From contig CANSAF010000008.1 in NCBI GenBank assembly GCA_947644645.1, forward strand, positions 19,412 through 83,411: a stretch of 64,000 bases of DNA, read 5' to 3'. Positions 1 to 64,000 of this stretch are shown here, piece by piece (within the stretch, counting starts at the first letter, position 1; the number at the start of each line of letters is the position of its first letter). A program made the position numbers and the translations under genes. A model generated the notes under the pieces. It saw only the letters and a program-made list of their open reading frames with translations. It did no database searches and was not told the origin of the DNA. Source of the stretch: an uncultured Sporosarcina sp. GTDB lineage: Bacteria > Bacillota > Bacilli > Bacillales_A > Planococcaceae.

Positions 1-451
1 CCCGTGCAATCGCCACGCGTTGTCGTTGACCGCCAGACATTTCAGAAATTTCTCTGCTGCCATACCCTTCAAGATTGACGAATTTTAACGCTTCTTCCAC
101 ACGGCGTTTCATTTCATCTTTCTTTACTTTTTTCAAGCGCAGTCCAAAAGCGATGTTTTCAAAGACATTTAAATGAGGGAATAATGCATAGTCTTGAAAG
201 ACCGTATTTACTTTTCGCTCATTTGCAGGTAGTTCATTAATTTTTTTATCATTAAAATAAATGGCGCCTTCCGTCGGTTCGATAAATCCAGCGATTAAAC
301 GTAAAATGGTCGTTTTACCGCAACCAGATGGTCCGAGTAATGTATAAAATTTTCCTCTTACCATTTCAAAAGAAACATCATTTAAAATGGTCGTTTCAGC
401 ATCATATTTTTTCGTCACACGCTCAAAGCGAATGATTGGTTTATTTTCCAT
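1..451 (-). CDS. potA: Spermidine/putrescine ABC transporter ATPase (partial)
   Basis: This is the N-terminal 150 residues of an ABC ATPase that continues past the left window edge. Walker A (GPSGCGKTT) lies at residues 40-48 and the signature SGGQRQR starts at residue 139. The wording [12 protein letters not shown] and [17 protein letters not shown] fits the PotA/CysA-type subfamily, best the polyamine importer ATPase that energises PotBC on the cytoplasmic side. ATG is preceded by AAGGGGC at about 10 nt. The start lies on the minus strand and diverges from the gene at 700. The PotA assignment rests on sequence resemblance; the potBCD partners would lie outside the window. Confidence 0.85.
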
Positions 452-473
452 TTCTTAGCCCCTTTATCAAGTT

Positions 474-566
474 AAAGTTTCACTTCATCATTCAATAAGG
501 GCTCTCTAGAATGTCTAAAACACTGACTTTCCGGATAGCCCCTACACGAAGAAGTTTCACTTTATT
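474..566. other. Imperfect hairpin flanked by near-identical 15-nt direct repeats, in the potA leader
   Basis: The gap between divergent potA and the gene at 700 contains AAGTTTCACTTCATC at 475 and AAGTTTCACTTTATT at 552. They bracket an imperfect stem (AGGGCT near 498 with AGCCCCT near 537; inner GACTT/ATGTC arms). GAAGTTTCACTTTATT (551-566) recurs exactly at 44998-45013. On the minus strand the stem lies in the potA 5' region and could be an attenuator; it could also be a remnant of a mobile-element end. Function is not established. Confidence 0.4.
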
Positions 567-699
567 ATACGAAAACTTTATGGAAAATCAAACTTAAATT
601 TCTTGAAATCGAAATTATTTTCTAATCGAGAATAAAAGGAGTATAATTAAAAAATAGCGAATAAAAATTACTCAATAAGATGGTATAGGAGGCGATGAA

Positions 700-1032
700 T
701 TGGGTAAGAAAAAGATTTTTTATTTAGATCCAGATGAACGAAAATGGACAATGGAAGATTTAGGTTTAAGCTGGGGCACTTATCCTTCTAACGAGGTAAA
801 ACAAGAATCGGTTGATGGGCTTTATTTGATGAAAGATGGTATGTTTTTAAAATTGAATGAGCTTGAAAGTCGATGTCATGTATGCTTAGAGCCGCTTGCT
901 TATCATGATGAATTTGATGCACAATTTTGTGCGGTTTGTGATGAGTGGCGTGAAGAAGCTTGTAGTGATCCGACTTGTGATTATTGTTTTACAAGACCTC
1001 AAAAACCATCTGATTATAAAGGCGAGATTTAA
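700..1032 (+). CDS. Cys-rich orphan protein, probable zinc-binding
   Basis: A 110-residue protein that I do not recognise as a named family. The N-terminal half is hydrophilic with several aromatic residues (WTMEDLGLSWGTYP). The C-terminal half has CHVC at 59-62, CAVC at 77-80 and C88/C93/C96, which would suit one or two zinc sites. The TTG start at 700 is fixed by AGGAGG at 687-692; the nearby ATG at 695 is in another frame. It sits 51 nt before ktrC in the same direction. A TATAAT at 642-647 is a possible -10. No signal peptide or membrane segment is visible, so it is probably cytoplasmic. Confidence 0.75.
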   Translation: MGKKKIFYLDPDERKWTMEDLGLSWGTYPSNEVKQESVDGLYLMKDGMFLKLNELESRCHVCLEPLAYHDEFDAQFCAVCDEWREEACSDPTCDYCFTRPQKPSDYKGEI

Positions 1033-1083
1033 TATTTGAATGAAATAAGATAAATAGAAGATTTTGAGAGGGGGATGTTCACG

Positions 1084-1743
1084 ATGAAAAGAGAATTTGT
1101 TGTCATTGGACTCGGTCGATTTGGGGGAAGCATTGTATCTGAATTAATCGAATTAGATGCCGATGTCATGGCGGTCGATATTGACCCAGGATTGATTGAG
1201 GATTATGCGGATATTGCAACACAAGCAGTGGTCGCAGATTCAACGGATGAGACAGCGTTAAGATCCCTCGGTATCCATAACGTCGAGCATGTCATTGTTG
1301 CGATTGGAGAAAATATTCAAGCGAGTATTTTAACGACGCTAATTTTAAAAGAATTAGGCGTACCGAAACTGACGGTCAAAGCGCAAAATGATCATCATGA
1401 AAAAGTACTTAGGAAAGTCGGTGCGGATAAAGTTGTTCGCCCCGAACGAGATATGGGCATTCGAGTTGCGAATAATGTTGTGTCGAATAATATTATCGAT
1501 TACTTAGAGTTATCGGAAGAACACTCAATTGCAGAACTTCATGTGAGCGGAAGAATTGCAGGACATACATTGATAGATTTAGATATTCGCGCACAATATG
1601 GCATTAACATTGTTGCAATTAAACGTAAAGGAACAATTCAAGTATCCCCACAAGCGGATGAAATGATAGAAAAAGACGATGTGTTAATCGTCATTGGTTC
1701 CGATTTAGATATTCATAACTTTGAAAAGAAGTTGTTCCACTAA
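1084..1743 (+). CDS. ktrC: Ktr potassium uptake regulatory subunit (RCK domains)
   Basis: 219 residues with an N-terminal RCK_N Rossmann domain (GLGRFGG at 9-15, binding ATP/ADP or NAD) and a C-terminal RCK_C domain ending in DVLIVIGSDLDIHNFEKK. It closely resembles B. subtilis KtrC (YkqB), the cytoplasmic ring that gates the KtrD potassium channel. The ATG at 1084 is preferred over the one at 1075 because GAGAGGGGG (1066-1074) abuts the latter. The ktrC-then-rnjA order matches B. subtilis. No ktrB/ktrD channel gene is adjacent, which is usual for the KtrC/D pair. Confidence 0.93.
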   Translation: MKREFVVIGLGRFGGSIVSELIELDADVMAVDIDPGLIEDYADIATQAVVADSTDETALRSLGIHNVEHVIVAIGENIQASILTTLILKELGVPKLTVKAQNDHHEKVLRKVGADKVVRPERDMGIRVANNVVSNNIIDYLELSEEHSIAELHVSGRIAGHTLIDLDIRAQYGINIVAIKRKGTIQVSPQADEMIEKDDVLIVIGSDLDIHNFEKKLFH

Positions 1744-1747
1744 CAGG

Positions 1748-1792
1748 GAAGCTGTACGGAAGGTTTTAGGGCTTGACCTTCCGTACAGCTTC
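1748..1792 (+). terminator. Perfect 17-bp hairpin after ktrC
   Basis: Arms 1748-1764 and 1776-1792 are perfectly complementary over 17 bp (GAAGCTGTACGG...) with an 11-nt loop, starting 5 nt after the ktrC stop. No U-tract follows, so alone it is not a classical intrinsic terminator; it may protect the 3' end or act with the hairpin at 1808. Confidence 0.6.
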
Positions 1793-1807
1793 TCGGTGCT
1801 TATTGGG

Positions 1808-1836
1808 GCAGGGGATGCGTTCCGCTGCTTTTTTTG
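1808..1836 (+). terminator. Intrinsic terminator of ktrC
   Basis: A GC-rich hairpin (GCAGGGGA / TTCCGCTGC, 4-nt loop) is followed directly by seven T residues. This is the likely release point for ktrC transcription. Confidence 0.75.
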
Positions 1837-1927
1837 TATGTAATTTTAATGGGTGGGGGTTTTTGAATGTGGTTTTGGGGAGTTTGTCGTCGTGATTTAT
1901 CTAAATCCGCCATAAAGTCTAGAAACC

Positions 1928-1980
1928 AAAAAAAGCGAGGCACAAGGAAAAAGTCTTTAGACTTTTTCTTTGCAGCCTCC
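1928..1980 (-). terminator. Intrinsic terminator of rpoY-rnjA
   Basis: On the minus strand a GAGGCTGC...GTGCCTC stem with inner AAAAAGTC/GACTTTTT arms is followed by a T-run (1928-1934), immediately downstream of the rnjA stop. It belongs to the recurring AAAGTC-type terminator family of this window. Confidence 0.85.
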
Positions 1981-1985
1981 CTCTG

Positions 1986-3653
1986 TTAGACCTCCAGAAT
2001 GACTGGAAGAATCATTGGTTTACGCTCTGTTTTATCGAATAAATAAGGACCTAGTACATCGATTGCTTCTGTTTTTAAAGTAGAAGGTTGGATTGTTGAC
2101 TTTGCCATCTTTTGGTGTAAATGTTTCGTTAGCATTTTTTGTGCTTCTTGAATCATTTCACCAGACTCACGCATATAAACGAAACCACGTGAAATGATAT
2201 CTGGTCCGGATACGATGCGATTTTTCTTCTTGTCGATTGTTGCAACAACAATCACAAGCCCATCTTCTGAAAGCATTTTACGATCACGTAAAACGACATT
2301 TCCGATATCTCCAATACCGCTACCGTCAATATACACATCACCTGAAGGAATACGACCTGCTTTTCTTGCGCTATTTTCAGTTAATGCAAGAACGTCTCCG
2401 TTGCCTAAAACAAATGTATTTTCTTCTGGTACATCACAACTTACAGCTAGTTCCGTATGCATTTTCATCATGCGATATTCGCCGTGAATAGGCATGAAAT
2501 ACTTAGGTTTCATGAGTCGAAGCATGAGTTTTTGTTCTTCTTGAGAACCATGCCCAGACGTATGAATATTGTCTAAAGATCCGTGTAAAACTTCAGCACC
2601 TGCGCGGAACAAAGCGTTAATTGTTTTATTAATGCTTAATGTGTTTCCTGGAATTGGTGAAGATGAGAAAATCACTGTATCACCAGGATGGATTTGAACT
2701 TGACGATGTGTCCCGTTCGCAATACGCGAAAGAGCTGCCATCGGTTCACCTTGACTTCCTGTACAAAGAATCATGACCTCACTTGCTTGTAAACTATTTA
2801 AAGCGCGTGTATCGACAAATAATTCTTGAGGCGCATCGATGTAGCCAAGTTCTCGACCAATTCGAATCGCATTATCCATACTGCGTCCGAAAACGGCGAT
2901 TTTACGATTATGCGTTTTCGCTGCGTCAATTACTTGTTGCAGTCGGTGAATATTAGACGCAAATGTTGCGAAAATAATTCGTCCATCTACTTTTCTGAAA
3001 ATCTCATTTAAACTATCGCCAACTTTACGTTCTGAAAGCGTGAAATTCGGGACTTCAGCATTCGTACTATCTGATAATAAACAAAGTACACCTTCGCCAC
3101 CAATTTTCGCCATTTTCGTTAAGTTAGCAGGTTCACCAACCGGTGTGAAGTCGAATTTGAAGTCACCTGTATGCACGATATTTCCAGAAGGTGTTTTAAC
3201 AACGACACCGAAAGCATCTGGAATACTATGTGCTGTTTTATAAAACGTAACAGATGTTTTTCTAAATTTAATGACATCATCTTCATCAATTGGAATCATT
3301 TTCGTTGAACGTAATAGACCATGTTCTTCCAATTTATTGCGCAGTAATCCAAGCGCAAGTTTCCCACCATAAACAGGGATATTCACTTTGCGAAGTAAGT
3401 AAGGAATTCCGCCGATATGATCTTCATGACCATGGGTGATGAAAAGTCCTTTAATCTTATCTTCATTTCTTTCTAAATAAGAATAATCAGGAATGACATA
3501 ATCGATTCCTAATAAATCATCTTCTGGAAATTTAATACCCGCGTCAATTAAAATGATTTCATCTTGAAATTGAACTGCATACGTATTTTTTCCGATTTCG
3601 CCTAGTCCGCCTAGAGCGAAAACGCCAGTTTCATTGTTTTTGATAACATTCAT
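1986..3653 (-). CDS. rnjA: Ribonuclease J1
   Basis: 555 residues, the usual RNase J length. A metallo-beta-lactamase fold carries the zinc motif HGHEDH at 74-79, followed by a beta-CASP region and a C-terminal domain. RNase J1 is the main 5'-3' exoribonuclease and endonuclease of Bacillales mRNA decay and 16S maturation. The gene follows rpoY by 3 nt, the conserved ykzG-ykqC pair, so epsilon and RNase J1 are co-transcribed. Its ribosome binding site is poor (CAGG), suggesting translational coupling to rpoY. Confidence 0.96.
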
Positions 3654-3656
3654 GTT

Positions 3657-3866
3657 TTAAACCTGCACAAGCTCGAAATGTTCAGAAGCTTGTTCATGTT
3701 CAAGATGTTTGCCCTCTAATAATTGGATGTATTCGATATTCAAATTACGCCCTTTTAAAAATTGGCGAACAGCTCGCTCAGATTCTGCTTCAATGAACAT
3801 GCTTTTTGTATTTTCGCGGACTGGTACTTCTAGCACGTTTTCTTGGTAATAAACTTTGTAAATCAT
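3657..3866 (-). CDS. rpoY: RNA polymerase epsilon subunit
   Basis: 69 residues beginning MIYKVYYQENVLEVPVRE, matching YkzG/RpoY, a small DUF1447 protein that binds RNA polymerase. The longer frame to 3893 is rejected: AAAGGAGAG sits 6 nt before the ATG at 3866, and the family starts with MIYKV. It is the first gene of the rpoY-rnjA operon and has its own promoter at 3913-3941. Confidence 0.93.
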   Translation of the reverse strand: MIYKVYYQENVLEVPVRENTKSMFIEAESERAVRQFLKGRNLNIEYIQLLEGKHLEHEQASEHFELVQV

Positions 3867-3912
3867 TTTATGCTCTCCTTTTTTTACGTTCATTTTTAAT
3901 CATGCTCCATTC

Positions 3913-3941
3913 ATTATATATTATCATGTCATATCGGTAAA
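3913..3941 (-). promoter_or_regulatory. SigA-type promoter of rpoY-rnjA
   Basis: On the minus strand TTTACC (3936-3941), a 17-nt spacer and TATAAT (3913-3918) precede rpoY by about 45 nt. It lies just downstream of the micropeptide terminator, so the two units are transcribed separately. Confidence 0.75.
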
Positions 3942-3975
3942 ATAAAGAAAAGCCGACCAAATATTATGGCCGGCT
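3940..3975 (-). terminator. Intrinsic terminator of the micropeptide gene
   Basis: On the minus strand the AGCCGGCC...GGTCGGCT stem (3951-3975) is followed by a T-rich tail (TTTTCTTTATTTT). It lies 8 nt after the micropeptide stop and isolates it from rpoY. Confidence 0.8.
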
Positions 3976-3982
3976 GAGAAAG

Positions 3983-4054
3983 TCATGCAATTTTCTTTTT
4001 TCCGAGGATGCCATTCAGTCGTTTCAACACTTTGCGTTTGAGACGTTTATACAT
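3983..4054 (-). CDS. 23-residue highly cationic micropeptide
   Basis: A short frame (MYKRLKRKVLKR then LNGILGKKKIA) with 10 Lys/Arg and no acidic residues. Hydrophobic residues at 2, 5, 9, 13, 16/17 suggest an amphipathic helix. AAGGAGGGA (4061-4069) is an excellent ribosome binding site. A perfect TTGACA-17-TATAAT promoter lies at 4076-4104 and a terminator at 3940-3975, giving a monocistronic transcript of roughly 120 nt between def and rpoY. I do not recognise the family. Options are a membrane- or nucleic-acid-binding peptide, a toxin-like peptide, or a small RNA with an incidental frame. The full expression set argues that it is a real gene. Confidence 0.7.
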   Translation of the reverse strand: MYKRLKRKVLKRLNGILGKKKIA

Positions 4055-4075
4055 GGCCTATCCCTCCTTAAGAAA

Positions 4076-4104
4076 ATTATACCGTATTCAGACTCTTTTG
4101 TCAA
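4076..4104 (-). promoter_or_regulatory. Perfect consensus SigA promoter of the micropeptide gene
   Basis: On the minus strand TTGACA (4099-4104), a 17-nt spacer, then TATAAT (4076-4081). The predicted start near 4069 places the Shine-Dalgarno sequence at the very 5' end of the RNA, with only about 15 nt of leader before the ATG. Confidence 0.88.
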
Positions 4105-4121
4105 GTTGGTGGTTCGCGCGG

Positions 4122-4679
4122 TTATGCTCTTTCAAAAGGAACTGCATCCGGAATTGCTTGGAATGGACTGTCTTTTGAAATATGGTCGAAAAACATGATG
4201 CCATTTAAATGATCTAATTCATGTTGGAATGCGATTGCTGGAAGTCCTTTTAAACGTTTTTTAAATTCATTGCCATCTAAATCATAGGCTTTTACAGTAA
4301 TGCGCGCGTAGCGTGGGACATATCCTTCAATATTTCGGTCGACAGATAGACAACCTTCGCCTGAAGTTAAATAAGTTTTTTCCACAGAATGACTGACGAT
4401 TTTAGGGTTAACTGCGATAAAACTAATTGTTTTTCCGTTATCTTCTGGAATGTGTAGCGCAAACATTTGAACAGAAGCATTGACCTGTGGTGCAGCTAAT
4501 CCGATTCCAGGACGTAAACTATATTTTTCGGCAAGATCGGGTTCTTGGCTATTTTTAACATACTCCAGTAAATCTTCGCCTAATTTTCGCTCTTCATTTG
4601 AAAGTGGAAATGAGACTGGTTCTGCTTTTTTTCGTAGCGCTGGATGACCTTCGCGCACAATATCTTTCATTAAAATCAT
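4122..4679 (-). CDS. def: Peptide deformylase
   Basis: 185 residues. The three deformylase motifs are present: GIGLAAPQ (58-65), EGCLS with metal ligand C110, and QHELDH with H153 and H157. It removes the formyl group from nascent protein N-termini. Length and wording fit the longer type 2 Gram-positive enzymes (B. subtilis DefB/YkrB). The start at 4679 is chosen because GAAAGGATG lies at suitable distance and the family begins near MILMKDIVREGHP; a frame extending to 4697 is unlikely. It diverges from ykyA. Confidence 0.95.
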   Translation of the reverse strand: MILMKDIVREGHPALRKKAEPVSFPLSNEERKLGEDLLEYVKNSQEPDLAEKYSLRPGIGLAAPQVNASVQMFALHIPEDNGKTISFIAVNPKIVSHSVEKTYLTSGEGCLSVDRNIEGYVPRYARITVKAYDLDGNEFKKRLKGLPAIAFQHELDHLNGIMFFDHISKDSPFQAIPDAVPFERA

Positions 4680-4759
4680 TGTGAAACATCCTTTCAATCT
4701 TCATATGTAGTATAAGTATAATCAAAGGTAGCATACGGTGAAAGGATTTTCTCTTCGGC

Positions 4760-4788
4760 TTGAACGGATTTTCAATAACAATTATAAT
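4760..4788 (+). promoter_or_regulatory. SigA-type promoter of ykyA
   Basis: TTGAAC (4760-4765), a 17-nt spacer and TATAAT (4783-4788), 24 nt before the ykyA start codon. Confidence 0.7.
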
Positions 4789-4811
4789 TCGAGGTAATTG
4801 GAGGGGCTTGT

Positions 4812-5447
4812 ATGAGAAAAAAATTATTGGCAATTGCAGCGCTTAGTATAGCACTACTTACGGGTTGTTCAGACAATCAAACAATTGAAGATAAAGTCAT
4901 TTCGGTACTTGGAGAAATGGCAGAGATTGAAAAGGATTTTGAAACGTTTCAAGGTGAATTAACGGAAATTGAGCAAACTGAACAACAAATCTTTTTGGAA
5001 ACGATGACACTCACGCAAAATCAAACAACTAAAATTAAAGAAAATGTTGAGAAATTAACAGAAACATTAGAAGAACGTGTACTCAAAATAGATGCAGAAG
5101 CAGAGACGATGCAAAAAGCCAATGCATTGGTTGCAGATTTAAGTAAATTAGAAGAGGCAACGGAGTTTGAAAAGGAAGCCGTTGAAAAAGTGAAAGAAGC
5201 CACGAACCATCGTTATCAACTACATCATGTTTTTGTAGAAAACTATGCGCAATTTACAAATCTTCAACGTATATTATATGAAATGATTGTAGAAGTACCG
5301 ATAGATGCAGCGAAATTGGATGAACAAGTCGAAGCGGTAAACAAGCAAAATCAATTAGTGATCCAGGCGGTAAAAGATTTTAATGAAGCGACGATTGTGT
5401 TAAATGAAACGAGAGATGAAGTGTTTACACAATTAAAAAAGGAATAA
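4812..5447 (+). CDS. ykyA: YkyA-family cell-wall-associated lipoprotein
   Basis: 211 residues. A lipoprotein signal peptide ends in the lipobox LTGC with Cys19 as acylation site; the rest is an extended, Glu/Lys-rich, probably coiled-coil helix bundle (EIEKDFETFQGELTEIEQTE and similar). It matches the YkyA family (putative cell-wall binding lipoprotein), which precedes pdhA in B. subtilis too. It should be anchored to the outer face of the membrane. Molecular function is unknown. GGAGGGG precedes the ATG. Own promoter and terminator make it a separate unit from pdh. Confidence 0.85.
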   Translation: MRKKLLAIAALSIALLTGCSDNQTIEDKVISVLGEMAEIEKDFETFQGELTEIEQTEQQIFLETMTLTQNQTTKIKENVEKLTETLEERVLKIDAEAETMQKANALVADLSKLEEATEFEKEAVEKVKEATNHRYQLHHVFVENYAQFTNLQRILYEMIVEVPIDAAKLDEQVEAVNKQNQLVIQAVKDFNEATIVLNETRDEVFTQLKKE

Positions 5448-5467
5448 TGGGAATAAAATTAAGGAAA

Positions 5468-5506
5468 ACGGGTACGTTATTAAAGGCGTGCTCGTTTTTA
5501 TTTTTC
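5468..5506 (+). terminator. Intrinsic terminator of ykyA
   Basis: A 9-bp stem ACGGGTACG/CGTGCTCGT including G-U pairs, followed by TTTTTATTTTT. Confidence 0.7.
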
Positions 5507-5539
5507 AACATTAATTTACTAAAATATGATTGTAGTATA

Positions 5540-5569
5540 TTTACTAGAATGATTAAATTCTATTATAAT
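5540..5569 (+). promoter_or_regulatory. Upstream pdh promoter (P1)
   Basis: TTTACT (5540-5545), an 18-nt spacer and TATAAT (5564-5569). It would give a leader of about 185 nt before pdhA that includes the short frame at 5645 and the second promoter. Confidence 0.6.
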
Positions 5570-5644
5570 ACAGAGTGGTTATTGTGGTAGTACAGTTTTG
5601 GGGGTTAGATAAATTCAAAGCTTTTTAAAGGAGGAGTAGAACTT

Positions 5645-5677
5645 ATGAGAACGCAACGTTTGACCTTTATAAGTTAG
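5645..5677 (+). CDS. Candidate 10-residue leader peptide upstream of pdhA
   Basis: AAAGGAGGAG (about 5629-5638), a near-perfect ribosome binding site, precedes ATG with MRTQRLTFIS and a stop. No other gene would use this site. The frame overlaps the -35 box of the second pdh promoter. It may be a leader peptide coupling translation to pdh expression, or a decayed gene start. No codon run points to a specific amino acid. Confidence 0.4.
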   Translation: MRTQRLTFIS

Positions 5678-5688
5678 TTCAGTATACT
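5660..5688 (+). promoter_or_regulatory. Proximal pdh promoter (P2)
   Basis: TTGACC (5660-5665), a 17-nt spacer and TATACT (5683-5688), about 70 nt before pdhA. Together with P1 this suggests dual transcription of pdhABCD. Confidence 0.65.
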
Positions 5689-5733
5689 TAGAAATGAATG
5701 GATTGTACTAATCATTACGAGAGTGATTCATAA

Positions 5734-6876
<1,143 letters not shown>

Positions 6877-6879
6877 CCG

Positions 6880-7857
6880 ATGGCACAAATGACGATGATT
6901 CAAGCAATTAACGATGCGATGAAAACTGAGTTAAAAAATGATGAAAACGTTCTAGTCTTCGGTGAAGACGTTGGAAATAACGGCGGTGTCTTCAGAGCGA
7001 CAGAAGGTTTACAAAAAGAATTCGGTGAAGACCGTGTATTCGATACACCATTAGCGGAGTCTGGAATTGGTGGACTGGCAATCGGTTTATCTTTAACAGG
7101 TTACCGTTCAGTAATGGAAATCCAATTCTTTGGATTCGTTTATGAAGTAATGGACTCAATTAGTGGTCAATTAGCACGTATGCGTTTCAGAAGTGGTGGA
7201 CGTTTTAACGCACCTGTAACGATTCGTTCACCATTCGGTGGCGGCGTTGCTACACCAGAAATGCACGCAGACAGCTTAGAAGGTTTAATGGCAGCACAAC
7301 CTGGTTTAACAGTTGTTGTTCCATCAACACCATATGATGCAAAAGGTCTTTTAATCTCGGCAATTCGTGATGAAAATCCTGTTGTATATTTAGAGCATAT
7401 GAAATTATACCGTTCATTCAGAGAAGAAGTTCCTGAAGAAGCATACACAATTCCATTAGGAAAAGCGGATGTGAAACGTGAAGGAACAGATCTTTCAATC
7501 TTTACGTACGGTGCAATGGTTCACGAAAGCTTAAAAGCTGCTGAAGCATTGGAAAAAGAAGGGCATTCTGTAGAAGTTGTTGACTTGCGTACAGTTCACC
7601 CACTTGATATTGAAACGATTATTGCGTCTGTTGAAAAAACAAACCGTGCAATTGTTGTTCAAGAAGCACAAAAGCAAGCGGGAATTGCAGCGAACGTTGT
7701 AACAGAAATTACAGAGCGCGCGATTTTAAGCCTAGAAGCACCAGTACTTCGTGTAACTGCACCAGATACAATTTATCCATATGCACAAGGTGAGAATGCT
7801 TGGTTACCAAATGCAAATGATATTCAAGAAACAGCGAAAAAAGTATTAACGTTCTAA
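6880..7857 (+). CDS. pdhB: Pyruvate dehydrogenase E1 beta
   Basis: 325 residues, the normal length. The N-terminal pyrimidine-binding transketolase domain ([33 protein letters not shown]) is followed by a C-terminal transketolase domain ([20 protein letters not shown]). It forms the E1 heterotetramer with PdhA. The gene starts 3 nt after pdhA with GAAGGAG overlapping the pdhA end, so the two are translationally coupled. A 173-nt gap with a stem separates it from pdhC. Confidence 0.96.
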
Positions 7858-7932
7858 TTTTAGGTGAAAATAACTTAGATGTAGAATCGTTTTAATTTAA
7901 ATAGTTAAACGTCTAATTGGTTTAAATGAAGG

Positions 7933-7987
7933 CTTCGGCGGATATAAGAAAAGTCTAGCGTAGAATTTTATTCTCATGACGCCGAAG
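7933..7987 (+). other. Stem in the pdhB-pdhC intergenic region
   Basis: CTTCGGCG (7933-7940) pairs with CGCCGAAG (7980-7987) over 8 bp, enclosing a 39-nt loop; no T-run follows. It could be an mRNA processing or stabilising element separating the E1 and E2-E3 halves of the operon. Confidence 0.4.
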
Positions 7988-8030
7988 TATTTTCAAATGA
8001 GCCGATAGAAAAAACAGGAGGGTGAATCAC

Positions 8031-9659
8031 GTGGCATATGTATTCCGTTTGCCGGATATCGGAGAAGGTATCCATGAAGGTGAAGTAGTAAAGTGGCTTG
8101 TAGAAGAAGGCCAAAAAATTGAAGAAGATGACGTGCTTTGTGAAATTCAAAATGATAAAGCGGTTGTTGAAATTCCATCACCAGTTGCAGGAACAGTTGA
8201 GAAGCTACTTGTAGCAGAAGGAACTGTATCTGTTGTCGGCGATCCATTAATCCAAATCGATGCGCCAGGCTATGAAGATATGTACGAAGAAGCACCACAA
8301 GCTGAAGAAACAGCAGAAGTTGCGCAAGACGCAGCACCGGCACAAGCAGCAACACAAGGTTCATATGTATTCCGTCTACCAGATATTGGAGAAGGAATTC
8401 ACGAAGGTGAAGTTGTGAAATGGCTTGTAGAAGAAGGTCAGAAAATCGCTGAAGACGATGTACTTTGCGAAATTCAAAACGATAAAGCAGTCGTTGAAAT
8501 TCCATCACCAGTTGCAGGAACAGTTGAGAAGCTACTTGTAGCGGAAGGAACTGTATCTGTAGTAGGTGACCCGTTAATTCAAATCGATGCACCAGGTTAT
8601 GAGCATCTATATGAAGCAGGTACTGCTGAAACTGAATCACAAGTTCAAGCAACTGCTGAAGCAGGTCAAGCGATCAATAAAGAAACAGCGAAAAAAGATA
8701 CAGAAGTAGACGTAAATCGTCGTATTATTGCGATGCCTTCAGTTCGTAAGTTTGCACGCGAAAATGATGTAGATATCCGTCAAGTTGCAGGTTCTGGAAA
8801 AAATGGACGTGTATTAAAAGAAGATATCGAAACATTTATGAGTGGCGGTCAAGCAACTGCTGAAGCACCAGCACAACAGTCGGCAGAAAAAGCTGCACCA
8901 GCACAATCAACAGCTAAACAAACGGCTTCAAAACAACCAGTATCGCTTGAAGGAGACTTCCCGGAAACACGTGAGAAAATCTCTAGCATTCGAAAAGTTA
9001 TTGCAAAAGCGATGGTAAACTCGAAACATACGGCGCCACATGTTACATTATTAGATGAGGTAGATGTTACTGAACTTGTTGCACACCGTAAGAAGTTCAA
9101 AGACATTGCGGCAGAGCAAGATATTAAGCTTACGTACTTACCATATATTGTTAAGGCACTTGTAAGCACTTTGCGTAAATTCCCAGCGCTGAATACATCT
9201 TATGATGATGCAACTGAGGAAGTTATTCAAAAACATTATTTCAACATCGGAATCGCAGCAGATACGGACCGCGGACTTCTCGTACCTGTCGTAAAACATG
9301 CTGATCGTAAATCGATCTTCGCGATTTCATCGGAAATTAGCGAACTTGCAGTGAAGGCTCGTGATGGTAAGTTGTCAGTAGCTGAAATGAGTGGTGCATC
9401 ATGCTCAATTACAAATATCGGTTCTGCTGGTGGACAATGGTTTACACCAATTATTAACCACCCAGAAGTTGCAATTTTAGGTGTCGGCCGTATCGCTGAA
9501 AAACCAATTGTAAAAGATGGAGAAATTGTTGCAGCACCAATGCTTGCATTATCACTTGTTTTCGACCACAGAATGTTAGATGGTGCTACAGCACAACACG
9601 CACTGAACCACATTAAGAGATTGCTAAGTAATCCAGAACTTTTATTAATGGAGGCGTAA
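8031..9659 (+). CDS. pdhC: Pyruvate dehydrogenase E2 (dihydrolipoyl acetyltransferase), two lipoyl domains
   Basis: 542 residues. Two nearly identical lipoyl domains (about 2-81 and 111-190, lipoyl Lys43 and Lys152 in NDKAVVEI) are joined by an Ala/Glu-rich linker. A peripheral-subunit-binding domain follows ([17 protein letters not shown]), then an Ala/Gln linker and the catalytic domain with FDHRMLDG near the C-terminus. B. subtilis E2 has one lipoyl domain, so this is a duplication. The start is GTG 8031 ([13 protein letters not shown]) with AGGAGGG at 8015-8021; an upstream GTG at 8022 abuts that site. It overlaps the pdhD ribosome binding site. Confidence 0.95.
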
Positions 9660-9663
9660 GAAA

Positions 9664-11070
9664 ATGGTTGTAGGAGATTTTCCAATTGAAGTTGACACAC
9701 TCGTAATCGGATCGGGTCCTGGAGGTTATGTTGCAGCAATTCGCGCAGCACAACTTGGACAAAAAGTAACAATTGTTGAGAAGGGGGACTTAGGTGGCGT
9801 TTGTCTAAACGTTGGCTGTATCCCTTCTAAAGCTTTAATTTCTGTAGGTCAGCGTTTTGTAAATGCACAAGAATCTGACGCAATGGGAATTACAGCAACT
9901 GATGTGAAATTAGACTTCTCTAAAGCACAAGAATTTAAAAATAGTGTTGTAACACGTCTAACAGGCGGTGTTGCTGGTTTACTGAAAGGTAATAAAGTAG
10001 ACGTTGTAAACGGAGAAGCTTTCTTCGTTGACGACAACACTGTACGTGTAATGGATGAAAACTCTGCACAAACATACAAGTTCAAAAACGCAATCGTTGC
10101 AACAGGTTCACGTCCAGTAGAAATTCCAAGCTTCAAATTTTCTAAACGTGTCCTAAGTTCAACAAGCGCTTTAAGCTTAGAAGAAGTTCCAGGTAAATTA
10201 GTTGTAATTGGTGGCGGATATATCGGTACGGAGCTTGGTTCGGCATATGCAAACCTTGGCGCTGAAGTAACGATTATTGAAGGTGCGAATGACATTCTTG
10301 CTGGATTCGAAAAGCAAATGACGCAAATCGTTAAAAAAGGTTTAAAGAAAAAAGGCGTTACAATCGTAACAAAAGCATCTGCTAAAGGTGTTGAAGAAAC
10401 TGACACTGGCGTTAAAGTTACATATGAAGCAAAAGGTGAAGAAGTTGTAGTTGAAGCTGATTATGTACTTGTAACAGTTGGTCGTCGTCCAAACACTGAT
10501 GAGCTTGGTTTAGAGCAAGCAGGTGTGAAAATGAGCGAACGTGGTCTTGTTGAAGTTGACAAGCAATGCCGTACGAATGTTTCTTCAATCTATGCGATTG
10601 GTGATATCGTAGCGGGTCCACAACTTGCACATAAAGCATCTTATGAAGCGAAAATTGCTGCAGAAGCGATTTCAGGTCAAAAATCTGAAGTTGATTACTT
10701 AGCAATTCCAGCAGTATGCTTCACAGATCCTGAACTTGCAACAGTTGGTCTAAATGAACAACAAGCAAAAGACGAAGGTTATGAAGTATCAGCAGGTCGT
10801 TTCCCATATGCGGCAAATGGACGTGCAATTGCACTTGATAAAACAGATGGTTTCGTAAAACTTGTTGCGCGCAAAGAAGACGGTCTTCTTTTAGGTGCAC
10901 AAATCGTAGGTGAAAATGCTTCAGATATGATTTCTGAACTAGGTCTAGCAATTGAAGCAGGTATGACACTTGAAGATATCGCAATGACAATTCACGCTCA
11001 CCCAACATTAGGTGAAATTACGATGGAAGCAGCGGAAGTTGTTTTAGGTAAGCCAATCCATATGATGTAA
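9664..11070 (+). CDS. pdhD: Dihydrolipoyl dehydrogenase E3
   Basis: 468 residues. The FAD motif [17 protein letters not shown] near residue 17, the redox disulphide [13 protein letters not shown], an NAD-binding [17 protein letters not shown] and the C-terminal HAHPTLGE catalytic His-Glu pair are all visible. It reoxidises dihydrolipoamide for PDH and probably other 2-oxoacid dehydrogenases. GGAGG lies within the pdhC stop region. Last gene of pdhABCD; a strong terminator follows. Confidence 0.97.
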
Positions 11071-11080
11071 GTGGGAAACT

Positions 11081-11122
11081 GCCCCCTAAAAGCCTAAGTT
11101 CGGGCTTTTAGGGGGCGTTTCG
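11081..11122 (+). terminator. Terminator of pdhABCD
   Basis: GCCCCCTAAAAGCC (11081-11094) pairs with GGCTTTTAGGGGGC (11103-11116), a perfect 14-bp stem, followed by a short GTTTCG and then GTTTTTG. Weak U-tract but very stable stem. Confidence 0.75.
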
Positions 11123-11311
11123 CGTTTTTGAGTGCATTGCGCTCATGCGATTCTTAGCTTGTTTCGTGTTTCGTTTCCTATTTGCTTCGTTTCACTGATG
11201 CCGTTTTCAGTTTAAGATGTGTTTTATGGCGTTTGGTTTGTTTGGGGATAGTGAGAAACTCCAATGCCAGCCGTAGTCATAATTCGCTGAAGACCGTGAA
11301 AGGAAGCCTGA

Positions 11312-11862
11312 TATGAGTAAAATGTTTGTGGGGGATAAAAAATCTAAGAAGCCATTAATCTTCGTTCCAATCGGATTAATTAGAAGGGGATGGAATAAAA
11401 TAGGACTTTTCAACTGAAAGATAAGCGTAAAGTAACTATGCATTCTTTATTTGATTCGATTAAAGTGGGCAGAAATTATTGTTACGACAGTAGAGGAATT
11501 CAATTTATGGTTGAGTTAGAAGGACTTCAAAGCTTTTAATTTAACAGCTCTCTTTGGAAACCACTCGATTTTTAGTGGTTTACTTTATATCTGTAAGTAT
11601 TCATTGGATCACCTATTACAATATAAAAGAAAAGATTCGTTGATTGTAGTGTAGGGCGGCGACTCGGGTGGGATGAAGTGCGTCAGGTAAGACCCTGGAC
11701 GGAGCGCAGCGAAGGAAGCGGCTTACCGCGCCCCCCACCGAACGCGTCCGCCCGAAACGGAAATCAACTTGCCTTAGAATTCACTATAAAAAGAAAAACA
11801 AAAGCTATATTTAGAAAAGAATTACCTTTTCAAAATTAATTCTCACAAAAACTTGACTCGAG
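11312..11862. repeat. Composite dispersed repeat, copy A
   Basis: This copy shares several blocks in the same order with 18783-19520: TATGAGTAAAATG... at the left end, AACTGAAAGATAAGCGTAAA in the middle, then TGATTGTAGTG plus a GC-rich module, and CACAAAAACTTG at the right end. The blocks are too similar to be chance, and the spacing differs by insertions and deletions. No convincing coding frame is seen. Together with 11118-11311, which shows nothing recognisable, it fills most of the 881-nt gap between pdhD and the next gene. Confidence 0.8.
11651..11770 (+). repeat. GC-rich REP-like module 1
   Basis: A GC-rich island in AT-rich surroundings: GGCGACTCGGGTGGG..., an inner TAAGACCCTGG...GCGGCTTAC region, CCCCCCACCG, then CGTCCGCCCGAAACGG and GAAATCAACTT. 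The arms fold on themselves. The same module occurs at 19312-19430 and inverted at 18847-18946. It resembles an abundant intergenic repeat that I associate with Bacillaceae genomes (ending CGGAAATCAAC); its function is not known to me. Confidence 0.8.
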
Positions 11863-11951
11863 TCGGAAGTCAGTGACTAGCACGGGGAGAAAAGGAATAT
11901 GCTACAATTCAAATGGTGGAAGTATAAAGTGGATGGTAGGGGGAATACATA

Positions 11952-12917
11952 GTGAAATGGCAGACTAGGGTAACCGAAATATTTGGCATTCAATACCCGA
12001 TTATTCAAGGAGGACTTGCGCATTTAGCGTATGCGGATCTTTGTGCTGCAGTCTCAAATGCAGGAGGACTTGGACAAATTACCGCGATGAGTTTGGAGTC
12101 GCCGGAAGCGCTTCGTGAAGAGATTCGAAAAGTAAAACAAATGACGGATCGTCCATTTGGTGTGAATTTTGCAATCGGCCAACGGGGTCGCCCTTATGCA
12201 CATATGGTAGAAGCTGCGTTAGAAGAAGGCGTTAAAATTATGTCCATTACAGGTGGAAATCCAACACCTTTCTTTGAACAATTAAAAGGAAAAAATGTGA
12301 AAGTACTCGTCCTTGTTGCTGCGAAACGTCAAGCGCAAAAAGCGGAAGAACTTGGCGCAGCTGCTGTGATGGTTGTTGGACAAGAAGGCGGCGGTCATTT
12401 AGGTCGTGATGATATTGGGACGATGGTCTTAACGCCGCAAGTGGTAGATGCAGTGTCGATTCCTGTTATTGCTTCAGGAGGCATTGGTGATGGTCGTGGT
12501 TGGATGGCTGCGCATGCATTAGGTGCTGAAGGAATTGAAATGGGGACACGCTTCATCGCAACGAAAGAATGTGTACATGCTTCAGAAGCGTATCTTAACG
12601 CATTATTATCGAGCGATGAAACGAATACAACAGTGATTAAACGTTCGCTAGGTGCACCAGCACGAGCGCTAGTGAATCCATTGACGGAGAAAATCTTGCA
12701 AATGGAAAGTGAAGCTGCTGATTATGAAGTGTTAAAAGATTATATTAGTGGTGAGGCGAATCGTAAATTTATTTATGATGGCGATTCGGAAAATGGTTTT
12801 GGTTGGGCTGGGCAAGTGACAGGTTTAATTGACGATGTACCGTCAGTTGCGGAACTATTTGAACGTATGGTAAAAGAAGCGGAAAGTATTCGTAAAAACT
12901 GGAAATTTGAATCATAA
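11952..12917 (+). CDS. Nitronate monooxygenase / enoyl-ACP reductase II (FabK)-like FMN enzyme
   Basis: 321 residues of a TIM-barrel flavoprotein: N-terminal TEIFGIQYPIIQGGLAHLA, GGLGQI, a mid VGQEGGGHLGRDD and IPVIASGGIGDGRG with the phosphate-binding GTRF. These are the 2-nitropropane dioxygenase/FabK hallmarks. The substrate, enoyl-ACP or nitronate, cannot be decided from sequence alone. GTG start with GGTAGGGGG upstream. It precedes yktA by 14 nt and is probably co-transcribed; B. subtilis has other genes at this position. Confidence 0.85.
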   Translation: MKWQTRVTEIFGIQYPIIQGGLAHLAYADLCAAVSNAGGLGQITAMSLESPEALREEIRKVKQMTDRPFGVNFAIGQRGRPYAHMVEAALEEGVKIMSITGGNPTPFFEQLKGKNVKVLVLVAAKRQAQKAEELGAAAVMVVGQEGGGHLGRDDIGTMVLTPQVVDAVSIPVIASGGIGDGRGWMAAHALGAEGIEMGTRFIATKECVHASEAYLNALLSSDETNTTVIKRSLGAPARALVNPLTEKILQMESEAADYEVLKDYISGEANRKFIYDGDSENGFGWAGQVTGLIDDVPSVAELFERMVKEAESIRKNWKFES

Positions 12918-12931
12918 TGAGGTGAATGATA

Positions 12932-13198
12932 ATGGATTATAATTATCCGTTACGAATGGATTGGTCAACAGATGAAATGATTGCTGTGACGGAATTTTAT
13001 ACAGTCATTGAAAAAGCGTATGAAGAAGGGGTTAAGCGAAATGATGTCTTAATCGCTTATGAAAAATTTAAAAAAATAGTTCCTTCGAAAGCAGAAGAAA
13101 AGACATTGTTTAGAGAATTTGAGCAAGCGAGTGGTTATAAAAGCTATCCGATTGTAAAAGCGGCAAGCTCAGGTGAAGAAATTATTCAAGGGAAATAA
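12932..13198 (+). CDS. yktA: UPF0223 family protein YktA
   Basis: 88 residues, MDYNYPLRMDWSTDEMIAV..., matching the small helical UPF0223 family of Bacillales (YktA). Function unknown; no signal or membrane segment. ATG 12932 is preferred to ATG 12926 because GAGGTG (12919-12924) is only 1 nt from the latter and family members start M-D/E-Y. It shares a bidirectional terminator with the convergent yktB. Confidence 0.88.
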   Translation: MDYNYPLRMDWSTDEMIAVTEFYTVIEKAYEEGVKRNDVLIAYEKFKKIVPSKAEEKTLFREFEQASGYKSYPIVKAASSGEEIIQGK

Positions 13199-13202
13199 TG
13201 AA

Positions 13203-13258
13203 TGGGCATTGTTTAGAGAGTCGAATCATAGACTTTTTAGACAATGCCCATTTTTTTG
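13203..13258. terminator. Bidirectional terminator yktA/yktB
   Basis: TGGGCATTGT...ACAATGCCCA stem with inner AGAGTC/GACTTT arms, and a T-run on the plus side at 13251-13257. It separates two convergent genes. Confidence 0.88.
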
Positions 13259-13275
13259 CAGAAAAGGCTTAAACT

Positions 13276-13911
13276 TTATATTTTTCCGACGATAATATCG
13301 TAAATAGGCAGGAGTTGATCCATTGTTTCTTCAGTAAAGTCTAGAAATTCTTGTGCTGTCATTTGAATGGCTTTTTCTTTTGTTAAATGGCGACCCACAA
13401 GAAATTCCGCTTTTTTAACATTTTGTAGTCGAGTAAGTAGTTTTTCAACGCCGACTTGTCCGATTTCGCCGATGTCAAATGCTTCGGGCTTCATATGATC
13501 TCCTGACACTTTGAATGAAGAAGGTAGGGATATAAGTTGCTCGATATTTTGCTCAAGTCTTTCGGAAATTGCAACTTTATCTGGGTTTTCATAAATAACT
13601 GCAATAATGATGAATAAATGTGTCTCCCAAAGTCCAATCTGAAAGTGAGGAAGCGCTTTATATCCTCTTTTAGAGGGTGCCATTGCCACCCAACTATCTG
13701 TTGGAGGATTTACTGTTCTGCGCGCATGCTTGGCGACATGAGGAAAGAACTCATCTGTGCCATGTGCGGATAGTTTATCGGAAAAAGTTCTACCGAGTTG
13801 TGTGAATTTAGGTTGGACGAGCGTTTGAAGTGCCGTCATTCGATGCTCAAGTCCTTCGATGGTAAATAAGTCGAAGTCTTCAGCTGACCAAAAACGTTGA
13901 TTTGCATCCAT
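13276..13911 (-). CDS. yktB: DUF1054/UPF0637 protein YktB
   Basis: 211 residues matching YktB: FWSAEDFDLFTIEGLEHRM at the start and the central SKRGYKALPHFQIGLWETHLFI. The family is restricted to Firmicutes, is cytoplasmic and has no assigned biochemical role. AAAGGAG lies 9 nt before the ATG on the minus strand. Convergent with yktA as in B. subtilis. Confidence 0.88.
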   Translation of the reverse strand: MDANQRFWSAEDFDLFTIEGLEHRMTALQTLVQPKFTQLGRTFSDKLSAHGTDEFFPHVAKHARRTVNPPTDSWVAMAPSKRGYKALPHFQIGLWETHLFIIIAVIYENPDKVAISERLEQNIEQLISLPSSFKVSGDHMKPEAFDIGEIGQVGVEKLLTRLQNVKKAEFLVGRHLTKEKAIQMTAQEFLDFTEETMDQLLPIYDIIVGKI

Positions 13912-14071
13912 TTGTCAAAACTCCTTTATGATAATTGTACGTTTATCATAACAGATATTTGGGAATGATATGTTTAAGGGGCATAAAGACTAGAAACTTT
14001 ACTTTGAGCTGCATATGATAATTACAAAAGACGGAATAATAAGTTTATTAATTAAAAAGGGGTGGTTGATG

Positions 14072-14269
14072 ATGAAACAAGTCGTTCATGTGATAAGAAA
14101 AGCTGATGTTGAAAAAGAATATGTAAAAGTTTTACGATTAGAACTTGATTATGAATTGGCGACTTTATTCGATGCGATGCAAGAAAATAATGAGAAAGAA
14201 GAACAAAAAAGTAAGAAAAGGCTAGCTGAAATTCATCGCGAGTTAGAAACGTTAAATGGATTCGCTTAA
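14072..14269 (+). CDS. ykzI: Small helical protein, YkzI-like
   Basis: 65 residues, MKQVVHVIRKADVEKEYVKVLR..., a charged helix-rich small protein resembling B. subtilis YkzI in sequence and in its place between yktB and yktC. AAAGGGGTGG ends about 6 nt before ATG 14072; an adjoining ATG at 14069 is also possible. The longer frame from 14015 lacks a ribosome binding site. Function unknown. Confidence 0.72.
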   Translation: MKQVVHVIRKADVEKEYVKVLRLELDYELATLFDAMQENNEKEEQKSKKRLAEIHRELETLNGFA

Positions 14270-14288
14270 TGGCGTTCTAGAAGAAAAA

Positions 14289-14343
14289 AGGCATTCGGTT
14301 ACATAATCTCAAATTGAGAATTGTGTAAATGAATGTCTTTTTT
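14289..14343 (+). terminator. Terminator of ykzI
   Basis: A long imperfect stem (GGCATTC...GAATGTC; inner CTCAAATTGAG) followed by TTTTTT. Confidence 0.7.
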
Positions 14344-14382
14344 GTTATACTAAAAGAAGGTTGTTAGGGAAGGGATGGGATT

Positions 14383-15180
14383 TTGTTGGATTGGGATAAA
14401 ATAGATCGTTTTACAAAATCTTTAATAAAAGAAGCAGGGCATAAAATTAGAAATTCATTTTTTGAACGTATTCAAATTGAGTCTAAATCAAATGTCAATG
14501 ATTTGGTGACGAATATCGATCAAGAAATCGAACAGTTTTTTATACAAAATATCCAATTTGCTTTTCCAGACCATCGTGTATTAGGAGAAGAAGGTTACGG
14601 GGATCAAGTGACAACATTAAACGGGGTTGTTTGGATTATTGATCCAATTGACGGGACGATGAATTTTGTACATCAGAAACGAAATTTTGCAATTTCCATC
14701 GGCGTTTATGAAGATGGGGTAGGTATGCTCGGTTATATTTATGATGTTGTAAGGGATGAGCTCTATGCTGCCAAAAATGGTGCGGGTGCTTATTTAAATG
14801 ATGAAAGGCTACCGCGGTTAAGTGATGGAAGTATTGAAGAAGCGGTAATCGGTGTAAATGCGAGATGGTTTAATGCAAAACGTTATGTGAATGGTGGAAA
14901 GTTACTCAATCTTGTTGCGGATTGCCGTGGGACACGCTCTTATGGATCAGCGGCGCTTGAAATTGCTTATGTAGCTTCTGGGAAGTTAGATGCTTATATT
15001 TCTGGGCGATTATCTCCTTGGGATGTTGCAGGTGGCGTCGTCATTGCACAAGAAGTTGGGGCAATCACAACGAATTTCAAAGGGACAACATTAAATTTTG
15101 TTCAACCTGATTCATTAATCGTGTCACGACCGTCTTTACATGCATTCATCTTACAAAATTATATTGAAGTCAATGCGTAA
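14383..15180 (+). CDS. suhB: Inositol monophosphatase family phosphatase YktC/SuhB
   Basis: 265 residues. The metal-binding GEEGYG motif, WIIDPIDGTMNF and the C-terminal SPWDVAGGVVIAQEVGG-type motif (SPWDVAGGVVIAQEVG) are the IMPase signature. It is a Mg-dependent phosphatase; B. subtilis YktC acts on inositol phosphate and related sugar phosphates. TTG start at 14383 (or the adjoining TTG at 14386) behind GGGAAGGGATGG. Monocistronic between ykzI and the convergent ylaF. Confidence 0.92.
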   Translation: MLDWDKIDRFTKSLIKEAGHKIRNSFFERIQIESKSNVNDLVTNIDQEIEQFFIQNIQFAFPDHRVLGEEGYGDQVTTLNGVVWIIDPIDGTMNFVHQKRNFAISIGVYEDGVGMLGYIYDVVRDELYAAKNGAGAYLNDERLPRLSDGSIEEAVIGVNARWFNAKRYVNGGKLLNLVADCRGTRSYGSAALEIAYVASGKLDAYISGRLSPWDVAGGVVIAQEVGAITTNFKGTTLNFVQPDSLIVSRPSLHAFILQNYIEVNA

Positions 15181-15215
15181 AAAAATGCCGGGGGACAGTG
15201 AAGACGTCGCCCGGT
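15179..15215 (-). terminator. Terminator of ylaF (minus strand)
   Basis: CCGGG/CCCGG arms with an inner GACGTC/GACAGT region; on the minus strand the stem is followed by seven T residues that overlap the suhB stop. Confidence 0.6.
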
Positions 15216-15241
15216 AAATAGTAATGGCTTTATGTAACTTG

Positions 15242-15427
15242 TTATAATGTACCTGCTTCGCGCATACTTTTTTTCGTTTTAAAACCGTATCCCATAATTA
15301 AAACAAGTGCAACGATTGAAAAAAGAATGCCGAAAATGCTACTACGCGCAACGAAAACACCGATTGAGCACATCGCTAAAACGGCTCCGATTGAATAGAG
15401 AACGAAAATCCATTTAATGTCTTTCAA
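15242..15427 (-). CDS. ylaF: DUF5325 small membrane protein, YlaF-like
   Basis: 61 residues with two hydrophobic segments (WIFVLYSIGAVLAMCSIGVFVA and IFGILFSIVALVLIMGYGF in outline) and a short basic tail KTKKSMREAG. Position just upstream of typA on the opposite strand matches B. subtilis ylaF. TTG start supported by GGAGGT 8 nt upstream. Function unknown; expected in the cytoplasmic membrane. Confidence 0.75.
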   Translation of the reverse strand: MKDIKWIFVLYSIGAVLAMCSIGVFVARSSIFGILFSIVALVLIMGYGFKTKKSMREAGTL

Positions 15428-15527
15428 TTTTTAAAACCTCCGTCTATTCTAAAAAATGTTATATTATCAATTCTTATGCTATAATAACACAGTTACACAT
15501 ACTTAAAAAGATTAATGGAGTGAAATC

Positions 15528-17369
15528 ATGACTATAGAACGTGCTAATTTAAGAAATATCGCGATTATTGCCCACGTTGACCATGGGAAAACAACGCTTG
15601 TTGACCAATTATTAAAGCAATCAGGGATTTTCCGTTCGAATGAACAAGTAGATGACCGTGCAATGGACTCTGATGATATCGAACGTGAGCGTGGCATTAC
15701 GATTTTAGCTAAAAATACTGCCATCGAATACAAAGATACAAAAATCAATATTTTAGATACTCCAGGTCACGCTGACTTTGGTGGAGAAGTGGAAAGAATC
15801 TTGAAAATGGTTGACGGGGTTATTTTAGTCGTCGATTCATATGAAGGATGTATGCCACAAACACGTTTCGTTTTAAAGAAAGCTTTAGAACAAAATTTAA
15901 AACCAATCGTTGTTGTTAATAAAATTGACCGTGAATTTGCAAGACCTGAAGAAGTAGTGGATGAAGTACTTGAGTTATTTATCGAACTTGATGCGAATGA
16001 TGAACAATTGGAATTCCCGGTTATTTACGCGTCAGGCTTTAATGGAACTGCAAGTTTATCACCAAATCCAGCTGATCAAGAAGAAACTTTAGAAGTATTA
16101 TACGATGCGATTTTAGATCATATTCCAGCACCTGTGAATAATCGTGAAGAGCCACTTCAATTCCAAGTTTCTTTACTGGATTATAATGATTACGTTGGCC
16201 GTATTGGAATTGGACGTGTCTTCCGTGGAACAATTAAAGTCGGCCAACAAGTTTCTGTCATTAAACAAGACGGAACAACGAAAAACTTCCGTATTACAAA
16301 ATTATCAGGTTTCCTTGGATTAAAACGAGTGGATATTGAAGAAGCATATGCAGGGGATTTAGTTGCAGTTTCTGGAATCGAAGGCATCGATGTCGGTGAC
16401 ACGATTTGTCCAATCGAACATCCTGAAGCACTTCCAGCTCTTCATATTGACGAGCCGACATTACAAATGACATTTTTAGTAAATAACAGTCCATTTGCAG
16501 GTCGCGAAGGAAAATGGGTAACAGCAAGAAAAATTGAAGAACGTTTACACCAACAATTACAAACGGACGTTTCTTTACGCGTAGAGCAATCGGGCGCAGA
16601 TTCATGGATTGTTTCTGGACGTGGAGAACTTCATTTATCAATTTTAATTGAAAATATGAGACGTGAAGGTTTTGAGTTACAAGTGTCAAAACCAGAAGTA
16701 ATCGTGCGTGAAATTGATGGACAAAAATGTGAGCCAGTTGAACGCGTTCAAGTTGAAGTACCAGATGAGCATACAGGTGCAGTCATTGAGTCACTTGGTC
16801 AGCGAAAAGGTGAAATGCTCGATATGGTGAATAACGGAACGGGAACAGTTCGTTTAGTATTCCACGTACCAGCTCGTGGATTAATCGGTTATTCAACAGA
16901 ATTTTTAACATTGACAAGAGGGTATGGAATTTTAAACCATACATTCGATACGTATCAGCCGATTGCTACAGGCAATGTAGGTGGACGTAAGCACGGTGTG
17001 TTAATTTCGATGGAAAATGGAAAAGCGACACCATACGGTATTTTACATGTAGAAGAACGTGGTACGGTATTTGTTGAGCCTGGAACTGAAGTTTACGAAG
17101 GAATGATTGTCGGGGAAAATAGCCGTGACAATGATTTAACAGTTAACTTAACGAAAGCGAAACAAATGACGAATATTCGTTCAGCAACGAAAGATCAAAC
17201 AGTCACAATTAAAAAACCTAAAATCATGACGTTAGAAGAATCACTCGAATATTTAAATGACGATGAGTATTGTGAAGTAACGCCTGAGTCGATTCGTTTA
17301 CGTAAGAAAATTTTAGGTAAGAGTGAACGTGATCGCGTGACAAAACGTGCGAAGAAGAATGAACAATAA
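15528..17369 (+). CDS. typA: GTP-binding protein TypA/BipA
   Basis: 613 residues of a translational GTPase. G1 AHVDHGKTT at 15-23, DTPGHADFGG (G3) and NKIDR (G4) are followed by EF-G-like domains and the TypA-specific C-terminus (VVEERGTVFVEPGTEVYEG-like). BipA binds 70S ribosomes and aids large-subunit assembly at low temperature. GGAG lies 7 nt before the ATG. It precedes ylaH with a 29-nt gap, as in B. subtilis. Confidence 0.96.
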   Translation: MTIERANLRNIAIIAHVDHGKTTLVDQLLKQSGIFRSNEQVDDRAMDSDDIERERGITILAKNTAIEYKDTKINILDTPGHADFGGEVERILKMVDGVILVVDSYEGCMPQTRFVLKKALEQNLKPIVVVNKIDREFARPEEVVDEVLELFIELDANDEQLEFPVIYASGFNGTASLSPNPADQEETLEVLYDAILDHIPAPVNNREEPLQFQVSLLDYNDYVGRIGIGRVFRGTIKVGQQVSVIKQDGTTKNFRITKLSGFLGLKRVDIEEAYAGDLVAVSGIEGIDVGDTICPIEHPEALPALHIDEPTLQMTFLVNNSPFAGREGKWVTARKIEERLHQQLQTDVSLRVEQSGADSWIVSGRGELHLSILIENMRREGFELQVSKPEVIVREIDGQKCEPVERVQVEVPDEHTGAVIESLGQRKGEMLDMVNNGTGTVRLVFHVPARGLIGYSTEFLTLTRGYGILNHTFDTYQPIATGNVGGRKHGVLISMENGKATPYGILHVEERGTVFVEPGTEVYEGMIVGENSRDNDLTVNLTKAKQMTNIRSATKDQTVTIKKPKIMTLEESLEYLNDDEYCEVTPESIRLRKKILGKSERDRVTKRAKKNEQ

Positions 17370-17398
17370 TAGGTAATGCGCTGAAAGGAATGTGTTAA

Positions 17399-17761
17399 AT
17401 GAATCCCCAGGAAACTGAATTTGTGTTTGGGCGAATGTCGGGTATTTCAAGGTTCATTTATGAACAGTTAGGAACAGTAGCGGGAAACGGTGAGATGAAC
17501 TATACACTGGCGGGATATGTGCTTTTTGCGGTCGTTTTTCTAATGTCAGCATTGGTCTATAAATTAGGATTTGCGAAACAGCTAAAGTTCTATCAAAGCT
17601 TAATTATTTACTTGTTTTTATTTTTAGGTTGTCTGATTTTAACATTTCTCGCATTTTTCTTACCAATTGTAGAAGGGTTAATCGTTGCGGCATTAATTTT
17701 AATTGTGTATCGCGTACGACGTATTAACGAGCCCAAAGGTGAGAAAGACTCTGTTGCTTAG
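17399..17761 (+). CDS. ylaH: YlaH-family membrane protein
   Basis: 120 residues with three predicted membrane segments (YVLFAVVFLMSALVYKLGF, SLIIYLFLFLGCLILTFLAF and PIVEGLIVAALILIVY in outline) and a basic C-terminus. ALVYKLGFAKQL and ILTFLAFFLPIVEGL match YlaH. It follows typA as in B. subtilis and probably shares its transcript. Function unknown. Confidence 0.85.
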   Translation: MNPQETEFVFGRMSGISRFIYEQLGTVAGNGEMNYTLAGYVLFAVVFLMSALVYKLGFAKQLKFYQSLIIYLFLFLGCLILTFLAFFLPIVEGLIVAALILIVYRVRRINEPKGEKDSVA

Positions 17762-17787
17762 TTTTCATGAAGCGAAAAATATAAAAA

Positions 17788-17835
17788 GGGTGTCCGAAAA
17801 GTCTGGTTGGTAGACTTTGGGACGCCCTTTTTTGT
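17788..17835 (+). terminator. Terminator of typA-ylaH
   Basis: GGGTGTCC...GGACGCCC stem with inner AAAGTC/GACTTT arms, then TTTTTTG. Confidence 0.9.
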
Positions 17836-17931
17836 ATACGCGTTTAGTTTGTATGCCAGAAAGCGCATCTGCCTAGTGAATCGCCAAAAGCTGGGTAACA
17901 CATACCCGTCACGCACACAAAAACGCAAAGC

Positions 17932-17964
17932 GCCCCTAAAAGCATGAGTTAGGCTTTTAGGAGC
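17932..17964 (-). terminator. Terminator hairpin after ylaI
   Basis: On the minus strand GCTCCTAAAAGCC pairs with GGCTTTTAGGGGC-like arms (GCTTTTAGGGGC), directly after the ylaI stop; the T-run is weak (TTTGCGTTTTTG). The arms resemble the pdhD terminator. Confidence 0.65.
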
Positions 17965-17970
17965 AGCTTT

Positions 17971-18174
17971 TTAAAATTTTTTTTCTACAGGGTGTGAGCT
18001 TCGGTGAAAAACAAAGTTTCCCGTTGCGACGCGTGCAATTGTTTTTTCCTCGATTCTTGAGCGACAAGCTTGGCACATGAAAGTGTGAATCGGGCGATTG
18101 CGTAATTTTTTTGCTAGGGGCTCCCCATCTGCAATTTGTTCGATTCCATCGCATATAACGCATTTGACACGCAT
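17971..18174 (-). CDS. ylaI: YlaI, DUF2197 zinc-ribbon-like protein
   Basis: 67 residues. CVIC at 5-8 and CQAC in the middle form a probable four-Cys zinc site; KKLRNRPIHTFMC matches YlaI closely. Small soluble protein of unknown function. TTAGGAGGGG precedes the ATG on the minus strand. Eleven nucleotides separate it from the upstream ylaL, so the two are likely co-transcribed. An overlapping frame (17957-18163) is a shadow. Confidence 0.9.
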   Translation of the reverse strand: MRVKCVICDGIEQIADGEPLAKKLRNRPIHTFMCQACRSRIEEKTIARVATGNFVFHRSSHPVEKKF

Positions 18175-18185
18175 AAAAACCCCTC

Positions 18186-18686
18186 CTAACTAATTTTTAT
18201 AGCAATAATATTCTTCATCGGTTGTTCGATATTTGACCCATCTTTTAAAAGAATATGAACGGGACCATCTTCACGAATCGGTTTGCCATCCATGCTATAT
18301 TTTAAAATGAATTCATCGAGCTGTGCAAGCGGATAAGAAAAAGTTTCTCCGCTTTCCGCTTCAAATATAATCGTTGAAGCATCAGCTTCTGGCACGGCAT
18401 TTTTTAGGAAATGGTGTAAGTAAATCCCGTAATTCCCCGTAATTTCTTTTGTAGCTTCAAAAGCTTGCTCGGTTTTTAAAGTGGGTGGGAAAGTTGCGCC
18501 TTCCATAATTTCGCGCGACCAATGTTTACCGATATTTTTTTTATACTCTTCAAGTTCATCTTTTTCAATATAATCTTTTGTGAAAAAAGTATCTAAATCA
18601 ATGCGTCGATCGTCAAATATCCATATACTTGGATCCAATGTAATTGCGTGTTGAACTTTACCTTTAATTTGAATAACTGTTTGCAA
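18186..18686 (-). CDS. ylaL: YlaL-like protein
   Basis: 166 residues. The N-terminus IQIKGKVQHAITLDPSIWIF with DDRRIDLDTFF, and the C-terminal EDGPVHILLKDGSNIEQPMKN, resemble B. subtilis YlaL as I recall it, and synteny (ylaI neighbour, before ylaN) agrees. No signal peptide or membrane helix. The VHILLKDGSN segment is reminiscent of molybdopterin-type oxidoreductase C-termini, but function is unassigned. ATG at 18686 is followed upstream by the long repeat-bearing gap. Confidence 0.72.
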   Translation of the reverse strand: MQTVIQIKGKVQHAITLDPSIWIFDDRRIDLDTFFTKDYIEKDELEEYKKNIGKHWSREIMEGATFPPTLKTEQAFEATKEITGNYGIYLHHFLKNAVPEADASTIIFEAESGETFSYPLAQLDEFILKYSMDGKPIREDGPVHILLKDGSNIEQPMKNIIAIKIS

Positions 18687-18846
18687 TGTCTTATCCCCCT
18701 ACATAAATAACGAACTATTGTTAGTATACCTTTTTTCTGTCAATTAAGAAACTGCGAAAACTCATTCACACGATCAAAAAGGTATGAGTAAAATGTTTGT
18801 GGGGGATAAAAAAATCTAAGAAGCCATTAATCTCCGTTCCAATCGG

Positions 18847-18946
18847 ACGCTTTCGGCGGGCAGGGCTTCAGCCGCTTCCCTCGCTACGCTCAGTCCAGGG
18901 TCTTCAGCTCGCGCTGTTCCCGCCCGAGTCGCCGATTTCCACTCCG
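18847..18946 (-). repeat. GC-rich REP-like module 2 (inverted, inserted)
   Basis: The inverted relative of modules 1 and 3, beginning ACGCTTTCGGCGGGC and ending GGCGATTTCCACTCCG-like sequence. In copy A the same flanks CCAATCGG and ATTAATTAGAAGG are directly joined at 11374-11390, so copy A looks like the empty site. The insertion is about 100 bp. Confidence 0.8.
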
Positions 18947-19311
18947 ATTAATTAGAAGGTACATAGAATAAATTGGGTTTTTATATGAAAAAATGGCTTT
19001 CTTCCTGAATAGTGAAGTTTGCACACAAACACTATAAAAGAAAACCCACATGAATTAAAATAATATGAATTAATCAATCCTTAAAAGAGTTAAGTACAAT
19101 ACTTGCGGAGAGCCATAATAAAATATGTTTTTAACTGAAAGATAAGCGTAAAATCACTATGGATTATTTATTTGATTCGATTGAAGTGAATAAAAATGAT
19201 TATTACAAAAGAAAAAGTAAGAAGTATATCAACTTACTAGATCAATATTTTTATTATTTATTGGATCAGCTATTACGATTCTTCATAAAAGAAAAGATTT
19301 GTTGATTGTAG

Positions 19312-19430
19312 TGCAGAGCGGCGACTCGGGTGGGGTGAAGCGGGAACTGTTGAGACCCCGCAGTGGAGCGAAGTGACCGAGGAGGCTCAACGACCGCCCC
19401 ACCGAAAGCGTCCGCTCGGAACGGAAATCA
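19312..19430 (+). repeat. GC-rich REP-like module 3
   Basis: Same orientation as module 1: GGCGACTCGGGTGGGG, inner GTTGAG...CTCAAC arms, CCGCCCCACCG, AAAGCGTCCGCTCGG and GGAAATCAACTT. Flanks TTGTTGATTGTAGTG and CTTGCCTT are shared with module 1. Confidence 0.82.
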
Positions 19431-19611
19431 ACTTGCCTTGCAATTTACTATAAAAAGATAGAAGCTATATTTAGAAATACTCCCTTTCAAAATTAATTCC
19501 CACAAAAACTTGGCTCAATCATCAAAAAGGTATTACTTGCATTTTTCTGAAGTGAAAGATACAATTTAAGAATAGTCACTGAAGAAATAATAGCTTGATG
19601 GGGGCGTCCTC

Positions 19612-19893
19612 ATGGATATTGAAACACAAGAAACATATCAAGAAAAAGCCATAAAACAATTGCAAAAAGATGCGGATAAAATTGCGCAGCTGATTAAAGT
19701 GCAGATGGATCACTTGACGATGCCTCAATGTCCTTTATACGAAGAAGTGTTAGACACTCAAATGTTTGGACTGGCACGAGAGATTGATTTTGCGGTGAAG
19801 TTGGAACTGATTGATCGAAAGCAAGGAAATGAAATTCTTTCCTCGCTTGAAAAAGAAATGACAGTCCTACACGATTTATATACGAAAGAATAA
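19612..19893 (+). CDS. ylaN: YlaN, iron-responsive Fur-relieving protein
   Basis: 93 residues, an all-helical protein matching YlaN (UPF0358): [18 protein letters not shown] and [15 protein letters not shown]. Work in B. subtilis and Staphylococcus aureus shows that YlaN binds iron and relieves Fur repression. Its product here should act in the cytoplasm. ATG with GGGGGCG upstream. Own terminator before ftsW. Confidence 0.92.
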
Positions 19894-19900
19894 GCAGAAG

Positions 19901-19933
19901 ACTCAAACTCTACTACATGGTTTGAGTTTTTTG
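19901..19933 (+). terminator. Terminator of ylaN
   Basis: ACTCAAAC pairs with GTTTGAGT around an 11-nt loop, followed by TTTTTTG. Confidence 0.85.
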
Positions 19934-20103
19934 TTTAACCAGCCGGAATAATGAACAATCAAATTCATTTGCTTTAAAGGGAAATCCATTTACCTTTAAT
20001 CATTATTTCGGTATTATTTTAAGTGTAAGCAATTTCAATAGCCAATTTGAAGATGCAAAGCATGTAAACTAGCAAATGATAAACAATTTTAAAGGTGAAA
20101 AGA

Positions 20104-20133
20104 ATGAGAAAAAGAGGTTTGCTTTATGGGTAA
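20104..20133 (+). CDS. Candidate 9-residue upstream frame overlapping the ftsW start
   Basis: AAAGGTG precedes ATG 20104 (MRKRGLLYG, stop at 20131-20133), which overlaps the ftsW start at 20126. The AAGAGG that serves ftsW lies inside this frame. Such an arrangement would couple ftsW translation to reading of the short frame. Seen in sequence only; expression unknown. Confidence 0.3.
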   Translation: MRKRGLLYG

Positions 20134-21289
20134 TTATGTTAAACAATTTTTTAGAAATTTTGATTTTCCACTCTTTTTCGTGTACTTAAGTTTGTGTTTA
20201 TTCGGACTCGTCATGATTTACAGTTCAAGCCTTGTCTGGGCAGTTGGAAAAGGATGGGAACCTAATTATTTTTTCAAAAAACAAGTGACGAATCTGGCAA
20301 TTGCATTCCCGGTCTTTTTTATGGCAGCTTTTTTTCCTTACAAAAATTATAAACGAAAAAAGCTAATGATTGCTTCTGTGATCGGTATGCTTGTTTTACT
20401 GATTTCTGTACACTTCTTTGGCTATGGAAAAGAGCAAGTAGGTGCGCAAAGGTATATGAATATTGGAGGCATTAATCTCCAACCTTCTGAATTTGCGAAA
20501 ATCATTATGATTGTTTATTTCTCTAGTGTATTTGCAAAAAAATATGAAAAGGGTACAATTAATAACTTAAACGAGTCGATTGGTCCGCCGGTGGCAATTT
20601 TAGTCGTTGCGATTGGTTCAATTATGTTGGAAACAGATATCGGAACATCACTCATTATTATTGTAGGTGCTTTTTCTGTCATTGCAGCTAGTGGAATTAA
20701 CAGGAAGTCCTTTATGAAACTAAGTGGTATTATTGCCATTGGTATGTCACTACTCACCATTATCTTGTTTTTTTCTTGGAGTTCAATTATGACGCCAAAT
20801 CGCCAAGGACGAATTCTTTCGTTTTTAAATCCGTTTGACTATATGCAAAGTTCTGGCATGCAAGTCGCCAATGGATATATCGCGATTGGTTCAGGCGGTG
20901 TGACAGGACTTGGACTTGGAAACTCAATTCAAAAAATGGGCTATTTACCAGAACCACATACAGATGTGATTATGGCGGTTATCTCGGAAGAATTAGGGAT
21001 TTTTGGTTCACTGATTGTTATAGGTGGGCTTGGCTTTATCGTGCTACGTGCTTTAAGTATCGCGTTAAAAGCAAAAGATCCGCAAGCGCGCATGTTGGCG
21101 GCAGGAATTGGTAGTGTGATTGGTATTCAAACGTTTGTCAATCTAGGGGGATTAACAGGTTTAATTCCACTGACGGGTGTACCATTGCCATTTATTAGTT
21201 ACGGGGGAACATCGGTTATTTTAATGACGATAGCCGTTGGAATATTAATGAACGTTTCGATGTTCGTTAAATATGAGAGAAAGAAATAG
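20126..21289 (+). CDS. ftsW: Septal peptidoglycan polymerase FtsW (SEDS)
   Basis: 387 residues with about ten membrane segments. SEDS hallmarks are present: GLVMIYSSS near the N-terminus, ELGIFGSLIVIGG and the C-terminal IPLTGVPLPFISYGGTS. FtsW polymerises glycan strands with a class B PBP at the septum (pbpB is at 58.8 kb). AAGAGG lies 8 nt before the ATG. The gene ends 17 nt before pyc and is co-directional, as in B. subtilis. Confidence 0.95.
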   Translation: MGNYVKQFFRNFDFPLFFVYLSLCLFGLVMIYSSSLVWAVGKGWEPNYFFKKQVTNLAIAFPVFFMAAFFPYKNYKRKKLMIASVIGMLVLLISVHFFGYGKEQVGAQRYMNIGGINLQPSEFAKIIMIVYFSSVFAKKYEKGTINNLNESIGPPVAILVVAIGSIMLETDIGTSLIIIVGAFSVIAASGINRKSFMKLSGIIAIGMSLLTIILFFSWSSIMTPNRQGRILSFLNPFDYMQSSGMQVANGYIAIGSGGVTGLGLGNSIQKMGYLPEPHTDVIMAVISEELGIFGSLIVIGGLGFIVLRALSIALKAKDPQARMLAAGIGSVIGIQTFVNLGGLTGLIPLTGVPLPFISYGGTSVILMTIAVGILMNVSMFVKYERKK

Positions 21290-21306
21290 AGAGGGAAGTG
21301 GAATGG

Positions 21307-24300
21307 ATGGAAAGAATCACTAAAATACTCGTTGCGAATCGTGGGGAAATTGCGATTCGTGTATTCAGAGCATGTACGGAATTGGAAATCGCAACGGTCG
21401 GTATATACTCGACAGAAGATAGTGGGTCCTTCCATCGATATAAGGCCGATGAGTCTTATCTTGTAGGAGAAGGAAAAAAACCAATCGATGCTTATTTGGA
21501 TATCGAAGGGATCATTAAAATTGCGAAAGATAGTGGCGCAAACGCAGTGCATCCAGGATATGGTTTTCTAGCGGAAAATGCTGAGTTTGCTAGACGTCTC
21601 GAAGAAGAAGGCATTATTTTTATCGGACCAACATCGAAGCATTTAGATATGTTTGGCGATAAAGTAAGAGCGCGTGAACAAGCAATTGATGCAGGTTTGC
21701 CGGTTATTCCGGGAAGTGATGGACCTGTTTCTTCAGTTGAAGAAGTCATAACATTCGGGGAACAACATGGTTATCCAATTATTGTTAAAGCTTCTTTAGG
21801 TGGCGGCGGACGCGGTATGAGAATTATTGAGTCCAAAGAAGAAGTCGCGCAAGCATTTGAAAGAGCGAGATCAGAAGCGAAAGCAGCATTTGGTTCTGAT
21901 GAGATGTATGTGGAGAAATTTATCAATAAGCCAAAGCATATTGAAGTACAAATTTTAGGTGATGAACACGGAAATGTCGTTCATCTTTATGAAAGAGATT
22001 GCTCAATCCAACGTCGTCATCAAAAAGTAGTGGAAATTGCACCGTCGATTTCACTGCCAGACGAGCTTCGACTTGACATTTGTGAAGCAGCTGTAAAACT
22101 AATGAAAAATATCGGTTATGTGAACGCGGGAACTGTTGAATTTTTAGTTGCTGATGGTGCGTTTTATTTCATCGAAGTAAATCCGCGTATTCAAGTTGAA
22201 CATACGATTACTGAAATGGTAACGGGCGTTGATATTGTTCATTCCCAAATACATATTGCAGATGGGAAAGACCTTCACGGTGAAATAATTCAAATTCCAG
22301 CACAAGACAAAATGCCTTTATTCGGTTATGCAATCCAGTCACGTGTGACGACAGAAGATCCTTTAAATGATTTTATGCCAGATACTGGAAAATTAATGGT
22401 TTACCGTTCAGGTGGAGGTTTTGGTGTAAGGCTCGATGCCGGAAATGGTTTCCAAGGTGCGGTCATTACGCCGCATTATGATTCGCTACTAGTTAAAGTT
22501 TCGACATGGGGGATGACTTTTAAAGAGGCAGCTTCTAAGATGGATCGTAACTTGCAAGAATTCAGAATTCGGGGAATTAAAACAAATATCCCTTTCCTTG
22601 AAAATGTTGTGAAACATAAAAACTTCCTCGTTGGGGATTATGATACGAGCTTTATTGATACTGCACCGGAACTGTTTTTATTCCCGAAACGATTAGACCG
22701 AGGAACAAAAATCTTAAATTATATCGGGAATGTCACGGTTAACGGATTCCCAGGTATCGACAATCGTTCAAAGCCGGTGTTCCATCATGTGCGAAAGCCT
22801 GAAATCGATTTATCACTCGCAGCACCTGTAGGAACGAAGCAAATTTTGGATGAACAAGGACCAGATGGTTTAGTAAAATGGATCAAAGCACAAGATGATG
22901 TATTGTTAACAGATACAACATTCCGTGATGCCCATCAATCTTTACTTGCGACGCGTATGCGTACGTCGGATATGGTTGGCATTGCACCAGAAACTGCGCG
23001 TTTAATGAATGATTTCTTTTCACTAGAAGTTTGGGGAGGCGCGACATTTGATGTTGCCTACCGTTTCTTGAAAGAAAATCCATGGAATCGTTTATTAAAA
23101 TTACGCGAGCAAATGCCAAATGTGCTCTTCCAAATGTTATTCCGCGGTGCCAATGCAGTTGGTTATACGAATTATCCGGATAATGTCATTCGACAATTTG
23201 TTAAAAAATCGGCGGAAGCTGGCATTGATGTTTTCCGAATTTTCGATAGCTTGAACTGGATTAAAGGAATGGAAGTAGCAATTGATGCAACACGTGATGC
23301 AGGAAAAGTTGCAGAAGCGGCAATTTGTTATGCGGGAGATATTTTAGATGATCGCCGAGATAAATATACAGTTCAGTACTATAAAGAAATGGCTAAAAAT
23401 TTAGAAGCAGCAGGTGCTAATATTTTAGCAATTAAAGATATGGCAGGTTTATTAAAACCAGAAGCGGCTTATCGTTTAGTGTCTGAGTTAAAAGAGGCAA
23501 CGGATTTACCAATTCATCTTCATATGCATGATACGAGTGGAAACGGGATTTACACATATGCACGCGCAATTGATGCAGGCGTAGATATTGTGGATACAGC
23601 GCTTGGCGCAATGGCAGGCTTAACTTCTCAACCGTCTTCAAGTTCCTTGTATTATGCGATGGAAGGAAATAAACGTGCGGTACGCGCTAATGTAGAAGGG
23701 CTAGAGTCCTTATCACATTACTGGGAAGATGTGCGTAAATATTATCAGCACTTTGAAAGTGGTATGAATAGTCCACATACTGAAATTTATCAGCATGAAA
23801 TGCCTGGTGGACAATATTCGAATTTACAACAGCAAGCAATTGGTGTAGGACTCGGAAACCGCTGGGAAGAAGTGAAAGAAATGTATTCCCGCGTCAACTT
23901 AATGTTCGGAGATGTTGTCAAAGTAACACCTTCATCGAAAATTGTTGGGGATATGGCTTTGTTTATGGTACAAAATAATTTGGATGAAAAAGCTGTATTA
24001 GAACGCGGAATGTCAATTGATTTCCCAGATTCTGTTATTGAATTTTTCGCCGGAAATATCGGACAACCACATGGCGGTTTCCCAGAAGAATTGCAAAAAG
24101 TGATTTTGAAAGATCGAGAAGCTATTACAGTTCGTCCAGGCGAATTACTAGCACCGGCTGATTTTGAAGCATTAGCAGCGGATCTACACGGGAAATTAGG
24201 GCGTCCTGTAACAAGTCACGAAGTACTATCTTATATTTTATATCCGAAAGTATATGAAGAATATTTGGAAATGGCGAAAGAGTTCGGCGATGTTTCAGTC

Positions 24301-24744
24301 ATTGAAACACCAGAATTTTTATATGGCATGCGATTAGGTGAAGAAATTGAAATTGAAATCGAAAAAGGGAAAACATTACTTGTTAAACTCGTTTCGATTG
24401 GTGAGCCGCAATCAGATGCAACACGTGTCCTTTATTTCGAACTAAACGGGCAGCCGCGTGAAGTCATTATTAACGATGCGAATGTTGAATCGAATGTGGT
24501 GCGTAAACCAAAAGCAGATTTAACGAATGCATCGCATATTGCAGCAACAATGCCAGGAACGGTGTTAAAAGTAGCGACAGCACCGGGGGCAAAAGTTCAA
24601 AGAGGCGATCATTTACTCATTACAGAGGCGATGAAAATGGAAACAACAATTCAAGCGCCGCATGACGGGATTATTAAGTCAATTAATGTTGTTGCAGGGG
24701 AATCCATTGCAACAGGCGATTTACTTATTGAGATGGTAGAGTAG
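21307..24744 (+). CDS. pyc: Pyruvate carboxylase
   Basis: 1145 residues, the full single-chain enzyme. Domains in order: biotin carboxylase/ATP-grasp (KILVANRGEIAIR; KASLGGGGRGMR; EVNPRIQVEHTITE), carboxyltransferase barrel (LLTDTTFRDAHQSLLATR with catalytic metal site, later HMHDTSGNG), PYC allosteric region, and a biotinyl domain with EAMKMET and Lys1110. It makes oxaloacetate from pyruvate. ATG 21307 is preferred to GTG 21298 because GAGAGGGA (21289-21296) abuts the latter. Followed by a strong terminator. Confidence 0.97.
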   Translation: MERITKILVANRGEIAIRVFRACTELEIATVGIYSTEDSGSFHRYKADESYLVGEGKKPIDAYLDIEGIIKIAKDSGANAVHPGYGFLAENAEFARRLEEEGIIFIGPTSKHLDMFGDKVRAREQAIDAGLPVIPGSDGPVSSVEEVITFGEQHGYPIIVKASLGGGGRGMRIIESKEEVAQAFERARSEAKAAFGSDEMYVEKFINKPKHIEVQILGDEHGNVVHLYERDCSIQRRHQKVVEIAPSISLPDELRLDICEAAVKLMKNIGYVNAGTVEFLVADGAFYFIEVNPRIQVEHTITEMVTGVDIVHSQIHIADGKDLHGEIIQIPAQDKMPLFGYAIQSRVTTEDPLNDFMPDTGKLMVYRSGGGFGVRLDAGNGFQGAVITPHYDSLLVKVSTWGMTFKEAASKMDRNLQEFRIRGIKTNIPFLENVVKHKNFLVGDYDTSFIDTAPELFLFPKRLDRGTKILNYIGNVTVNGFPGIDNRSKPVFHHVRKPEIDLSLAAPVGTKQILDEQGPDGLVKWIKAQDDVLLTDTTFRDAHQSLLATRMRTSDMVGIAPETARLMNDFFSLEVWGGATFDVAYRFLKENPWNRLLKLREQMPNVLFQMLFRGANAVGYTNYPDNVIRQFVKKSAEAGIDVFRIFDSLNWIKGMEVAIDATRDAGKVAEAAICYAGDILDDRRDKYTVQYYKEMAKNLEAAGANILAIKDMAGLLKPEAAYRLVSELKEATDLPIHLHMHDTSGNGIYTYARAIDAGVDIVDTALGAMAGLTSQPSSSSLYYAMEGNKRAVRANVEGLESLSHYWEDVRKYYQHFESGMNSPHTEIYQHEMPGGQYSNLQQQAIGVGLGNRWEEVKEMYSRVNLMFGDVVKVTPSSKIVGDMALFMVQNNLDEKAVLERGMSIDFPDSVIEFFAGNIGQPHGGFPEELQKVILKDREAITVRPGELLAPADFEALAADLHGKLGRPVTSHEVLSYILYPKVYEEYLEMAKEFGDVSVIETPEFLYGMRLGEEIEIEIEKGKTLLVKLVSIGEPQSDATRVLYFELNGQPREVIINDANVESNVVRKPKADLTNASHIAATMPGTVLKVATAPGAKVQRGDHLLITEAMKMETTIQAPHDGIIKSINVVAGESIATGDLLIEMVE

Positions 24745-24745
24745 G

Positions 24746-24799
24746 GAGGCTGTTCAGAAAGTCGGAATTTCACGACTTTCTGAACGCCTCGCTTTTTTG
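24746..24799 (+). terminator. Terminator of ftsW-pyc
   Basis: GAGGCTGTTCAGAAAGTC...GACTTTCTGAACGCCTC, a long nearly perfect stem, then TTTTTTG. Typical AAAGTC-family member. Confidence 0.93.
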
Positions 24800-24880
24800 T
24801 TTGTGCGAACGTTACGCGGTAGGGTTTGAAATATTAAAAGAGGGAATAGGAACAGAAAATCATCGAAAAAGGTATAAACT

Positions 24881-24924
24881 AAAAAACGCCTAGAAAGTTT
24901 AAATTCAACTTCCTAGACGTTCCT
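24881..24924 (-). terminator. Terminator of ctaA
   Basis: On the minus strand AACGTCTAGGAAGTT...AACTTTCTAGGCGTT followed by TTTTAG, 33 nt after the ctaA stop. Confidence 0.85.
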
Positions 24925-24956
24925 TATTTTGAATAAAAAAACATAACTCGCTCATA

Positions 24957-25868
24957 TTATGATTTTCGGTTGCTGCGCAGTACTAATAAAATCATGTACG
25001 TTAACAAACCAAATAATAAAGAAATAAACAATGAGTGTAGTAGAGCGATATATAAGTTTAATTGTGTGAAAACAACTGTTGCGCCTGTAATGACTTGTGC
25101 AAGTACAAGTAGGAAAGCAATGATCCAACCTGTGTAGAAAATGCGTTGGTCTTTATAATGTCGAATCGCATGTAACATAATGATGAAAATCCATACGAAA
25201 ATAAGCGCAGCTGCAAAGCGATGTCCCATCTGTACCCATTGGTGAAAAGTACTTGGCAAGCCGATTGCGCTATTATCACAAAATGGCCAATCTAGACAAG
25301 AAAGTTCCGAATTTGTATGGCGTACTAAAGCACCCGTATAAACAACGATGTAAGAGTAAACTGTTACACCGACTGTATGCCATTTTAATGTTTTCCCGAC
25401 ATGTACATGCTCGGCATCGTATTTTTTATCGACTTCAAAAATTAATAAAGTTAATAAAAGAACCGATGCAAAGGATATAAGTGAAATTCCAAAATGCAGC
25501 GCTAAAATGAAGTCGCCTTGTCCCCATAAAACTTGAGCTGCACCAATGAGTGCTTGCAAAATAAGGAAGAATACAGCCATAATGGAGAGGAACTTTGTTT
25601 CACGAACATGTCCAAGTGCTTTCCAAGACCAAACCGCAAGTACAACGATAAAAATACCGACAGCACCTGTGACAAGCCTATGGGAGAATTCGATGAGTAC
25701 TTCTGCATTGATTTCTGTTGGAATGAGTTCGCCGTTACAACCAGGCCAATTTCGTCCACAGCCCATTCCGCTATCTGTTTTCGTAACGAGCGCACCACCT
25801 AGTAAAATCAGCAGCATACCAATTGTTGAAGCGACAGCAAACCATTTTAAATACCTATGATATTTCAA
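24957..25868 (-). CDS. ctaA: Heme A synthase
   Basis: About 303 residues with eight membrane segments. Four heme-ligand histidines are visible in EFSHRLVTG, ALHFGISL, VRHTNSELSCLDWPFC and QMGHRFAAAL; paired Cys occur in the two extracellular loops (CGRNWPGC, CLDWPFC). It oxidises heme O to heme A for the caa3 oxidase. The start is uncertain: TTG 25868 has TAGGTG at good distance, while GTG 25877 overlaps that site. Divergent from ctaB. Confidence 0.93.
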   Translation of the reverse strand: MKYHRYLKWFAVASTIGMLLILLGGALVTKTDSGMGCGRNWPGCNGELIPTEINAEVLIEFSHRLVTGAVGIFIVVLAVWSWKALGHVRETKFLSIMAVFFLILQALIGAAQVLWGQGDFILALHFGISLISFASVLLLTLLIFEVDKKYDAEHVHVGKTLKWHTVGVTVYSYIVVYTGALVRHTNSELSCLDWPFCDNSAIGLPSTFHQWVQMGHRFAAALIFVWIFIIMLHAIRHYKDQRIFYTGWIIAFLLVLAQVITGATVVFTQLNLYIALLHSLFISLLFGLLTYMILLVLRSNRKS

Positions 25869-26196
25869 TAAAGACACCTACTTTAAGTTAAATGTTAATC
25901 AGTTAAAAAAATATACCCGTAATTTCGATGATAACGAAAGAAAGATGAAAAAACAATGAATTCATAGTATAATCCTTCTGTTTGAACTTTATTTCACAAA
26001 AAGTTCATGAAAAAGTCTTGATTACTTCACATATTCGTAACCAAAATGTTTTACTATAGAGAATGGATTGTGACAAATATGTCGAGAAAATGCAAAGTTG
26101 GTAGAGATTTTTAGATTTAGTATAGAAATCAATCGCAAATTTCGATATAGTGAAGTATAGGGAATTAAATTATCAACTATTGAAAGGAGGGGGGAT
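25869..26196. other. Divergent ctaA/ctaB control region
   Basis: 328 nt of AT-rich sequence between heme A synthase and heme O synthase genes. TATAAT at about 25967 (plus) and several TATAG/A motifs near 26142-26158 are possible -10 boxes. I find no clear operator, hairpin or small gene. In B. subtilis this region carries ResD- and CcpA-dependent control; no matching site is evident to me here. Confidence 0.5.
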
Positions 26197-27120
26197 ATGT
26201 CAAACGGTCGTACAATATCGGCCACAGTTGATTCGACAAGTTCTAAACAAACAACGACAGTCGTTCAAGATTTTTTAGCGTTGATAAAAATAGGAATCGT
26301 AAATTCGAACTTAAATACTGTTTTTACCGGATTTTTTCTTGCGATCCAATTAAGCTCATTAAAGTTTTTAGCGAATTTGGATTTACTGTTTTATGCTGTC
26401 GTCGGATCGGGACTCATTATTGCTGGTTCTGCTGCACTAAATAATTTAATAGACCGCGATATCGATCCGATTATGTCGAGAACAAAGGCTAGGCCAACGG
26501 TTACAGGTCGCTTCAACGGTTCGGCTGTATTGGCACTTGCACTCACTTTCATTATTGTAGGCGAATTATTACTGTTTTCAGCTTCTATGATAGCTGGACT
26601 ATGGGGACTTGCAGGAGTCTTTAGCTATGTAGTACTCTATTCAATGTGGTCTAAAAGAAAACATGTAAGTAATACAGTCGTTGGAAGTATATCGGGTGCA
26701 ATACCTCCACTCATCGGATGGGCTGCTGTTGAGCCTTCTTTGGGCGCAGGTGCATGGGCATTATTTCTTATTATGTTTATTTGGCAACCGCCTCATTTCT
26801 ATGCGCTCGCAATGAGACGTACTGAGGAGTATCGTGCCGCAAATATTCCAATGTTACCCGTTGTAAAAGGATTTAAACGTACAAAAGTATCAATGCTTGG
26901 TTGGGTATTATTGTTATTTCCATTACCTTTACTACTTGCCGATTTAGGCATTCCGTTTATGGTTCTTGCAACGGTATTAAATATTGGATGGTTGTATTTT
27001 GCATTACGTGGGTTTAAAGCGAAAGATGATTTAAAGTGGGCAACAGGAATGTTTGTTTATTCACTTAATTATATGACGATACTGTTCGTGTCGATTATTA
27101 TTTTTTCGCTCTTTGTTTAA
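26197..27120 (+). CDS. ctaB: Heme O synthase (protoheme IX farnesyltransferase)
   Basis: 307 residues of the UbiA prenyltransferase family with about nine membrane segments. The Asp-rich motif NNLIDRDIDPIMSRTKARP and the second loop YRAANIPMLPVVKG are conserved. It farnesylates heme B to heme O. GAAAGGAGGGGGG precedes the ATG. First gene of the ctaBCDEF cluster. Confidence 0.95.
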   Translation: MSNGRTISATVDSTSSKQTTTVVQDFLALIKIGIVNSNLNTVFTGFFLAIQLSSLKFLANLDLLFYAVVGSGLIIAGSAALNNLIDRDIDPIMSRTKARPTVTGRFNGSAVLALALTFIIVGELLLFSASMIAGLWGLAGVFSYVVLYSMWSKRKHVSNTVVGSISGAIPPLIGWAAVEPSLGAGAWALFLIMFIWQPPHFYALAMRRTEEYRAANIPMLPVVKGFKRTKVSMLGWVLLLFPLPLLLADLGIPFMVLATVLNIGWLYFALRGFKAKDDLKWATGMFVYSLNYMTILFVSIIIFSLFV

Positions 27121-27223
27121 TTTTTTATTGGAATTCTTTCTTTTATAATAGGAATTCATATATAAAGGAGAGCAATCTCCTACATTTCACAGAAAATATT
27201 TGAAAGAGAGGTATGATTAAACA

Positions 27224-28315
27224 ATGATGAAAGGACTTAAAAAGTGGCGTCTTTTTGCACTCTTAACAGCGCTTACTATTTTCCTTGCAGGTTGTGGTCA
27301 GCAAGAACTTTCTACGCTACTTCCAGCGGGTGAAGTTGCAAAAGACCAGTTCAACTTATTATTATTATCTTCAGGGATCATGTTATTAGTGATCTTAGTC
27401 GTTGTACTTATTTACGTTATCGCATTACTCCGCTTTAGACGTTCTAAGTTAGGCGAAGATCATATTCCTGAACAAGTTGAAGGAAGCCATACGCTAGAAC
27501 TTGTTTGGACAGTTATTCCAATTCTTTTAGTTCTTTTACTTGCAGTACCGACAGTTTACTACACTTATAAATTAGGTGATGTATCTGCAATGGTCGCAGT
27601 AAATGAAGATGGGGATGCTGAGAACTTAGTCGTGGATGTAACGGCAAAATTATACTGGTGGGAGTTTGAATACCCAGAACTTGGCGTTGTAACAGCGCAA
27701 GAGTTAGTCGTACCTATGGATGAAAGAGTATATTTCAACCTAATTGCAGCTGACGTAAAGCACTCATTCTGGATTCCAGCAGTCGGCGGTAAACTCGACA
27801 ATAACGTTGAGAACGTCAACAAGTTTTACTTAACATTTGAAAAAGATTCAAGAGATCTTGATGAAGGTGTATTCTTCGGTAAATGTGCTGAGCTTTGCGG
27901 ACCATCACATGCGCTTATGGACTTTAAAGTCAAAACATTAACACGTCCAGAGTTTGATGAGTGGGTTCTTGCAATGCAAGCAACTGAAGGTGCAACAGCT
28001 GATAAAGATTCAGCAGACATGGGTGAAGCGGTATTTGCAAACAGTTGTATTAGCTGTCACGCAGTTAGTGGTGTAGATGACCCAGCATACATGGGTGTTG
28101 ACCACGCAGGTGCTGTAGGACCAAACTTAACAACATTTGGTGACCGTAACCGTGTTGCAGGATTTATGGATCATGATGAAGAGTCACTGAAAAACTGGAT
28201 TACAGATACACAGAAATACAAGCCAGGTAACACAATGCCTTCGTTTGATCATTTATCAGATGAGGAGCTAGACGCTTTAACAGGTTATTTAATGGGTCTA
28301 ACTATTGAAGAGTAA
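27224..28315 (+). CDS. ctaC: Cytochrome caa3 oxidase subunit II with cytochrome c domain
   Basis: 363 residues. A lipoprotein signal (LAGC, Cys24), two membrane hairpin segments, the extracellular CuA domain (HSFWIPAVGGK and GKCAELCGPSHALM) and a fused C-terminal cytochrome c (CISCH, axial Met in NTMPSFDHLS). This is the caa3-type subunit II that accepts electrons from cytochrome c and passes them to CtaD. In the leader, AGGAGAGCAATCTCCT near 27167 could form a small hairpin. Confidence 0.96.
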   Translation: MMKGLKKWRLFALLTALTIFLAGCGQQELSTLLPAGEVAKDQFNLLLLSSGIMLLVILVVVLIYVIALLRFRRSKLGEDHIPEQVEGSHTLELVWTVIPILLVLLLAVPTVYYTYKLGDVSAMVAVNEDGDAENLVVDVTAKLYWWEFEYPELGVVTAQELVVPMDERVYFNLIAADVKHSFWIPAVGGKLDNNVENVNKFYLTFEKDSRDLDEGVFFGKCAELCGPSHALMDFKVKTLTRPEFDEWVLAMQATEGATADKDSADMGEAVFANSCISCHAVSGVDDPAYMGVDHAGAVGPNLTTFGDRNRVAGFMDHDEESLKNWITDTQKYKPGNTMPSFDHLSDEELDALTGYLMGLTIEE

Positions 28316-28347
28316 GGTAATTTGAATATGTAGAGGAGGTAAAACAA

Positions 28348-30222
28348 GTGAGTTCAGTTGCTCAAAAGAAAGGCTTCGGCGCGTGGTTATGGGATTGGAT
28401 GACAACAGTCGACCATAAAAAAATTGGTATTCTTTATTTCCTTGGAGGAGCGTTCTTCTTCGTCCTTGGTGGTATAGAAGCAATGATGATCCGTATCCAG
28501 CTTTTAAATCCGGAGAGTACTTTAATTAGTGCAGGTTTATTTAACCAGTTAATTACAATGCACGGAACGACAATGATTTTCCTAGCAGCGATGCCAATTT
28601 TATTTGGTTTTATGAACGCGATTATGCCACTGCAAATTGGTGCACGTGACGTAGCGTTTCCATTCATTAACTCATTAGGTTTTTGGATGTTTATGTTCGG
28701 TGGAATTTTCTTGAATATTTCATGGCTTGCGGGCGGTGCGCCTGATGCTGGATGGACTTCTTATACGTCACTAGCAATTACTTCACCAGGTCATGGTGTC
28801 GATTTCTATTCGATCGGTTTACAACTTGCAGGGGCAGGTACATTAATGTCAGGGATTAACTTCCTTGTAACAATCATTAATATGCGTGCACCGGGAATGA
28901 CGTATATGCGTATGCCACTATTTACGTGGACAACGTTTATCGCATCAGCGATGATTTTATTCGCATTCCCACCACTTACGGTAGGTCTGTTTTTCTTAAC
29001 ATTTGATCGTTTGTTCGGAGCAAACTTCTTCGATCATACGATGGGTGGTAACACAATTATTTGGGAGCATATTTTCTGGATTTTTGGTCACCCTGAAGTT
29101 TATATTCTAATTTTACCGGCATTCGGTATTTTCTCTGAAATATTCCCGACATTCGCTAAAAAGCGTTTATTCGGTTATACTTCAATGGTTTTTGCAACAG
29201 TACTTATTGGTTTCTTAGGATTCATGGTGTGGGCTCACCACATGTTTACAGTTGGTTTAGGTTCGACAGCGAACGCGATTTTCGCGGTTGCAACAATGGC
29301 GATTGCAGTACCTACTGGGGTTAAAATCTTTAACTGGCTGCTCACGATTTGGGGCGGTAGTATTAAAGTGACAACACCAATGTTATACGCAATTGCATTT
29401 ATTCCATCATTCGTAATGGGTGGGGTAACAGGTGTAATGCAAGGGGCTGCACCACTGGATTATCAGTTGCATGACTCTTACTTCATCGTTGCTCACTTCC
29501 ACTACGTAATTGTAGGTGGGGTAGTATTAGGTATTTTAGCGGCTACACATTATTGGTGGCCAAAAATGTTCGGTACAATGCTTAACGAAAAACTAGGTAA
29601 AGTAACATTCTGGTTCTTCTTTATTGGTTTCCATATGACATTCTTAATCCAACACTGGTTAGGATTCTGGGGAATGCCACGTCGTGTATTTACATACATG
29701 GATGGTCAAGGGTGGAACTTGGCGAACTATATTAGTACAGTTGGTGCATTCCTCATGGCGATTGGTGTAATCGTTCTTGTGATTAATGCGATTATGACAA
29801 CGGTTAAAAATGAACCTGTTGCAAATGATCCATGGGGTGACGGACGTACGCTTGAATGGGCGACACAATCACCACCTTTATACTATAACTTCCCACAAAC
29901 ACCACTTGTGCGTGGTTTAGATACAGTATGGATTGAAAAGCAAGAAGGTAATAAATCTGGTTTCACACCAGCAGTTCCATTACAAGATATTCATATGCCA
30001 CATGGTTCGATTATTCCGTTCCTAATGTCATTTGGATTATTCATTGCAGGATTTGGTGCAATGTATCGTTTAGAAACTGCATGGGGCTTACCATTATTAA
30101 TCTTTGGTCTGCTTTGGACATTCGTAGCAATGTCGGTTCGTTCTGTAAAAGACGATCTTGGTTATTATGTTCCAAAAGAAGAAATTTTAGAGGATATGAA
30201 GCGTGAAGGGGGTCAAAAATAA
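28348..30222 (+). CDS. ctaD: Cytochrome caa3 oxidase subunit I
   Basis: 624 residues with 12 or more membrane segments. Heme and CuB ligands are visible: ITMHGTTMIF (low-spin heme His), HPEVYILILPAFG (cross-linked His-Tyr), WAHHMF, and the HFHYVIVGG pair. This is the catalytic proton-pumping subunit reducing oxygen. GTG start behind AGAGGAGG. Its last base is shared with ctaE (stop/start overlap of 1 nt). Confidence 0.97.
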   Translation: MSSVAQKKGFGAWLWDWMTTVDHKKIGILYFLGGAFFFVLGGIEAMMIRIQLLNPESTLISAGLFNQLITMHGTTMIFLAAMPILFGFMNAIMPLQIGARDVAFPFINSLGFWMFMFGGIFLNISWLAGGAPDAGWTSYTSLAITSPGHGVDFYSIGLQLAGAGTLMSGINFLVTIINMRAPGMTYMRMPLFTWTTFIASAMILFAFPPLTVGLFFLTFDRLFGANFFDHTMGGNTIIWEHIFWIFGHPEVYILILPAFGIFSEIFPTFAKKRLFGYTSMVFATVLIGFLGFMVWAHHMFTVGLGSTANAIFAVATMAIAVPTGVKIFNWLLTIWGGSIKVTTPMLYAIAFIPSFVMGGVTGVMQGAAPLDYQLHDSYFIVAHFHYVIVGGVVLGILAATHYWWPKMFGTMLNEKLGKVTFWFFFIGFHMTFLIQHWLGFWGMPRRVFTYMDGQGWNLANYISTVGAFLMAIGVIVLVINAIMTTVKNEPVANDPWGDGRTLEWATQSPPLYYNFPQTPLVRGLDTVWIEKQEGNKSGFTPAVPLQDIHMPHGSIIPFLMSFGLFIAGFGAMYRLETAWGLPLLIFGLLWTFVAMSVRSVKDDLGYYVPKEEILEDMKREGGQK

Positions 30223-30848
30223 TGGATTTAAATCAGAAATTCACCCCTGAAACTTGGCCCGAGAAACCTGAACTGGCGACGTTCGAAGGTAAAAATAAGT
30301 TCGTTGGTTTCTGGCTCTTCCTTGGTGGAGAAGTAATTTTATTTGCGACGTTATTTGCGACATACTTAGCGTTAAAAAATAAAGGGCCAGAGGGTCTGGA
30401 GTTCACTACACAAGGACTATTTGAATTACCACTTGTATTTGTTATGACGATGTTATTATTAACATCTTCATTAACAAGTGTTTATGCAATGTATCACTTA
30501 AGAAACTTCAACTTTAGAAAGATGCAATTATGGCTTGGATTTACAGCATTTTTAGGGCTAGGTTTCTTAATGCTTGAAGTATATGAGTTCGTTCACTATG
30601 TAGGTTTAGGCTTCACATATGGAAATAGTGCGTTCAGTTCTGCATTCTATACGCTTGTCGGAACACATGGTTTCCACGTGGCAATCGGACTTGTTTGGAT
30701 TACGTTATTAATTTTCAGAAATGCGAAGCGTGGTTTAAACTTATATAACGCGTCTAAGTACTATACATTCTCGTTATATTGGCATTTCATTGACGTTGTC
30801 TGGGTATTCATCTTCACTGCAGTCTATTTGATGGGAGTGGTAGGTTAA
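30222..30848 (+). CDS. ctaE: Cytochrome caa3 oxidase subunit III
   Basis: 208 residues with five membrane segments; the conserved GTHGFHVAIGL and YWHFIDVVWVFIF are the subunit III hallmarks. Membrane subunit of the oxidase, tightly coupled to ctaD (overlap) and ctaF (1-nt gap). Confidence 0.96.
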   Translation: MDLNQKFTPETWPEKPELATFEGKNKFVGFWLFLGGEVILFATLFATYLALKNKGPEGLEFTTQGLFELPLVFVMTMLLLTSSLTSVYAMYHLRNFNFRKMQLWLGFTAFLGLGFLMLEVYEFVHYVGLGFTYGNSAFSSAFYTLVGTHGFHVAIGLVWITLLIFRNAKRGLNLYNASKYYTFSLYWHFIDVVWVFIFTAVYLMGVVG

Positions 30849-30849
30849 T

Positions 30850-31200
30850 ATGGCAGAATTCGAAATTTATGAAAAGACACAGAGTGAGCTGGAAATTGGC
30901 AGACTACGTGCGAAAAGAGGTATGCGTGCGCAAGTAATCATGTTCTCGATGATGATTTTCTTGACAATGCTTTCTTTTTCAATCGTATTGGCATATAATG
31001 CTGACATTATTGGTTTTTCTAAGTTTTTCGTAATTCCAGTAATTTTATTATTCGCGGCTGTTCAAGTTGGCTTACAACTGTATTATTTCATGCATATGAA
31101 TGAAGAAGGTCACGGAATTCCTGAAATGTTCATGTTTACAGGAGCATTGATTGCATTCCTGATTGTTCTAACTTTCGTTACAATCGTTTGGTGGAACTAA
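30850..31200 (+). CDS. ctaF: Cytochrome caa3 oxidase subunit IV (CtaF)
   Basis: 116 residues with three membrane segments, including the Gram-positive subunit IV pattern VGLQLYYFMHMNEEGHG. Last gene of the ctaBCDEF unit, followed by a terminator. Confidence 0.93.
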   Translation: MAEFEIYEKTQSELEIGRLRAKRGMRAQVIMFSMMIFLTMLSFSIVLAYNADIIGFSKFFVIPVILLFAAVQVGLQLYYFMHMNEEGHGIPEMFMFTGALIAFLIVLTFVTIVWWN

Positions 31201-31210
31201 TATGAATGAG

Positions 31211-31253
31211 GAGGCTGTCTGGTAGCATTGCTATCAGACGCCTCTTTTTTATT
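31211..31253 (+). terminator. Terminator of ctaBCDEF
   Basis: GAGGCTGTCTGGTAGC...GCTATCAGACGCCTC followed by TTTTTTATT. Confidence 0.92.
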
Positions 31254-31368
31254 GAGATAAAAGCAATTTTTTTATTCGAAATTATCATTTGTCATAGTTC
31301 ATTCATTGAGTTCACCATGCTGTTTGTTTTATAATGGAAGGACAGACTAGAAGAAGGAGCGATGGCGA

Positions 31369-32292
31369 ATGCCTTTAAGTATATTTGGATTTCGGGCGTT
31401 ATGGAGTCCGTATTACGCATTAGCACTACTTGCTGTAGTTGTTCTTTATTTTTTAATTACAGTAAAATGGCGTCATAAATTTGAAAATAGTACGGCGTTA
31501 ACGAAAAAGGAAGCAAGTTTCTTTTTATTAGGGATGGCTTTACTTTATATTTTGAAAGGGTCTCCAGTTGATTTATTAGGTCATATTTTATTTACTGTCC
31601 ATATGGTACAAATGGCTTTCTTATTATTACTGGTTGCACCGATATTTATTATGGGTATTCCGAATTGGATATGGGAAAAAATATTTGAAGTGAAAATCAT
31701 CGATAAAATTTTCAGGTTTTTCACGAAACCACTCATTGCCTTATTAATGTTTGGTTTAGCGTTTTCTGCTTATCACTATCCAATGATTTTAGATGAAGTA
31801 AAATTAAGCTTAATCGGTCACGCATTATTTACGACAGTAGTGTTTATGTCTGCGATTTTTTATTGGTGGCCAGTTGTCAATACATTAGAAGATCAACCAA
31901 AAGTACATGGTTTAAAAAAGATTGGTTATGTCATTTTAAGTGCGATTTTAATTACTCCGGCTTGTACATTAATTATTTTCGCGGATACGCCGATGTATGC
32001 AACGTATACGGACGGTGAGGCGTGGTTGCAGGCAATGGCGCTTTGTGTTCCTTCAGGGACGTTAGCGGGGCTTTCAGGACTTGGTATTTCAGGTCCTGAA
32101 ATGTTTACGGACATGTCTCCTTTATATGACCAGCAACTTGGTGGAATTTTGATGAAAGTATCACAAGAATTGATTTATGTATTTGTTATTGGAAAAATCT
32201 TTTACTCATGGGCAAATGATGAAAGAAAAAATGCCGATGAAATTACAAGACAAGAATTATTAAAACACCAAGCATTACATTCAAACAGGTAA
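31369..32292 (+). CDS. ctaG: caa3 oxidase assembly factor CtaG
   Basis: 307 residues with seven or so membrane segments; HMVQMAFLLLLVAPIFIMGIP, FSAYHYPMI and SPLYDQQLGG fit the caa3_CtaG family. Required in B. subtilis for CtaCDEF oxidase assembly, probably copper delivery to CuB. It has its own terminators on both sides, so it is transcribed apart from ctaB-F. AGAAGGAG precedes the ATG. Confidence 0.93.
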   Translation: MPLSIFGFRALWSPYYALALLAVVVLYFLITVKWRHKFENSTALTKKEASFFLLGMALLYILKGSPVDLLGHILFTVHMVQMAFLLLLVAPIFIMGIPNWIWEKIFEVKIIDKIFRFFTKPLIALLMFGLAFSAYHYPMILDEVKLSLIGHALFTTVVFMSAIFYWWPVVNTLEDQPKVHGLKKIGYVILSAILITPACTLIIFADTPMYATYTDGEAWLQAMALCVPSGTLAGLSGLGISGPEMFTDMSPLYDQQLGGILMKVSQELIYVFVIGKIFYSWANDERKNADEITRQELLKHQALHSNR

Positions 32293-32297
32293 AACCA

Positions 32298-32351
32298 GGA
32301 GCTTGTTCAAAAAGTCTAAGTGCGTGACTTTTTGAACAGCTCCATTTTTTT
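32298..32351 (+). terminator. Terminator of ctaG
   Basis: GGAGCTTGTTCAAAAAGTC...GACTTTTTGAACAGCTCC, then TTTTTTT. AAAGTC-family member. Confidence 0.93.
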
Positions 32352-32419
32352 GTATGCGTTTAGTTGATGCTTTCTTTTAGTGATTGGATGATCCGTTCAT
32401 GTACACCCAAACTCAATAA

Positions 32420-32475
32420 AACAAAAAAGGGAGGCGCCTTGAAAGTCACGAACTTCGACTTTCAACAGCAGCCTC
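32420..32475 (-). terminator. Terminator of the AI-2E/YtvI-type gene
   Basis: On the minus strand GAGGCTGCTGTTGAAAGTC...GACTTTCAAGGCGCCTC, then CCTTTTTTGTTTT. The stem overlaps the gene's 3' end by two bases. Confidence 0.88.
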
Positions 32476-33532
32476 ATATTTTTAGGTTAAAACGGATAAT
32501 ATTCGCTTCTCGTGCAGTTGTAAATAAAATGACGATGAGTGGCCCAATGAAAAATCCTAAAAAACCAAATAATTTTAAACCGATAAACATGGCAACCAAT
32601 GTTGGTAAAGGTTTAAGTCCGATTTGAGAACCCATCACTTTCGGTTCAACCGTTCTGCGGATAATAAGTAAAACCGCTGCAAGAATGGCTAATTTCGTAC
32701 CAGTACCGATATCCCCACTCACGAAATAATAAAGCGCCCACGGTCCTAAAATAATAATTGAACCAAGAATTGGGATTAAATCGATAATCCAAATGACAAA
32801 TGACATGACGAGCGCATATTCTGGTTTAATCATAAAGAGCCCAATTAATGAAACAGCCAAAATAATTAAGCTAACGAGAAATTGTGCTTTCAAAAAACCA
32901 AATAAAATAGAATTTAATTTCGTGACCATAAAGCGAACTTTTTCTTCTGTTGACTTTGTTAAAGATTTAAACACCATCTTCTTCAATTCTGGCAGTTCTA
33001 ACATAAATAGGAATAAGGCAATGATAAAAACAATTAAACTGACTAAGAAATTAGGAACTTCAGTTAAAAGTGCTGTGATTTTTTCATAACTAATTAATTC
33101 TAAAATGGATGTCCGCATTGAATCGAAGATGTTTTTAAACTCGTCTTGGATTCCATCTAGTACTTCTTTGGGCATGCCATCAGTAAAATGGAAAAGTTTA
33201 TTTTGCATATCAATCCACATACCCGAAAAAGTATTGAAATATTCTGGTGCTGCTTGGGTAAAATCGATAATTTTTCCAATGAGTTGGGTAACTGTATAAT
33301 ATAATAGCGATGAAATAATCGCTAAAATAAAAATAAAGACAGAAATCACAGCGGTTTTCCTTGTCCACTTAAATTGCTTTTCAACGAGCCTAACGAGCGG
33401 ATCGATAAGCATTGCGGTAAGTCCCGCGAATATGATAGGCAAGGAGACTGGAATAATATAAAAGAAAACGAATATTAGAAAAATAACGCCGAGTAAAATC
33501 ATAAAATTTCGTTTTGTAAACCATTTGGACAA
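32474..33532 (-). CDS. AI-2E/YtvI-family membrane permease
   Basis: 352 residues, eight hydrophobic segments in the AI-2E transporter pattern: an N-terminal pair, a long amphipathic middle region, and the conserved LIPILGSIIILGPWALYYFVSGD and GLKPLPTLVAMFIGLKLFGFLGFFIGP segments. The closest family known to me is B. subtilis YtvI, a sporulation integral membrane protein. TTG 33532 is chosen because GGAGG ends 8 nt upstream; the frame to 33547 would contain its own ribosome binding site. Substrate unknown. Confidence 0.8.
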   Translation of the reverse strand: MSKWFTKRNFMILLGVIFLIFVFFYIIPVSLPIIFAGLTAMLIDPLVRLVEKQFKWTRKTAVISVFIFILAIISSLLYYTVTQLIGKIIDFTQAAPEYFNTFSGMWIDMQNKLFHFTDGMPKEVLDGIQDEFKNIFDSMRTSILELISYEKITALLTEVPNFLVSLIVFIIALFLFMLELPELKKMVFKSLTKSTEEKVRFMVTKLNSILFGFLKAQFLVSLIILAVSLIGLFMIKPEYALVMSFVIWIIDLIPILGSIIILGPWALYYFVSGDIGTGTKLAILAAVLLIIRRTVEPKVMGSQIGLKPLPTLVAMFIGLKLFGFLGFFIGPLIVILFTTAREANIIRFNLKI

Positions 33533-33623
33533 TACATATTCCTCCAATAAAATTGATTACTTTAATTATAACCAAATATTTTCTTTTGAATAGAGCTTTT
33601 TTGTTTCGGCGTAAATTATTTTT

Positions 33624-33675
33624 GAAAAAAGAGCATTTGGATTGTCTTTAATTAGACTTTCCAAATGCTCTTTTT
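33624..33675. terminator. Terminator of the yugN-like gene (usable in both directions)
   Basis: AAAGAGCATTTGGA...TCCAAATGCTCTTT stem with inner TGTC/GACT bases; T-runs on both strands. It follows the minus-strand yugN-like gene. Confidence 0.9.
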
Positions 33676-33681
33676 GCTTGA

Positions 33682-34050
33682 TTAAGCTTTTTTAAGATTA
33701 TGTTTCTCAAGTGCTGCATAAACTTGTTTTAAAGTCTCTTCACAGTCTTTTAAAAGGCTTTTAGGGAAATGCTCATCTTCACCGTACTCTACGCCGAATG
33801 GGTAGTAGTGTTTGCCAACGACAGGCTTTTTAAGTTGGATAATTGCATTACGTGCATCCACATCGCCTTCAAGCGCGTAACCGAAAATACGTAAGTAGAA
33901 TGTACCTTCTTTAAGCGTATATTTTTTATCGTAAGTGACACGCTCATAGTCCCATTGTCCACCACGTACTAAATTATGCTGTAGCATGATTTCATCGAGT
34001 ATGAAAATTTCAGAAACGATATTTTCAACATTAGTGTTTTCAAAATACAT
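33682..34050 (-). CDS. YugN-like protein
   Basis: 122 residues. RGGQWDYERVTYDKKYTLKEG and YLRIFGYALEGDVDARNA with VGKHYYPFGVEYGEDEHFP match the YugN-like family (single-domain, cytoplasmic, unknown function). AAGGAGG lies before the ATG on the minus strand. B. subtilis yugN is elsewhere, so this is a local rearrangement relative to that genome. Confidence 0.83.
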   Translation of the reverse strand: MYFENTNVENIVSEIFILDEIMLQHNLVRGGQWDYERVTYDKKYTLKEGTFYLRIFGYALEGDVDARNAIIQLKKPVVGKHYYPFGVEYGEDEHFPKSLLKDCEETLKQVYAALEKHNLKKA

Positions 34051-34398
34051 TTATTAAATCCTCCTTTTATCATCGTCCAGTCAATATACTATACCTATCC
34101 ATAATAGAACAATTTGGTCATAGTTGCAATGGCAAGATTGTGTCTACACAATTTAGACTTCGACGTGATGTTATTAGACAAAAGTATTTTCCCCTAAAAT
34201 AAAATAAAAAAGTAATCAATTTTATTCGTAATTCAAATTAATATGGATTATGATTAAATTAAGTGATTTTTTATAAATGATGAAGATTTATTATGAAGCG
34301 TAGTGAAGAAAAGTTGGTCAGATTAAGAGACCTTTTAAGGATAGAATCTTTGTAAATTTCATCGAAAGAAGCTCAAAAGAGGGAGCGAATGACGTGAA
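34051..34398. other. Long intergenic region before ylbC
   Basis: About 350 nt between divergent yugN-like and ylbC. Very AT-rich in the middle (34180-34280). I see no hairpin with a T-run, no recognised RNA element and no frame with a good ribosome binding site until GAGGGAG at 34379. Confidence 0.5.
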
Positions 34399-34479
34399 AT
34401 GAACGAATACTCAAACAGATGGCGTATAGATTGCCATGATTTCATTGAAAGCAGGGATTATTTTGAAGAAGATTATTAG
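34399..34479 (+). CDS. Candidate 26-residue upstream frame overlapping ylbC
   Basis: ATG 34399 opens MNEYSNRWRIDCHDF... and stops at 34477-34479, overlapping the ylbC TTG start at 34463. GAGGGAG (34379-34385) is 13 nt upstream, longer than ideal. It might couple to ylbC translation or be spurious. Confidence 0.22.
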   Translation: MNEYSNRWRIDCHDFIESRDYFEEDY

Positions 34480-35581
34480 AATAGCGGTGCTGCTTATTCT
34501 TGTCCTCATTCTGTTTTATGTAATGGGAAATTGGGAGAAAGATAATAAGCCTTTAGAATCTCCAGTGAAACACGGTTCTGCAGTACCTGTTGAAGATAAA
34601 GGAATTGGTTCTGCCATTCCACAAACATCAAGACCAGATGAAGGTTTATCGATTTATATTGGAAAGTCTGTTGAAGAAATTGTAGAAAATTTTGGCGAGC
34701 CAGATCGCATTGAACCTTCTTATTATCCGTATGATTGGTGGGTTTATCAAAAAGACTATCAAATCATTGTAGGCGTGACGCATGATGGTTTGGTAAATCA
34801 ACTATACACAGCAACGGATCAAACAAATATTGCACCTTTTGAGATGGGGCAATCCATCGATGATATTTACCGTTTTACAATTGTTGGTTCTGAAGTCGAT
34901 GTAGAGCTTGATGAAAATAGCTATACATTTTCATTGAATAGTGAGGATATGCAAACACGTCCTTTAATTATTTTCCAAGATTTATTTGCACAATTATATA
35001 TCGACCGGGAAAAAGGTGAGTTAAAAGGCATTCGTTTTATTGATCCGGAAACTTTAATTCTTCATCAACCTTATGAAATGACTTATATGGGCGAATTGCT
35101 CGTAGCGAAACCGCCATCTTCAGCACAGTTATTAGAAGGGAATCAAACAGCTGAAAGGCAAATTTTTGAAATCACTAATTTAATTAGAAAAAGTTATCGA
35201 TTACCGGAGTTACAGCGGGATTATACTTTAGGGCAATTTGCGAGGAAGCATAGCGAAATGCTCGCTTTTGAAAATATTGGTCAAGAAGAAACTGAGAAGA
35301 TTGACAGTTTAACGAATCGGTTGAAGTTAGCCGAAATTGAACATAAAAAAGCGGGGGAGAATACAGCATTTCATTATGCTGACGCGATTGAAGCGGTACA
35401 TGGTTGGCTGAATTCGCCAGAACATCGAAAAGTACTTTTAGGGAAAGATTTTACACATATGGGCACAGGAGCATATGGCAATTATTTTACCCAAACGTTT
35501 ATCAAGTCTGTAGCGGATGGAAATGATGAAATCGAGGAAGAAGATTCAACACCTATTTCAAGAGGAGAAAATATAGAATGA
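34463..35581 (+). CDS. ylbC: YlbC-like exported CAP-domain protein
   Basis: 372 residues. An N-terminal membrane anchor (IIRIAVLLILVLILFYVMG) is followed by the CAP-associated N domain (IYIGKSVEEIVENFGEPDRIEPS...) and a C-terminal CAP/SCP-like domain with HSEMLAFENI and GENTAFHYADAIEAVHGWLNSPEHRKVLL. Synteny and domain order match B. subtilis YlbC. Extracytoplasmic, function unknown. TTG 34463 is favoured (GCAGGGA upstream, MKKI-type start) over ATG 34436, which has no ribosome binding site. Confidence 0.85.
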   Translation: MKKIIRIAVLLILVLILFYVMGNWEKDNKPLESPVKHGSAVPVEDKGIGSAIPQTSRPDEGLSIYIGKSVEEIVENFGEPDRIEPSYYPYDWWVYQKDYQIIVGVTHDGLVNQLYTATDQTNIAPFEMGQSIDDIYRFTIVGSEVDVELDENSYTFSLNSEDMQTRPLIIFQDLFAQLYIDREKGELKGIRFIDPETLILHQPYEMTYMGELLVAKPPSSAQLLEGNQTAERQIFEITNLIRKSYRLPELQRDYTLGQFARKHSEMLAFENIGQEETEKIDSLTNRLKLAEIEHKKAGENTAFHYADAIEAVHGWLNSPEHRKVLLGKDFTHMGTGAYGNYFTQTFIKSVADGNDEIEEEDSTPISRGENIE

Positions 35582-35586
35582 AAGTA

Positions 35587-35638
35587 GAGGCGTCTTAAAA
35601 GTCGAAGGGTCACGACGATTAGGACGCCTCTTGTTTTC
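35587..35638 (+). terminator. Terminator of ylbC
   Basis: GAGGCGTCTTAAAAGTCG...CGACGATTAGGACGCCTC followed by TTGTTTT. Confidence 0.85.
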
Positions 35639-35689
35639 ATATACGTGAAAGCGAGTTAAGAAAAACCACAATAAACAAGTTAAACGCTT

Positions 35690-36424
35690 TTATTGTAAGC
35701 CAATCCAAGTACCTGTCTCATCATGGGTAATGCCTCTAATATATAATGGAATCGATTTTTCTTCTGCCCAAAGTGCCGCTTTTTTTTGAACAATGCCATT
35801 ATCATCTGTTAATAGTTCAAGGAATTGTTCGAAAGTTAAAAAATCGAATTTTTCATAAGTCGTTACAATATCAGGATCTCCAGTAAGTACACCAGGTACA
35901 TCTTTAAAAAATTCAACATGAGTTGCTTGCAGGGCATCTGCCAATGCAACGGCTGTTAAATCACTTCCTCCTCTTCCTAATGTCATTACATCTCCTTTCT
36001 GGTTCATTCCTTGAAATCCCGGAATAATAATACAATCGAGTTCTTCAAACGTTTGTAAAATAAAAGCTGTATCGATATCAGTAATTTTTGCAGCACCGAA
36101 TGCTCCTGTCGTCATCATGCCAGATTGTTTGCCGTGCAGCACTTTGTTATTAATCCCAAATTGCTGCAGTTCAGCAGATAGAACTGCAGCAGCAATCAGT
36201 TCCCCACAAGAAGCAATTAAATCTTTAGATGCGGCATCATAAGCGAGTGCTTCCGAAAGTGTTATTAAGCTATCTGTCGCATAAGGGTCTCCGAAGCGTC
36301 CGATTGCAGAAACGATAATGACAACTTTTTTATGTTTTTTTAAAGCTTGTTGTATATGGAGCATACTGTAGTTTCTCATTTCTTCATCTTGCATTGCAAC
36401 ACCGCCAAATTTTTGCACAATCAT
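35690..36424 (-). CDS. Aspartokinase-like amino acid kinase without ACT domains
   Basis: 244 residues, only the amino acid kinase domain: KFGG at 5-8, GRGGSDLTAVALADALQA and FFKDVPGVLTGDPDIV. Normal aspartokinases are near 400 residues with two C-terminal ACT domains that bind lysine/threonine; these are absent here, and the frame ends naturally. It could be a feedback-insensitive aspartokinase or a relative with another substrate. ATG 36424 fits GTTGGGGA and the family start. It diverges from murE across 187 nt, hinting at a link to peptidoglycan amino acid supply (inference). Confidence 0.8.
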   Translation of the reverse strand: MIVQKFGGVAMQDEEMRNYSMLHIQQALKKHKKVVIIVSAIGRFGDPYATDSLITLSEALAYDAASKDLIASCGELIAAAVLSAELQQFGINNKVLHGKQSGMMTTGAFGAAKITDIDTAFILQTFEELDCIIIPGFQGMNQKGDVMTLGRGGSDLTAVALADALQATHVEFFKDVPGVLTGDPDIVTTYEKFDFLTFEQFLELLTDDNGIVQKKAALWAEEKSIPLYIRGITHDETGTWIGLQ

Positions 36425-36611
36425 AAAAGTCCCCAACTTTCTTCGTGTCATTCAAAACATTCTATTCATACGATAATCCAGAAGTGTTTTCATTTAACTA
36501 AATGTAGGCGTCGTTTTTTGCTTGATAAATGGCGCAATTGAAGGTAAAGCAAATCGTACGTTTTCAATAGCATATTCAATGTTTATAAAAATGTTCAGGG
36601 AGGAGAAGGCT

Positions 36612-38069
36612 TTGTTAGATTTACGTGAATTACTGAAAGATTGGCCATGTATCGTCACTGAAGAACTATGTAGAACGCCCATTAGAGGGATTACGGAACA
36701 TTCTAAACGTGTTCAGCCAGGATATCTTTTTATCGCTCGAAAAGGAGGTTGTGCGGATGGACTATCATTTATTGAAGAAGCCATCCAACGCGGGGCGGCG
36801 GCGGTGGTTTTGGACCGAGCACTTCCAAAAAAGCAATCCTTTCAAGTGCCGGTGATTACCGTACCGGATTGTCTTTCTTTTTTAGCTTATGCAAGTGCTA
36901 AATTAGCGGGAAATCCAGCGGAGCGATTAACAATTATTGCTGTGACAGGTACAAATGGTAAAACAACTGTGACGCATTTTATAGGGCAAATGTTAAAGGA
37001 AGCCGACATCAAAGCCGCAGTCATTGGCACAGTAGGGGTATGGATTGCCGGTGTTTATGAACCCATTCAATTGCCATCTTTAACGACTTTAACAGCTGAA
37101 CATCTCCATCCTTTACTCAAACAATGTGAAGCGCGAGATGTGACGCATATTGTGATGGAAGCTTCTTCGATGGGATTAGCAACGGCACGTCTCAAGTATT
37201 GTCCAATCGATGTCGGGGTGCTGCTCAATATTAGTGAAGATCATTATGAAGAACATGGCAGTAAAGAGGCTTATCTTCAAGCGAAACAAGAGCTATTTAG
37301 TTTAGCGAAGACAATGATTGTGAATCATGATGATTCTGTTTGTCTGGCAATGATTGATAAGCAAAAAGAGGATATACTTACTTTTGGTCGGTCCAATCAA
37401 GGGCAATTCCAGTTAATCCAAAATGGTGAAAACTATGCGATTCAAACCGATACGAAATTAACGGAATTAACCGGGGGACCAGTAGAAGAATTTAATCGAC
37501 TCAATTTGTTAGCGGCGATGAGTGTATTATCGGTTCTAGAAATTAAAGAAGCGCGTTATGAAAATGCGCTTCGAACTTTGAAACTTCCTGAAGGTCGAAT
37601 GCAAAGAATTGAAAACAACGGTATTACCGTAATTATTGATTATGCGCATACACCAGATGCATTGAAACTCGTTTTACAAACGACATCGGTCACTACTAAG
37701 GGAAAATTATTCGTTGTCTTTGGTTGTGGCGGCAATCGAGATAAAGGAAAAAGAAGTAAAATGGGAGAAGTCGCTGCGCATTATGCAACAAAAGTTATCC
37801 TTACATCTGATAATCCGAGAAGTGAAGATCCGATGCAAATTATAGAAGAGATTGCGGCGGGGATTCAAACAACCGCTTATGAAAAAATAATTGACCGAAA
37901 AAAAGCCATTCACTATGCATTCTCTCTTGCAAATGTTGGAGATACAATTGTTATCGCAGGAAAAGGTCATGAAAAAACACAAGAAATTGGGGGGCAATTA
38001 TTGCCATTTTCAGACCAAAAGATTGTGGAAGAGTTATTTTTACCAGGCAGAAAACAACCTCCGTTATAA
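36612..38069 (+). CDS. murE: UDP-MurNAc-tripeptide synthetase (MurE-like)
   Basis: 485 residues of the Mur ligase family: N-terminal uridine-binding domain, ATP site VTGTNGKTT (111-119), FNRLNLLAAMSVL, and C-terminal domain with IDYAHTPDAL and FGCGGNRDKGKR. DNPR occurs at 400-403, the motif linked to meso-diaminopimelate addition, whereas lysine-adding enzymes differ there. TTG 36612 is chosen because GGGAGGAG ends 7 nt upstream; the frame to 36522 has no site. murE is missing from the mraY cluster, so this is probably the functional copy. Confidence 0.87.
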   Translation: MLDLRELLKDWPCIVTEELCRTPIRGITEHSKRVQPGYLFIARKGGCADGLSFIEEAIQRGAAAVVLDRALPKKQSFQVPVITVPDCLSFLAYASAKLAGNPAERLTIIAVTGTNGKTTVTHFIGQMLKEADIKAAVIGTVGVWIAGVYEPIQLPSLTTLTAEHLHPLLKQCEARDVTHIVMEASSMGLATARLKYCPIDVGVLLNISEDHYEEHGSKEAYLQAKQELFSLAKTMIVNHDDSVCLAMIDKQKEDILTFGRSNQGQFQLIQNGENYAIQTDTKLTELTGGPVEEFNRLNLLAAMSVLSVLEIKEARYENALRTLKLPEGRMQRIENNGITVIIDYAHTPDALKLVLQTTSVTTKGKLFVVFGCGGNRDKGKRSKMGEVAAHYATKVILTSDNPRSEDPMQIIEEIAAGIQTTAYEKIIDRKKAIHYAFSLANVGDTIVIAGKGHEKTQEIGGQLLPFSDQKIVEELFLPGRKQPPL

Positions 38070-38087
38070 GCTGGAGGTTTGTTTTTA
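38056..38087 (+). terminator. Terminator of murE
   Basis: AACCTCC...GGAGGTTT stem overlapping the murE stop, then GTTTTTA. Confidence 0.75.
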
Positions 38088-38171
38088 TATAGTAGAATTA
38101 AATTTATCAAGCACGTTCACGTATATGTGTTAATCTGTTATGATATAGTGTGATTGGAGGGGATGATATTC

Positions 38172-38618
38172 ATGCTCATTACGGATGAATGGATAACCAT
38201 CATCGAACATGCGGAAGAACTTGTTGAGTTTATGGCTTCTTCAGAAGTTGTTGATAAATATAATAAAGCGCGTGAAACGGTCTACTCAGACAAAGAGCTG
38301 GTTAAATCGATCAAAGAATTTACTTATTTAAAAGAACGTTATGAGGAAGTTCAAAGATTTGGGCGTTATCATCCAGATTATAGTACTGTGATGAAAGATA
38401 TTCGGTTAAGAAAAAGAGCGCTAGATTTGAATGAAAAAATTGCAGCGCTTCGTTTAGCTGAAAACGATGTCCAACAATTATTCGATGAAGTCGGCATGTT
38501 GATTGGCAAAAGTGTTTCACAGTCTGTTAAAGTACCGACAGGAAATTCCTTTTTCTCAAGCTCATCTTGTGATAGTGGTGGATGTGGCTCAGGCGGAAGT
38601 TGTTCTTGTTCGGCTTAA
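38172..38618 (+). CDS. ylbF: YlbF, Y-complex subunit (RNase Y regulator)
   Basis: 148 residues. A helical YlbF/YmcA domain (ERYEEVQRFGRYHPDYS, LRKRALDLNEKIAALRLAENDVQQL) ends in a Cys-rich tail SSCDSGGCGSGGSCSCSA. YlbF, YmcA and YaaT form the iron-sulphur-containing Y-complex that directs RNase Y and influences sporulation and competence. ATG 38172 matches the ribosome binding site GGAGGGG; the longer frame from 38154 is rejected. Confidence 0.93.
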   Translation: MLITDEWITIIEHAEELVEFMASSEVVDKYNKARETVYSDKELVKSIKEFTYLKERYEEVQRFGRYHPDYSTVMKDIRLRKRALDLNEKIAALRLAENDVQQLFDEVGMLIGKSVSQSVKVPTGNSFFSSSSCDSGGCGSGGSCSCSA

Positions 38619-38629
38619 CAGAGAGCGAT

Positions 38630-38678
38630 AAAAAGAGCGTGTCAAAAGTCCAAAGACTTCTGACGCGCTCTTTTTTAA
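38630..38678. terminator. Bidirectional terminator ylbF / GDPD-like gene
   Basis: AAAAAGAGCGTGTC...GACGCGCTCTTTTTT with inner AAAGTC/GACTT arms, between convergent genes. Confidence 0.9.
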
Positions 38679-39586
38679 TCTGCCGTATTTTGTCCGATGG
38701 TATCTATGACAAGCGAAGGCTCATCGGTTATAAATCCGGCGGCACCAGCTTGTATCAGTGCTTGGATATTCGACTGATGATCTGCATCATTAAAATATAG
38801 TGGAATATTTAATTTGGCTAAAAAATTAATGAATCCTGATGTTCCAATTGGAAAAATTCCAAGTTTTTGTGAACTGCAAAAGAAATCTGTCGTTGGACGA
38901 TAAAAATGTCCAAACTGACTTGTGAAAGCAGCATAAGCTTTTTTAACTTCCCGATTGCCTGCACCAATTGCCACTCGGTTTTGTGCATATAAATTGAAGC
39001 GGTCGACTTGTTCATCGAAAGTGCTAATGACGGCAACTTGGTCCGAAACGCCGAGCTCCTCGATTAAATACCAAAGCTTCGAAGGCATCAGGCTTCCTTC
39101 ATACGTGTCGGGTGTGTCTTGGATTTGAATGCAAATAAATAAATCTGGAAACTGCTCTAATAATTCTCGTAGTGAAACAATAGTTTGTCCTGTTCCTCGG
39201 TAAGAGAAATTTTCATCTTCATCTTTAAAATAATAAGCAGCATCTGCTTTTTTTAATTCAGCTAATGTAAAATCAGCGACTCTTCCTTCAAAATTTGTTG
39301 TGTGTTGGACATATTCATCATGAAATACAACGATTTGTTCATCATTTGTTAAACGAATATCAATTAAAAAACCATCGACACCGGCTTCATGCGCCTTTGT
39401 AAATGCAGCCATTGTATGTTCAGGTGCTTCAGCTAAACCACCACGATTTGCCAAAACAACAGGTTTGTTCAGTTGTAGCATCTTTTTATCGGGGCGTGAC
39501 ATTGGTTTTGCGACTACTTTAGAAGCAGCCCATGCCGCGAGACTTGCCGCGCCTACAGTGAGTGCTACATTTGTTTTCTTTCCCAT
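38675..39586 (-). CDS. GDPD-fold protein with substituted active site, membrane anchored
   Basis: 303 residues. An N-terminal Ala-rich membrane anchor precedes a glycerophosphodiester phosphodiesterase-like barrel (ANRGGLAEAPEHTMAAF ... FHDEYV ... AGFITDEPS). Several catalytic positions are altered: canonical HRG is Asn47-Arg-Gly, the Glu-x-Asp metal pair is Leu74-Ile-Asp76, and Glu-x-Lys is Gln154-Ile-Gln156; the second His (89) remains. It is therefore probably a pseudoenzyme or has a changed activity. Convergent with ylbF; AAGGAGG before the ATG. Confidence 0.82.
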   Translation of the reverse strand: MGKKTNVALTVGAASLAAWAASKVVAKPMSRPDKKMLQLNKPVVLANRGGLAEAPEHTMAAFTKAHEAGVDGFLIDIRLTNDEQIVVFHDEYVQHTTNFEGRVADFTLAELKKADAAYYFKDEDENFSYRGTGQTIVSLRELLEQFPDLFICIQIQDTPDTYEGSLMPSKLWYLIEELGVSDQVAVISTFDEQVDRFNLYAQNRVAIGAGNREVKKAYAAFTSQFGHFYRPTTDFFCSSQKLGIFPIGTSGFINFLAKLNIPLYFNDADHQSNIQALIQAGAAGFITDEPSLVIDTIGQNTAD

Positions 39587-39747
39587 TTGAAAAATCCTCC
39601 TTTAAAGCGATTAGGTACATATTCATAGTGACAGATGTGTATTTTTACAGGTAAAGAATCAAGTAAAATCATTATAATATTGCTCCTTGCAGTTGCAGCT
39701 CTTTTCAGACATATGGTATTGTAGTGAGTAGGAAAAGAGGGAGAAAA

Positions 39748-40020
39748 ATGATCAATCGACAAGGTATAATCATTTATTTACATAATTTACGACAAGCTAA
39801 ATCACTTCGTAAATATGGTCATGTTCATTATATATCAAGAAAAATGAAATATGTAGTTTTATATTGCAATCAAGATGAAGTGGAATCGGTTATGAAGAAA
39901 GTACGACAAATTTCTGCGGTGAAAAAAGTCGTGCCGTCCTATCGCCCTTTTCTAAAGACAACTTATGAAAATGCAAAACCAGATAAAGCAAAAGAATATG
40001 ATTATAAAGTTGGTTTGTAA
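39748..40020 (+). CDS. ylbG: YlbG, DUF2129/UPF0298 protein
   Basis: 90 residues, MINRQGIIIYLHNLRQAKSLRKYGHVHYISRKMKYVV in outline; a basic single-domain protein conserved next to ylbF in Bacillales. Function unknown. AGAGGGAG precedes ATG 39748; an upstream in-frame GTG at 39724 is rejected because it lacks a ribosome binding site. Confidence 0.88.
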   Translation: MINRQGIIIYLHNLRQAKSLRKYGHVHYISRKMKYVVLYCNQDEVESVMKKVRQISAVKKVVPSYRPFLKTTYENAKPDKAKEYDYKVGL

Positions 40021-40106
40021 TTCAAGTTTGATCGAAAAATGAGGCTATCTGGAAAATGGTGACATCTATTTTAGATGGTGCTCAAAGAGTAGGTGGAGGA
40101 GATTAA

Positions 40107-41540
40107 TTGAAAGTTTTGGTCAAAGCATTTGTATTGCTCTTATGTTTTAATGGGCTTTTACTTTATGTTCATTACCAGGATGCAGATGATGTGTTTGCAG
40201 GCAATTCGGGTCAAACTTCATATGATCAAGAAATAGAAATTACGAATCGGGCTGATGGATTATATATACGTCATTATTTTACAAATTTACCGACAGACCG
40301 TTTAGAGATTAATTGGCCGAAAGAAAGTGTAGAAAGAACTTGCCATGTGGAAGAGGCTAGCAGCTGTCTCCGACTCAATGAAGAAGCGACAGCGTTTGTT
40401 GAAGGGGAAGAAACGGCACAAGCGATTTCTTATGTTATTCCTAAAAATGCGGTTGAAGGCGATATGGAGTATTTGCAATCCGTCATCGTTAAATTATATG
40501 AACAAAATCCAAGAGCAACTGTTTTGCATATGATCGATGAAGTGCATACAGAAGGTCTGTGGGTAACGGGATTACAGCAAGTTGGCCATAAAGCGATGCC
40601 GCTTATTTCTTATACTTTGTATTCAGGTGCAGGGACTGTTGAGGATTTATATTGGCAACGTCAACAAAAACCGATTCAATATTCAAGTGAATTTTTAACA
40701 GTTTATGGGAATGAACCATCGGAGGAAGTTGAAAAGTTTGAAGGTGTTTTAGAAAAGTTAAATACGCCGCATATGACACTGATTTTAAATGAACGAGAAC
40801 GTACAATTGTGAGCAATCGATTTTCTGTCACAGAAAAAAATCAAATCAATCAAATCTTAAAGCGATTTGCAGTCAATCAATATTACGTCAACTATCAAGC
40901 GGATACAATTGACGCATTTACCGCGGAAATCGTGACAGCATTATTGCTAGGCAGCGAGGTTGAATTACCATTTGCCGAATCGAGCATTGAACAATTAAAA
41001 AATGCAGTCGCACCGTTGCAAATGGTACAGTTGACAGAAGCACTTGAAGAAAAATACGGTGAACCGATGGGTGCGGAAGTGATGGATCAGTTAGTGGAAG
41101 AAGTAACTGGTTATAAAACATCATTTTTTGAAAAGAACCATCAGTCTGAAGAGAAAAATTATCCGTTTTTATTGGAAAACCCAAAAGAAATCATTGTTGC
41201 TAACAAAGAAACTTTAGAAAAGCATGCGATTTTAAAAGAGGACCGTACGTATTATCCAATTAAAGAAGTGATGGAAGCGCTTGGTTATGAAGTGTCATGG
41301 AATGAACATTCTCTTTATGTAGGAAATGAGGAAAGCAATTATCGTTTTCCAGTCGATAGTCATTTTTATGTGTTAAATGAAAAAAGATTTAATACGCAAT
41401 CGATTCCGTTTCAACGCTTTGACGAAGAATTCTATTTTGAAAAATCGGCGATGCTAAGAATTTTCCATCTGTCAAGCGATGAAACAGCAGAAGCAATTAA
41501 GATTAGACCCATTAATATGCGAGAAGAGGACGTGGAATAA
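40107..41540 (+). CDS. Exported orphan protein with C-terminal stalk (copper amine oxidase N-like) domain
   Basis: 477 residues, not present at this place in B. subtilis and not recognised by me as a named family. One N-terminal membrane segment (AFVLLLCFNGLLLYVHY), an extracytoplasmic body with a Cys pair (CHVEEASSC, possible disulphide), and near residues 390-430 a YYPIKEVMEALGYEVSWNEHSLYVG stretch typical of stalk domains. TTG start behind GGTGGAGGAG. Its stop directly abuts the rsmD GTG, so it is the first gene of an unknown-rsmD-coaD operon. Confidence 0.78.
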   Translation: MKVLVKAFVLLLCFNGLLLYVHYQDADDVFAGNSGQTSYDQEIEITNRADGLYIRHYFTNLPTDRLEINWPKESVERTCHVEEASSCLRLNEEATAFVEGEETAQAISYVIPKNAVEGDMEYLQSVIVKLYEQNPRATVLHMIDEVHTEGLWVTGLQQVGHKAMPLISYTLYSGAGTVEDLYWQRQQKPIQYSSEFLTVYGNEPSEEVEKFEGVLEKLNTPHMTLILNERERTIVSNRFSVTEKNQINQILKRFAVNQYYVNYQADTIDAFTAEIVTALLLGSEVELPFAESSIEQLKNAVAPLQMVQLTEALEEKYGEPMGAEVMDQLVEEVTGYKTSFFEKNHQSEEKNYPFLLENPKEIIVANKETLEKHAILKEDRTYYPIKEVMEALGYEVSWNEHSLYVGNEESNYRFPVDSHFYVLNEKRFNTQSIPFQRFDEEFYFEKSAMLRIFHLSSDETAEAIKIRPINMREEDVE

Positions 41541-42095
41541 GTGAGAATTATTGCGGGAGAGCGTCGAGGTTTACAGTTGAAATCTTTAAAAGGTGAAAAT
41601 ACCCGTCCAACTTCAGGGAAAGTTAAAGAATCTATATTTAATATTATCGGACCCTATTTTAATGGTGGCGTCGTTGTCGAGTTATTTGGAGGGAGCGGCG
41701 CCCTTTCTTTAGAAACTTTGTCAAGAGGGGCAGAGCGGGCTTATATTTTCGAGAAAAATCGTTTAGCTTGTGATGTCATTCGAGCAAATGTCGAAAAATG
41801 TAAGTACGAAGAAAAAGTCCAACTTTACCAGCAAGATGCAAGAAATGCGGTGAAGCTATTCAGTCAATTGGATGAGAAAATCGATTATTTATTTATCGAT
41901 CCACCTTATGCGGAAGAAAAGTTTTATCAATTAGCAGCACAAGCTGTTGAAGCAAATTTGCTGAGCGAAGATGCGATGATTATTTGCGAGCATGATAAAA
42001 AAGTAAACTTACCGGAAGCATTTGGGCCGTTTACAATTAAGAAGGCCAATACATATGGAAATATCGCATTAACTATATATGAGAAGCGAGGTTGA
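41541..42095 (+). CDS. rsmD: 16S rRNA m2G966 methyltransferase
   Basis: 184 residues. SAM-binding VVELFGGSGALSLETLSRGA and catalytic DPPY are the RsmD signature; RIIAGERRGLQLKSLKG and TRPTSGKVKESIFNI are conserved N-terminal motifs. GTG start directly after the preceding stop. Coupled to coaD (3-nt gap), the usual Firmicutes pair. Confidence 0.94.
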   Translation: MRIIAGERRGLQLKSLKGENTRPTSGKVKESIFNIIGPYFNGGVVVELFGGSGALSLETLSRGAERAYIFEKNRLACDVIRANVEKCKYEEKVQLYQQDARNAVKLFSQLDEKIDYLFIDPPYAEEKFYQLAAQAVEANLLSEDAMIICEHDKKVNLPEAFGPFTIKKANTYGNIALTIYEKRG

Positions 42096-42581
<486 letters not shown>

Positions 42582-42601
42582 TAAGTAAGAATGATTGGTG
42601 G

Positions 42602-42664
42602 AAAACGGAGGAGCTGTCCAGAAAGTCGAAATTGACAATCTGGGCGTTCCCCGTTTTATTTTTC
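42602..42664 (+). terminator. Terminator of coaD
   Basis: AAAACGGAGGAGCTGTCCAGA...TCTGGGCGTTCCCCGTTTT stem with T-rich tail; may also serve the convergent ylbJ. Confidence 0.8.
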
Positions 42665-42672
42665 AAAACAGT

Positions 42673-43593
42673 TTACAATAGAAAATAGAGAATCATTGGC
42701 ACGAGCATAATACTCCATAATCGTCCTAAAAAATAAGGACGTAGTGATAATTTTGCCGCTCTTGCGATGACCGCAACTTGCATATGAATACTTAATCCAT
42801 TAACAGAAATAATAGCAGCAATTAAAAGTGGGAAAAAAGAATAATTAGCTAAATGTGTCGTTGCACTTTGAACGCCTGCAGTCATTTCAAAAAAGGTTAA
42901 TAAAATCGTTTGTGTAATACCTGTATCAAAATGAAAGGTTGTTGCGACAAGATTAGCGAGTACAATGCCAAGTGAAGAAAAGAAAATGACCGTCGTTGCG
43001 ACGAGAATCATGACATTCGAGCTATCTTTAATAGCGTCTAATAATGGCATTTGTGAAGATTTATGTTCAATTTTCATGGTACGTTCAGTCGGTTCGGTTG
43101 TTTTTAAAAGCAGTAAAGAGATGAGTAAGAAAAACAAAATATTGGCGACATGAATCGCAATGAGTAATTTCCAGCCCATTTGAATATTCCCGAATAATTC
43201 GGTACCGACAAACCCGACGATAAACATCGGACCAGGGGCATGACAAGCAGCAAGCAAAAGCCCACCTTGGCGGGGTGTCAATTCTTGTCTTTTGGTCATT
43301 TCTGAAACGGTGACAGCACCTACAGGGAATCCACCGAAAGAGCCGAGTATATAAGCTTTTACATAACGTTTCCAAACAGTTGTCTGACTTGGTTTAGAGG
43401 TTTTCAAAAGCCATTGTGTTAAAATAATATAAGGGAGTAAATACGGGAGTAAAGCTTGCACAAATATTTTGGCGCCAACTTCTGCGCCGTAATGCGCAAT
43501 GCCAGGTTGTACAATAAAAAGAATGATTAACCCCCATATAATTATTAGATGAATCGTATTAAATGACGTGCGCTCTTTCAGGATATTTTGCAT
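42673..43593 (-). CDS. ylbJ: YlbJ-like sporulation integral membrane protein
   Basis: 306 residues with about eight membrane segments; GSFGGFPVGAVTVSEMTKRQELTPRQGGLLLAACHAPGP in outline is the nucleoside-recognition (Gate)/YlbJ pattern. In B. subtilis YlbJ is a SigE-dependent sporulation membrane protein of about 400 residues, so this one is shorter. ATG 43593 is supported by AAAGGAGCG 9 nt upstream, making the longer frame to 43614 unlikely. Between coaD and ylbL as in B. subtilis. Confidence 0.83.
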   Translation of the reverse strand: MQNILKERTSFNTIHLIIIWGLIILFIVQPGIAHYGAEVGAKIFVQALLPYLLPYIILTQWLLKTSKPSQTTVWKRYVKAYILGSFGGFPVGAVTVSEMTKRQELTPRQGGLLLAACHAPGPMFIVGFVGTELFGNIQMGWKLLIAIHVANILFFLLISLLLLKTTEPTERTMKIEHKSSQMPLLDAIKDSSNVMILVATTVIFFSSLGIVLANLVATTFHFDTGITQTILLTFFEMTAGVQSATTHLANYSFFPLLIAAIISVNGLSIHMQVAVIARAAKLSLRPYFLGRLWSIMLVPMILYFLL

Positions 43594-43676
43594 GTAAATC
43601 GCTCCTTTCGTCATATCATTAAAAAGACGTTTTACTATAAAAATGGCTCTAATTATTAAAATTGAGGTGCTTTAAT

Positions 43677-44723
43677 ATGAGACTTAAAAGAATTGGCGTT
43701 GCAACATTAGTATCTGCACTCCTTATGATTTTGTTATTATTTCCAATGGATAGTTATATTTCTAGGCCCGGAAGTGCTTATGATTTAACCCCGCTTGTAG
43801 AAGTCGACGGGCAACCGGAAAAAGAGACAGGCACATTCAATTTGATGACGATATCGATTTCAAAGGCAACGCTATTTACCTATGCTTTGTCGGGATTTTC
43901 TAATGAACGTAAATTATTGTCAGCTGATAGTGTTCGAAGAAATGGTGAGAACGAAGAAGAATATAATTTACGTCAAAAAAGATTAATGGACAACTCTCAG
44001 TTCAATGCAATTTCAGTGGCGTTTGAAAAAGCGAATCGACCAGTAAGTGTAGAATTGAATGGTGTCGTTGTCATGCGCGTATTGAAAAAAGGTGCCTCCT
44101 CTACTCTATTAAAAACTGGCGATATTATTCGTCAAATTGATGGAATGCCTTTAGTGAAAAGTGGAGATTTTGCCGAAAGGATTGCCAAAAAAGAATTAGG
44201 CGACTCGGTTCGTTTACTTATTGAACGTGAAGGGGAAGAAATTGAAGTCGATATTTCTTTAAGGGAAATTCCGGATAGTGACGGGAAAGTTGGGTTAGGG
44301 ATTCAATTTGAAGAAGACCGGACAATTACAACAGAGCCTACTGTAAAAGTGCATACGTCAAATATTGGTGGTCCATCTGCGGGACTAATGTTTACGCTAG
44401 AAATTCTCAACCGCTTACTGGAGGAAGATATTACGAAAGGCTATCAAATCGCTGGTACGGGAGAAATGTTGGAAGACGGTACTGTAGGGAGAATTGGTGG
44501 GGCAGATTTTAAAGTAGTGGCAGCGGCTAAAGATGGGATGGATATTTTCTTTGCACCTGATGATGAGATCCCAGAAGATATTAAGCGTATGAATCCTGGC
44601 ATTCAAACGAATTATGAAGAAGCAAAAAAAGCTGCTGAACAAATCGGTACTTCAATGAAAATTATTCCTGTTAAAACGATTGATGATGCGTTGGATTATT
44701 TAAATCAACTTGAACAGAAGTAA
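43677..44723 (+). CDS. ylbL: YlbL, membrane-anchored PDZ / Lon-like protease
   Basis: 348 residues. One N-terminal membrane segment (VATLVSALLMILLLFPM), a PDZ domain (VVMRVLKKGASSTLLKTGDIIRQIDG in outline), and a C-terminal Lon-type S16 protease domain with Ser in GGPSAGLMF and the downstream Lys in GRIGGADFKVVAA. B. subtilis YlbL cleaves the SOS division inhibitor YneA. ATG 43677 follows GAGGTG (43664-43669). Divergent from ylbJ. Confidence 0.92.
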   Translation: MRLKRIGVATLVSALLMILLLFPMDSYISRPGSAYDLTPLVEVDGQPEKETGTFNLMTISISKATLFTYALSGFSNERKLLSADSVRRNGENEEEYNLRQKRLMDNSQFNAISVAFEKANRPVSVELNGVVVMRVLKKGASSTLLKTGDIIRQIDGMPLVKSGDFAERIAKKELGDSVRLLIEREGEEIEVDISLREIPDSDGKVGLGIQFEEDRTITTEPTVKVHTSNIGGPSAGLMFTLEILNRLLEEDITKGYQIAGTGEMLEDGTVGRIGGADFKVVAAAKDGMDIFFAPDDEIPEDIKRMNPGIQTNYEEAKKAAEQIGTSMKIIPVKTIDDALDYLNQLEQK

Positions 44724-44867
44724 TATCAATAAGTCGAATTTTATTGGATGATAAGTGTTTATTGTTCGGTTTACGGAGAGTTTTTTATGGCTAAAGGTTA
44801 TAAAGATAAATATGTCTAAAAGATGAACGTCTTTAATGTTCGGAATTGACGAGTTTATCCCGCATTA

Positions 44868-44938
44868 ACGGACAGTAAGACTCCCACTTCAAGATTTAAG
44901 CAAAAGCGCTAAAGATAAGTGGGAGATCAACTGTCCGT
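44868..44938. other. Strong two-tier hairpin of unknown origin
   Basis: ACGGACAGT (44868-44876) pairs with ACTGTCCGT (44930-44938), and CTCCCACTT (44881-44889) pairs with AAGTGGGAG (44917-44925); two 9-bp stems are separated by a symmetric 4-nt internal loop. No T-run. It lies 145 nt after ylbL. Layout with the next hairpin resembles structured 3' ends of IS200/IS605-type elements, but no transposase frame remains. Confidence 0.7.
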
Positions 44939-44961
44939 AAAAGCCCGATTGGTTCAACTAA

Positions 44962-45013
44962 CAATCAGTGGGGGATGAAGAAAACCCCCCACTGATTGAA
45001 GTTTCACTTTATT
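44962..45013. other. Perfect 13-bp hairpin ending in a 16-mer shared with the potA leader
   Basis: CAATCAGTGGGGG (44962-44974) pairs with CCCCCACTGATTG (44986-44998) around an 11-nt loop. GAAGTTTCACTTTATT follows at 44998-45013 and is an exact match to 551-566. Origin unknown; a decayed mobile-element end or an orphan guide-type RNA scaffold are possibilities. Confidence 0.65.
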
Positions 45014-45086
45014 GTCTACGTCAAGCTTATTTGGAAAGTAATTAATAGCTTGAACAATAAGAAATTTCTTTTACGTCTTGAATCTA

Positions 45087-45114
45087 TTGAAAAACGATTG
45101 TGACATGTTACAAT
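45087..45114 (+). promoter_or_regulatory. SigA-type promoter of xpt-pbuX
   Basis: TTGAAA (45087-45092), a 16-nt spacer and TACAAT (45109-45114). Transcription would begin near 45121, just before the riboswitch aptamer. Confidence 0.65.
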
Positions 45115-45130
45115 AATACCATTCTAAACA

Positions 45131-45205
45131 TACTCACTCATATAATCGCGGGAATATGGCCCGACAGTTTCTACCGGTTCGCCTTAAACGAATTGACTAT
45201 GAGTA
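45131..45205 (+). promoter_or_regulatory. Purine (guanine-type) riboswitch aptamer
   Basis: The purine aptamer pattern is clear: TATAATCGCGGGAATATGGC, then GTTTCTACCGG and TTGACTATGAGTA, closed by a TACTCA/TGAGTA P1 stem. The C in GACTATG is the specificity base of guanine/xanthine-type aptamers (adenine aptamers have T). Located upstream of xpt-pbuX as in B. subtilis. Confidence 0.95.
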
Positions 45206-45309
45206 GCAATGGAAGAAGATTTTAGTTTGGCTGAGTTCAGCAGAAACTCCCATTTTTTGGAATGGGCATATGATGATATGAAAATCGATCTTTCTCTTTT
45301 TGGATTTTT

Positions 45310-45375
45310 CCTGAAGAACATTGCTCCACTCAACTAATGAATGGATGCGTCGTCTTCAGGTTTTTTGTATTTTTT
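45310..45375 (+). terminator. Riboswitch-controlled terminator before xpt
   Basis: CCTGAAGA (45310-45317) pairs with TCTTCAGG (45353-45360), with an inner TCCA/TGGA stem, then TTTTTTG. It is the expression platform: guanine binding should favour termination and shut off xpt-pbuX. Confidence 0.88.
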
Positions 45376-45395
45376 ATAAGTGTTATCTAATTTGA

Positions 45396-47293
<1,898 letters not shown>

Positions 47294-47295
47294 TG

Positions 47296-47340
47296 AAAAA
47301 GCATTCTAGAAAGTTCCATACTTTCTAGAATGCTTTTTTC
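47296..47340. terminator. Bidirectional terminator pbuX/tmcAL
   Basis: AAAAAGCATTCTAGAAAGT...ACTTTCTAGAATGCTTTTTT, an almost perfect stem with A/T-runs on each side between convergent genes. Confidence 0.93.
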
Positions 47341-47341
47341 A

Positions 47342-48556
47342 TTAGTCGCGGATAAAAATGGGTGATTGTTTAAAGTCTGCATTGACCATAGAAGGCTTGT
47401 TGATGCCGAGTGCATAGACATTTGTCGCATGAATATCGAGTGTTAAGGATGAATCGGAAAAAGCTGATACTTTACTGACGATGGGCAGTTTAAACTGCTT
47501 TTTATTTTCATTTAAATAACGTCTCCCTGGATTGGTCATGCCAAGTAAACGTAAGTACGAAGGTTCTTGAATAGTTGCCCGCATGTCATATGTGTAGCCA
47601 GTGAAGATATGCGTTAACATACGTTGGATGCGCGTCCATGTGTATCTTTTTGATTTCACCATTTGCATAAAACCATCGAAATCAGCATGTTTTAAAGCGG
47701 CGCGGTATAGTAAGTTTTCAATGCCTTCAGTTATATCTGCAACTTTTGCCAATCGTTCGGGGCCGTCTCGTAAAATCATCATCCGTAAAAAAGGATAAAA
47801 GCTCGTCCAGCTAGCAAAAGGCTGTGAAGTTTGAATGCGTTCTTTTAATATTTCTTCAACTGTTGGGGGAATGAAATTTTCCACTTCTTTTAATTGGTTC
47901 GTCGTGAAAAATGTATTTCGAATACCGGTTGCACTACCAATTTCCCCAGCGGTTAATTGTTCATCATGATAAGCTGAACCGACTCGTTTTATTGTTGTGG
48001 GCTTCATATTGGATTGAATATCATTGGCGGCTTTTATATAATGAAAACCTAAAATATTATTCGGTTGCGTTAAGTCCACGAGCTCATTTGTTGTTTGTTG
48101 CTTGCGAATTGCTTCTGTATAGGCAATATTTAATGCTTTTGGGTAACTGATGCCTTGTGAAACGGCTTCTTGAATTTTTTGTTCGTAATTTCTCTTTTGA
48201 TGTTGTAAAAGCGCCATACTATTTTGGAATGGTTGAATATTTCCGTCTTCACTCCCAAAACAGTATGCATCACAACGAGCAGCGTCTAATAGCGTTATAG
48301 CTCCTTTTGCGAAGTTAGGTGCATGAGAGGTGGAAAAGGCGTATGGAAGCTCAAAAACAAGGTCTACGCCGTTTTTTAAAGCCATTTCAGTTCTTGCCCA
48401 TTTATCGATAAAAGCTGGTTCGCCTCGTTGAAGGAAATTGCCGCTCATCACAGCGATGACAAGATCCGCATTCCCTTTCTCTTTTGCGGCATATGCATGT
48501 AATTTATGGCCATTATGAAAAGGATTATATTCAACAATTATCCCTGTTGCTTTCAA
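47342..48556 (-). CDS. tmcAL: tRNA(Met) cytidine acetate ligase
   Basis: 404 residues. Nucleotidyltransferase-type motif YNPFHNGHKLHA at the N-terminus and MSGNFLQRGEPAFIDKWARTEMAL match YlbM/TmcAL, which activates acetate with ATP to form N4-acetylcytidine at the wobble base of elongator tRNA-Met. TTG start behind AAAGGAGGA. Divergent from ylbN. Confidence 0.93.
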   Translation of the reverse strand: MKATGIIVEYNPFHNGHKLHAYAAKEKGNADLVIAVMSGNFLQRGEPAFIDKWARTEMALKNGVDLVFELPYAFSTSHAPNFAKGAITLLDAARCDAYCFGSEDGNIQPFQNSMALLQHQKRNYEQKIQEAVSQGISYPKALNIAYTEAIRKQQTTNELVDLTQPNNILGFHYIKAANDIQSNMKPTTIKRVGSAYHDEQLTAGEIGSATGIRNTFFTTNQLKEVENFIPPTVEEILKERIQTSQPFASWTSFYPFLRMMILRDGPERLAKVADITEGIENLLYRAALKHADFDGFMQMVKSKRYTWTRIQRMLTHIFTGYTYDMRATIQEPSYLRLLGMTNPGRRYLNENKKQFKLPIVSKVSAFSDSSLTLDIHATNVYALGINKPSMVNADFKQSPIFIRD

Positions 48557-48711
48557 ACTGCTTCCTCCTTTGGTACAATAGATTTATTCTACAGATGCGT
48601 ATATTTTACTGGAAATTATAAATTTGTAAAAGAATCATCTGTAAAATAGAGTATAACAATTACATTTTGGTTATGATAATGGAGAGAAAGATTAAGTGAC
48701 AAGAAAATATC

Positions 48712-48740
48712 TTGACATCTATTTCACATCATTATATAAT
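48712..48740 (+). promoter_or_regulatory. Consensus SigA promoter of ylbN-rpmF
   Basis: TTGACA (48712-48717), a 17-nt spacer and TATAAT (48735-48740), a perfect consensus. It shows that the in-frame extension of ylbN to 48696 is not translated from this transcript. Confidence 0.9.
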
Positions 48741-48767
48741 CAAGAATGTTGTCTTGAGGTGATCGAC

Positions 48768-49298
48768 ATGAAATGGTCTATCCATCAATTGCAGAGATAC
48801 AGGCAAGGAGATATGCCGTTTGACGAAATGGTAAACCTTGAATCCGTTAAAAAACGGAATCCCGAAATTCGGGACATCGAACCTGTTCATGTAACTGGGA
48901 GATGCAAAATCGGTTCATTTAAAATCGATTGTACTTTCAAACTTGAAGGGACGATGACTTTGCCTTGTGCACGGACTTGGGAAGATGTACAATTTCCGTT
49001 TACAATTGAATCGACTGAAACATTCAGTTGGGATGAGGATGATTTTCTAGATGACGATGAAATTCATCGCGTTGAAGGAGATTATATTGAACTGAATCCA
49101 GTTCTAGAGCAGCTAATTCTTTTAGAAATTCCACTTCAAGTCTACAGCGAGCAAGCTGAAGATGTGGAGAAAATCGAAGGAAAAGGTTGGTCATATGCGA
49201 CTGACGAGGCATATGAAGCAGAACTTGAAGAAAGTAAACCGAAAGTAGATCCAAGGCTTGCAAGTTTGGCAGATTTTTTTGAGAAGACAGACGAATAA
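48768..49298 (+). CDS. ylbN: YlbN, DUF177/YceD family protein
   Basis: 176 residues. KWSIHQLQRYRQGDMPFDE and CARTWEDVQFPFTIESTETF, an acidic stretch DEDDFLDDDE and the C-terminal PKVDPRLASLADFFEKTDE fit the DUF177 family, which is co-conserved with rpmF and linked to 23S rRNA/ribosome biogenesis in other bacteria. ATG 48768 follows GAGGTGAT. Co-transcribed with rpmF (27-nt gap). Confidence 0.93.
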   Translation: MKWSIHQLQRYRQGDMPFDEMVNLESVKKRNPEIRDIEPVHVTGRCKIGSFKIDCTFKLEGTMTLPCARTWEDVQFPFTIESTETFSWDEDDFLDDDEIHRVEGDYIELNPVLEQLILLEIPLQVYSEQAEDVEKIEGKGWSYATDEAYEAELEESKPKVDPRLASLADFFEKTDE

Positions 49299-49325
49299 AA
49301 CATTCGTTTTAAGGAGGTGCCCCAG

Positions 49326-49499
49326 ATGGCTGTACCAAAAAGAAGAACATCTAAAACAGTTACTAAACAACGCCGTACTCACAAAAAGTTACAAGTACCG
49401 GGAATGAATACATGTGATAACTGTGGCGAACTAAAGTTAGCACACCGCGTTTGTAAATCATGCGGACACTACAAAGGAAAAGAAGTTGCAGGCGAATAA
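49326..49499 (+). CDS. rpmF: Ribosomal protein bL32
   Basis: 57 residues, [20 protein letters not shown]. Cys30/Cys33 and Cys43/Cys46 make the zinc-binding (C+) form of bL32, which is usual for the primary copy in Bacillales. AAGGAGGTG precedes the ATG. Confidence 0.98.
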
Positions 49500-49553
49500 T
49501 TAAGATTCGACTAAAACTTTAAAAGGCAATTCAATATTGAAGCAACCTTTTAA

Positions 49554-49596
49554 AAGATTACGAAGAGACCATGGCTCTTCGTAGTCTTTTTTTTAT
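49554..49596 (+). terminator. Terminator of ylbN-rpmF
   Basis: GATTACGAAGAG...CTCTTCGTAGTC perfect stem, then eight T residues. Confidence 0.93.
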
Positions 49597-49681
49597 TATG
49601 TTAAAAACTTCCCTTTCCTTCTGAGTTATCTGAATGTTAAGATGGCATATAAAGTAAATATTTTAACGGGGGACGAGATGT

Positions 49682-50443
49682 ATGGACGTATTTGAAATTA
49701 CAAAGGAAAATGGATTGGCGATTTTTAAAATTTGTCGACCAGAAAGAAAAAATGCGATTAGTACAGAAGTTGCTGACGGTTTAGAAATATTTTTAAATGA
49801 TGTTGAACGAGATGATCAGCTATCATATGTCGTTATTACAGGCAGTGAAGGTGCATTTTGTTCTGGGGGCGATTTAGCGGAATACCATTCATTACGCACA
49901 GCGGAGGATGCTTATCCGATGTTAAGTCGAATGGCTAAATTATTATATCGTTTGGCAATGCTGCCAATTCCTTCAATTGCGCTTGTCAATGGGACAGCTG
50001 TTGGGGGTGGTTGTGAAATTGCGACAGCTTGTGATTATCGATTGATGTCAAAGGAAGCGAAAGCTGGATTTATTCAAGGAACACTTGCGATTACGACGGG
50101 GTGGGGCGGTGCAACTTTGCTATATGAAAAGTTGCGGCAGCATGATGTACTTTTGCAATTATTGTCAGAAGCGAAAGTGCAAACTGCAAATGATCTGTTA
50201 CAACTTGGTTGGGCGACGGAGTTATATGAAGGGGATGAAATGGAAAGTTTAATGAAATTTTTACAACGTATGAAGACAATTCATCCATCTGTTCATCATG
50301 CATATAAAAAGATTGCGATTCGAAAATGGGAAGCTAATTCGCTTTATGACAGGATGTTGTCGGAAGTTGAAATGTGTTCGCAACTATGGGCGGGAGAGGC
50401 GCATCATGCGGCTGTGGATCATTTTTTAAATAAAAATAAATGA
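49682..50443 (+). CDS. Enoyl-CoA hydratase/isomerase family protein
   Basis: 253 residues of the crotonase fold. Oxyanion-hole segments GAFCSGGDL (58-65) and GTAVGGGCEIATACDYRL are present. The first catalytic Glu (E112 in GGCE) is kept, but the second, in the usual PE pair, is replaced by Gly-Thr (133-134), so simple hydratase activity is doubtful; an isomerase, decarboxylase or thioesterase-like role is possible. It precedes an acyl-CoA carboxylase operon, recalling YngF next to YngE/YngH in B. subtilis. Confidence 0.82.
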   Translation: MDVFEITKENGLAIFKICRPERKNAISTEVADGLEIFLNDVERDDQLSYVVITGSEGAFCSGGDLAEYHSLRTAEDAYPMLSRMAKLLYRLAMLPIPSIALVNGTAVGGGCEIATACDYRLMSKEAKAGFIQGTLAITTGWGGATLLYEKLRQHDVLLQLLSEAKVQTANDLLQLGWATELYEGDEMESLMKFLQRMKTIHPSVHHAYKKIAIRKWEANSLYDRMLSEVEMCSQLWAGEAHHAAVDHFLNKNK

Positions 50444-50494
50444 TGATTTTTTAACGGATTGAACGATTGAAAAGTGTCTTTTTTCAGACAAAGG

Positions 50495-50522
50495 TTGAAA
50501 AACTTTTTGATTATCGTATAAA
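50495..50522 (+). promoter_or_regulatory. Possible promoter of the acyl-CoA carboxylase operon
   Basis: TTGAAA (50495-50500), a 16-nt spacer and TATAAA (50517-50522), 50 nt before the biotin carboxylase start. No terminator is seen after the upstream gene, so read-through is also possible. Confidence 0.5.
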
Positions 50523-50572
50523 ATAGAATATGGGAGGGAGAAATTATAATCGTTCACAAGGAGGGGAATAGA

Positions 50573-51931
50573 TTGATTAAAAAAGTACTCATTGCAAATC
50601 GTGGGGAAATTGCAAGTCGAGTCATTCGTACATGTAAACGTTTAGGCATTGAAACTGTTGCGGTGTATTCCGAAGCAGATGCAGAGATGCCATTTGTGAA
50701 AGCGGCAGACCAGGCATTTTTAATTGGACCGTCGCCTATTCAACAATCGTATTTAAAAGGGGAAGAAATTATTGCGTTGGCATTACGTGAAGAAGTCGAT
50801 GCCATTCATCCAGGGTATGGTATTTTATCGGAAAACGGTGAATTTGTTGAGCGTGTTGAAGCTGCAGGTATAATCTTTATTGGTCCGGATGCAGAAACTA
50901 TCCAGAAAATGGGTGATAAAATTGTGTCCCGCCAAACGATGCAACAAGCTTCTGTTCCAGTTGTTCCAGGAACAGACGAAGGCGTTCAGTCGCTAGAGGA
51001 AGCGAAGCAGATTGCCAAAGAAATTGGTTATCCAGTGATGTTAAAGGCTAGTGCGGGCGGTGGGGGTGTCGGCATGATTCGTTGTGAAGATGAACAAGCG
51101 CTCAGTCAACAATTTGAATCTGTCAAAAACCGTGCGAAAATGTATTTTGGTAGTGATGCTGTTTTTTTAGAAAAATTTATTACAAATGCAAGGCATATTG
51201 AAGTACAAGTTTTCGGAGATGCTTTTGGCAATATTGTGCATTTATTTGAACGAAATTGTTCCGTTCAAAGAAGGAATCAGAAGGTAATTGAAGAAGCGCC
51301 ATCTCCGAATCTATCGAAAGAAGCTAAAGAAAAACTATATGCCGCAGCTGTCAATGCAGCGAAAGCGGTCAATTATAAAAATGCGGGAACGGTAGAATTT
51401 ATCGTTGATGAACAAGAGCAAGTGTATTTTTTAGAAATGAATACCAGACTCCAAGTCGAGCATCCCATTACTGAAGAAGTGACTGGATTTGACTTGGTTG
51501 AATGGCAGCTTGAAGTCGCAAATGGCAATGAATTACCTGTGAAAAATCAATCAGAAATTCAGTTGAAAGGGCATGCCATTGAGTTTCGTCTTTATGCAGA
51601 AGACCCAAAGACGTTTATGCCTTCACCAGGGGAAATTAAAGTATTAAACTTCGGTGAACAAGATGAAATTCGGATTGACGCTGGCTATGATGAACAAAGT
51701 AAAGTAACACCTTTTTATGATCCGCTCATTGCTAAAATCATTATTTATGCAAATACGCGTGAAGAAGCAATTGAAAAAGCTAAAAATTACTTAGCAACAG
51801 TGGAAATAGAAGGTTTAAAGACGAATCATCCTTTATTTACTGAAATTTTAAATGAAGAAGCTTTTATAAAAGGGGATTACACAACGTCTATTATTGAAAA
51901 TTGGTTGGAAAAATTAGAGGGGGCAAAATAA
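50573..51931 (+). CDS. Acyl-CoA carboxylase, biotin carboxylase subunit (YngH/AccC-like)
   Basis: 452 residues: IKKVLIANRGEIASRVIRTC, ATP-grasp glycine loop KASAGGGGVGM, EKFITNARHIEVQVFGD and the EMNTRLQVEHPITEEVTG active-site segment. It carboxylates biotin using ATP and bicarbonate. TTG start with GGAGGGG upstream. Directly followed by a biotin carrier gene and a carboxyltransferase, so it serves this acyl-CoA carboxylase rather than the housekeeping acetyl-CoA enzyme (inference). Confidence 0.9.
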   Translation: MIKKVLIANRGEIASRVIRTCKRLGIETVAVYSEADAEMPFVKAADQAFLIGPSPIQQSYLKGEEIIALALREEVDAIHPGYGILSENGEFVERVEAAGIIFIGPDAETIQKMGDKIVSRQTMQQASVPVVPGTDEGVQSLEEAKQIAKEIGYPVMLKASAGGGGVGMIRCEDEQALSQQFESVKNRAKMYFGSDAVFLEKFITNARHIEVQVFGDAFGNIVHLFERNCSVQRRNQKVIEEAPSPNLSKEAKEKLYAAAVNAAKAVNYKNAGTVEFIVDEQEQVYFLEMNTRLQVEHPITEEVTGFDLVEWQLEVANGNELPVKNQSEIQLKGHAIEFRLYAEDPKTFMPSPGEIKVLNFGEQDEIRIDAGYDEQSKVTPFYDPLIAKIIIYANTREEAIEKAKNYLATVEIEGLKTNHPLFTEILNEEAFIKGDYTTSIIENWLEKLEGAK

Positions 51932-51932
51932 A

Positions 51933-52145
51933 TTGACAAAATTAACATCGACAATGGCTGGTTCAGTTTTCAAAGTGAATGTGAATGTAGGTGACCAAGT
52001 AGAAAGTGGTCAAGTTGTCTTAATTCTTGAATCAATGAAAATGGAAATTCCAATTGAAGCAGAAGCGAGCGGAACAGTTGCTGAAATTAATGCAAATGAA
52101 GGGGACTTTGTGAACGAAGGGGATGTTCTTGTTACGTTGAAATAA
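51933..52145 (+). CDS. Biotin carrier / biotin-lipoyl attachment protein (YngHB-like)
   Basis: 70 residues: a single biotinyl domain with ESMKMEI and biotin Lys36. The length and sequence resemble B. subtilis YngHB (BLAP). It shuttles carboxybiotin between the flanking biotin carboxylase and carboxyltransferase. TTG start 1 nt after the preceding stop, with GAGGGGG inside the upstream gene. Confidence 0.92.
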   Translation: MTKLTSTMAGSVFKVNVNVGDQVESGQVVLILESMKMEIPIEAEASGTVAEINANEGDFVNEGDVLVTLK

Positions 52146-52178
52146 AGCGCTTTCAAAAAGTGAGTAGGAGGGAATGGA

Positions 52179-53720
52179 ATGACGAAAGTTACGACGAGTC
52201 AAGAGGGGCTTGAAGAAAAGTTAAAGGATATTTTTGCTGGGGGAGCGCCAAAATATCATGAAAAGTTAAAAACGCAAAATAAATTATTTGTGCGAGATCG
52301 TTTGGCATTATTATTTGATGACGGAGAATACACGGAAGATGGACGTTTTGCGAATTATGAAGCTGGAGATTTACCGGCAGATGGTGTCGTCACTGCGATG
52401 GGGAAAGTAAACGGCCAAACAGTTTGTGTGATGGCAAATGATTCAACGGTTAAGGCGGGATCATGGGGCGCGAAAACAGTGGAAAAAATCATTCGCATTC
52501 AAGAAACGGCTGAGAAAAATCGTGTGCCGATGTTGTATTTAGTCGATTCAGCGGGGGCGCGGATTACCGATCAATTGGCAATGTTTCCGAATCGCCGCGG
52601 GGCAGGTAAAATCTTTCACAACCAAGTGAGATTATCAGGATTTATTCCGCAAATTTGTTTATTATTCGGTCCTTCAGCGGCTGGAGGTGCTTATATTCCA
52701 GCATTTTGCGATCTTGTAATTATGGTGGATGGCAATGCTTCGATGTATCTTGGTTCGCCGCGAATGGCTGAAAAAGTCATCGGTGAAAAAGTATCGCTGG
52801 AAGAAATGGGCGGCGCAAAGATGCATTGTTCGGTGAGCGGTTGTGGTGATGTTCTTGTCGCTAATGAAGAAGAAGCGATTGCTGAAGCGCGTCGTTATTT
52901 AACCTATTTCCCAGCGAATTATACAGAAAAGCCAGATTTACAGGCATCTGTCAATGCAAAAGCTGGACGAGCATTAGAAGAAATTATTCCGAAAAACCAA
53001 AATGCACCATTTGATATGTATGAAGCGATTGATACATTGATCGATGAAAATAGTTTTTATGAAATTAAAAAATTATTCGCTGCTGAACTCATTACAGGAC
53101 TAGCCAGAATTGATGGGCAAGTCGTCGGAATTATTGCCAACCAGCCGAAAGTAAAAGGTGGCGTCTTGTTTGTCGATTCATCGGATAAAGCGACGAAGTT
53201 TATCAATTTATGTGATGCGTTTTCGATTCCGCTCATATTCCTAGCCGATGTGCCTGGGTTTATGATTGGGACAAGTGTTGAACGTGCAGGGATTATTCGA
53301 CATGGTGCAAAGCTCATTATGGCGATGAGCTCGGCAACTGTACCGAAAATTTCTGTTATTGTTCGTAAAGCATACGGAGCAGGCTTGTATGCAATGGCGG
53401 GACCTGCGTTTGAACCGGATGTTTGTATCGCGTTACCGACTGCGCAAATTGCTGTAATGGGTCCGGATGCTGCGGTTAATGCAGTTTATTCGAATCATAT
53501 TGAAGCCATTGAAGATCCAAAAGAAAAATTAGCTTTCGTTCAAGCAAAACATAAAGAGTATACCGAAGAGATTGATATTTATAAACTAGCTTCTGAGCTC
53601 ATTATTGACGATATTGTTGAGCCGAATCAGTTAAGGGAAGTACTTGCGGAACGTCTTCAATTTTTTAGCACAAAGGATTTACCGTTACCACCGCGTAAAC
53701 ATCCGGTTTATCCTGTATAA
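52179..53720 (+). CDS. Acyl-CoA carboxylase, carboxyltransferase subunit (YngE-like)
   Basis: 513 residues, fused N- and C-terminal carboxyltransferase halves: LYLVDSAGARITDQ, GPSAAGGAYIPAFCD and GSPRMAEKVIGEKVSLEEMGGA, then FLADVPGFMIGTSVERAGIIRHGAK and AYGAGLYAMAGPAFEP. It fits propionyl-/methylcrotonoyl-CoA carboxylase beta type; the acyl substrate cannot be told from sequence. GTAGGAGGG precedes the ATG. Ends the operon. Confidence 0.92.
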   Translation: MTKVTTSQEGLEEKLKDIFAGGAPKYHEKLKTQNKLFVRDRLALLFDDGEYTEDGRFANYEAGDLPADGVVTAMGKVNGQTVCVMANDSTVKAGSWGAKTVEKIIRIQETAEKNRVPMLYLVDSAGARITDQLAMFPNRRGAGKIFHNQVRLSGFIPQICLLFGPSAAGGAYIPAFCDLVIMVDGNASMYLGSPRMAEKVIGEKVSLEEMGGAKMHCSVSGCGDVLVANEEEAIAEARRYLTYFPANYTEKPDLQASVNAKAGRALEEIIPKNQNAPFDMYEAIDTLIDENSFYEIKKLFAAELITGLARIDGQVVGIIANQPKVKGGVLFVDSSDKATKFINLCDAFSIPLIFLADVPGFMIGTSVERAGIIRHGAKLIMAMSSATVPKISVIVRKAYGAGLYAMAGPAFEPDVCIALPTAQIAVMGPDAAVNAVYSNHIEAIEDPKEKLAFVQAKHKEYTEEIDIYKLASELIIDDIVEPNQLREVLAERLQFFSTKDLPLPPRKHPVYPV

Positions 53721-53731
53721 TTTTGACGTAA

Positions 53732-53782
53732 AGGGGATTTAGAAAGCCTTTGGATAGGCTTTCTAGAAGCCCCTATTTTCTT
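53732..53782 (+). terminator. Terminator of the acyl-CoA carboxylase operon
   Basis: AGGGGATTTAGAAAGCC...GGCTTTCTAGAAGCCCCT stem, then ATTTTC. Confidence 0.85.
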
Positions 53783-53801
53783 GTTTAAGGGGATGGTTTA
53801 G

Positions 53802-54695
53802 ATGAAAGTAGGGATTATTGGTGCAGGCGCTATCGGTATGTTAATGGGTTCTTATTTAGCTGAGGCGGGGTTAAATGTGACGATGCTCACTCGTAGTCAT
53901 GCCCAGTGTCAAAGTTTGTTAGAGAAAGGAATTTGTCGAATTGATGAAAGAGGTCGAAAAACGATTCAATCTATTCATGCGACGACTCATTATCAAGCGC
54001 TGCAATCGATGAATTTACTTATTATTGCCGTTAAATATAAAGATATCTCTGCTGTGTTGCAGAACATTAAAGCAGAAAAAATGGATATCCCGTTATTATT
54101 TATTCAAAATGGACTTGCACATTTAGAGGATTTGAAGGAAAATGAGTTTTCGCATATGGCATTTGCGACTGTTGAACATGGCGCGATGAAAAAGAATGAT
54201 TATACAGTCATGCATAATGGCGTGGGACGCATTGTCATTGGAGAACGATTTGGTCATCCCCATCATTTCGATTTACTGGAATCTGCGAATGGTCCGGCCT
54301 TTCCAGTGATTCGACATCATGATGCAGCGTATATTTTACTTAGAAAAGCATTGATCAATTGCTTAATTAATCCGTTAACGACGATATTAAAAGTGCCAAA
54401 TGGTCAATTGATTGAAAGTGAGCATGCATTGGAATTATTGACAGACCTTTATGATGAACTGCTGGACGCATTTCCGGAAATGGCGCAAGACTTGCCGTTT
54501 TCTGCGGTTGTGGAAATTTGTGAACGAACGGCGCGCAATCATTCTTCGATGTTAGCAGATTATGAGGCGGGGCGTCCGATGGAAATCCAGACGATTGTGT
54601 CGGCGGTCATTCAAAAAGCAAAGTGGAATGGAAAGAACTTGCCGCTTTTAGCAACATATGAAAAGATTTTACTCGTTTTAGATAGGAAGGCTTAA
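53802..54695 (+). CDS. panE: 2-dehydropantoate 2-reductase
   Basis: 297 residues. N-terminal NADPH-binding GAGAIGMLMGSYLAEAG, VKYKDI, FIQNGLAHLE (catalytic-site NG region) and the C-terminal domain with Lys in LLRKALINCLINPLT match ketopantoate reductase (YlbQ). It makes pantoate for CoA synthesis, complementing coaD upstream. GGGGATGG region before ATG. Followed 5 nt later by the DUF3397 gene. Confidence 0.93.
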   Translation: MKVGIIGAGAIGMLMGSYLAEAGLNVTMLTRSHAQCQSLLEKGICRIDERGRKTIQSIHATTHYQALQSMNLLIIAVKYKDISAVLQNIKAEKMDIPLLFIQNGLAHLEDLKENEFSHMAFATVEHGAMKKNDYTVMHNGVGRIVIGERFGHPHHFDLLESANGPAFPVIRHHDAAYILLRKALINCLINPLTTILKVPNGQLIESEHALELLTDLYDELLDAFPEMAQDLPFSAVVEICERTARNHSSMLADYEAGRPMEIQTIVSAVIQKAKWNGKNLPLLATYEKILLVLDRKA

Positions 54696-54700
54696 AGAAA

Positions 54701-55087
54701 ATGATTGGTTTATTTTTATCTATTTTAGTTGGAAGTATCGCGATATTTCCTTTTGTCGTGAGTCTGATTTTAGTCGTATTTCATCGCTCTGTAGGTAGAA
54801 AAATGACGATGAAAAAAATAGCGGATATTACGACGGCATTTTTATTTTTATCGGTTTATATGATTGCGCATTCTCTTTTTGTTGATGGGGTGGGCTATGT
54901 GTTGTCGATTGTATCGATTGTCATTGTCCTCGTATTTGCTATTTTGGAGCGTAGACGTGTAAAAGATTTTCATATTATTCATCTTTTGCGTAAAGTTTGG
55001 CGTTTGTTTTTCATATTATTAATGATTGCTTATTTTTCATTAATCATCATTGGACTCGTCTTAACGATTTATACGCAGCTGGCTTAA
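54701..55087 (+). CDS. DUF3397 membrane protein
   Basis: 128 residues with four membrane segments (LFLSILVGSIAIFPFVVSLI; ITTAFLFLSVYMIAHSLF; GYVLSIVSIVIVLVFAIL; VWRLFFILLMIAYFSLIII in outline). It fits the small DUF3397 family found before bshC/mraZ in Bacillales. Function unknown. Likely co-transcribed with panE. Confidence 0.8.
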   Translation: MIGLFLSILVGSIAIFPFVVSLILVVFHRSVGRKMTMKKIADITTAFLFLSVYMIAHSLFVDGVGYVLSIVSIVIVLVFAILERRRVKDFHIIHLLRKVWRLFFILLMIAYFSLIIIGLVLTIYTQLA

Positions 55088-55192
55088 TCAAATTTACACG
55101 TCATTTAATTTGTGAAAAGCAAATTTTTTTCAGGTTGGCGTTTTGAATGATATACTTTCATAAGTGAGATTGTTGTGGAGGAGTTTGAAAAA

Positions 55193-56812
55193 ATGATAGT
55201 AAAGAAAATGGAAGTACCTGTACAAAATAGAATAGCAACCGCTTATAAAGAGAATGAAGCATTTTTACATAAATATTTTGATTATCCGAATGAGCAAAAT
55301 GCTTACGCGGAAAGATTGAAAGAACTGGCAACGAGAAATTTTAAGCGTGAAGAATTGATAAATGCTATTCGCTCATTTATGACCCCGTTTGGGATTTCAG
55401 CGAAAAGTGAAAAGCATCTTCAAGAACTTCAACAAGAGCAAGCCGTGACTGTTGTAGGTGGACAGCAAGCTGGGATTTTAACGGGGCCGCTTTATTCAGT
55501 TCATAAAGCGATTACAGTTATTCTGAAAGCGAAAGAACAACGTGAAAAATTGGGTACACCTGTCATTCCGGTGTTTTGGATTGCGGGTGAAGATCATGAT
55601 TTGAATGAAATCAATCATGTTTATACAGAATCGAATGGTCAAATGGTAAAAACGCAAATTCAAGATCAATTCGTTTTAAAACTAATGGCATCTGATGCGA
55701 AATTTGATCAAGAGCAAATGACAAGCTTCATTCGAAATATCTTTGGGCAAATGGGCGAAACGGCTTACACTGAAAAATTACTGGCTGAAGTTTTAGAAGC
55801 TGTTCAAATGGAATGTACATTTACTGGCTTCTTTACGCGTCTGATGAACGGCTTATTTCAAGAAGAAGGCTTGCTCTTCATCGATGCTGCGTTTGAGCCG
55901 CTGCGGAAATTGGAAAGTGAGTATTTTTGTCAATTTATTGAAGCATCAGCACCAATTGCAGAAGTGGTCGCTCGCAAAGAACAGCAATTAAAAAACGATG
56001 GCTTTGGTCAACCAATTATGGCGGAAGAAGATGCGGCGCATTTATTTTATGTGCATGAAACAGGGCGTTTATTATTAACGCGTAAAGACGAGCGATTTGT
56101 AAACGAGAGCGCGGGGCTTTCATTTACGAAGCAAGAACTACTTGAAATCGCAAGAAGTGAACCGAGTAGACTGAGTAATAATGTGGTGACGAGACCGATT
56201 ATGCAAGATTTTGTTTTACCAGTGCTCGCTTTTGTAGGGGGAGCTGGAGAGTTAGCTTATTGGGCGATTTTAAAAGAAGCCTTTCAACATTTCGCTATTA
56301 AAATGCCGATTTTTGTTCCGAGAATGTCCTTGACATTGGTATCTAGAAAAACAGAAAAAAGATTACGTGAAACAAGCTTATCTGTTCAAGATGTGATGAC
56401 AGGTCAGGCTGAGGAAGAGAAAGCACTTTTGGTCGAAGCGCTTCGCAATGATCAGTTTATGGACCAAGTGAGTATGTTACAAGAAAAGTTAACGGCTGAT
56501 TATACAGAACTGAAAAAATGGTTTAAAGAAGATGATGTGATGATGCAGCAATTATTAATGCAAAATTTATCTTACCAGAAAAAGCAGTTTGATTATTTGA
56601 AAGAGAAATATGAAGATGCGATTTACGTGAAGCATGATGTGGCGCTTGGAAAGTTCGACCAGTTAGCAGTTGCGTTATATCCGGAAGGGCAGTTGCAAGA
56701 ACGTGTGCATCATCCATATATATATTTAAATGAATATGGTCCTGCGATGATTCAAGATTTATTGGCGCTTGAGTACGACGAAGACGGCGCACATTACCTC
56801 GTTTATTTATAA
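55193..56812 (+). CDS. bshC: Putative cysteine ligase BshC (bacillithiol synthesis)
   Basis: 539 residues. VTVVGGQQAGILTGPLYSVHKAI and VIPVFWIAGEDHDLNEINHV are the BshC hallmarks; a long C-terminal coiled coil follows. BshC completes bacillithiol by adding cysteine to GlcN-malate. ATG 55193 is chosen because GGAGGAG ends 8 nt upstream; GTG 55175 would include that site. Immediately upstream of mraZ, as B. subtilis yllA. Confidence 0.94.
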   Translation: MIVKKMEVPVQNRIATAYKENEAFLHKYFDYPNEQNAYAERLKELATRNFKREELINAIRSFMTPFGISAKSEKHLQELQQEQAVTVVGGQQAGILTGPLYSVHKAITVILKAKEQREKLGTPVIPVFWIAGEDHDLNEINHVYTESNGQMVKTQIQDQFVLKLMASDAKFDQEQMTSFIRNIFGQMGETAYTEKLLAEVLEAVQMECTFTGFFTRLMNGLFQEEGLLFIDAAFEPLRKLESEYFCQFIEASAPIAEVVARKEQQLKNDGFGQPIMAEEDAAHLFYVHETGRLLLTRKDERFVNESAGLSFTKQELLEIARSEPSRLSNNVVTRPIMQDFVLPVLAFVGGAGELAYWAILKEAFQHFAIKMPIFVPRMSLTLVSRKTEKRLRETSLSVQDVMTGQAEEEKALLVEALRNDQFMDQVSMLQEKLTADYTELKKWFKEDDVMMQQLLMQNLSYQKKQFDYLKEKYEDAIYVKHDVALGKFDQLAVALYPEGQLQERVHHPYIYLNEYGPAMIQDLLALEYDEDGAHYLVYL

Positions 56813-56821
56813 GTTCAAAAA

Positions 56822-56870
56822 TAAAACTTCCCTAAAGTCTTAAATTGGACTTTGGGGAAGTTTTATTTTG
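56822..56870 (+). terminator. Terminator of bshC
   Basis: AAAACTTCCCTAAAGTC...GACTTTGGGGAAGTTTT followed by ATTTTG. Confidence 0.9.
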
Positions 56871-56926
56871 CGTGAAAAGCAGTACGAGAGATATAGTGAT
56901 TTGGCGAATTTTGTCGGGAAACATCT

Positions 56927-56946
56927 TGAAATAAGTACTTATTTCA
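56927..56946. promoter_or_regulatory. Perfect 20-bp palindrome upstream of mraZ
   Basis: TGAAATAAGT / ACTTATTTCA is a perfect inverted repeat with no spacer. It lies 90 nt before the mraZ start and overlaps a possible -35 (TTGAAA at 56926). Such symmetry suggests a dimeric repressor operator; no regulator can be named. Confidence 0.55.
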
Positions 56947-56984
56947 CATTTTAAAGATATTCTAGAAAAAAGTTATGTTTTGGG

Positions 56985-57009
56985 TGGAGGAATGTGGGGG
57001 GATGTGGTA
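56985..57009 (+). promoter_or_regulatory. MraZ boxes (three TGGNN repeats at 10-bp spacing)
   Basis: TGGAG (56985), TGGGG (56995) and TGGTA (57005) recur at exactly one helical turn, the pattern MraZ is known to bind in several bacteria. They lie 20-45 nt before mraZ, consistent with autoregulation of the division cluster. Confidence 0.65.
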
Positions 57010-57038
57010 CATTTATTTAACATAGTGGGGTGAAGAGT

Positions 57039-57470
57039 ATGTTTATGGGGGAATATCAACATACTGTTGATACAAAAGGACGTTTAATTGTTCCGGCGAA
57101 GTTTCGAGAACATTTAAGTGGACAATTTGTATTAACACGCGGTTTAGACAATTGTCTATTCGGGTACCCGATGGATGAATGGAAGATACTGGAAGAGAAA
57201 TTACGTGCTTTGCCTTTGACACAAAAAGATGCACGTGCTTTTACAAGGTTTTTCTTTTCAGGTGCAACTGAAGTGGAAATCGATAAACAAGGGCGCATTA
57301 ATATTCCAACATCTTTACGAAGCTATGCAAAGGTTGAAAAGGATTGTGTGGTCATCGGTGTTTCGAGTCGAATTGAAATTTGGGCGAAACATTTATGGGA
57401 TGATTATTATGCAGAATCTGAAGAGTCATTCAATGATATTGCGGAAAGTATTATTAACTTTGATTTTTAA
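57039..57470 (+). CDS. mraZ: Transcriptional regulator MraZ
   Basis: About 143 residues. Two MraZ/SpoVT-AbrB-like repeats are visible: [22 protein letters not shown] and [19 protein letters not shown]. MraZ binds its own promoter region and controls the dcw cluster. Two in-frame ATGs exist (57039, 57045 region); GTGGGGTGAAGAGT precedes the first. B. subtilis MraZ likewise starts MFMGEYQH. A start upstream at 57030 (AAG AGT ATG region) is less likely. Confidence 0.93.
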
Positions 57471-57503
57471 GAAAATAAATGGATTAGAAAGCAGGCGGAT
57501 TCA

Positions 57504-58448
57504 ATGTTCAATCATACAACTGTGTTGCTCGATGAAGCCGTCGAAGGGTTAAATATTAAAGCAGACGGCATTTACGTAGACTGTACGCTAGGCGGCGCAG
57601 GTCATAGTAAAGAGATTGTGAAAAGACTTTCTGAAAAAGGCCGACTTATTTGTTTTGATCAAGACACGACGGCAATTGAAGTAGCGAAAGAAAGATTAAA
57701 GGATCATTTAGACCAAATTACTTTTATTCATGCGAATTTTAGAGAGTTGAAAAAAGAATTGGAGAATATTGGAGTTCCTAAAGTGGATGGTATTTTATAC
57801 GATTTAGGGGTTTCATCTCCACAATTGGATACGCCTGAAAGAGGCTTCAGTTATCATCATGATGCGCCGCTTGATATGCGCATGAACCAAGATGCAAAAT
57901 TGACAGCTTATGATGTCGTCAATCATTGGGCTTATGAAGATCTTGTTCGTATTTTTTATCGTTACGGTGAGGAAAAGTTTTCTAAAGGGATTGCCCGAAA
58001 AATTGAAGCAGCAAGAGAAGTTGCACCAATTGAAACGACGACTGAATTAGCTGAGTTGGTGAAAAGTGGGATTCCAGCAGCGGCAAGACGTACGGGCGGA
58101 CATCCAGCGAGAAGGGTGTTCCAAGCAATTCGTATCGCAGTAAATGATGAATTAGGCGCAGCTGAAGATTCCATTACAGATGCGATTACATTATTGAATG
58201 TAGGTGGCAGAATTAGTGTCATTACATTCCATTCATTGGAAGATCGTCTATGTAAAGAAATATTTAAAGAAGCATCTTCTTTACCAGATTTACCAAGAAA
58301 CTTACCAATCATTCCAGAGGGACTAGAGCCAACTTTAAAACTCATTACACGTAAACCGATGATCCCAACGGAACGAGAGATTGAGGAAAATAAAAGAGCG
58401 AGGTCGGCAAAGTTAAGAATTGCTGAGAAGAGGAAAGGGGAGAACTGA
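57504..58448 (+). CDS. rsmH: 16S rRNA m4C1402 methyltransferase
   Basis: 314 residues. [16 protein letters not shown], the SAM site [31 protein letters not shown] and ITFHSLEDR are RsmH (MraW) motifs. Second gene of the division cluster; 2 nt before ftsL. Confidence 0.97.
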
Positions 58449-58450
58449 GA

Positions 58451-58822
58451 ATGGCATTAGAACAAAGGAAATTTGTATCACCATACGTACCTGAAGAGGA
58501 AATTTCTGAAACACCGATAAGAAAACAAGGACAAAAGCGTGCTCGAAAATTGTTTTCACCCGGCGAGAAGTTCTTATTTGTCATTTTTATTGCACTCCTT
58601 GCCGTTTTTTCGTCTGCCCTTTTACATAGGGAAGGTCAGTTGAATAATTTAAATCGCGAAGTGCAGACGATTGGTCACCAAATTGAGCAAACAACAAAAC
58701 AAAATACTGAATTGTCCATCCAAGTGAAAGAGCAATCGACATACGAGATTATTTGGGAGAAAGCGAAAGCACTTGGTTTAAATCTAAACGATAAAAACGT
58801 GAAGGTTGTGCCTGGGCGATGA
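58451..58822 (+). CDS. ftsL: Cell division protein FtsL
   Basis: 123 residues. A basic cytoplasmic N-terminus with KQGQKRARKLFSPGEK, one membrane segment (FLFVIFIALLAVFSSALL) and an extracytoplasmic leucine-zipper-like coiled coil. The typical FtsL topology and position between rsmH and pbpB support the call. It overlaps pbpB by 4 nt (ATGA). Confidence 0.92.
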   Translation: MALEQRKFVSPYVPEEEISETPIRKQGQKRARKLFSPGEKFLFVIFIALLAVFSSALLHREGQLNNLNREVQTIGHQIEQTTKQNTELSIQVKEQSTYEIIWEKAKALGLNLNDKNVKVVPGR

Positions 58823-61029
58823 AGAAGTTTCGATTTCAATGGGGAGCCTTTCTAATGTTTATTCTATATGGAGGGCTCTTTTTTCTATTATTCGGGAGAT
58901 TATTATTTATTCAAGTGACAGGGGAAGCTGAAGGAAAAGCACTTGCCGCAATGGCGGAAGCGAAATACGCCAGGCAATCCATTTTAGCGGCAGACCGTGG
59001 GAAAATTTTAGACCGCAATGATGAGTTGATTGTTTCCGATACACTTAGCTATCGTTTAGTCGCTGTGTTGGATGAAGAGATGAGTGATAGAAAGACAATT
59101 CGACATGTTGCAGATCCAGAAGAGACAGCGAAGGTTTTAGCCAAATATATACCTATGGAAAAAGAAGAACTTGTTGAACGATTAACGAGAACAGAACAAG
59201 ATATTAAAGAAAAAAAACGAAAACAAGTAGAGTTTGGAAAAGCGGGAAGTTCGCTGGATCATGATACGATGCAAGCGATTAAAGATGAAGATCTTAAAGG
59301 CATTTTGTTTTCGGAGGAAAAGAAAAGATTTTATCCGAATGGTGTTTTTGCTTCTTATTTAATTGGATTTGCGCAGCGAGAAACAGATGAATTCAACCAA
59401 TTAAAAACGGTTGGTAAAATGGGATTGGAATTAACATATGATGAACTATTAAGTGGAACAGATGGAAAAGTAGAGTTTCAAGCAGATCGTTATGGATTTA
59501 CTTTACCGAAATCAGAAAAAGCAGTTGTTGCAGCGGAAGATGGATTTGATATTAAATTAACGATCGATAAAACTATTCAAAATTTCGTTGAAGATGCTTT
59601 GCGTGAAGTTGAGAAAGAATATAAGCCGGAAAAAGCGCTTGTCATTGTAGCTGATCCAAAAACAGGTGCAATTCTTGCGATGAGTCAGCGTCCAGCGTTT
59701 GAACCATCTACGCGTGAAGGCTTAACTTCTAACTGGTTAAATGAGGCTTTAGAAAATACGATTGAACCAGGTTCTACGATGAAAATGTTTACGCTAGCGG
59801 CAGCAATTGAAGAAGGGAAATGGAACCCTAATGGCTATTTCAAATCGGGACAATATAAAATATTCGACCGTGTCATCCGAGATCATAATCGTACGGGATG
59901 GGGAATGATTAGCTACTTAGAAGGTTTCCAACGTTCATCTAACGTATCGATGGCTTATTTACTAGAGAGTTTAGGAGACAGGAAGTTTATCGAGTATATC
60001 GAGAAATTCGGCTTTGGAGAAAAAACGGGCATCGACTTACCGAATGAAGCAGCGGGCGTGATATTAGACCATTACCCTTCTGAAAGATTAACGACTTCTT
60101 ACGGACAAGGATCTACAGTGACACCGATTCAAATGATTCAAGCTGCTACAGCAATTGCCAATGATGGTATCATGATGCAACCTTATGTCATTAATGAAAT
60201 TATTAATCCAAATGAAAATCAAGTGATTGAGAGTCATGAACCTGAAAAAAGCGGCACACCGATTTCAAAAGCAACTGCCGAAAAAGTTAGGGAAGTGCTC
60301 GCAACAACAATTACATCAGACGTTGGAACAGGTAAAAGATTTGCATTAGACGGTTATACCGTTGGCGGAAAAACGGGAACAGCAGAAATTCCAAATGGCA
60401 AAGGTGGTTATTATGCTGGGAATGCAAGATATTTATACTCATTTCTTGGCATGGCACCGATTGAAGATCCGCAACTGATTACGTATGTATATGTACAATA
60501 TCCCAAATTGAAAGCTGGTGAAGTAGGCTCGGATCCAGTTGCGAAAGCATTTAAACCGATTATGGAAAATAGTTTAAAGTATATGAATATCGCACCAGAT
60601 GGAGAGGCGCCTATTGAAGCAGAATCAATAGAAGATTATACTAACAAAGATGTAGAAGAAGTAAAAGCAGAATTAGAAAGGCTAGGCTATACGCCAGTAG
60701 TATTGGGAGAAGGTGGACCTGTAACAGTTCAATATCCAGAAAAAGGAGCGAAACTATCTCCAAAATCTGTAGTATTATTGAAAACAGAAGGCGCAATCAC
60801 CTTACCAGATTTTACAGGATGGTCGAAGAAAATGTTGCTTTCCTTTACAATGTTATCGGGGCTTGATATTCGAATTGTTGGAGAAGGTTTTGTTGTCGAA
60901 CAAAGTTTATCGGCTGGATTAACGGTAAATCGTAACGAGCCAATTGTGGTGCAGCTGAAACGTCCATCTGAAATTTATAAGCCGAAAGTAGACGGAGAAG
61001 AAGATGAGTTGGAAATTGTTGGTGGCTAA
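58819..61029 (+). CDS. pbpB: Penicillin-binding protein 2B (septal transpeptidase)
   Basis: 736 residues of a class B PBP: N-terminal membrane anchor, dimerisation domain, transpeptidase with catalytic Ser in EPGSTMKMF, SSN (SSNVSMAYL) and KTGT (GGKTGTAEI), then two C-terminal PASTA repeats (DVEEVKAELERLGYTPVV; LPDFTGWSKKMLL). It works with FtsW at the septum. Overlaps ftsL. Confidence 0.95.
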   Translation: MKKFRFQWGAFLMFILYGGLFFLLFGRLLFIQVTGEAEGKALAAMAEAKYARQSILAADRGKILDRNDELIVSDTLSYRLVAVLDEEMSDRKTIRHVADPEETAKVLAKYIPMEKEELVERLTRTEQDIKEKKRKQVEFGKAGSSLDHDTMQAIKDEDLKGILFSEEKKRFYPNGVFASYLIGFAQRETDEFNQLKTVGKMGLELTYDELLSGTDGKVEFQADRYGFTLPKSEKAVVAAEDGFDIKLTIDKTIQNFVEDALREVEKEYKPEKALVIVADPKTGAILAMSQRPAFEPSTREGLTSNWLNEALENTIEPGSTMKMFTLAAAIEEGKWNPNGYFKSGQYKIFDRVIRDHNRTGWGMISYLEGFQRSSNVSMAYLLESLGDRKFIEYIEKFGFGEKTGIDLPNEAAGVILDHYPSERLTTSYGQGSTVTPIQMIQAATAIANDGIMMQPYVINEIINPNENQVIESHEPEKSGTPISKATAEKVREVLATTITSDVGTGKRFALDGYTVGGKTGTAEIPNGKGGYYAGNARYLYSFLGMAPIEDPQLITYVYVQYPKLKAGEVGSDPVAKAFKPIMENSLKYMNIAPDGEAPIEAESIEDYTNKDVEEVKAELERLGYTPVVLGEGGPVTVQYPEKGAKLSPKSVVLLKTEGAITLPDFTGWSKKMLLSFTMLSGLDIRIVGEGFVVEQSLSAGLTVNRNEPIVVQLKRPSEIYKPKVDGEEDELEIVGG

Positions 61030-61074
61030 TGAATAGGCAGATGTTTCCCTTCATAGGTTAGTAAAAAACGTGAG

Positions 61075-62997
61075 GTGGAAATCCTGCAAAAATTTATCGA
61101 GTTGCAGACGAAAAAAAGACTTCGATTCTTATTTTTTACCTTCTTACTATTGGCTTGTGCGGTCATTGGAAAACTATTCCACGTACAAATCATTAAGCAT
61201 GAACTTTTAAAAGGACGCGCTGAAGAAAACTGGGATATTGAAATTCCCTTTGGCGGCATGCGAGGGAATATTATCGATCGTAACCGAGCACTCATTGTAG
61301 GCAATGAACTGGCACCGACATTATACTTTATGCCGGCACAAAATCCGGAGTTTGAAGAAGTCGCAAAAGTTTTAGCATCGATTTTAAAAGTGGATGAAGA
61401 AGGGTTAATTGAAAAATTAGCTAAAAAGGAATATATGATTAAAATCGCACCGGAAGGAAAAAATATTACGAAACAACAGGCGGATGAAATTACAAAATTA
61501 CAAATCCCTGGTTTGTATACAGGTGTGGATTTTATTCGACATTATCCGCATAAAGATATGCTTGCGAGATTATTAGGTTTTACAGGGTATGATGGAAAAG
61601 GTTTGGCAGGAATTGAATATGCTTATGATGAAATACTAAACGGCACAGGGGATCGAATTCGACTGTATACAGACGCGAAAGGGATTCCGCTGCCCCATGT
61701 TGATGATGGTTTTAAGTCAGGAAATACTGGCTCATCAGTCGAATTAACAATCGATTTACGCATTCAAAAAGTAGTGGAAAGAGAACTGAAACAAGCGATG
61801 GAAAAATATGAAGCCGATCAAGCTTTAGCGATTGCTTTAAATCCTAAAACAGGTGAAATTTTATCGTTAAGTTCTTTTCCGACTTTTGATCCAAATGATT
61901 ACCAAGAAGTTGACCAAAAAATTTACAATCGAAATTTGCCGGTTTGGATGACTTTTGAACCGGGGTCCACTTTTAAAATTATTACATTGGCGGCAGGAAT
62001 TGAAGAAGGCTTAGTTGATCTTTATGAAGATGAATTCCATGATCCTGGATATGTTCGGGTAGCGAATGCGAGACTACGTTGTTGGAAACGAGAAGGGCAT
62101 GGACAGCAAACTTTTTTGGAAGTCGTAGAAAACTCTTGTAACCCTGGTTTTGTCTCGATTGGTCAGCGTCTCGGAGGAGAAAAACTGAGCAAGTATATTA
62201 AAGATTTTGGTTTCGGTACTTCTACCGAATCAGGGATTGCCGGAGAGTCGAAAGGTATTCTTTTTTCGAAAGATGCTTTTGGACCTGTTGAACAAGCAAC
62301 GACTTCTTTTGGCCAAGGAATTTCTGTTACGCCGATTCAACAAGTGCAAGCAGTCGCGGCAGCCATTAATGGCGGAAATTTATATAAGCCATATATTGTG
62401 AAAGAAATTGTTGATGATAAAGGAAAGACGAAACAAACATTTCAGCCAGAATTAAAAAAACAAGTCCTTCGTGAAGAAACTTCAGCAAAAGTTAGAGAAG
62501 CTTTAGAATCTGTTGTTGCGAATGGTTCAGGACGAAGTGCGTTTACAGATGGTTTACGGATTGGCGGCAAAACAGGGACGGCGCAAAAAGTGGTCGATGG
62601 GGTTTATAAAGACGGAGAATATATTGTTTCTTTTATCGGTTTTGCTCCCGCAGACGATCCTGAAGTGCTCGTTTATGTTGCCATCGATAATCCGAAAAAC
62701 TCTGTACAATTCGGTGGTGTAATCGCGGCGCCAATTGTCGGAAGAATTATTGAAGAAATTGCCCCGTTCGTGGGGATTACAAAAAGAGAAAAACAGCTTG
62801 AAAAAGATTATCGTTGGGGTGATGAGTTGACGCATCGTGTGCCCGATTTAACAGGGATGACGCGTGAGAAAATTCGCACACAATTGTATGCATATCAAAT
62901 CGAGTGGCATGGCGATGGAGAAAAAGTAAAATACCAAATGCCGGCAGTCGATACGTTAATGAATGTTGACGATATCATTCATGTTTATACAGATTAA
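61075..62997 (+). CDS. spoVD: Sporulation-specific penicillin-binding protein SpoVD
   Basis: Up to 640 residues. Anchor (FLFFTFLLLACAVIGKLF), dimerisation domain, transpeptidase with EPGSTFKII, SCN (ENSCNPGF) and KTGT (GGKTGTAQK), and one PASTA repeat (VPDLTGMTREKIRTQLYAY). LRCWKREGHGQQTFLEVV matches SpoVD closely, needed for spore cortex synthesis. Start uncertain: GTG 61075 has no site, whereas GAGGTGG (61073-61079) is best placed for CTG 61084; TTG 61108 region is another option. Confidence 0.93.
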   Translation: MEILQKFIELQTKKRLRFLFFTFLLLACAVIGKLFHVQIIKHELLKGRAEENWDIEIPFGGMRGNIIDRNRALIVGNELAPTLYFMPAQNPEFEEVAKVLASILKVDEEGLIEKLAKKEYMIKIAPEGKNITKQQADEITKLQIPGLYTGVDFIRHYPHKDMLARLLGFTGYDGKGLAGIEYAYDEILNGTGDRIRLYTDAKGIPLPHVDDGFKSGNTGSSVELTIDLRIQKVVERELKQAMEKYEADQALAIALNPKTGEILSLSSFPTFDPNDYQEVDQKIYNRNLPVWMTFEPGSTFKIITLAAGIEEGLVDLYEDEFHDPGYVRVANARLRCWKREGHGQQTFLEVVENSCNPGFVSIGQRLGGEKLSKYIKDFGFGTSTESGIAGESKGILFSKDAFGPVEQATTSFGQGISVTPIQQVQAVAAAINGGNLYKPYIVKEIVDDKGKTKQTFQPELKKQVLREETSAKVREALESVVANGSGRSAFTDGLRIGGKTGTAQKVVDGVYKDGEYIVSFIGFAPADDPEVLVYVAIDNPKNSVQFGGVIAAPIVGRIIEEIAPFVGITKREKQLEKDYRWGDELTHRVPDLTGMTREKIRTQLYAYQIEWHGDGEKVKYQMPAVDTLMNVDDIIHVYTD

Positions 62998-63003
62998 CAT
63001 GAT

Positions 63004-63042
63004 GGGAGACCATCTTTTACTAAAAATGATGGTCTTCCTTTC
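63004..63042 (+). terminator. Hairpin after spoVD
   Basis: GGGAGACCATC...GATGGTCTTCC stem followed by TTTC. It suggests that mraY has its own promoter or depends on read-through. Confidence 0.65.
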
Positions 63043-63120
63043 AACCAAGAGTTTAAATATTTATTTTTAATGTGAAGTTGATGCACCGTCACAGCGTTTC
63101 ACGTAGAAGGAGAAAAAATC

Positions 63121-64000
63121 ATGACATTAGCAATGACAGTGACGGTAATTGCCGTTGCGTTTATACTTTCAGCAATTTCCGGGTACGGGATTATTCCAGC
63201 TTTAAGGCGTATGAAGTTTGGGCAAAGTATACGAGAAGAAGGACCGAAAGCGCACCAGAAAAAAGCAGGTACGCCAACAATGGGCGGACTGATTTTCCTA
63301 ACATCAATCGTCATCACGACACTCATTCTTTCATACATATTTGAAGTAATGACGACACAGACGATTGTGCTGTTAATCGTTCTAATCGGCTTTGGGATTA
63401 TTGGGTTTATCGATGATTTTATTATCGTCGTTTTAAAAAGAAATTTAGGGTTAACTTCTTTACAAAAGTTGATTGGACAAATTATTGTTGCGATTTTGGC
63501 ATTCTTTTTATTGAAAATGGGCCCGTTCGAAACGACGGTTGCTTTACCGTTTTTAGATTTGAAAATTGACTTAGGTATTTTTTATGTTGGTTTCCTTATT
63601 TTTTGGCTTGTTGGATTTTCGAATGCAGTCAATATTACAGACGGTTTAGACGGATTAGTTGCGGGAACATCGATGATTGCGTTTAGTGGATTTGGTGTTT
63701 TTGCATTACAGTACGGGCAAGCGGATATTGCGTTATTTACATTTGCGGTCGCAGGGGCAATGCTTGGCTTTTTAATTTTCAATATGAAACCGGCGAAAGT
63801 GTTTATGGGCGATACAGGATCTCTTGCGCTCGGTGGTGCGATTGCGATGGTATCTGTCCTAATCAAACAAGAATTACTTTTATTAGTCATCGGAATTGTA
63901 TTTGTTGTTGAAACACTTTCGGTCATCATTCAAGTCATTAGTTTTAAATTAACAGGAAAACGTGTCTTTAAAATGAGCCCAATCCATCATCACTTTGAAT
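63121..64000 (+). CDS. mraY: Phospho-MurNAc-pentapeptide transferase MraY (partial)
   Basis: 293 residues before the right window edge. Membrane segments are interrupted by catalytic cytoplasmic loops: [26 protein letters not shown] (Asp pair), [30 protein letters not shown] and MSPIHHHFE at the end. It makes lipid I. AGAAGGAG precedes the ATG. In B. subtilis murE lies between spoVD and mraY; here it is absent from that place. Confidence 0.96.

What the first reader, a model, noticed from the sequence alone, without database searches (positions are those of the whole stretch)
3945..4104. Monocistronic 23-residue cationic micropeptide behind a perfect SigA promoter
Seen directly on the minus strand: TTGACA-17-TATAAT, AAGGAGGGA, a 23-codon frame with 10 Lys/Arg and no acidic residue, and a terminator, all in about 160 nt between def and rpoY. 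The predicted RNA begins almost at its Shine-Dalgarno sequence. The pattern of hydrophobic residues suggests an amphipathic helix. I know of no B. subtilis counterpart here. Inference: an abundant short transcript encoding a membrane- or RNA-binding peptide, possibly toxin-like, or a dual-function RNA next to RNA polymerase and RNase J1 genes.
Basis: partly seen in the sequence, partly recalled or inferred. Interest (0 to 1): 0.72.

Follow-up and report, generated by a model that had tools for sequence, protein, structure and literature searches.

The report
Conserved micropeptide beside rpoY–rnjA
A 23-amino-acid, very positively charged peptide gene sits just upstream of an RNA polymerase subunit gene and an RNase gene in nearly all sampled genomes of its bacterial family and in many relatives, including a Bacillus subtilis-type genome, has its own start and stop signals for transcription, and matches no protein family that we could search.

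Summary
In detail: TTGACA-17-TATAAT, SD, ATG, 23 codons (10 K/R, no D/E), stop and terminator fit in about 160 nt. It is a real gene. The frame matches in 253 of 261 family genomes, recurs beyond the family, and in 39 of 41 Bacillus-genus genomes, one with RpoY identical to B. subtilis YkzG; so 'no B. subtilis counterpart' is wrong. Of 80 loci chosen by RpoY alone, 77 hold the 23-aa ORF 104-499 nt upstream. Pooled dN/dS is about 0.25. Promoter, SD and terminator recur far above shuffles. The constant neighbour is rpoY, not def. No Pfam, NCBIfam, PDB or Rfam match, and no paper found (searches listed). Best reading: a chromosomal, vertically kept micropeptide, probably a cationic amphipathic helix acting on the RNA machinery encoded beside it; function is inferred only. 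A second layer: Leu17 is CTC in 92 of 96 Planococcaceae-type genes, consistent with SD masking or a dual-function RNA, unproven. Toxin: unlikely.

The parts
4099..4104 (-). -35 element TTGACA
   Evidence: 12 of 12 with the -10; promoter of at least 10/12 in 64% of 184 homologous loci vs 2.4% of shuffles
4076..4081 (-). -10 element TATAAT
   Evidence: -10 to ATG is 21 or 22 nt in 120 of the 144 loci with a promoter of at least 9/12
4061..4069 (-). Shine-Dalgarno AAGGAGGGA, close to the predicted RNA 5' end
   Evidence: SD of at least 5 nt in 98% of 184 loci vs 8% shuffled; in relatives mostly AAGGAGTGAT
3983..4054 (-). 23-codon gene MYKRLKRKVLKRLNGILGKKKIA plus TGA stop
   Evidence: conserved frame
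4001..4015 (-). codons 14-18 (AAT GGC ATC CTC GGA): stretch with RNA-level codon bias, predicted to pair with the SD and start region
   Evidence: suggestive only
3951..3975 (-). intrinsic terminator hairpin, T-rich tail to about 3941
   Evidence: terminator-like hairpin within 75 nt of the stop in 180 of 184 loci vs 4.9% of shuffles
3913..3941 (-). likely own promoter of rpoY (TTTACC-17-TATAAT), overlapping the terminator tail
   Evidence: block GGCTTTTCTTTATTTTA..CATGATAATATAAAG conserved with and without the peptide; weak by consensus score
3657..3866 (-). rpoY, RNA polymerase epsilon subunit: the constant neighbour
   Evidence: PF07288; rpoY found 102-563 nt after the stop in 170 of 184 loci, 14 not resolved

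Best explanation
Shown by comparison: a conserved chromosomal gene of Bacillales for a 23-residue peptide, with its own very compact transcription signals (SigA-type promoter, a leader of roughly 14 nt with the SD at the predicted RNA 5' end, terminator stem 0-14 nt after the stop in most), lying just upstream of rpoY and rnjA. Inferred: it is translated, the peptide folds as a cationic amphipathic helix (hydrophobic positions 2, 5, 9, 13, 16, 17; K/R elsewhere; conserved C-terminus K-x-I-A) and acts as a small accessory ligand of the RNA machinery encoded beside it (RNase J1, RNA polymerase epsilon, or the ribosome/RNA they work on), in the way that SR1P tunes RNase J1. The transcript may in addition mask its own SD through codons 14-18, so that output is set at translation.
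For: Frame conserved: 37/37 genus, 253/261 family, 39/41 in the Bacillus genus. Purifying selection with K20 in 79/79, L5 78/79, A23 77/79, I22 76/79 distinct peptides. Not chosen by the peptide: of 80 loci fetched by RpoY, 77 hold the 23-aa ORF 104-499 nt before rpoY, 2 (L108, L111) a 25-aa form and 1 (L114) none. All 27 non-family genomes with E<=1e-3 in the class sample were fetched; all 27 have it upstream of rpoY, 26 as an exact 23-aa ORF, also where def is not in the fetched stretch. In 398 genomes of the class, all 66 with E<=1e-3 have RpoY; none of the 222 without RpoY reaches that (8 of them have weaker hits, 0.0046-0.1). In 3 of 6 f41 loci the longer ORF ends only 19-31 nt before rpoY, as in an operon. 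Amphipathicity. Precedent: SR1P, a Bacillales-confined small protein that enhances the GapA-RNase J1 interaction (PMC8152036, abstract and passages).
Against: No expression or binding data. 16 of 20 further rpoY loci that I fetched, from Staphylococcus-like, Listeria-like, Lactobacillales-like and two other families, show no such ORF, so it is not needed for RpoY as such. Synteny could reflect a cis role or plain inheritance. The same helix could bind membranes. 7 of 261 family genomes have rpoY without the peptide.
Confidence: 0.4

Rival explanations
1. Membrane micropeptide: the amphipathic cationic helix lies on the inner face of the cytoplasmic membrane (anionic lipids), like SpoVM or the membrane-targeting helix of FtsA, and tunes a membrane process; the rpoY-rnjA neighbourhood is incidental.
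For: Helical moment 0.66 vs 0.32 shuffled over 79 peptides, highest at 100 degrees of the angles tried; net charge +7 to +10; hydrophobic residues kept at 2, 5, 9, 13, 16, 17. The likeness of LKRLNGILGKK to the FtsA membrane helix is recalled, from no call.
Against: Does not explain the fixed position beside rpoY, the restriction of strong matches to RpoY genomes, or the operon-like form in 3 of 6 f41 loci. By my own reckoning of a helical wheel, K20 falls on the hydrophobic side of an extended helix.
Confidence: 0.25
2. Leader-peptide attenuator: translation of the basic ORF (ribosome pausing on Lys/Arg codons or on the K-x-I-A end) controls the terminator that starts next to the stop, and so read-through into rpoY-rnjA.
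For: ORF, stop and terminator are adjacent (stem starts 0-14 nt after the stop in 168 of the 172 loci with hairpin score of at least 18); cis to rpoY; conserved C-terminus; an arginine-sensitive leader peptide is reported in S. aureus (PMC13009471, abstract and passages).
Against: rpoY has a conserved putative promoter of its own after the terminator; no antiterminator was searched for; in f41 the ORF persists without the K-x-I-A end, in 3 of 6 with no room for a terminator; terminators close to stop codons are ordinary (recalled).
Confidence: 0.15
3. Dual-function RNA: the ~125-nt transcript also acts as a base-pairing RNA (the CUC at codon 17 is anti-SD-like) or masks its own SD, and the RNA function can outlive the peptide.
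For: Leu17 CTC 92/96 vs 83/474 at other Leu codons; Gly15 GGC 93/109 vs 31/97 at Gly14/18 (L13 type). UTR-CDS pairing stronger than synonymous resampling (mean z -1.23, 112 genes; -0.73, 48 genes). Window RNA folds with z -2.35. L268-L271 keep promoter and terminator without the frame.
Against: Own UTR-CDS partners pair no better than swapped ones within the L13 type (1896/5000 permutations as low) or the W13 type (1538/5000), though 24/5000 overall (one locus per distinct peptide); the column test shows no consistent excess; SD accessibility of W13 genes is as resampled (0.52 vs 0.53); loci are related, so the bias and z-scores overstate independence. No Rfam match.
Confidence: 0.15
4. Toxin, bacteriocin or phenol-soluble-modulin-like secreted peptide.
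For: Small, cationic, amphipathic.
Against: In 253 of 261 family genomes, at one chromosomal site wherever looked at; listed second matches in a genome are weak (E 0.008 or worse); no match in 72,556 plasmid or 50,697 phage records (with a low-complexity filter on that may mask the query). No antitoxin search, PADLOC search or signal-peptide prediction was made.
Confidence: 0.04

Closest known systems
SR1P / SR1 of B. subtilis (39-aa protein from a dual-function sRNA; binds GapA, enhances GapA-RNase J1)
   Same: Small protein confined to Bacillales, own short transcript, relation to RNase J1 (PMC8152036, abstract and passages)
   Different: 39 aa instead of 23; no sequence comparison made; SR1 base pairing is shown experimentally there, nothing is here; the RNase J1 link here rests on gene position only
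SpoVM and membrane-targeting helices of FtsA/MinD (recalled)
   Same: Very short cationic amphipathic helix
   Different: No sequence relation tested; fixed synteny with rpoY; probably not tied to sporulation, as Planococcus/Planomicrobium keep it (their lack of spores is recalled)
uORF/leader peptides of Firmicutes, e.g. the arginine-sensitive leader in S. aureus (PMC13009471, abstract and passages)
   Same: Short basic ORF before a terminator and a downstream gene
   Different: Downstream gene has its own putative promoter; peptide sequence itself under selection; f41 forms lack the conserved end
RpoY (YkzG, PF07288)
   Same: Adjacent, same strand; strong peptide matches in the class sample only in RpoY genomes
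   Different: Different protein; RpoY occurs in 176 of 398 sampled genomes of the class, the peptide in a subset

Membership tests
Conserved protein-coding gene (new 23-aa family) | Frame conserved against synonymous change | tested here: met
   160 distinct CDS; codon-position entropies 0.74/0.58/1.47; ratio of mean dN to mean dS 0.25 on 857 of 4000 sampled pairs with pS<0.6
Conserved protein-coding gene (new 23-aa family) | Constant length of 23 aa | tested here: met
   77 of 80 loci fetched by RpoY alone, 2 with 25 aa, 1 without; in the 184-locus set the length is by construction; f41 forms are 30-45 aa, f52 25 aa
Conserved protein-coding gene (new 23-aa family) | Own promoter, SD and terminator | tested here: met
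   184 loci against shuffles; 36% lack a 10/12 promoter, the B. subtilis-type locus L245 among them
Known Pfam / NCBIfam / PDB / Rfam family | Match to a profile, chain or covariance model | tested here: not met
   Pfam and NCBIfam 0 of 21 members at E<=10; PDB best E 2.2; Rfam none at E<=1; PHROGs and PADLOC not searched
SR1P-like regulator of RNase J1 | Physical or functional effect on RNase J1 | not testable with these tools
   only gene neighbourhood
Leader-peptide attenuator | Expression of the downstream gene depends on the leader terminator | tested here: inconclusive
   conserved putative rpoY promoter after the terminator speaks against dependence; its consensus score is weak (91/170 vs 44/170 shuffled at 9 or more)
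Dual-function RNA with SD-masking hairpin | Compensatory changes in the helix | tested here: inconclusive
   codon bias strong, resampling z -1.23 and -0.73, but no consistent covariation and none within lineages
Amphipathic membrane micropeptide | Amphipathic helix | tested here: inconclusive
Type I toxin or mobile toxin | Patchy, mobile or multicopy distribution | tested here: not met
   253 of 261 family genomes, same locus; none in plasmids or phages (filter caveat)

The most novel reading that the evidence does not exclude
An unrecognised Bacillales gene, present in B. subtilis itself, whose 23-aa product is an accessory factor of RNase J1 / RNA polymerase, and whose mRNA carries a second, RNA-level control (SD masking or trans pairing) written into codons 14-18 of the same reading frame.
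Probability: 0.2. Interest if true: 0.85.

Novelty: new variant of a known kind. Interest (0 to 1): 0.62.

Why it matters
If translated, this is a very small, broadly conserved protein of the Bacillales, fixed beside two central RNA-machinery genes and, as far as could be searched here, without a family entry or a paper. It exists in a B. subtilis-type genome, so its role can be tested directly in a standard laboratory organism. It also offers a case in which peptide-level and RNA-level constraints seem to overlap in 23 codons.

Tried and rejected
Toxin or mobile element: no plasmid or phage match (the tool's low-complexity filter may weaken this), one locus, family-wide. PDB and family libraries: no match; Rfam: none at the locus. 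Weak second hits of G133 and G135 (L181, L182) were discarded as chance, having no rpoY synteny. Covariation for the SD-masking helix: no consistent excess by column and none within lineages. Literature: ten searches (73 was on amphipathic helices) found no paper with the peptide strings that I searched or with an ORF between ykzG and ykrA; nine papers were looked at by passages only. The locus tags BSU14540 ykzG and BSU14550 ykrA are consecutive tens. Supplements and annotation databases could not be searched, so 'unannotated' is not proven. Three genomes without the peptide (G271, G620, G652) have no RpoY hit and only matches of 46-51% to the window's rnjA, as RNase J2 gives: locus missing or unassembled, not counted as loss.

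Mended on re-check: f41 forms are 30-45 aa (my notes said 33-68, which were open-frame lengths), and 3 of 6, not all, run close to rpoY. This weakens the operon argument a little; I left the odds as they were.

No fold search. No tree, so counts of loci are not independent events. Upstream regions of the RpoY-positive G290 and G612 not inspected.

Full report
WHAT IS THERE. The peptide is MYKRLKRKVLKRLNGILGKKKIA, 10 K/R and no acidic residue. def and rpoY are confirmed by Pfam. The 12/12 promoter is the best of 16 consensus sites in 2500-6000.

IS IT A GENE. Yes, by conservation. With the window peptide as query, 37 of 37 genus genomes match at E<1e-6 and 0 of 24 distant class genomes do; four further matches are weak, above E 0.3. 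In the family 253 of 261 match at E<=1; the 21-row profile A1 finds 254 of 261, of which one, G209 at 0.89, is not credible. Of the 8 without it, 7 have rpoY and no such ORF in the 520 nt before it and one, G271, has no RpoY hit and only J2-like hits. In a sample of 398 genomes of the class, 88 match at E<=0.1 and 66 at E<=1e-3 (counted): 39 of the family and 27 others. I fetched all 27 others: 26 are exact 23-aa ORFs of the type MLKKLKKKLLKQWKDLLRKKSIA and one (G604, L172) is longer, all upstream of rpoY on its strand.

B. SUBTILIS. In the genus of G410, 39 of 41 genomes match. L245, from a one-contig 4.2-Mb genome (G622), has an RpoY 69/69 identical to the B. subtilis YkzG chain of PDB 6wvk and carries MLRKLRKKLRRQWNGMLRKKAIA, with rpoY starting 190 nt after its ATG. 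Papers give BSU14540 for ykzG (PMC3814617, passages) and BSU14550 for ykrA (PMC8216469, passage).

SELECTION AND ANATOMY. From all loci then held, 222 contain a 23-codon ORF above threshold; 184 are distinct over 80 nt up, CDS and 80 nt down; they give 79 distinct peptides. The search asked for exactly 23 codons, so the length in this set is by construction. 42 held loci gave none: L108 and L111 (25-aa form), L114, longer f41 and f52 forms, L181/L182 and rpoY loci of other families. All 184 start with ATG. K20 79/79, L5 78/79, A23 77/79, I22 76/79; K-x-I-A in 74 of 79. Entropy at codon positions 0.74, 0.58, 1.47; pooled dN/dS 0.25 over the 857 of 4000 sampled pairs with pS<0.6. Promoter of at least 10/12 in 64% vs 2.4% of shuffles; -10 to ATG 21-22 nt in 120 of 144; SD of at least 5 nt 98% vs 8%; terminator-like hairpin 180/184 vs 4.9%. 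The L245 promoter does not fit this pattern. These loci were partly fetched by the peptide itself; the set not so chosen is the 80 loci fetched by RpoY (the best 80 of 370): 77 have the 23-aa ORF 104-499 nt before rpoY, 2 the 25-aa form, 1 (Savagea, L114) none.

NEIGHBOURHOOD. rpoY starts 102-563 nt after the stop (median 117) in the 170 of 184 loci in which a simple pattern found it within 700 nt; the other 14 were not resolved. def is not in the fetched stretch of L151, L153, L171 and L173. RpoY occurs in 176 of 398 class genomes; all 66 genomes with a peptide match at E<=1e-3 are among them; 8 of the 222 without RpoY have weak hits (0.0046-0.1) that I take for chance. Of 20 further rpoY loci, 16 show no such ORF with an SD in about the last 1 kb: f9 (Staphylococcus-like, its RpoY matching PDB 8x6f), f16, f4, f26, f34, f45, f47, f49, f46 and f40 (other family names are guesses). 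Four do: three f41 and one f52. The six f41 forms seen are 30-45 aa, begin like MLKRLKEKLKKRW.., lack the K-x-I-A end, and in three (L179, L223, L234) end 19-31 nt before rpoY; in the other three the gap is 90-197 nt.

RNA LAYER. Leu17 is CTC in 92 of 96 genes of the Planococcaceae type (L at 13) against 83 of 474 other Leu codons, and in 22 of 48 vs 26 of 160 in the W13 type; Gly15 is GGC in 93 of 109 vs 31 of 97 (L type). These codons can pair with the SD (GGAG) and with GCC before the ATG; the window RNA folds that way (z -2.35). Against synonymous resampling the pairing is stronger on average (z -1.23 for 112, -0.73 for 48; SD unpaired 0.40 vs 0.53 for 37 L-type genes, 0.52 vs 0.53 for 17 W-type, every third gene). 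But column counts show no consistent excess, and swapping UTRs among genes of one type changes nothing (24/5000 only when the types are pooled). The genes are related, so part of the bias may be inheritance. The codon bias is clear, its cause open; the W-type result is mostly negative.

LOSS WITH RNA KEPT. In four genomes (L268-L271) TTTACA-17-TATAAT or TAAAAT and the terminator persist around an RNA of about 90 nt without the frame, with a small hairpin. A conserved block, probably the rpoY promoter, overlaps the terminator tail, which may be why the hairpin stays. L272 keeps the hairpin and that block. In L266, L267 and L114 I see no such unit.

MECHANISM. Shown: a conserved reading frame with its own signals, tied to rpoY. 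Inferred: translation, helix formation (mean moment 0.66 vs 0.32), and action on the RNA machinery. I prefer this over a membrane role because of the fixed neighbourhood and the operon-like form in half of the f41 loci, but only modestly (0.4 vs 0.25). SR1P is the closest functional precedent (PMC8152036, abstract and passages). A leader peptide (0.15) and a dual-function RNA (0.15) remain; the latter can be true together with the best reading. A toxin is unlikely (0.04).

NOVELTY. No Pfam or NCBIfam (0 of 21 members each), PDB or Rfam match, and no paper in ten searches of an open-access library (listed under Tried and rejected). Annotation databases and supplements were out of reach, so prior annotation as a hypothetical ORF is possible.

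Noticed in passing
window 45118-45219 (+): Purine riboswitch aptamer (Rfam RF00167, 77 bits), the only Rfam match in the window at gathering scores.
   Followed up: no
window 3860-3960 (-); L274-L277, L268-L272: Strongly conserved block GGCTTTTCTTTATTTTA-N9-CATGATAATATAAAG before rpoY, apparently its promoter, overlapping the terminator tail of the micropeptide unit; in Bacillus-genus loci a different conserved leader TCTAACATACGG..TTAAGGAGAGATTTGG.
   Followed up: partly
L268-L271, about 90-190 nt before rpoY: A peptide-less transcription unit with kept promoter and terminator and a small ATTAGC..GCTAAT hairpin in one subclade: relic or noncoding RNA.
   Followed up: partly
   Followed up: no
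G620, G652 (Bacillus genus), G271: No RpoY match and only J2-like matches (46-51%) to the window's rnjA: whole locus missing from these assemblies or truly lost.
   Followed up: partly
window 8022-9659 (+): Large ORF with two nearly identical N-terminal lipoyl-type repeats ([27 protein letters not shown]..), presumably the PDH E2 subunit (name recalled).
   Followed up: no
L172, L179, L180, L222, L223, L234 (family f41): Longer forms (30-45 aa) starting MLKRLKEKLKKRW.. or similar and continuing ..R[VI]PTT.. or GIPTT.. instead of ending K-x-I-A.
   Followed up: partly
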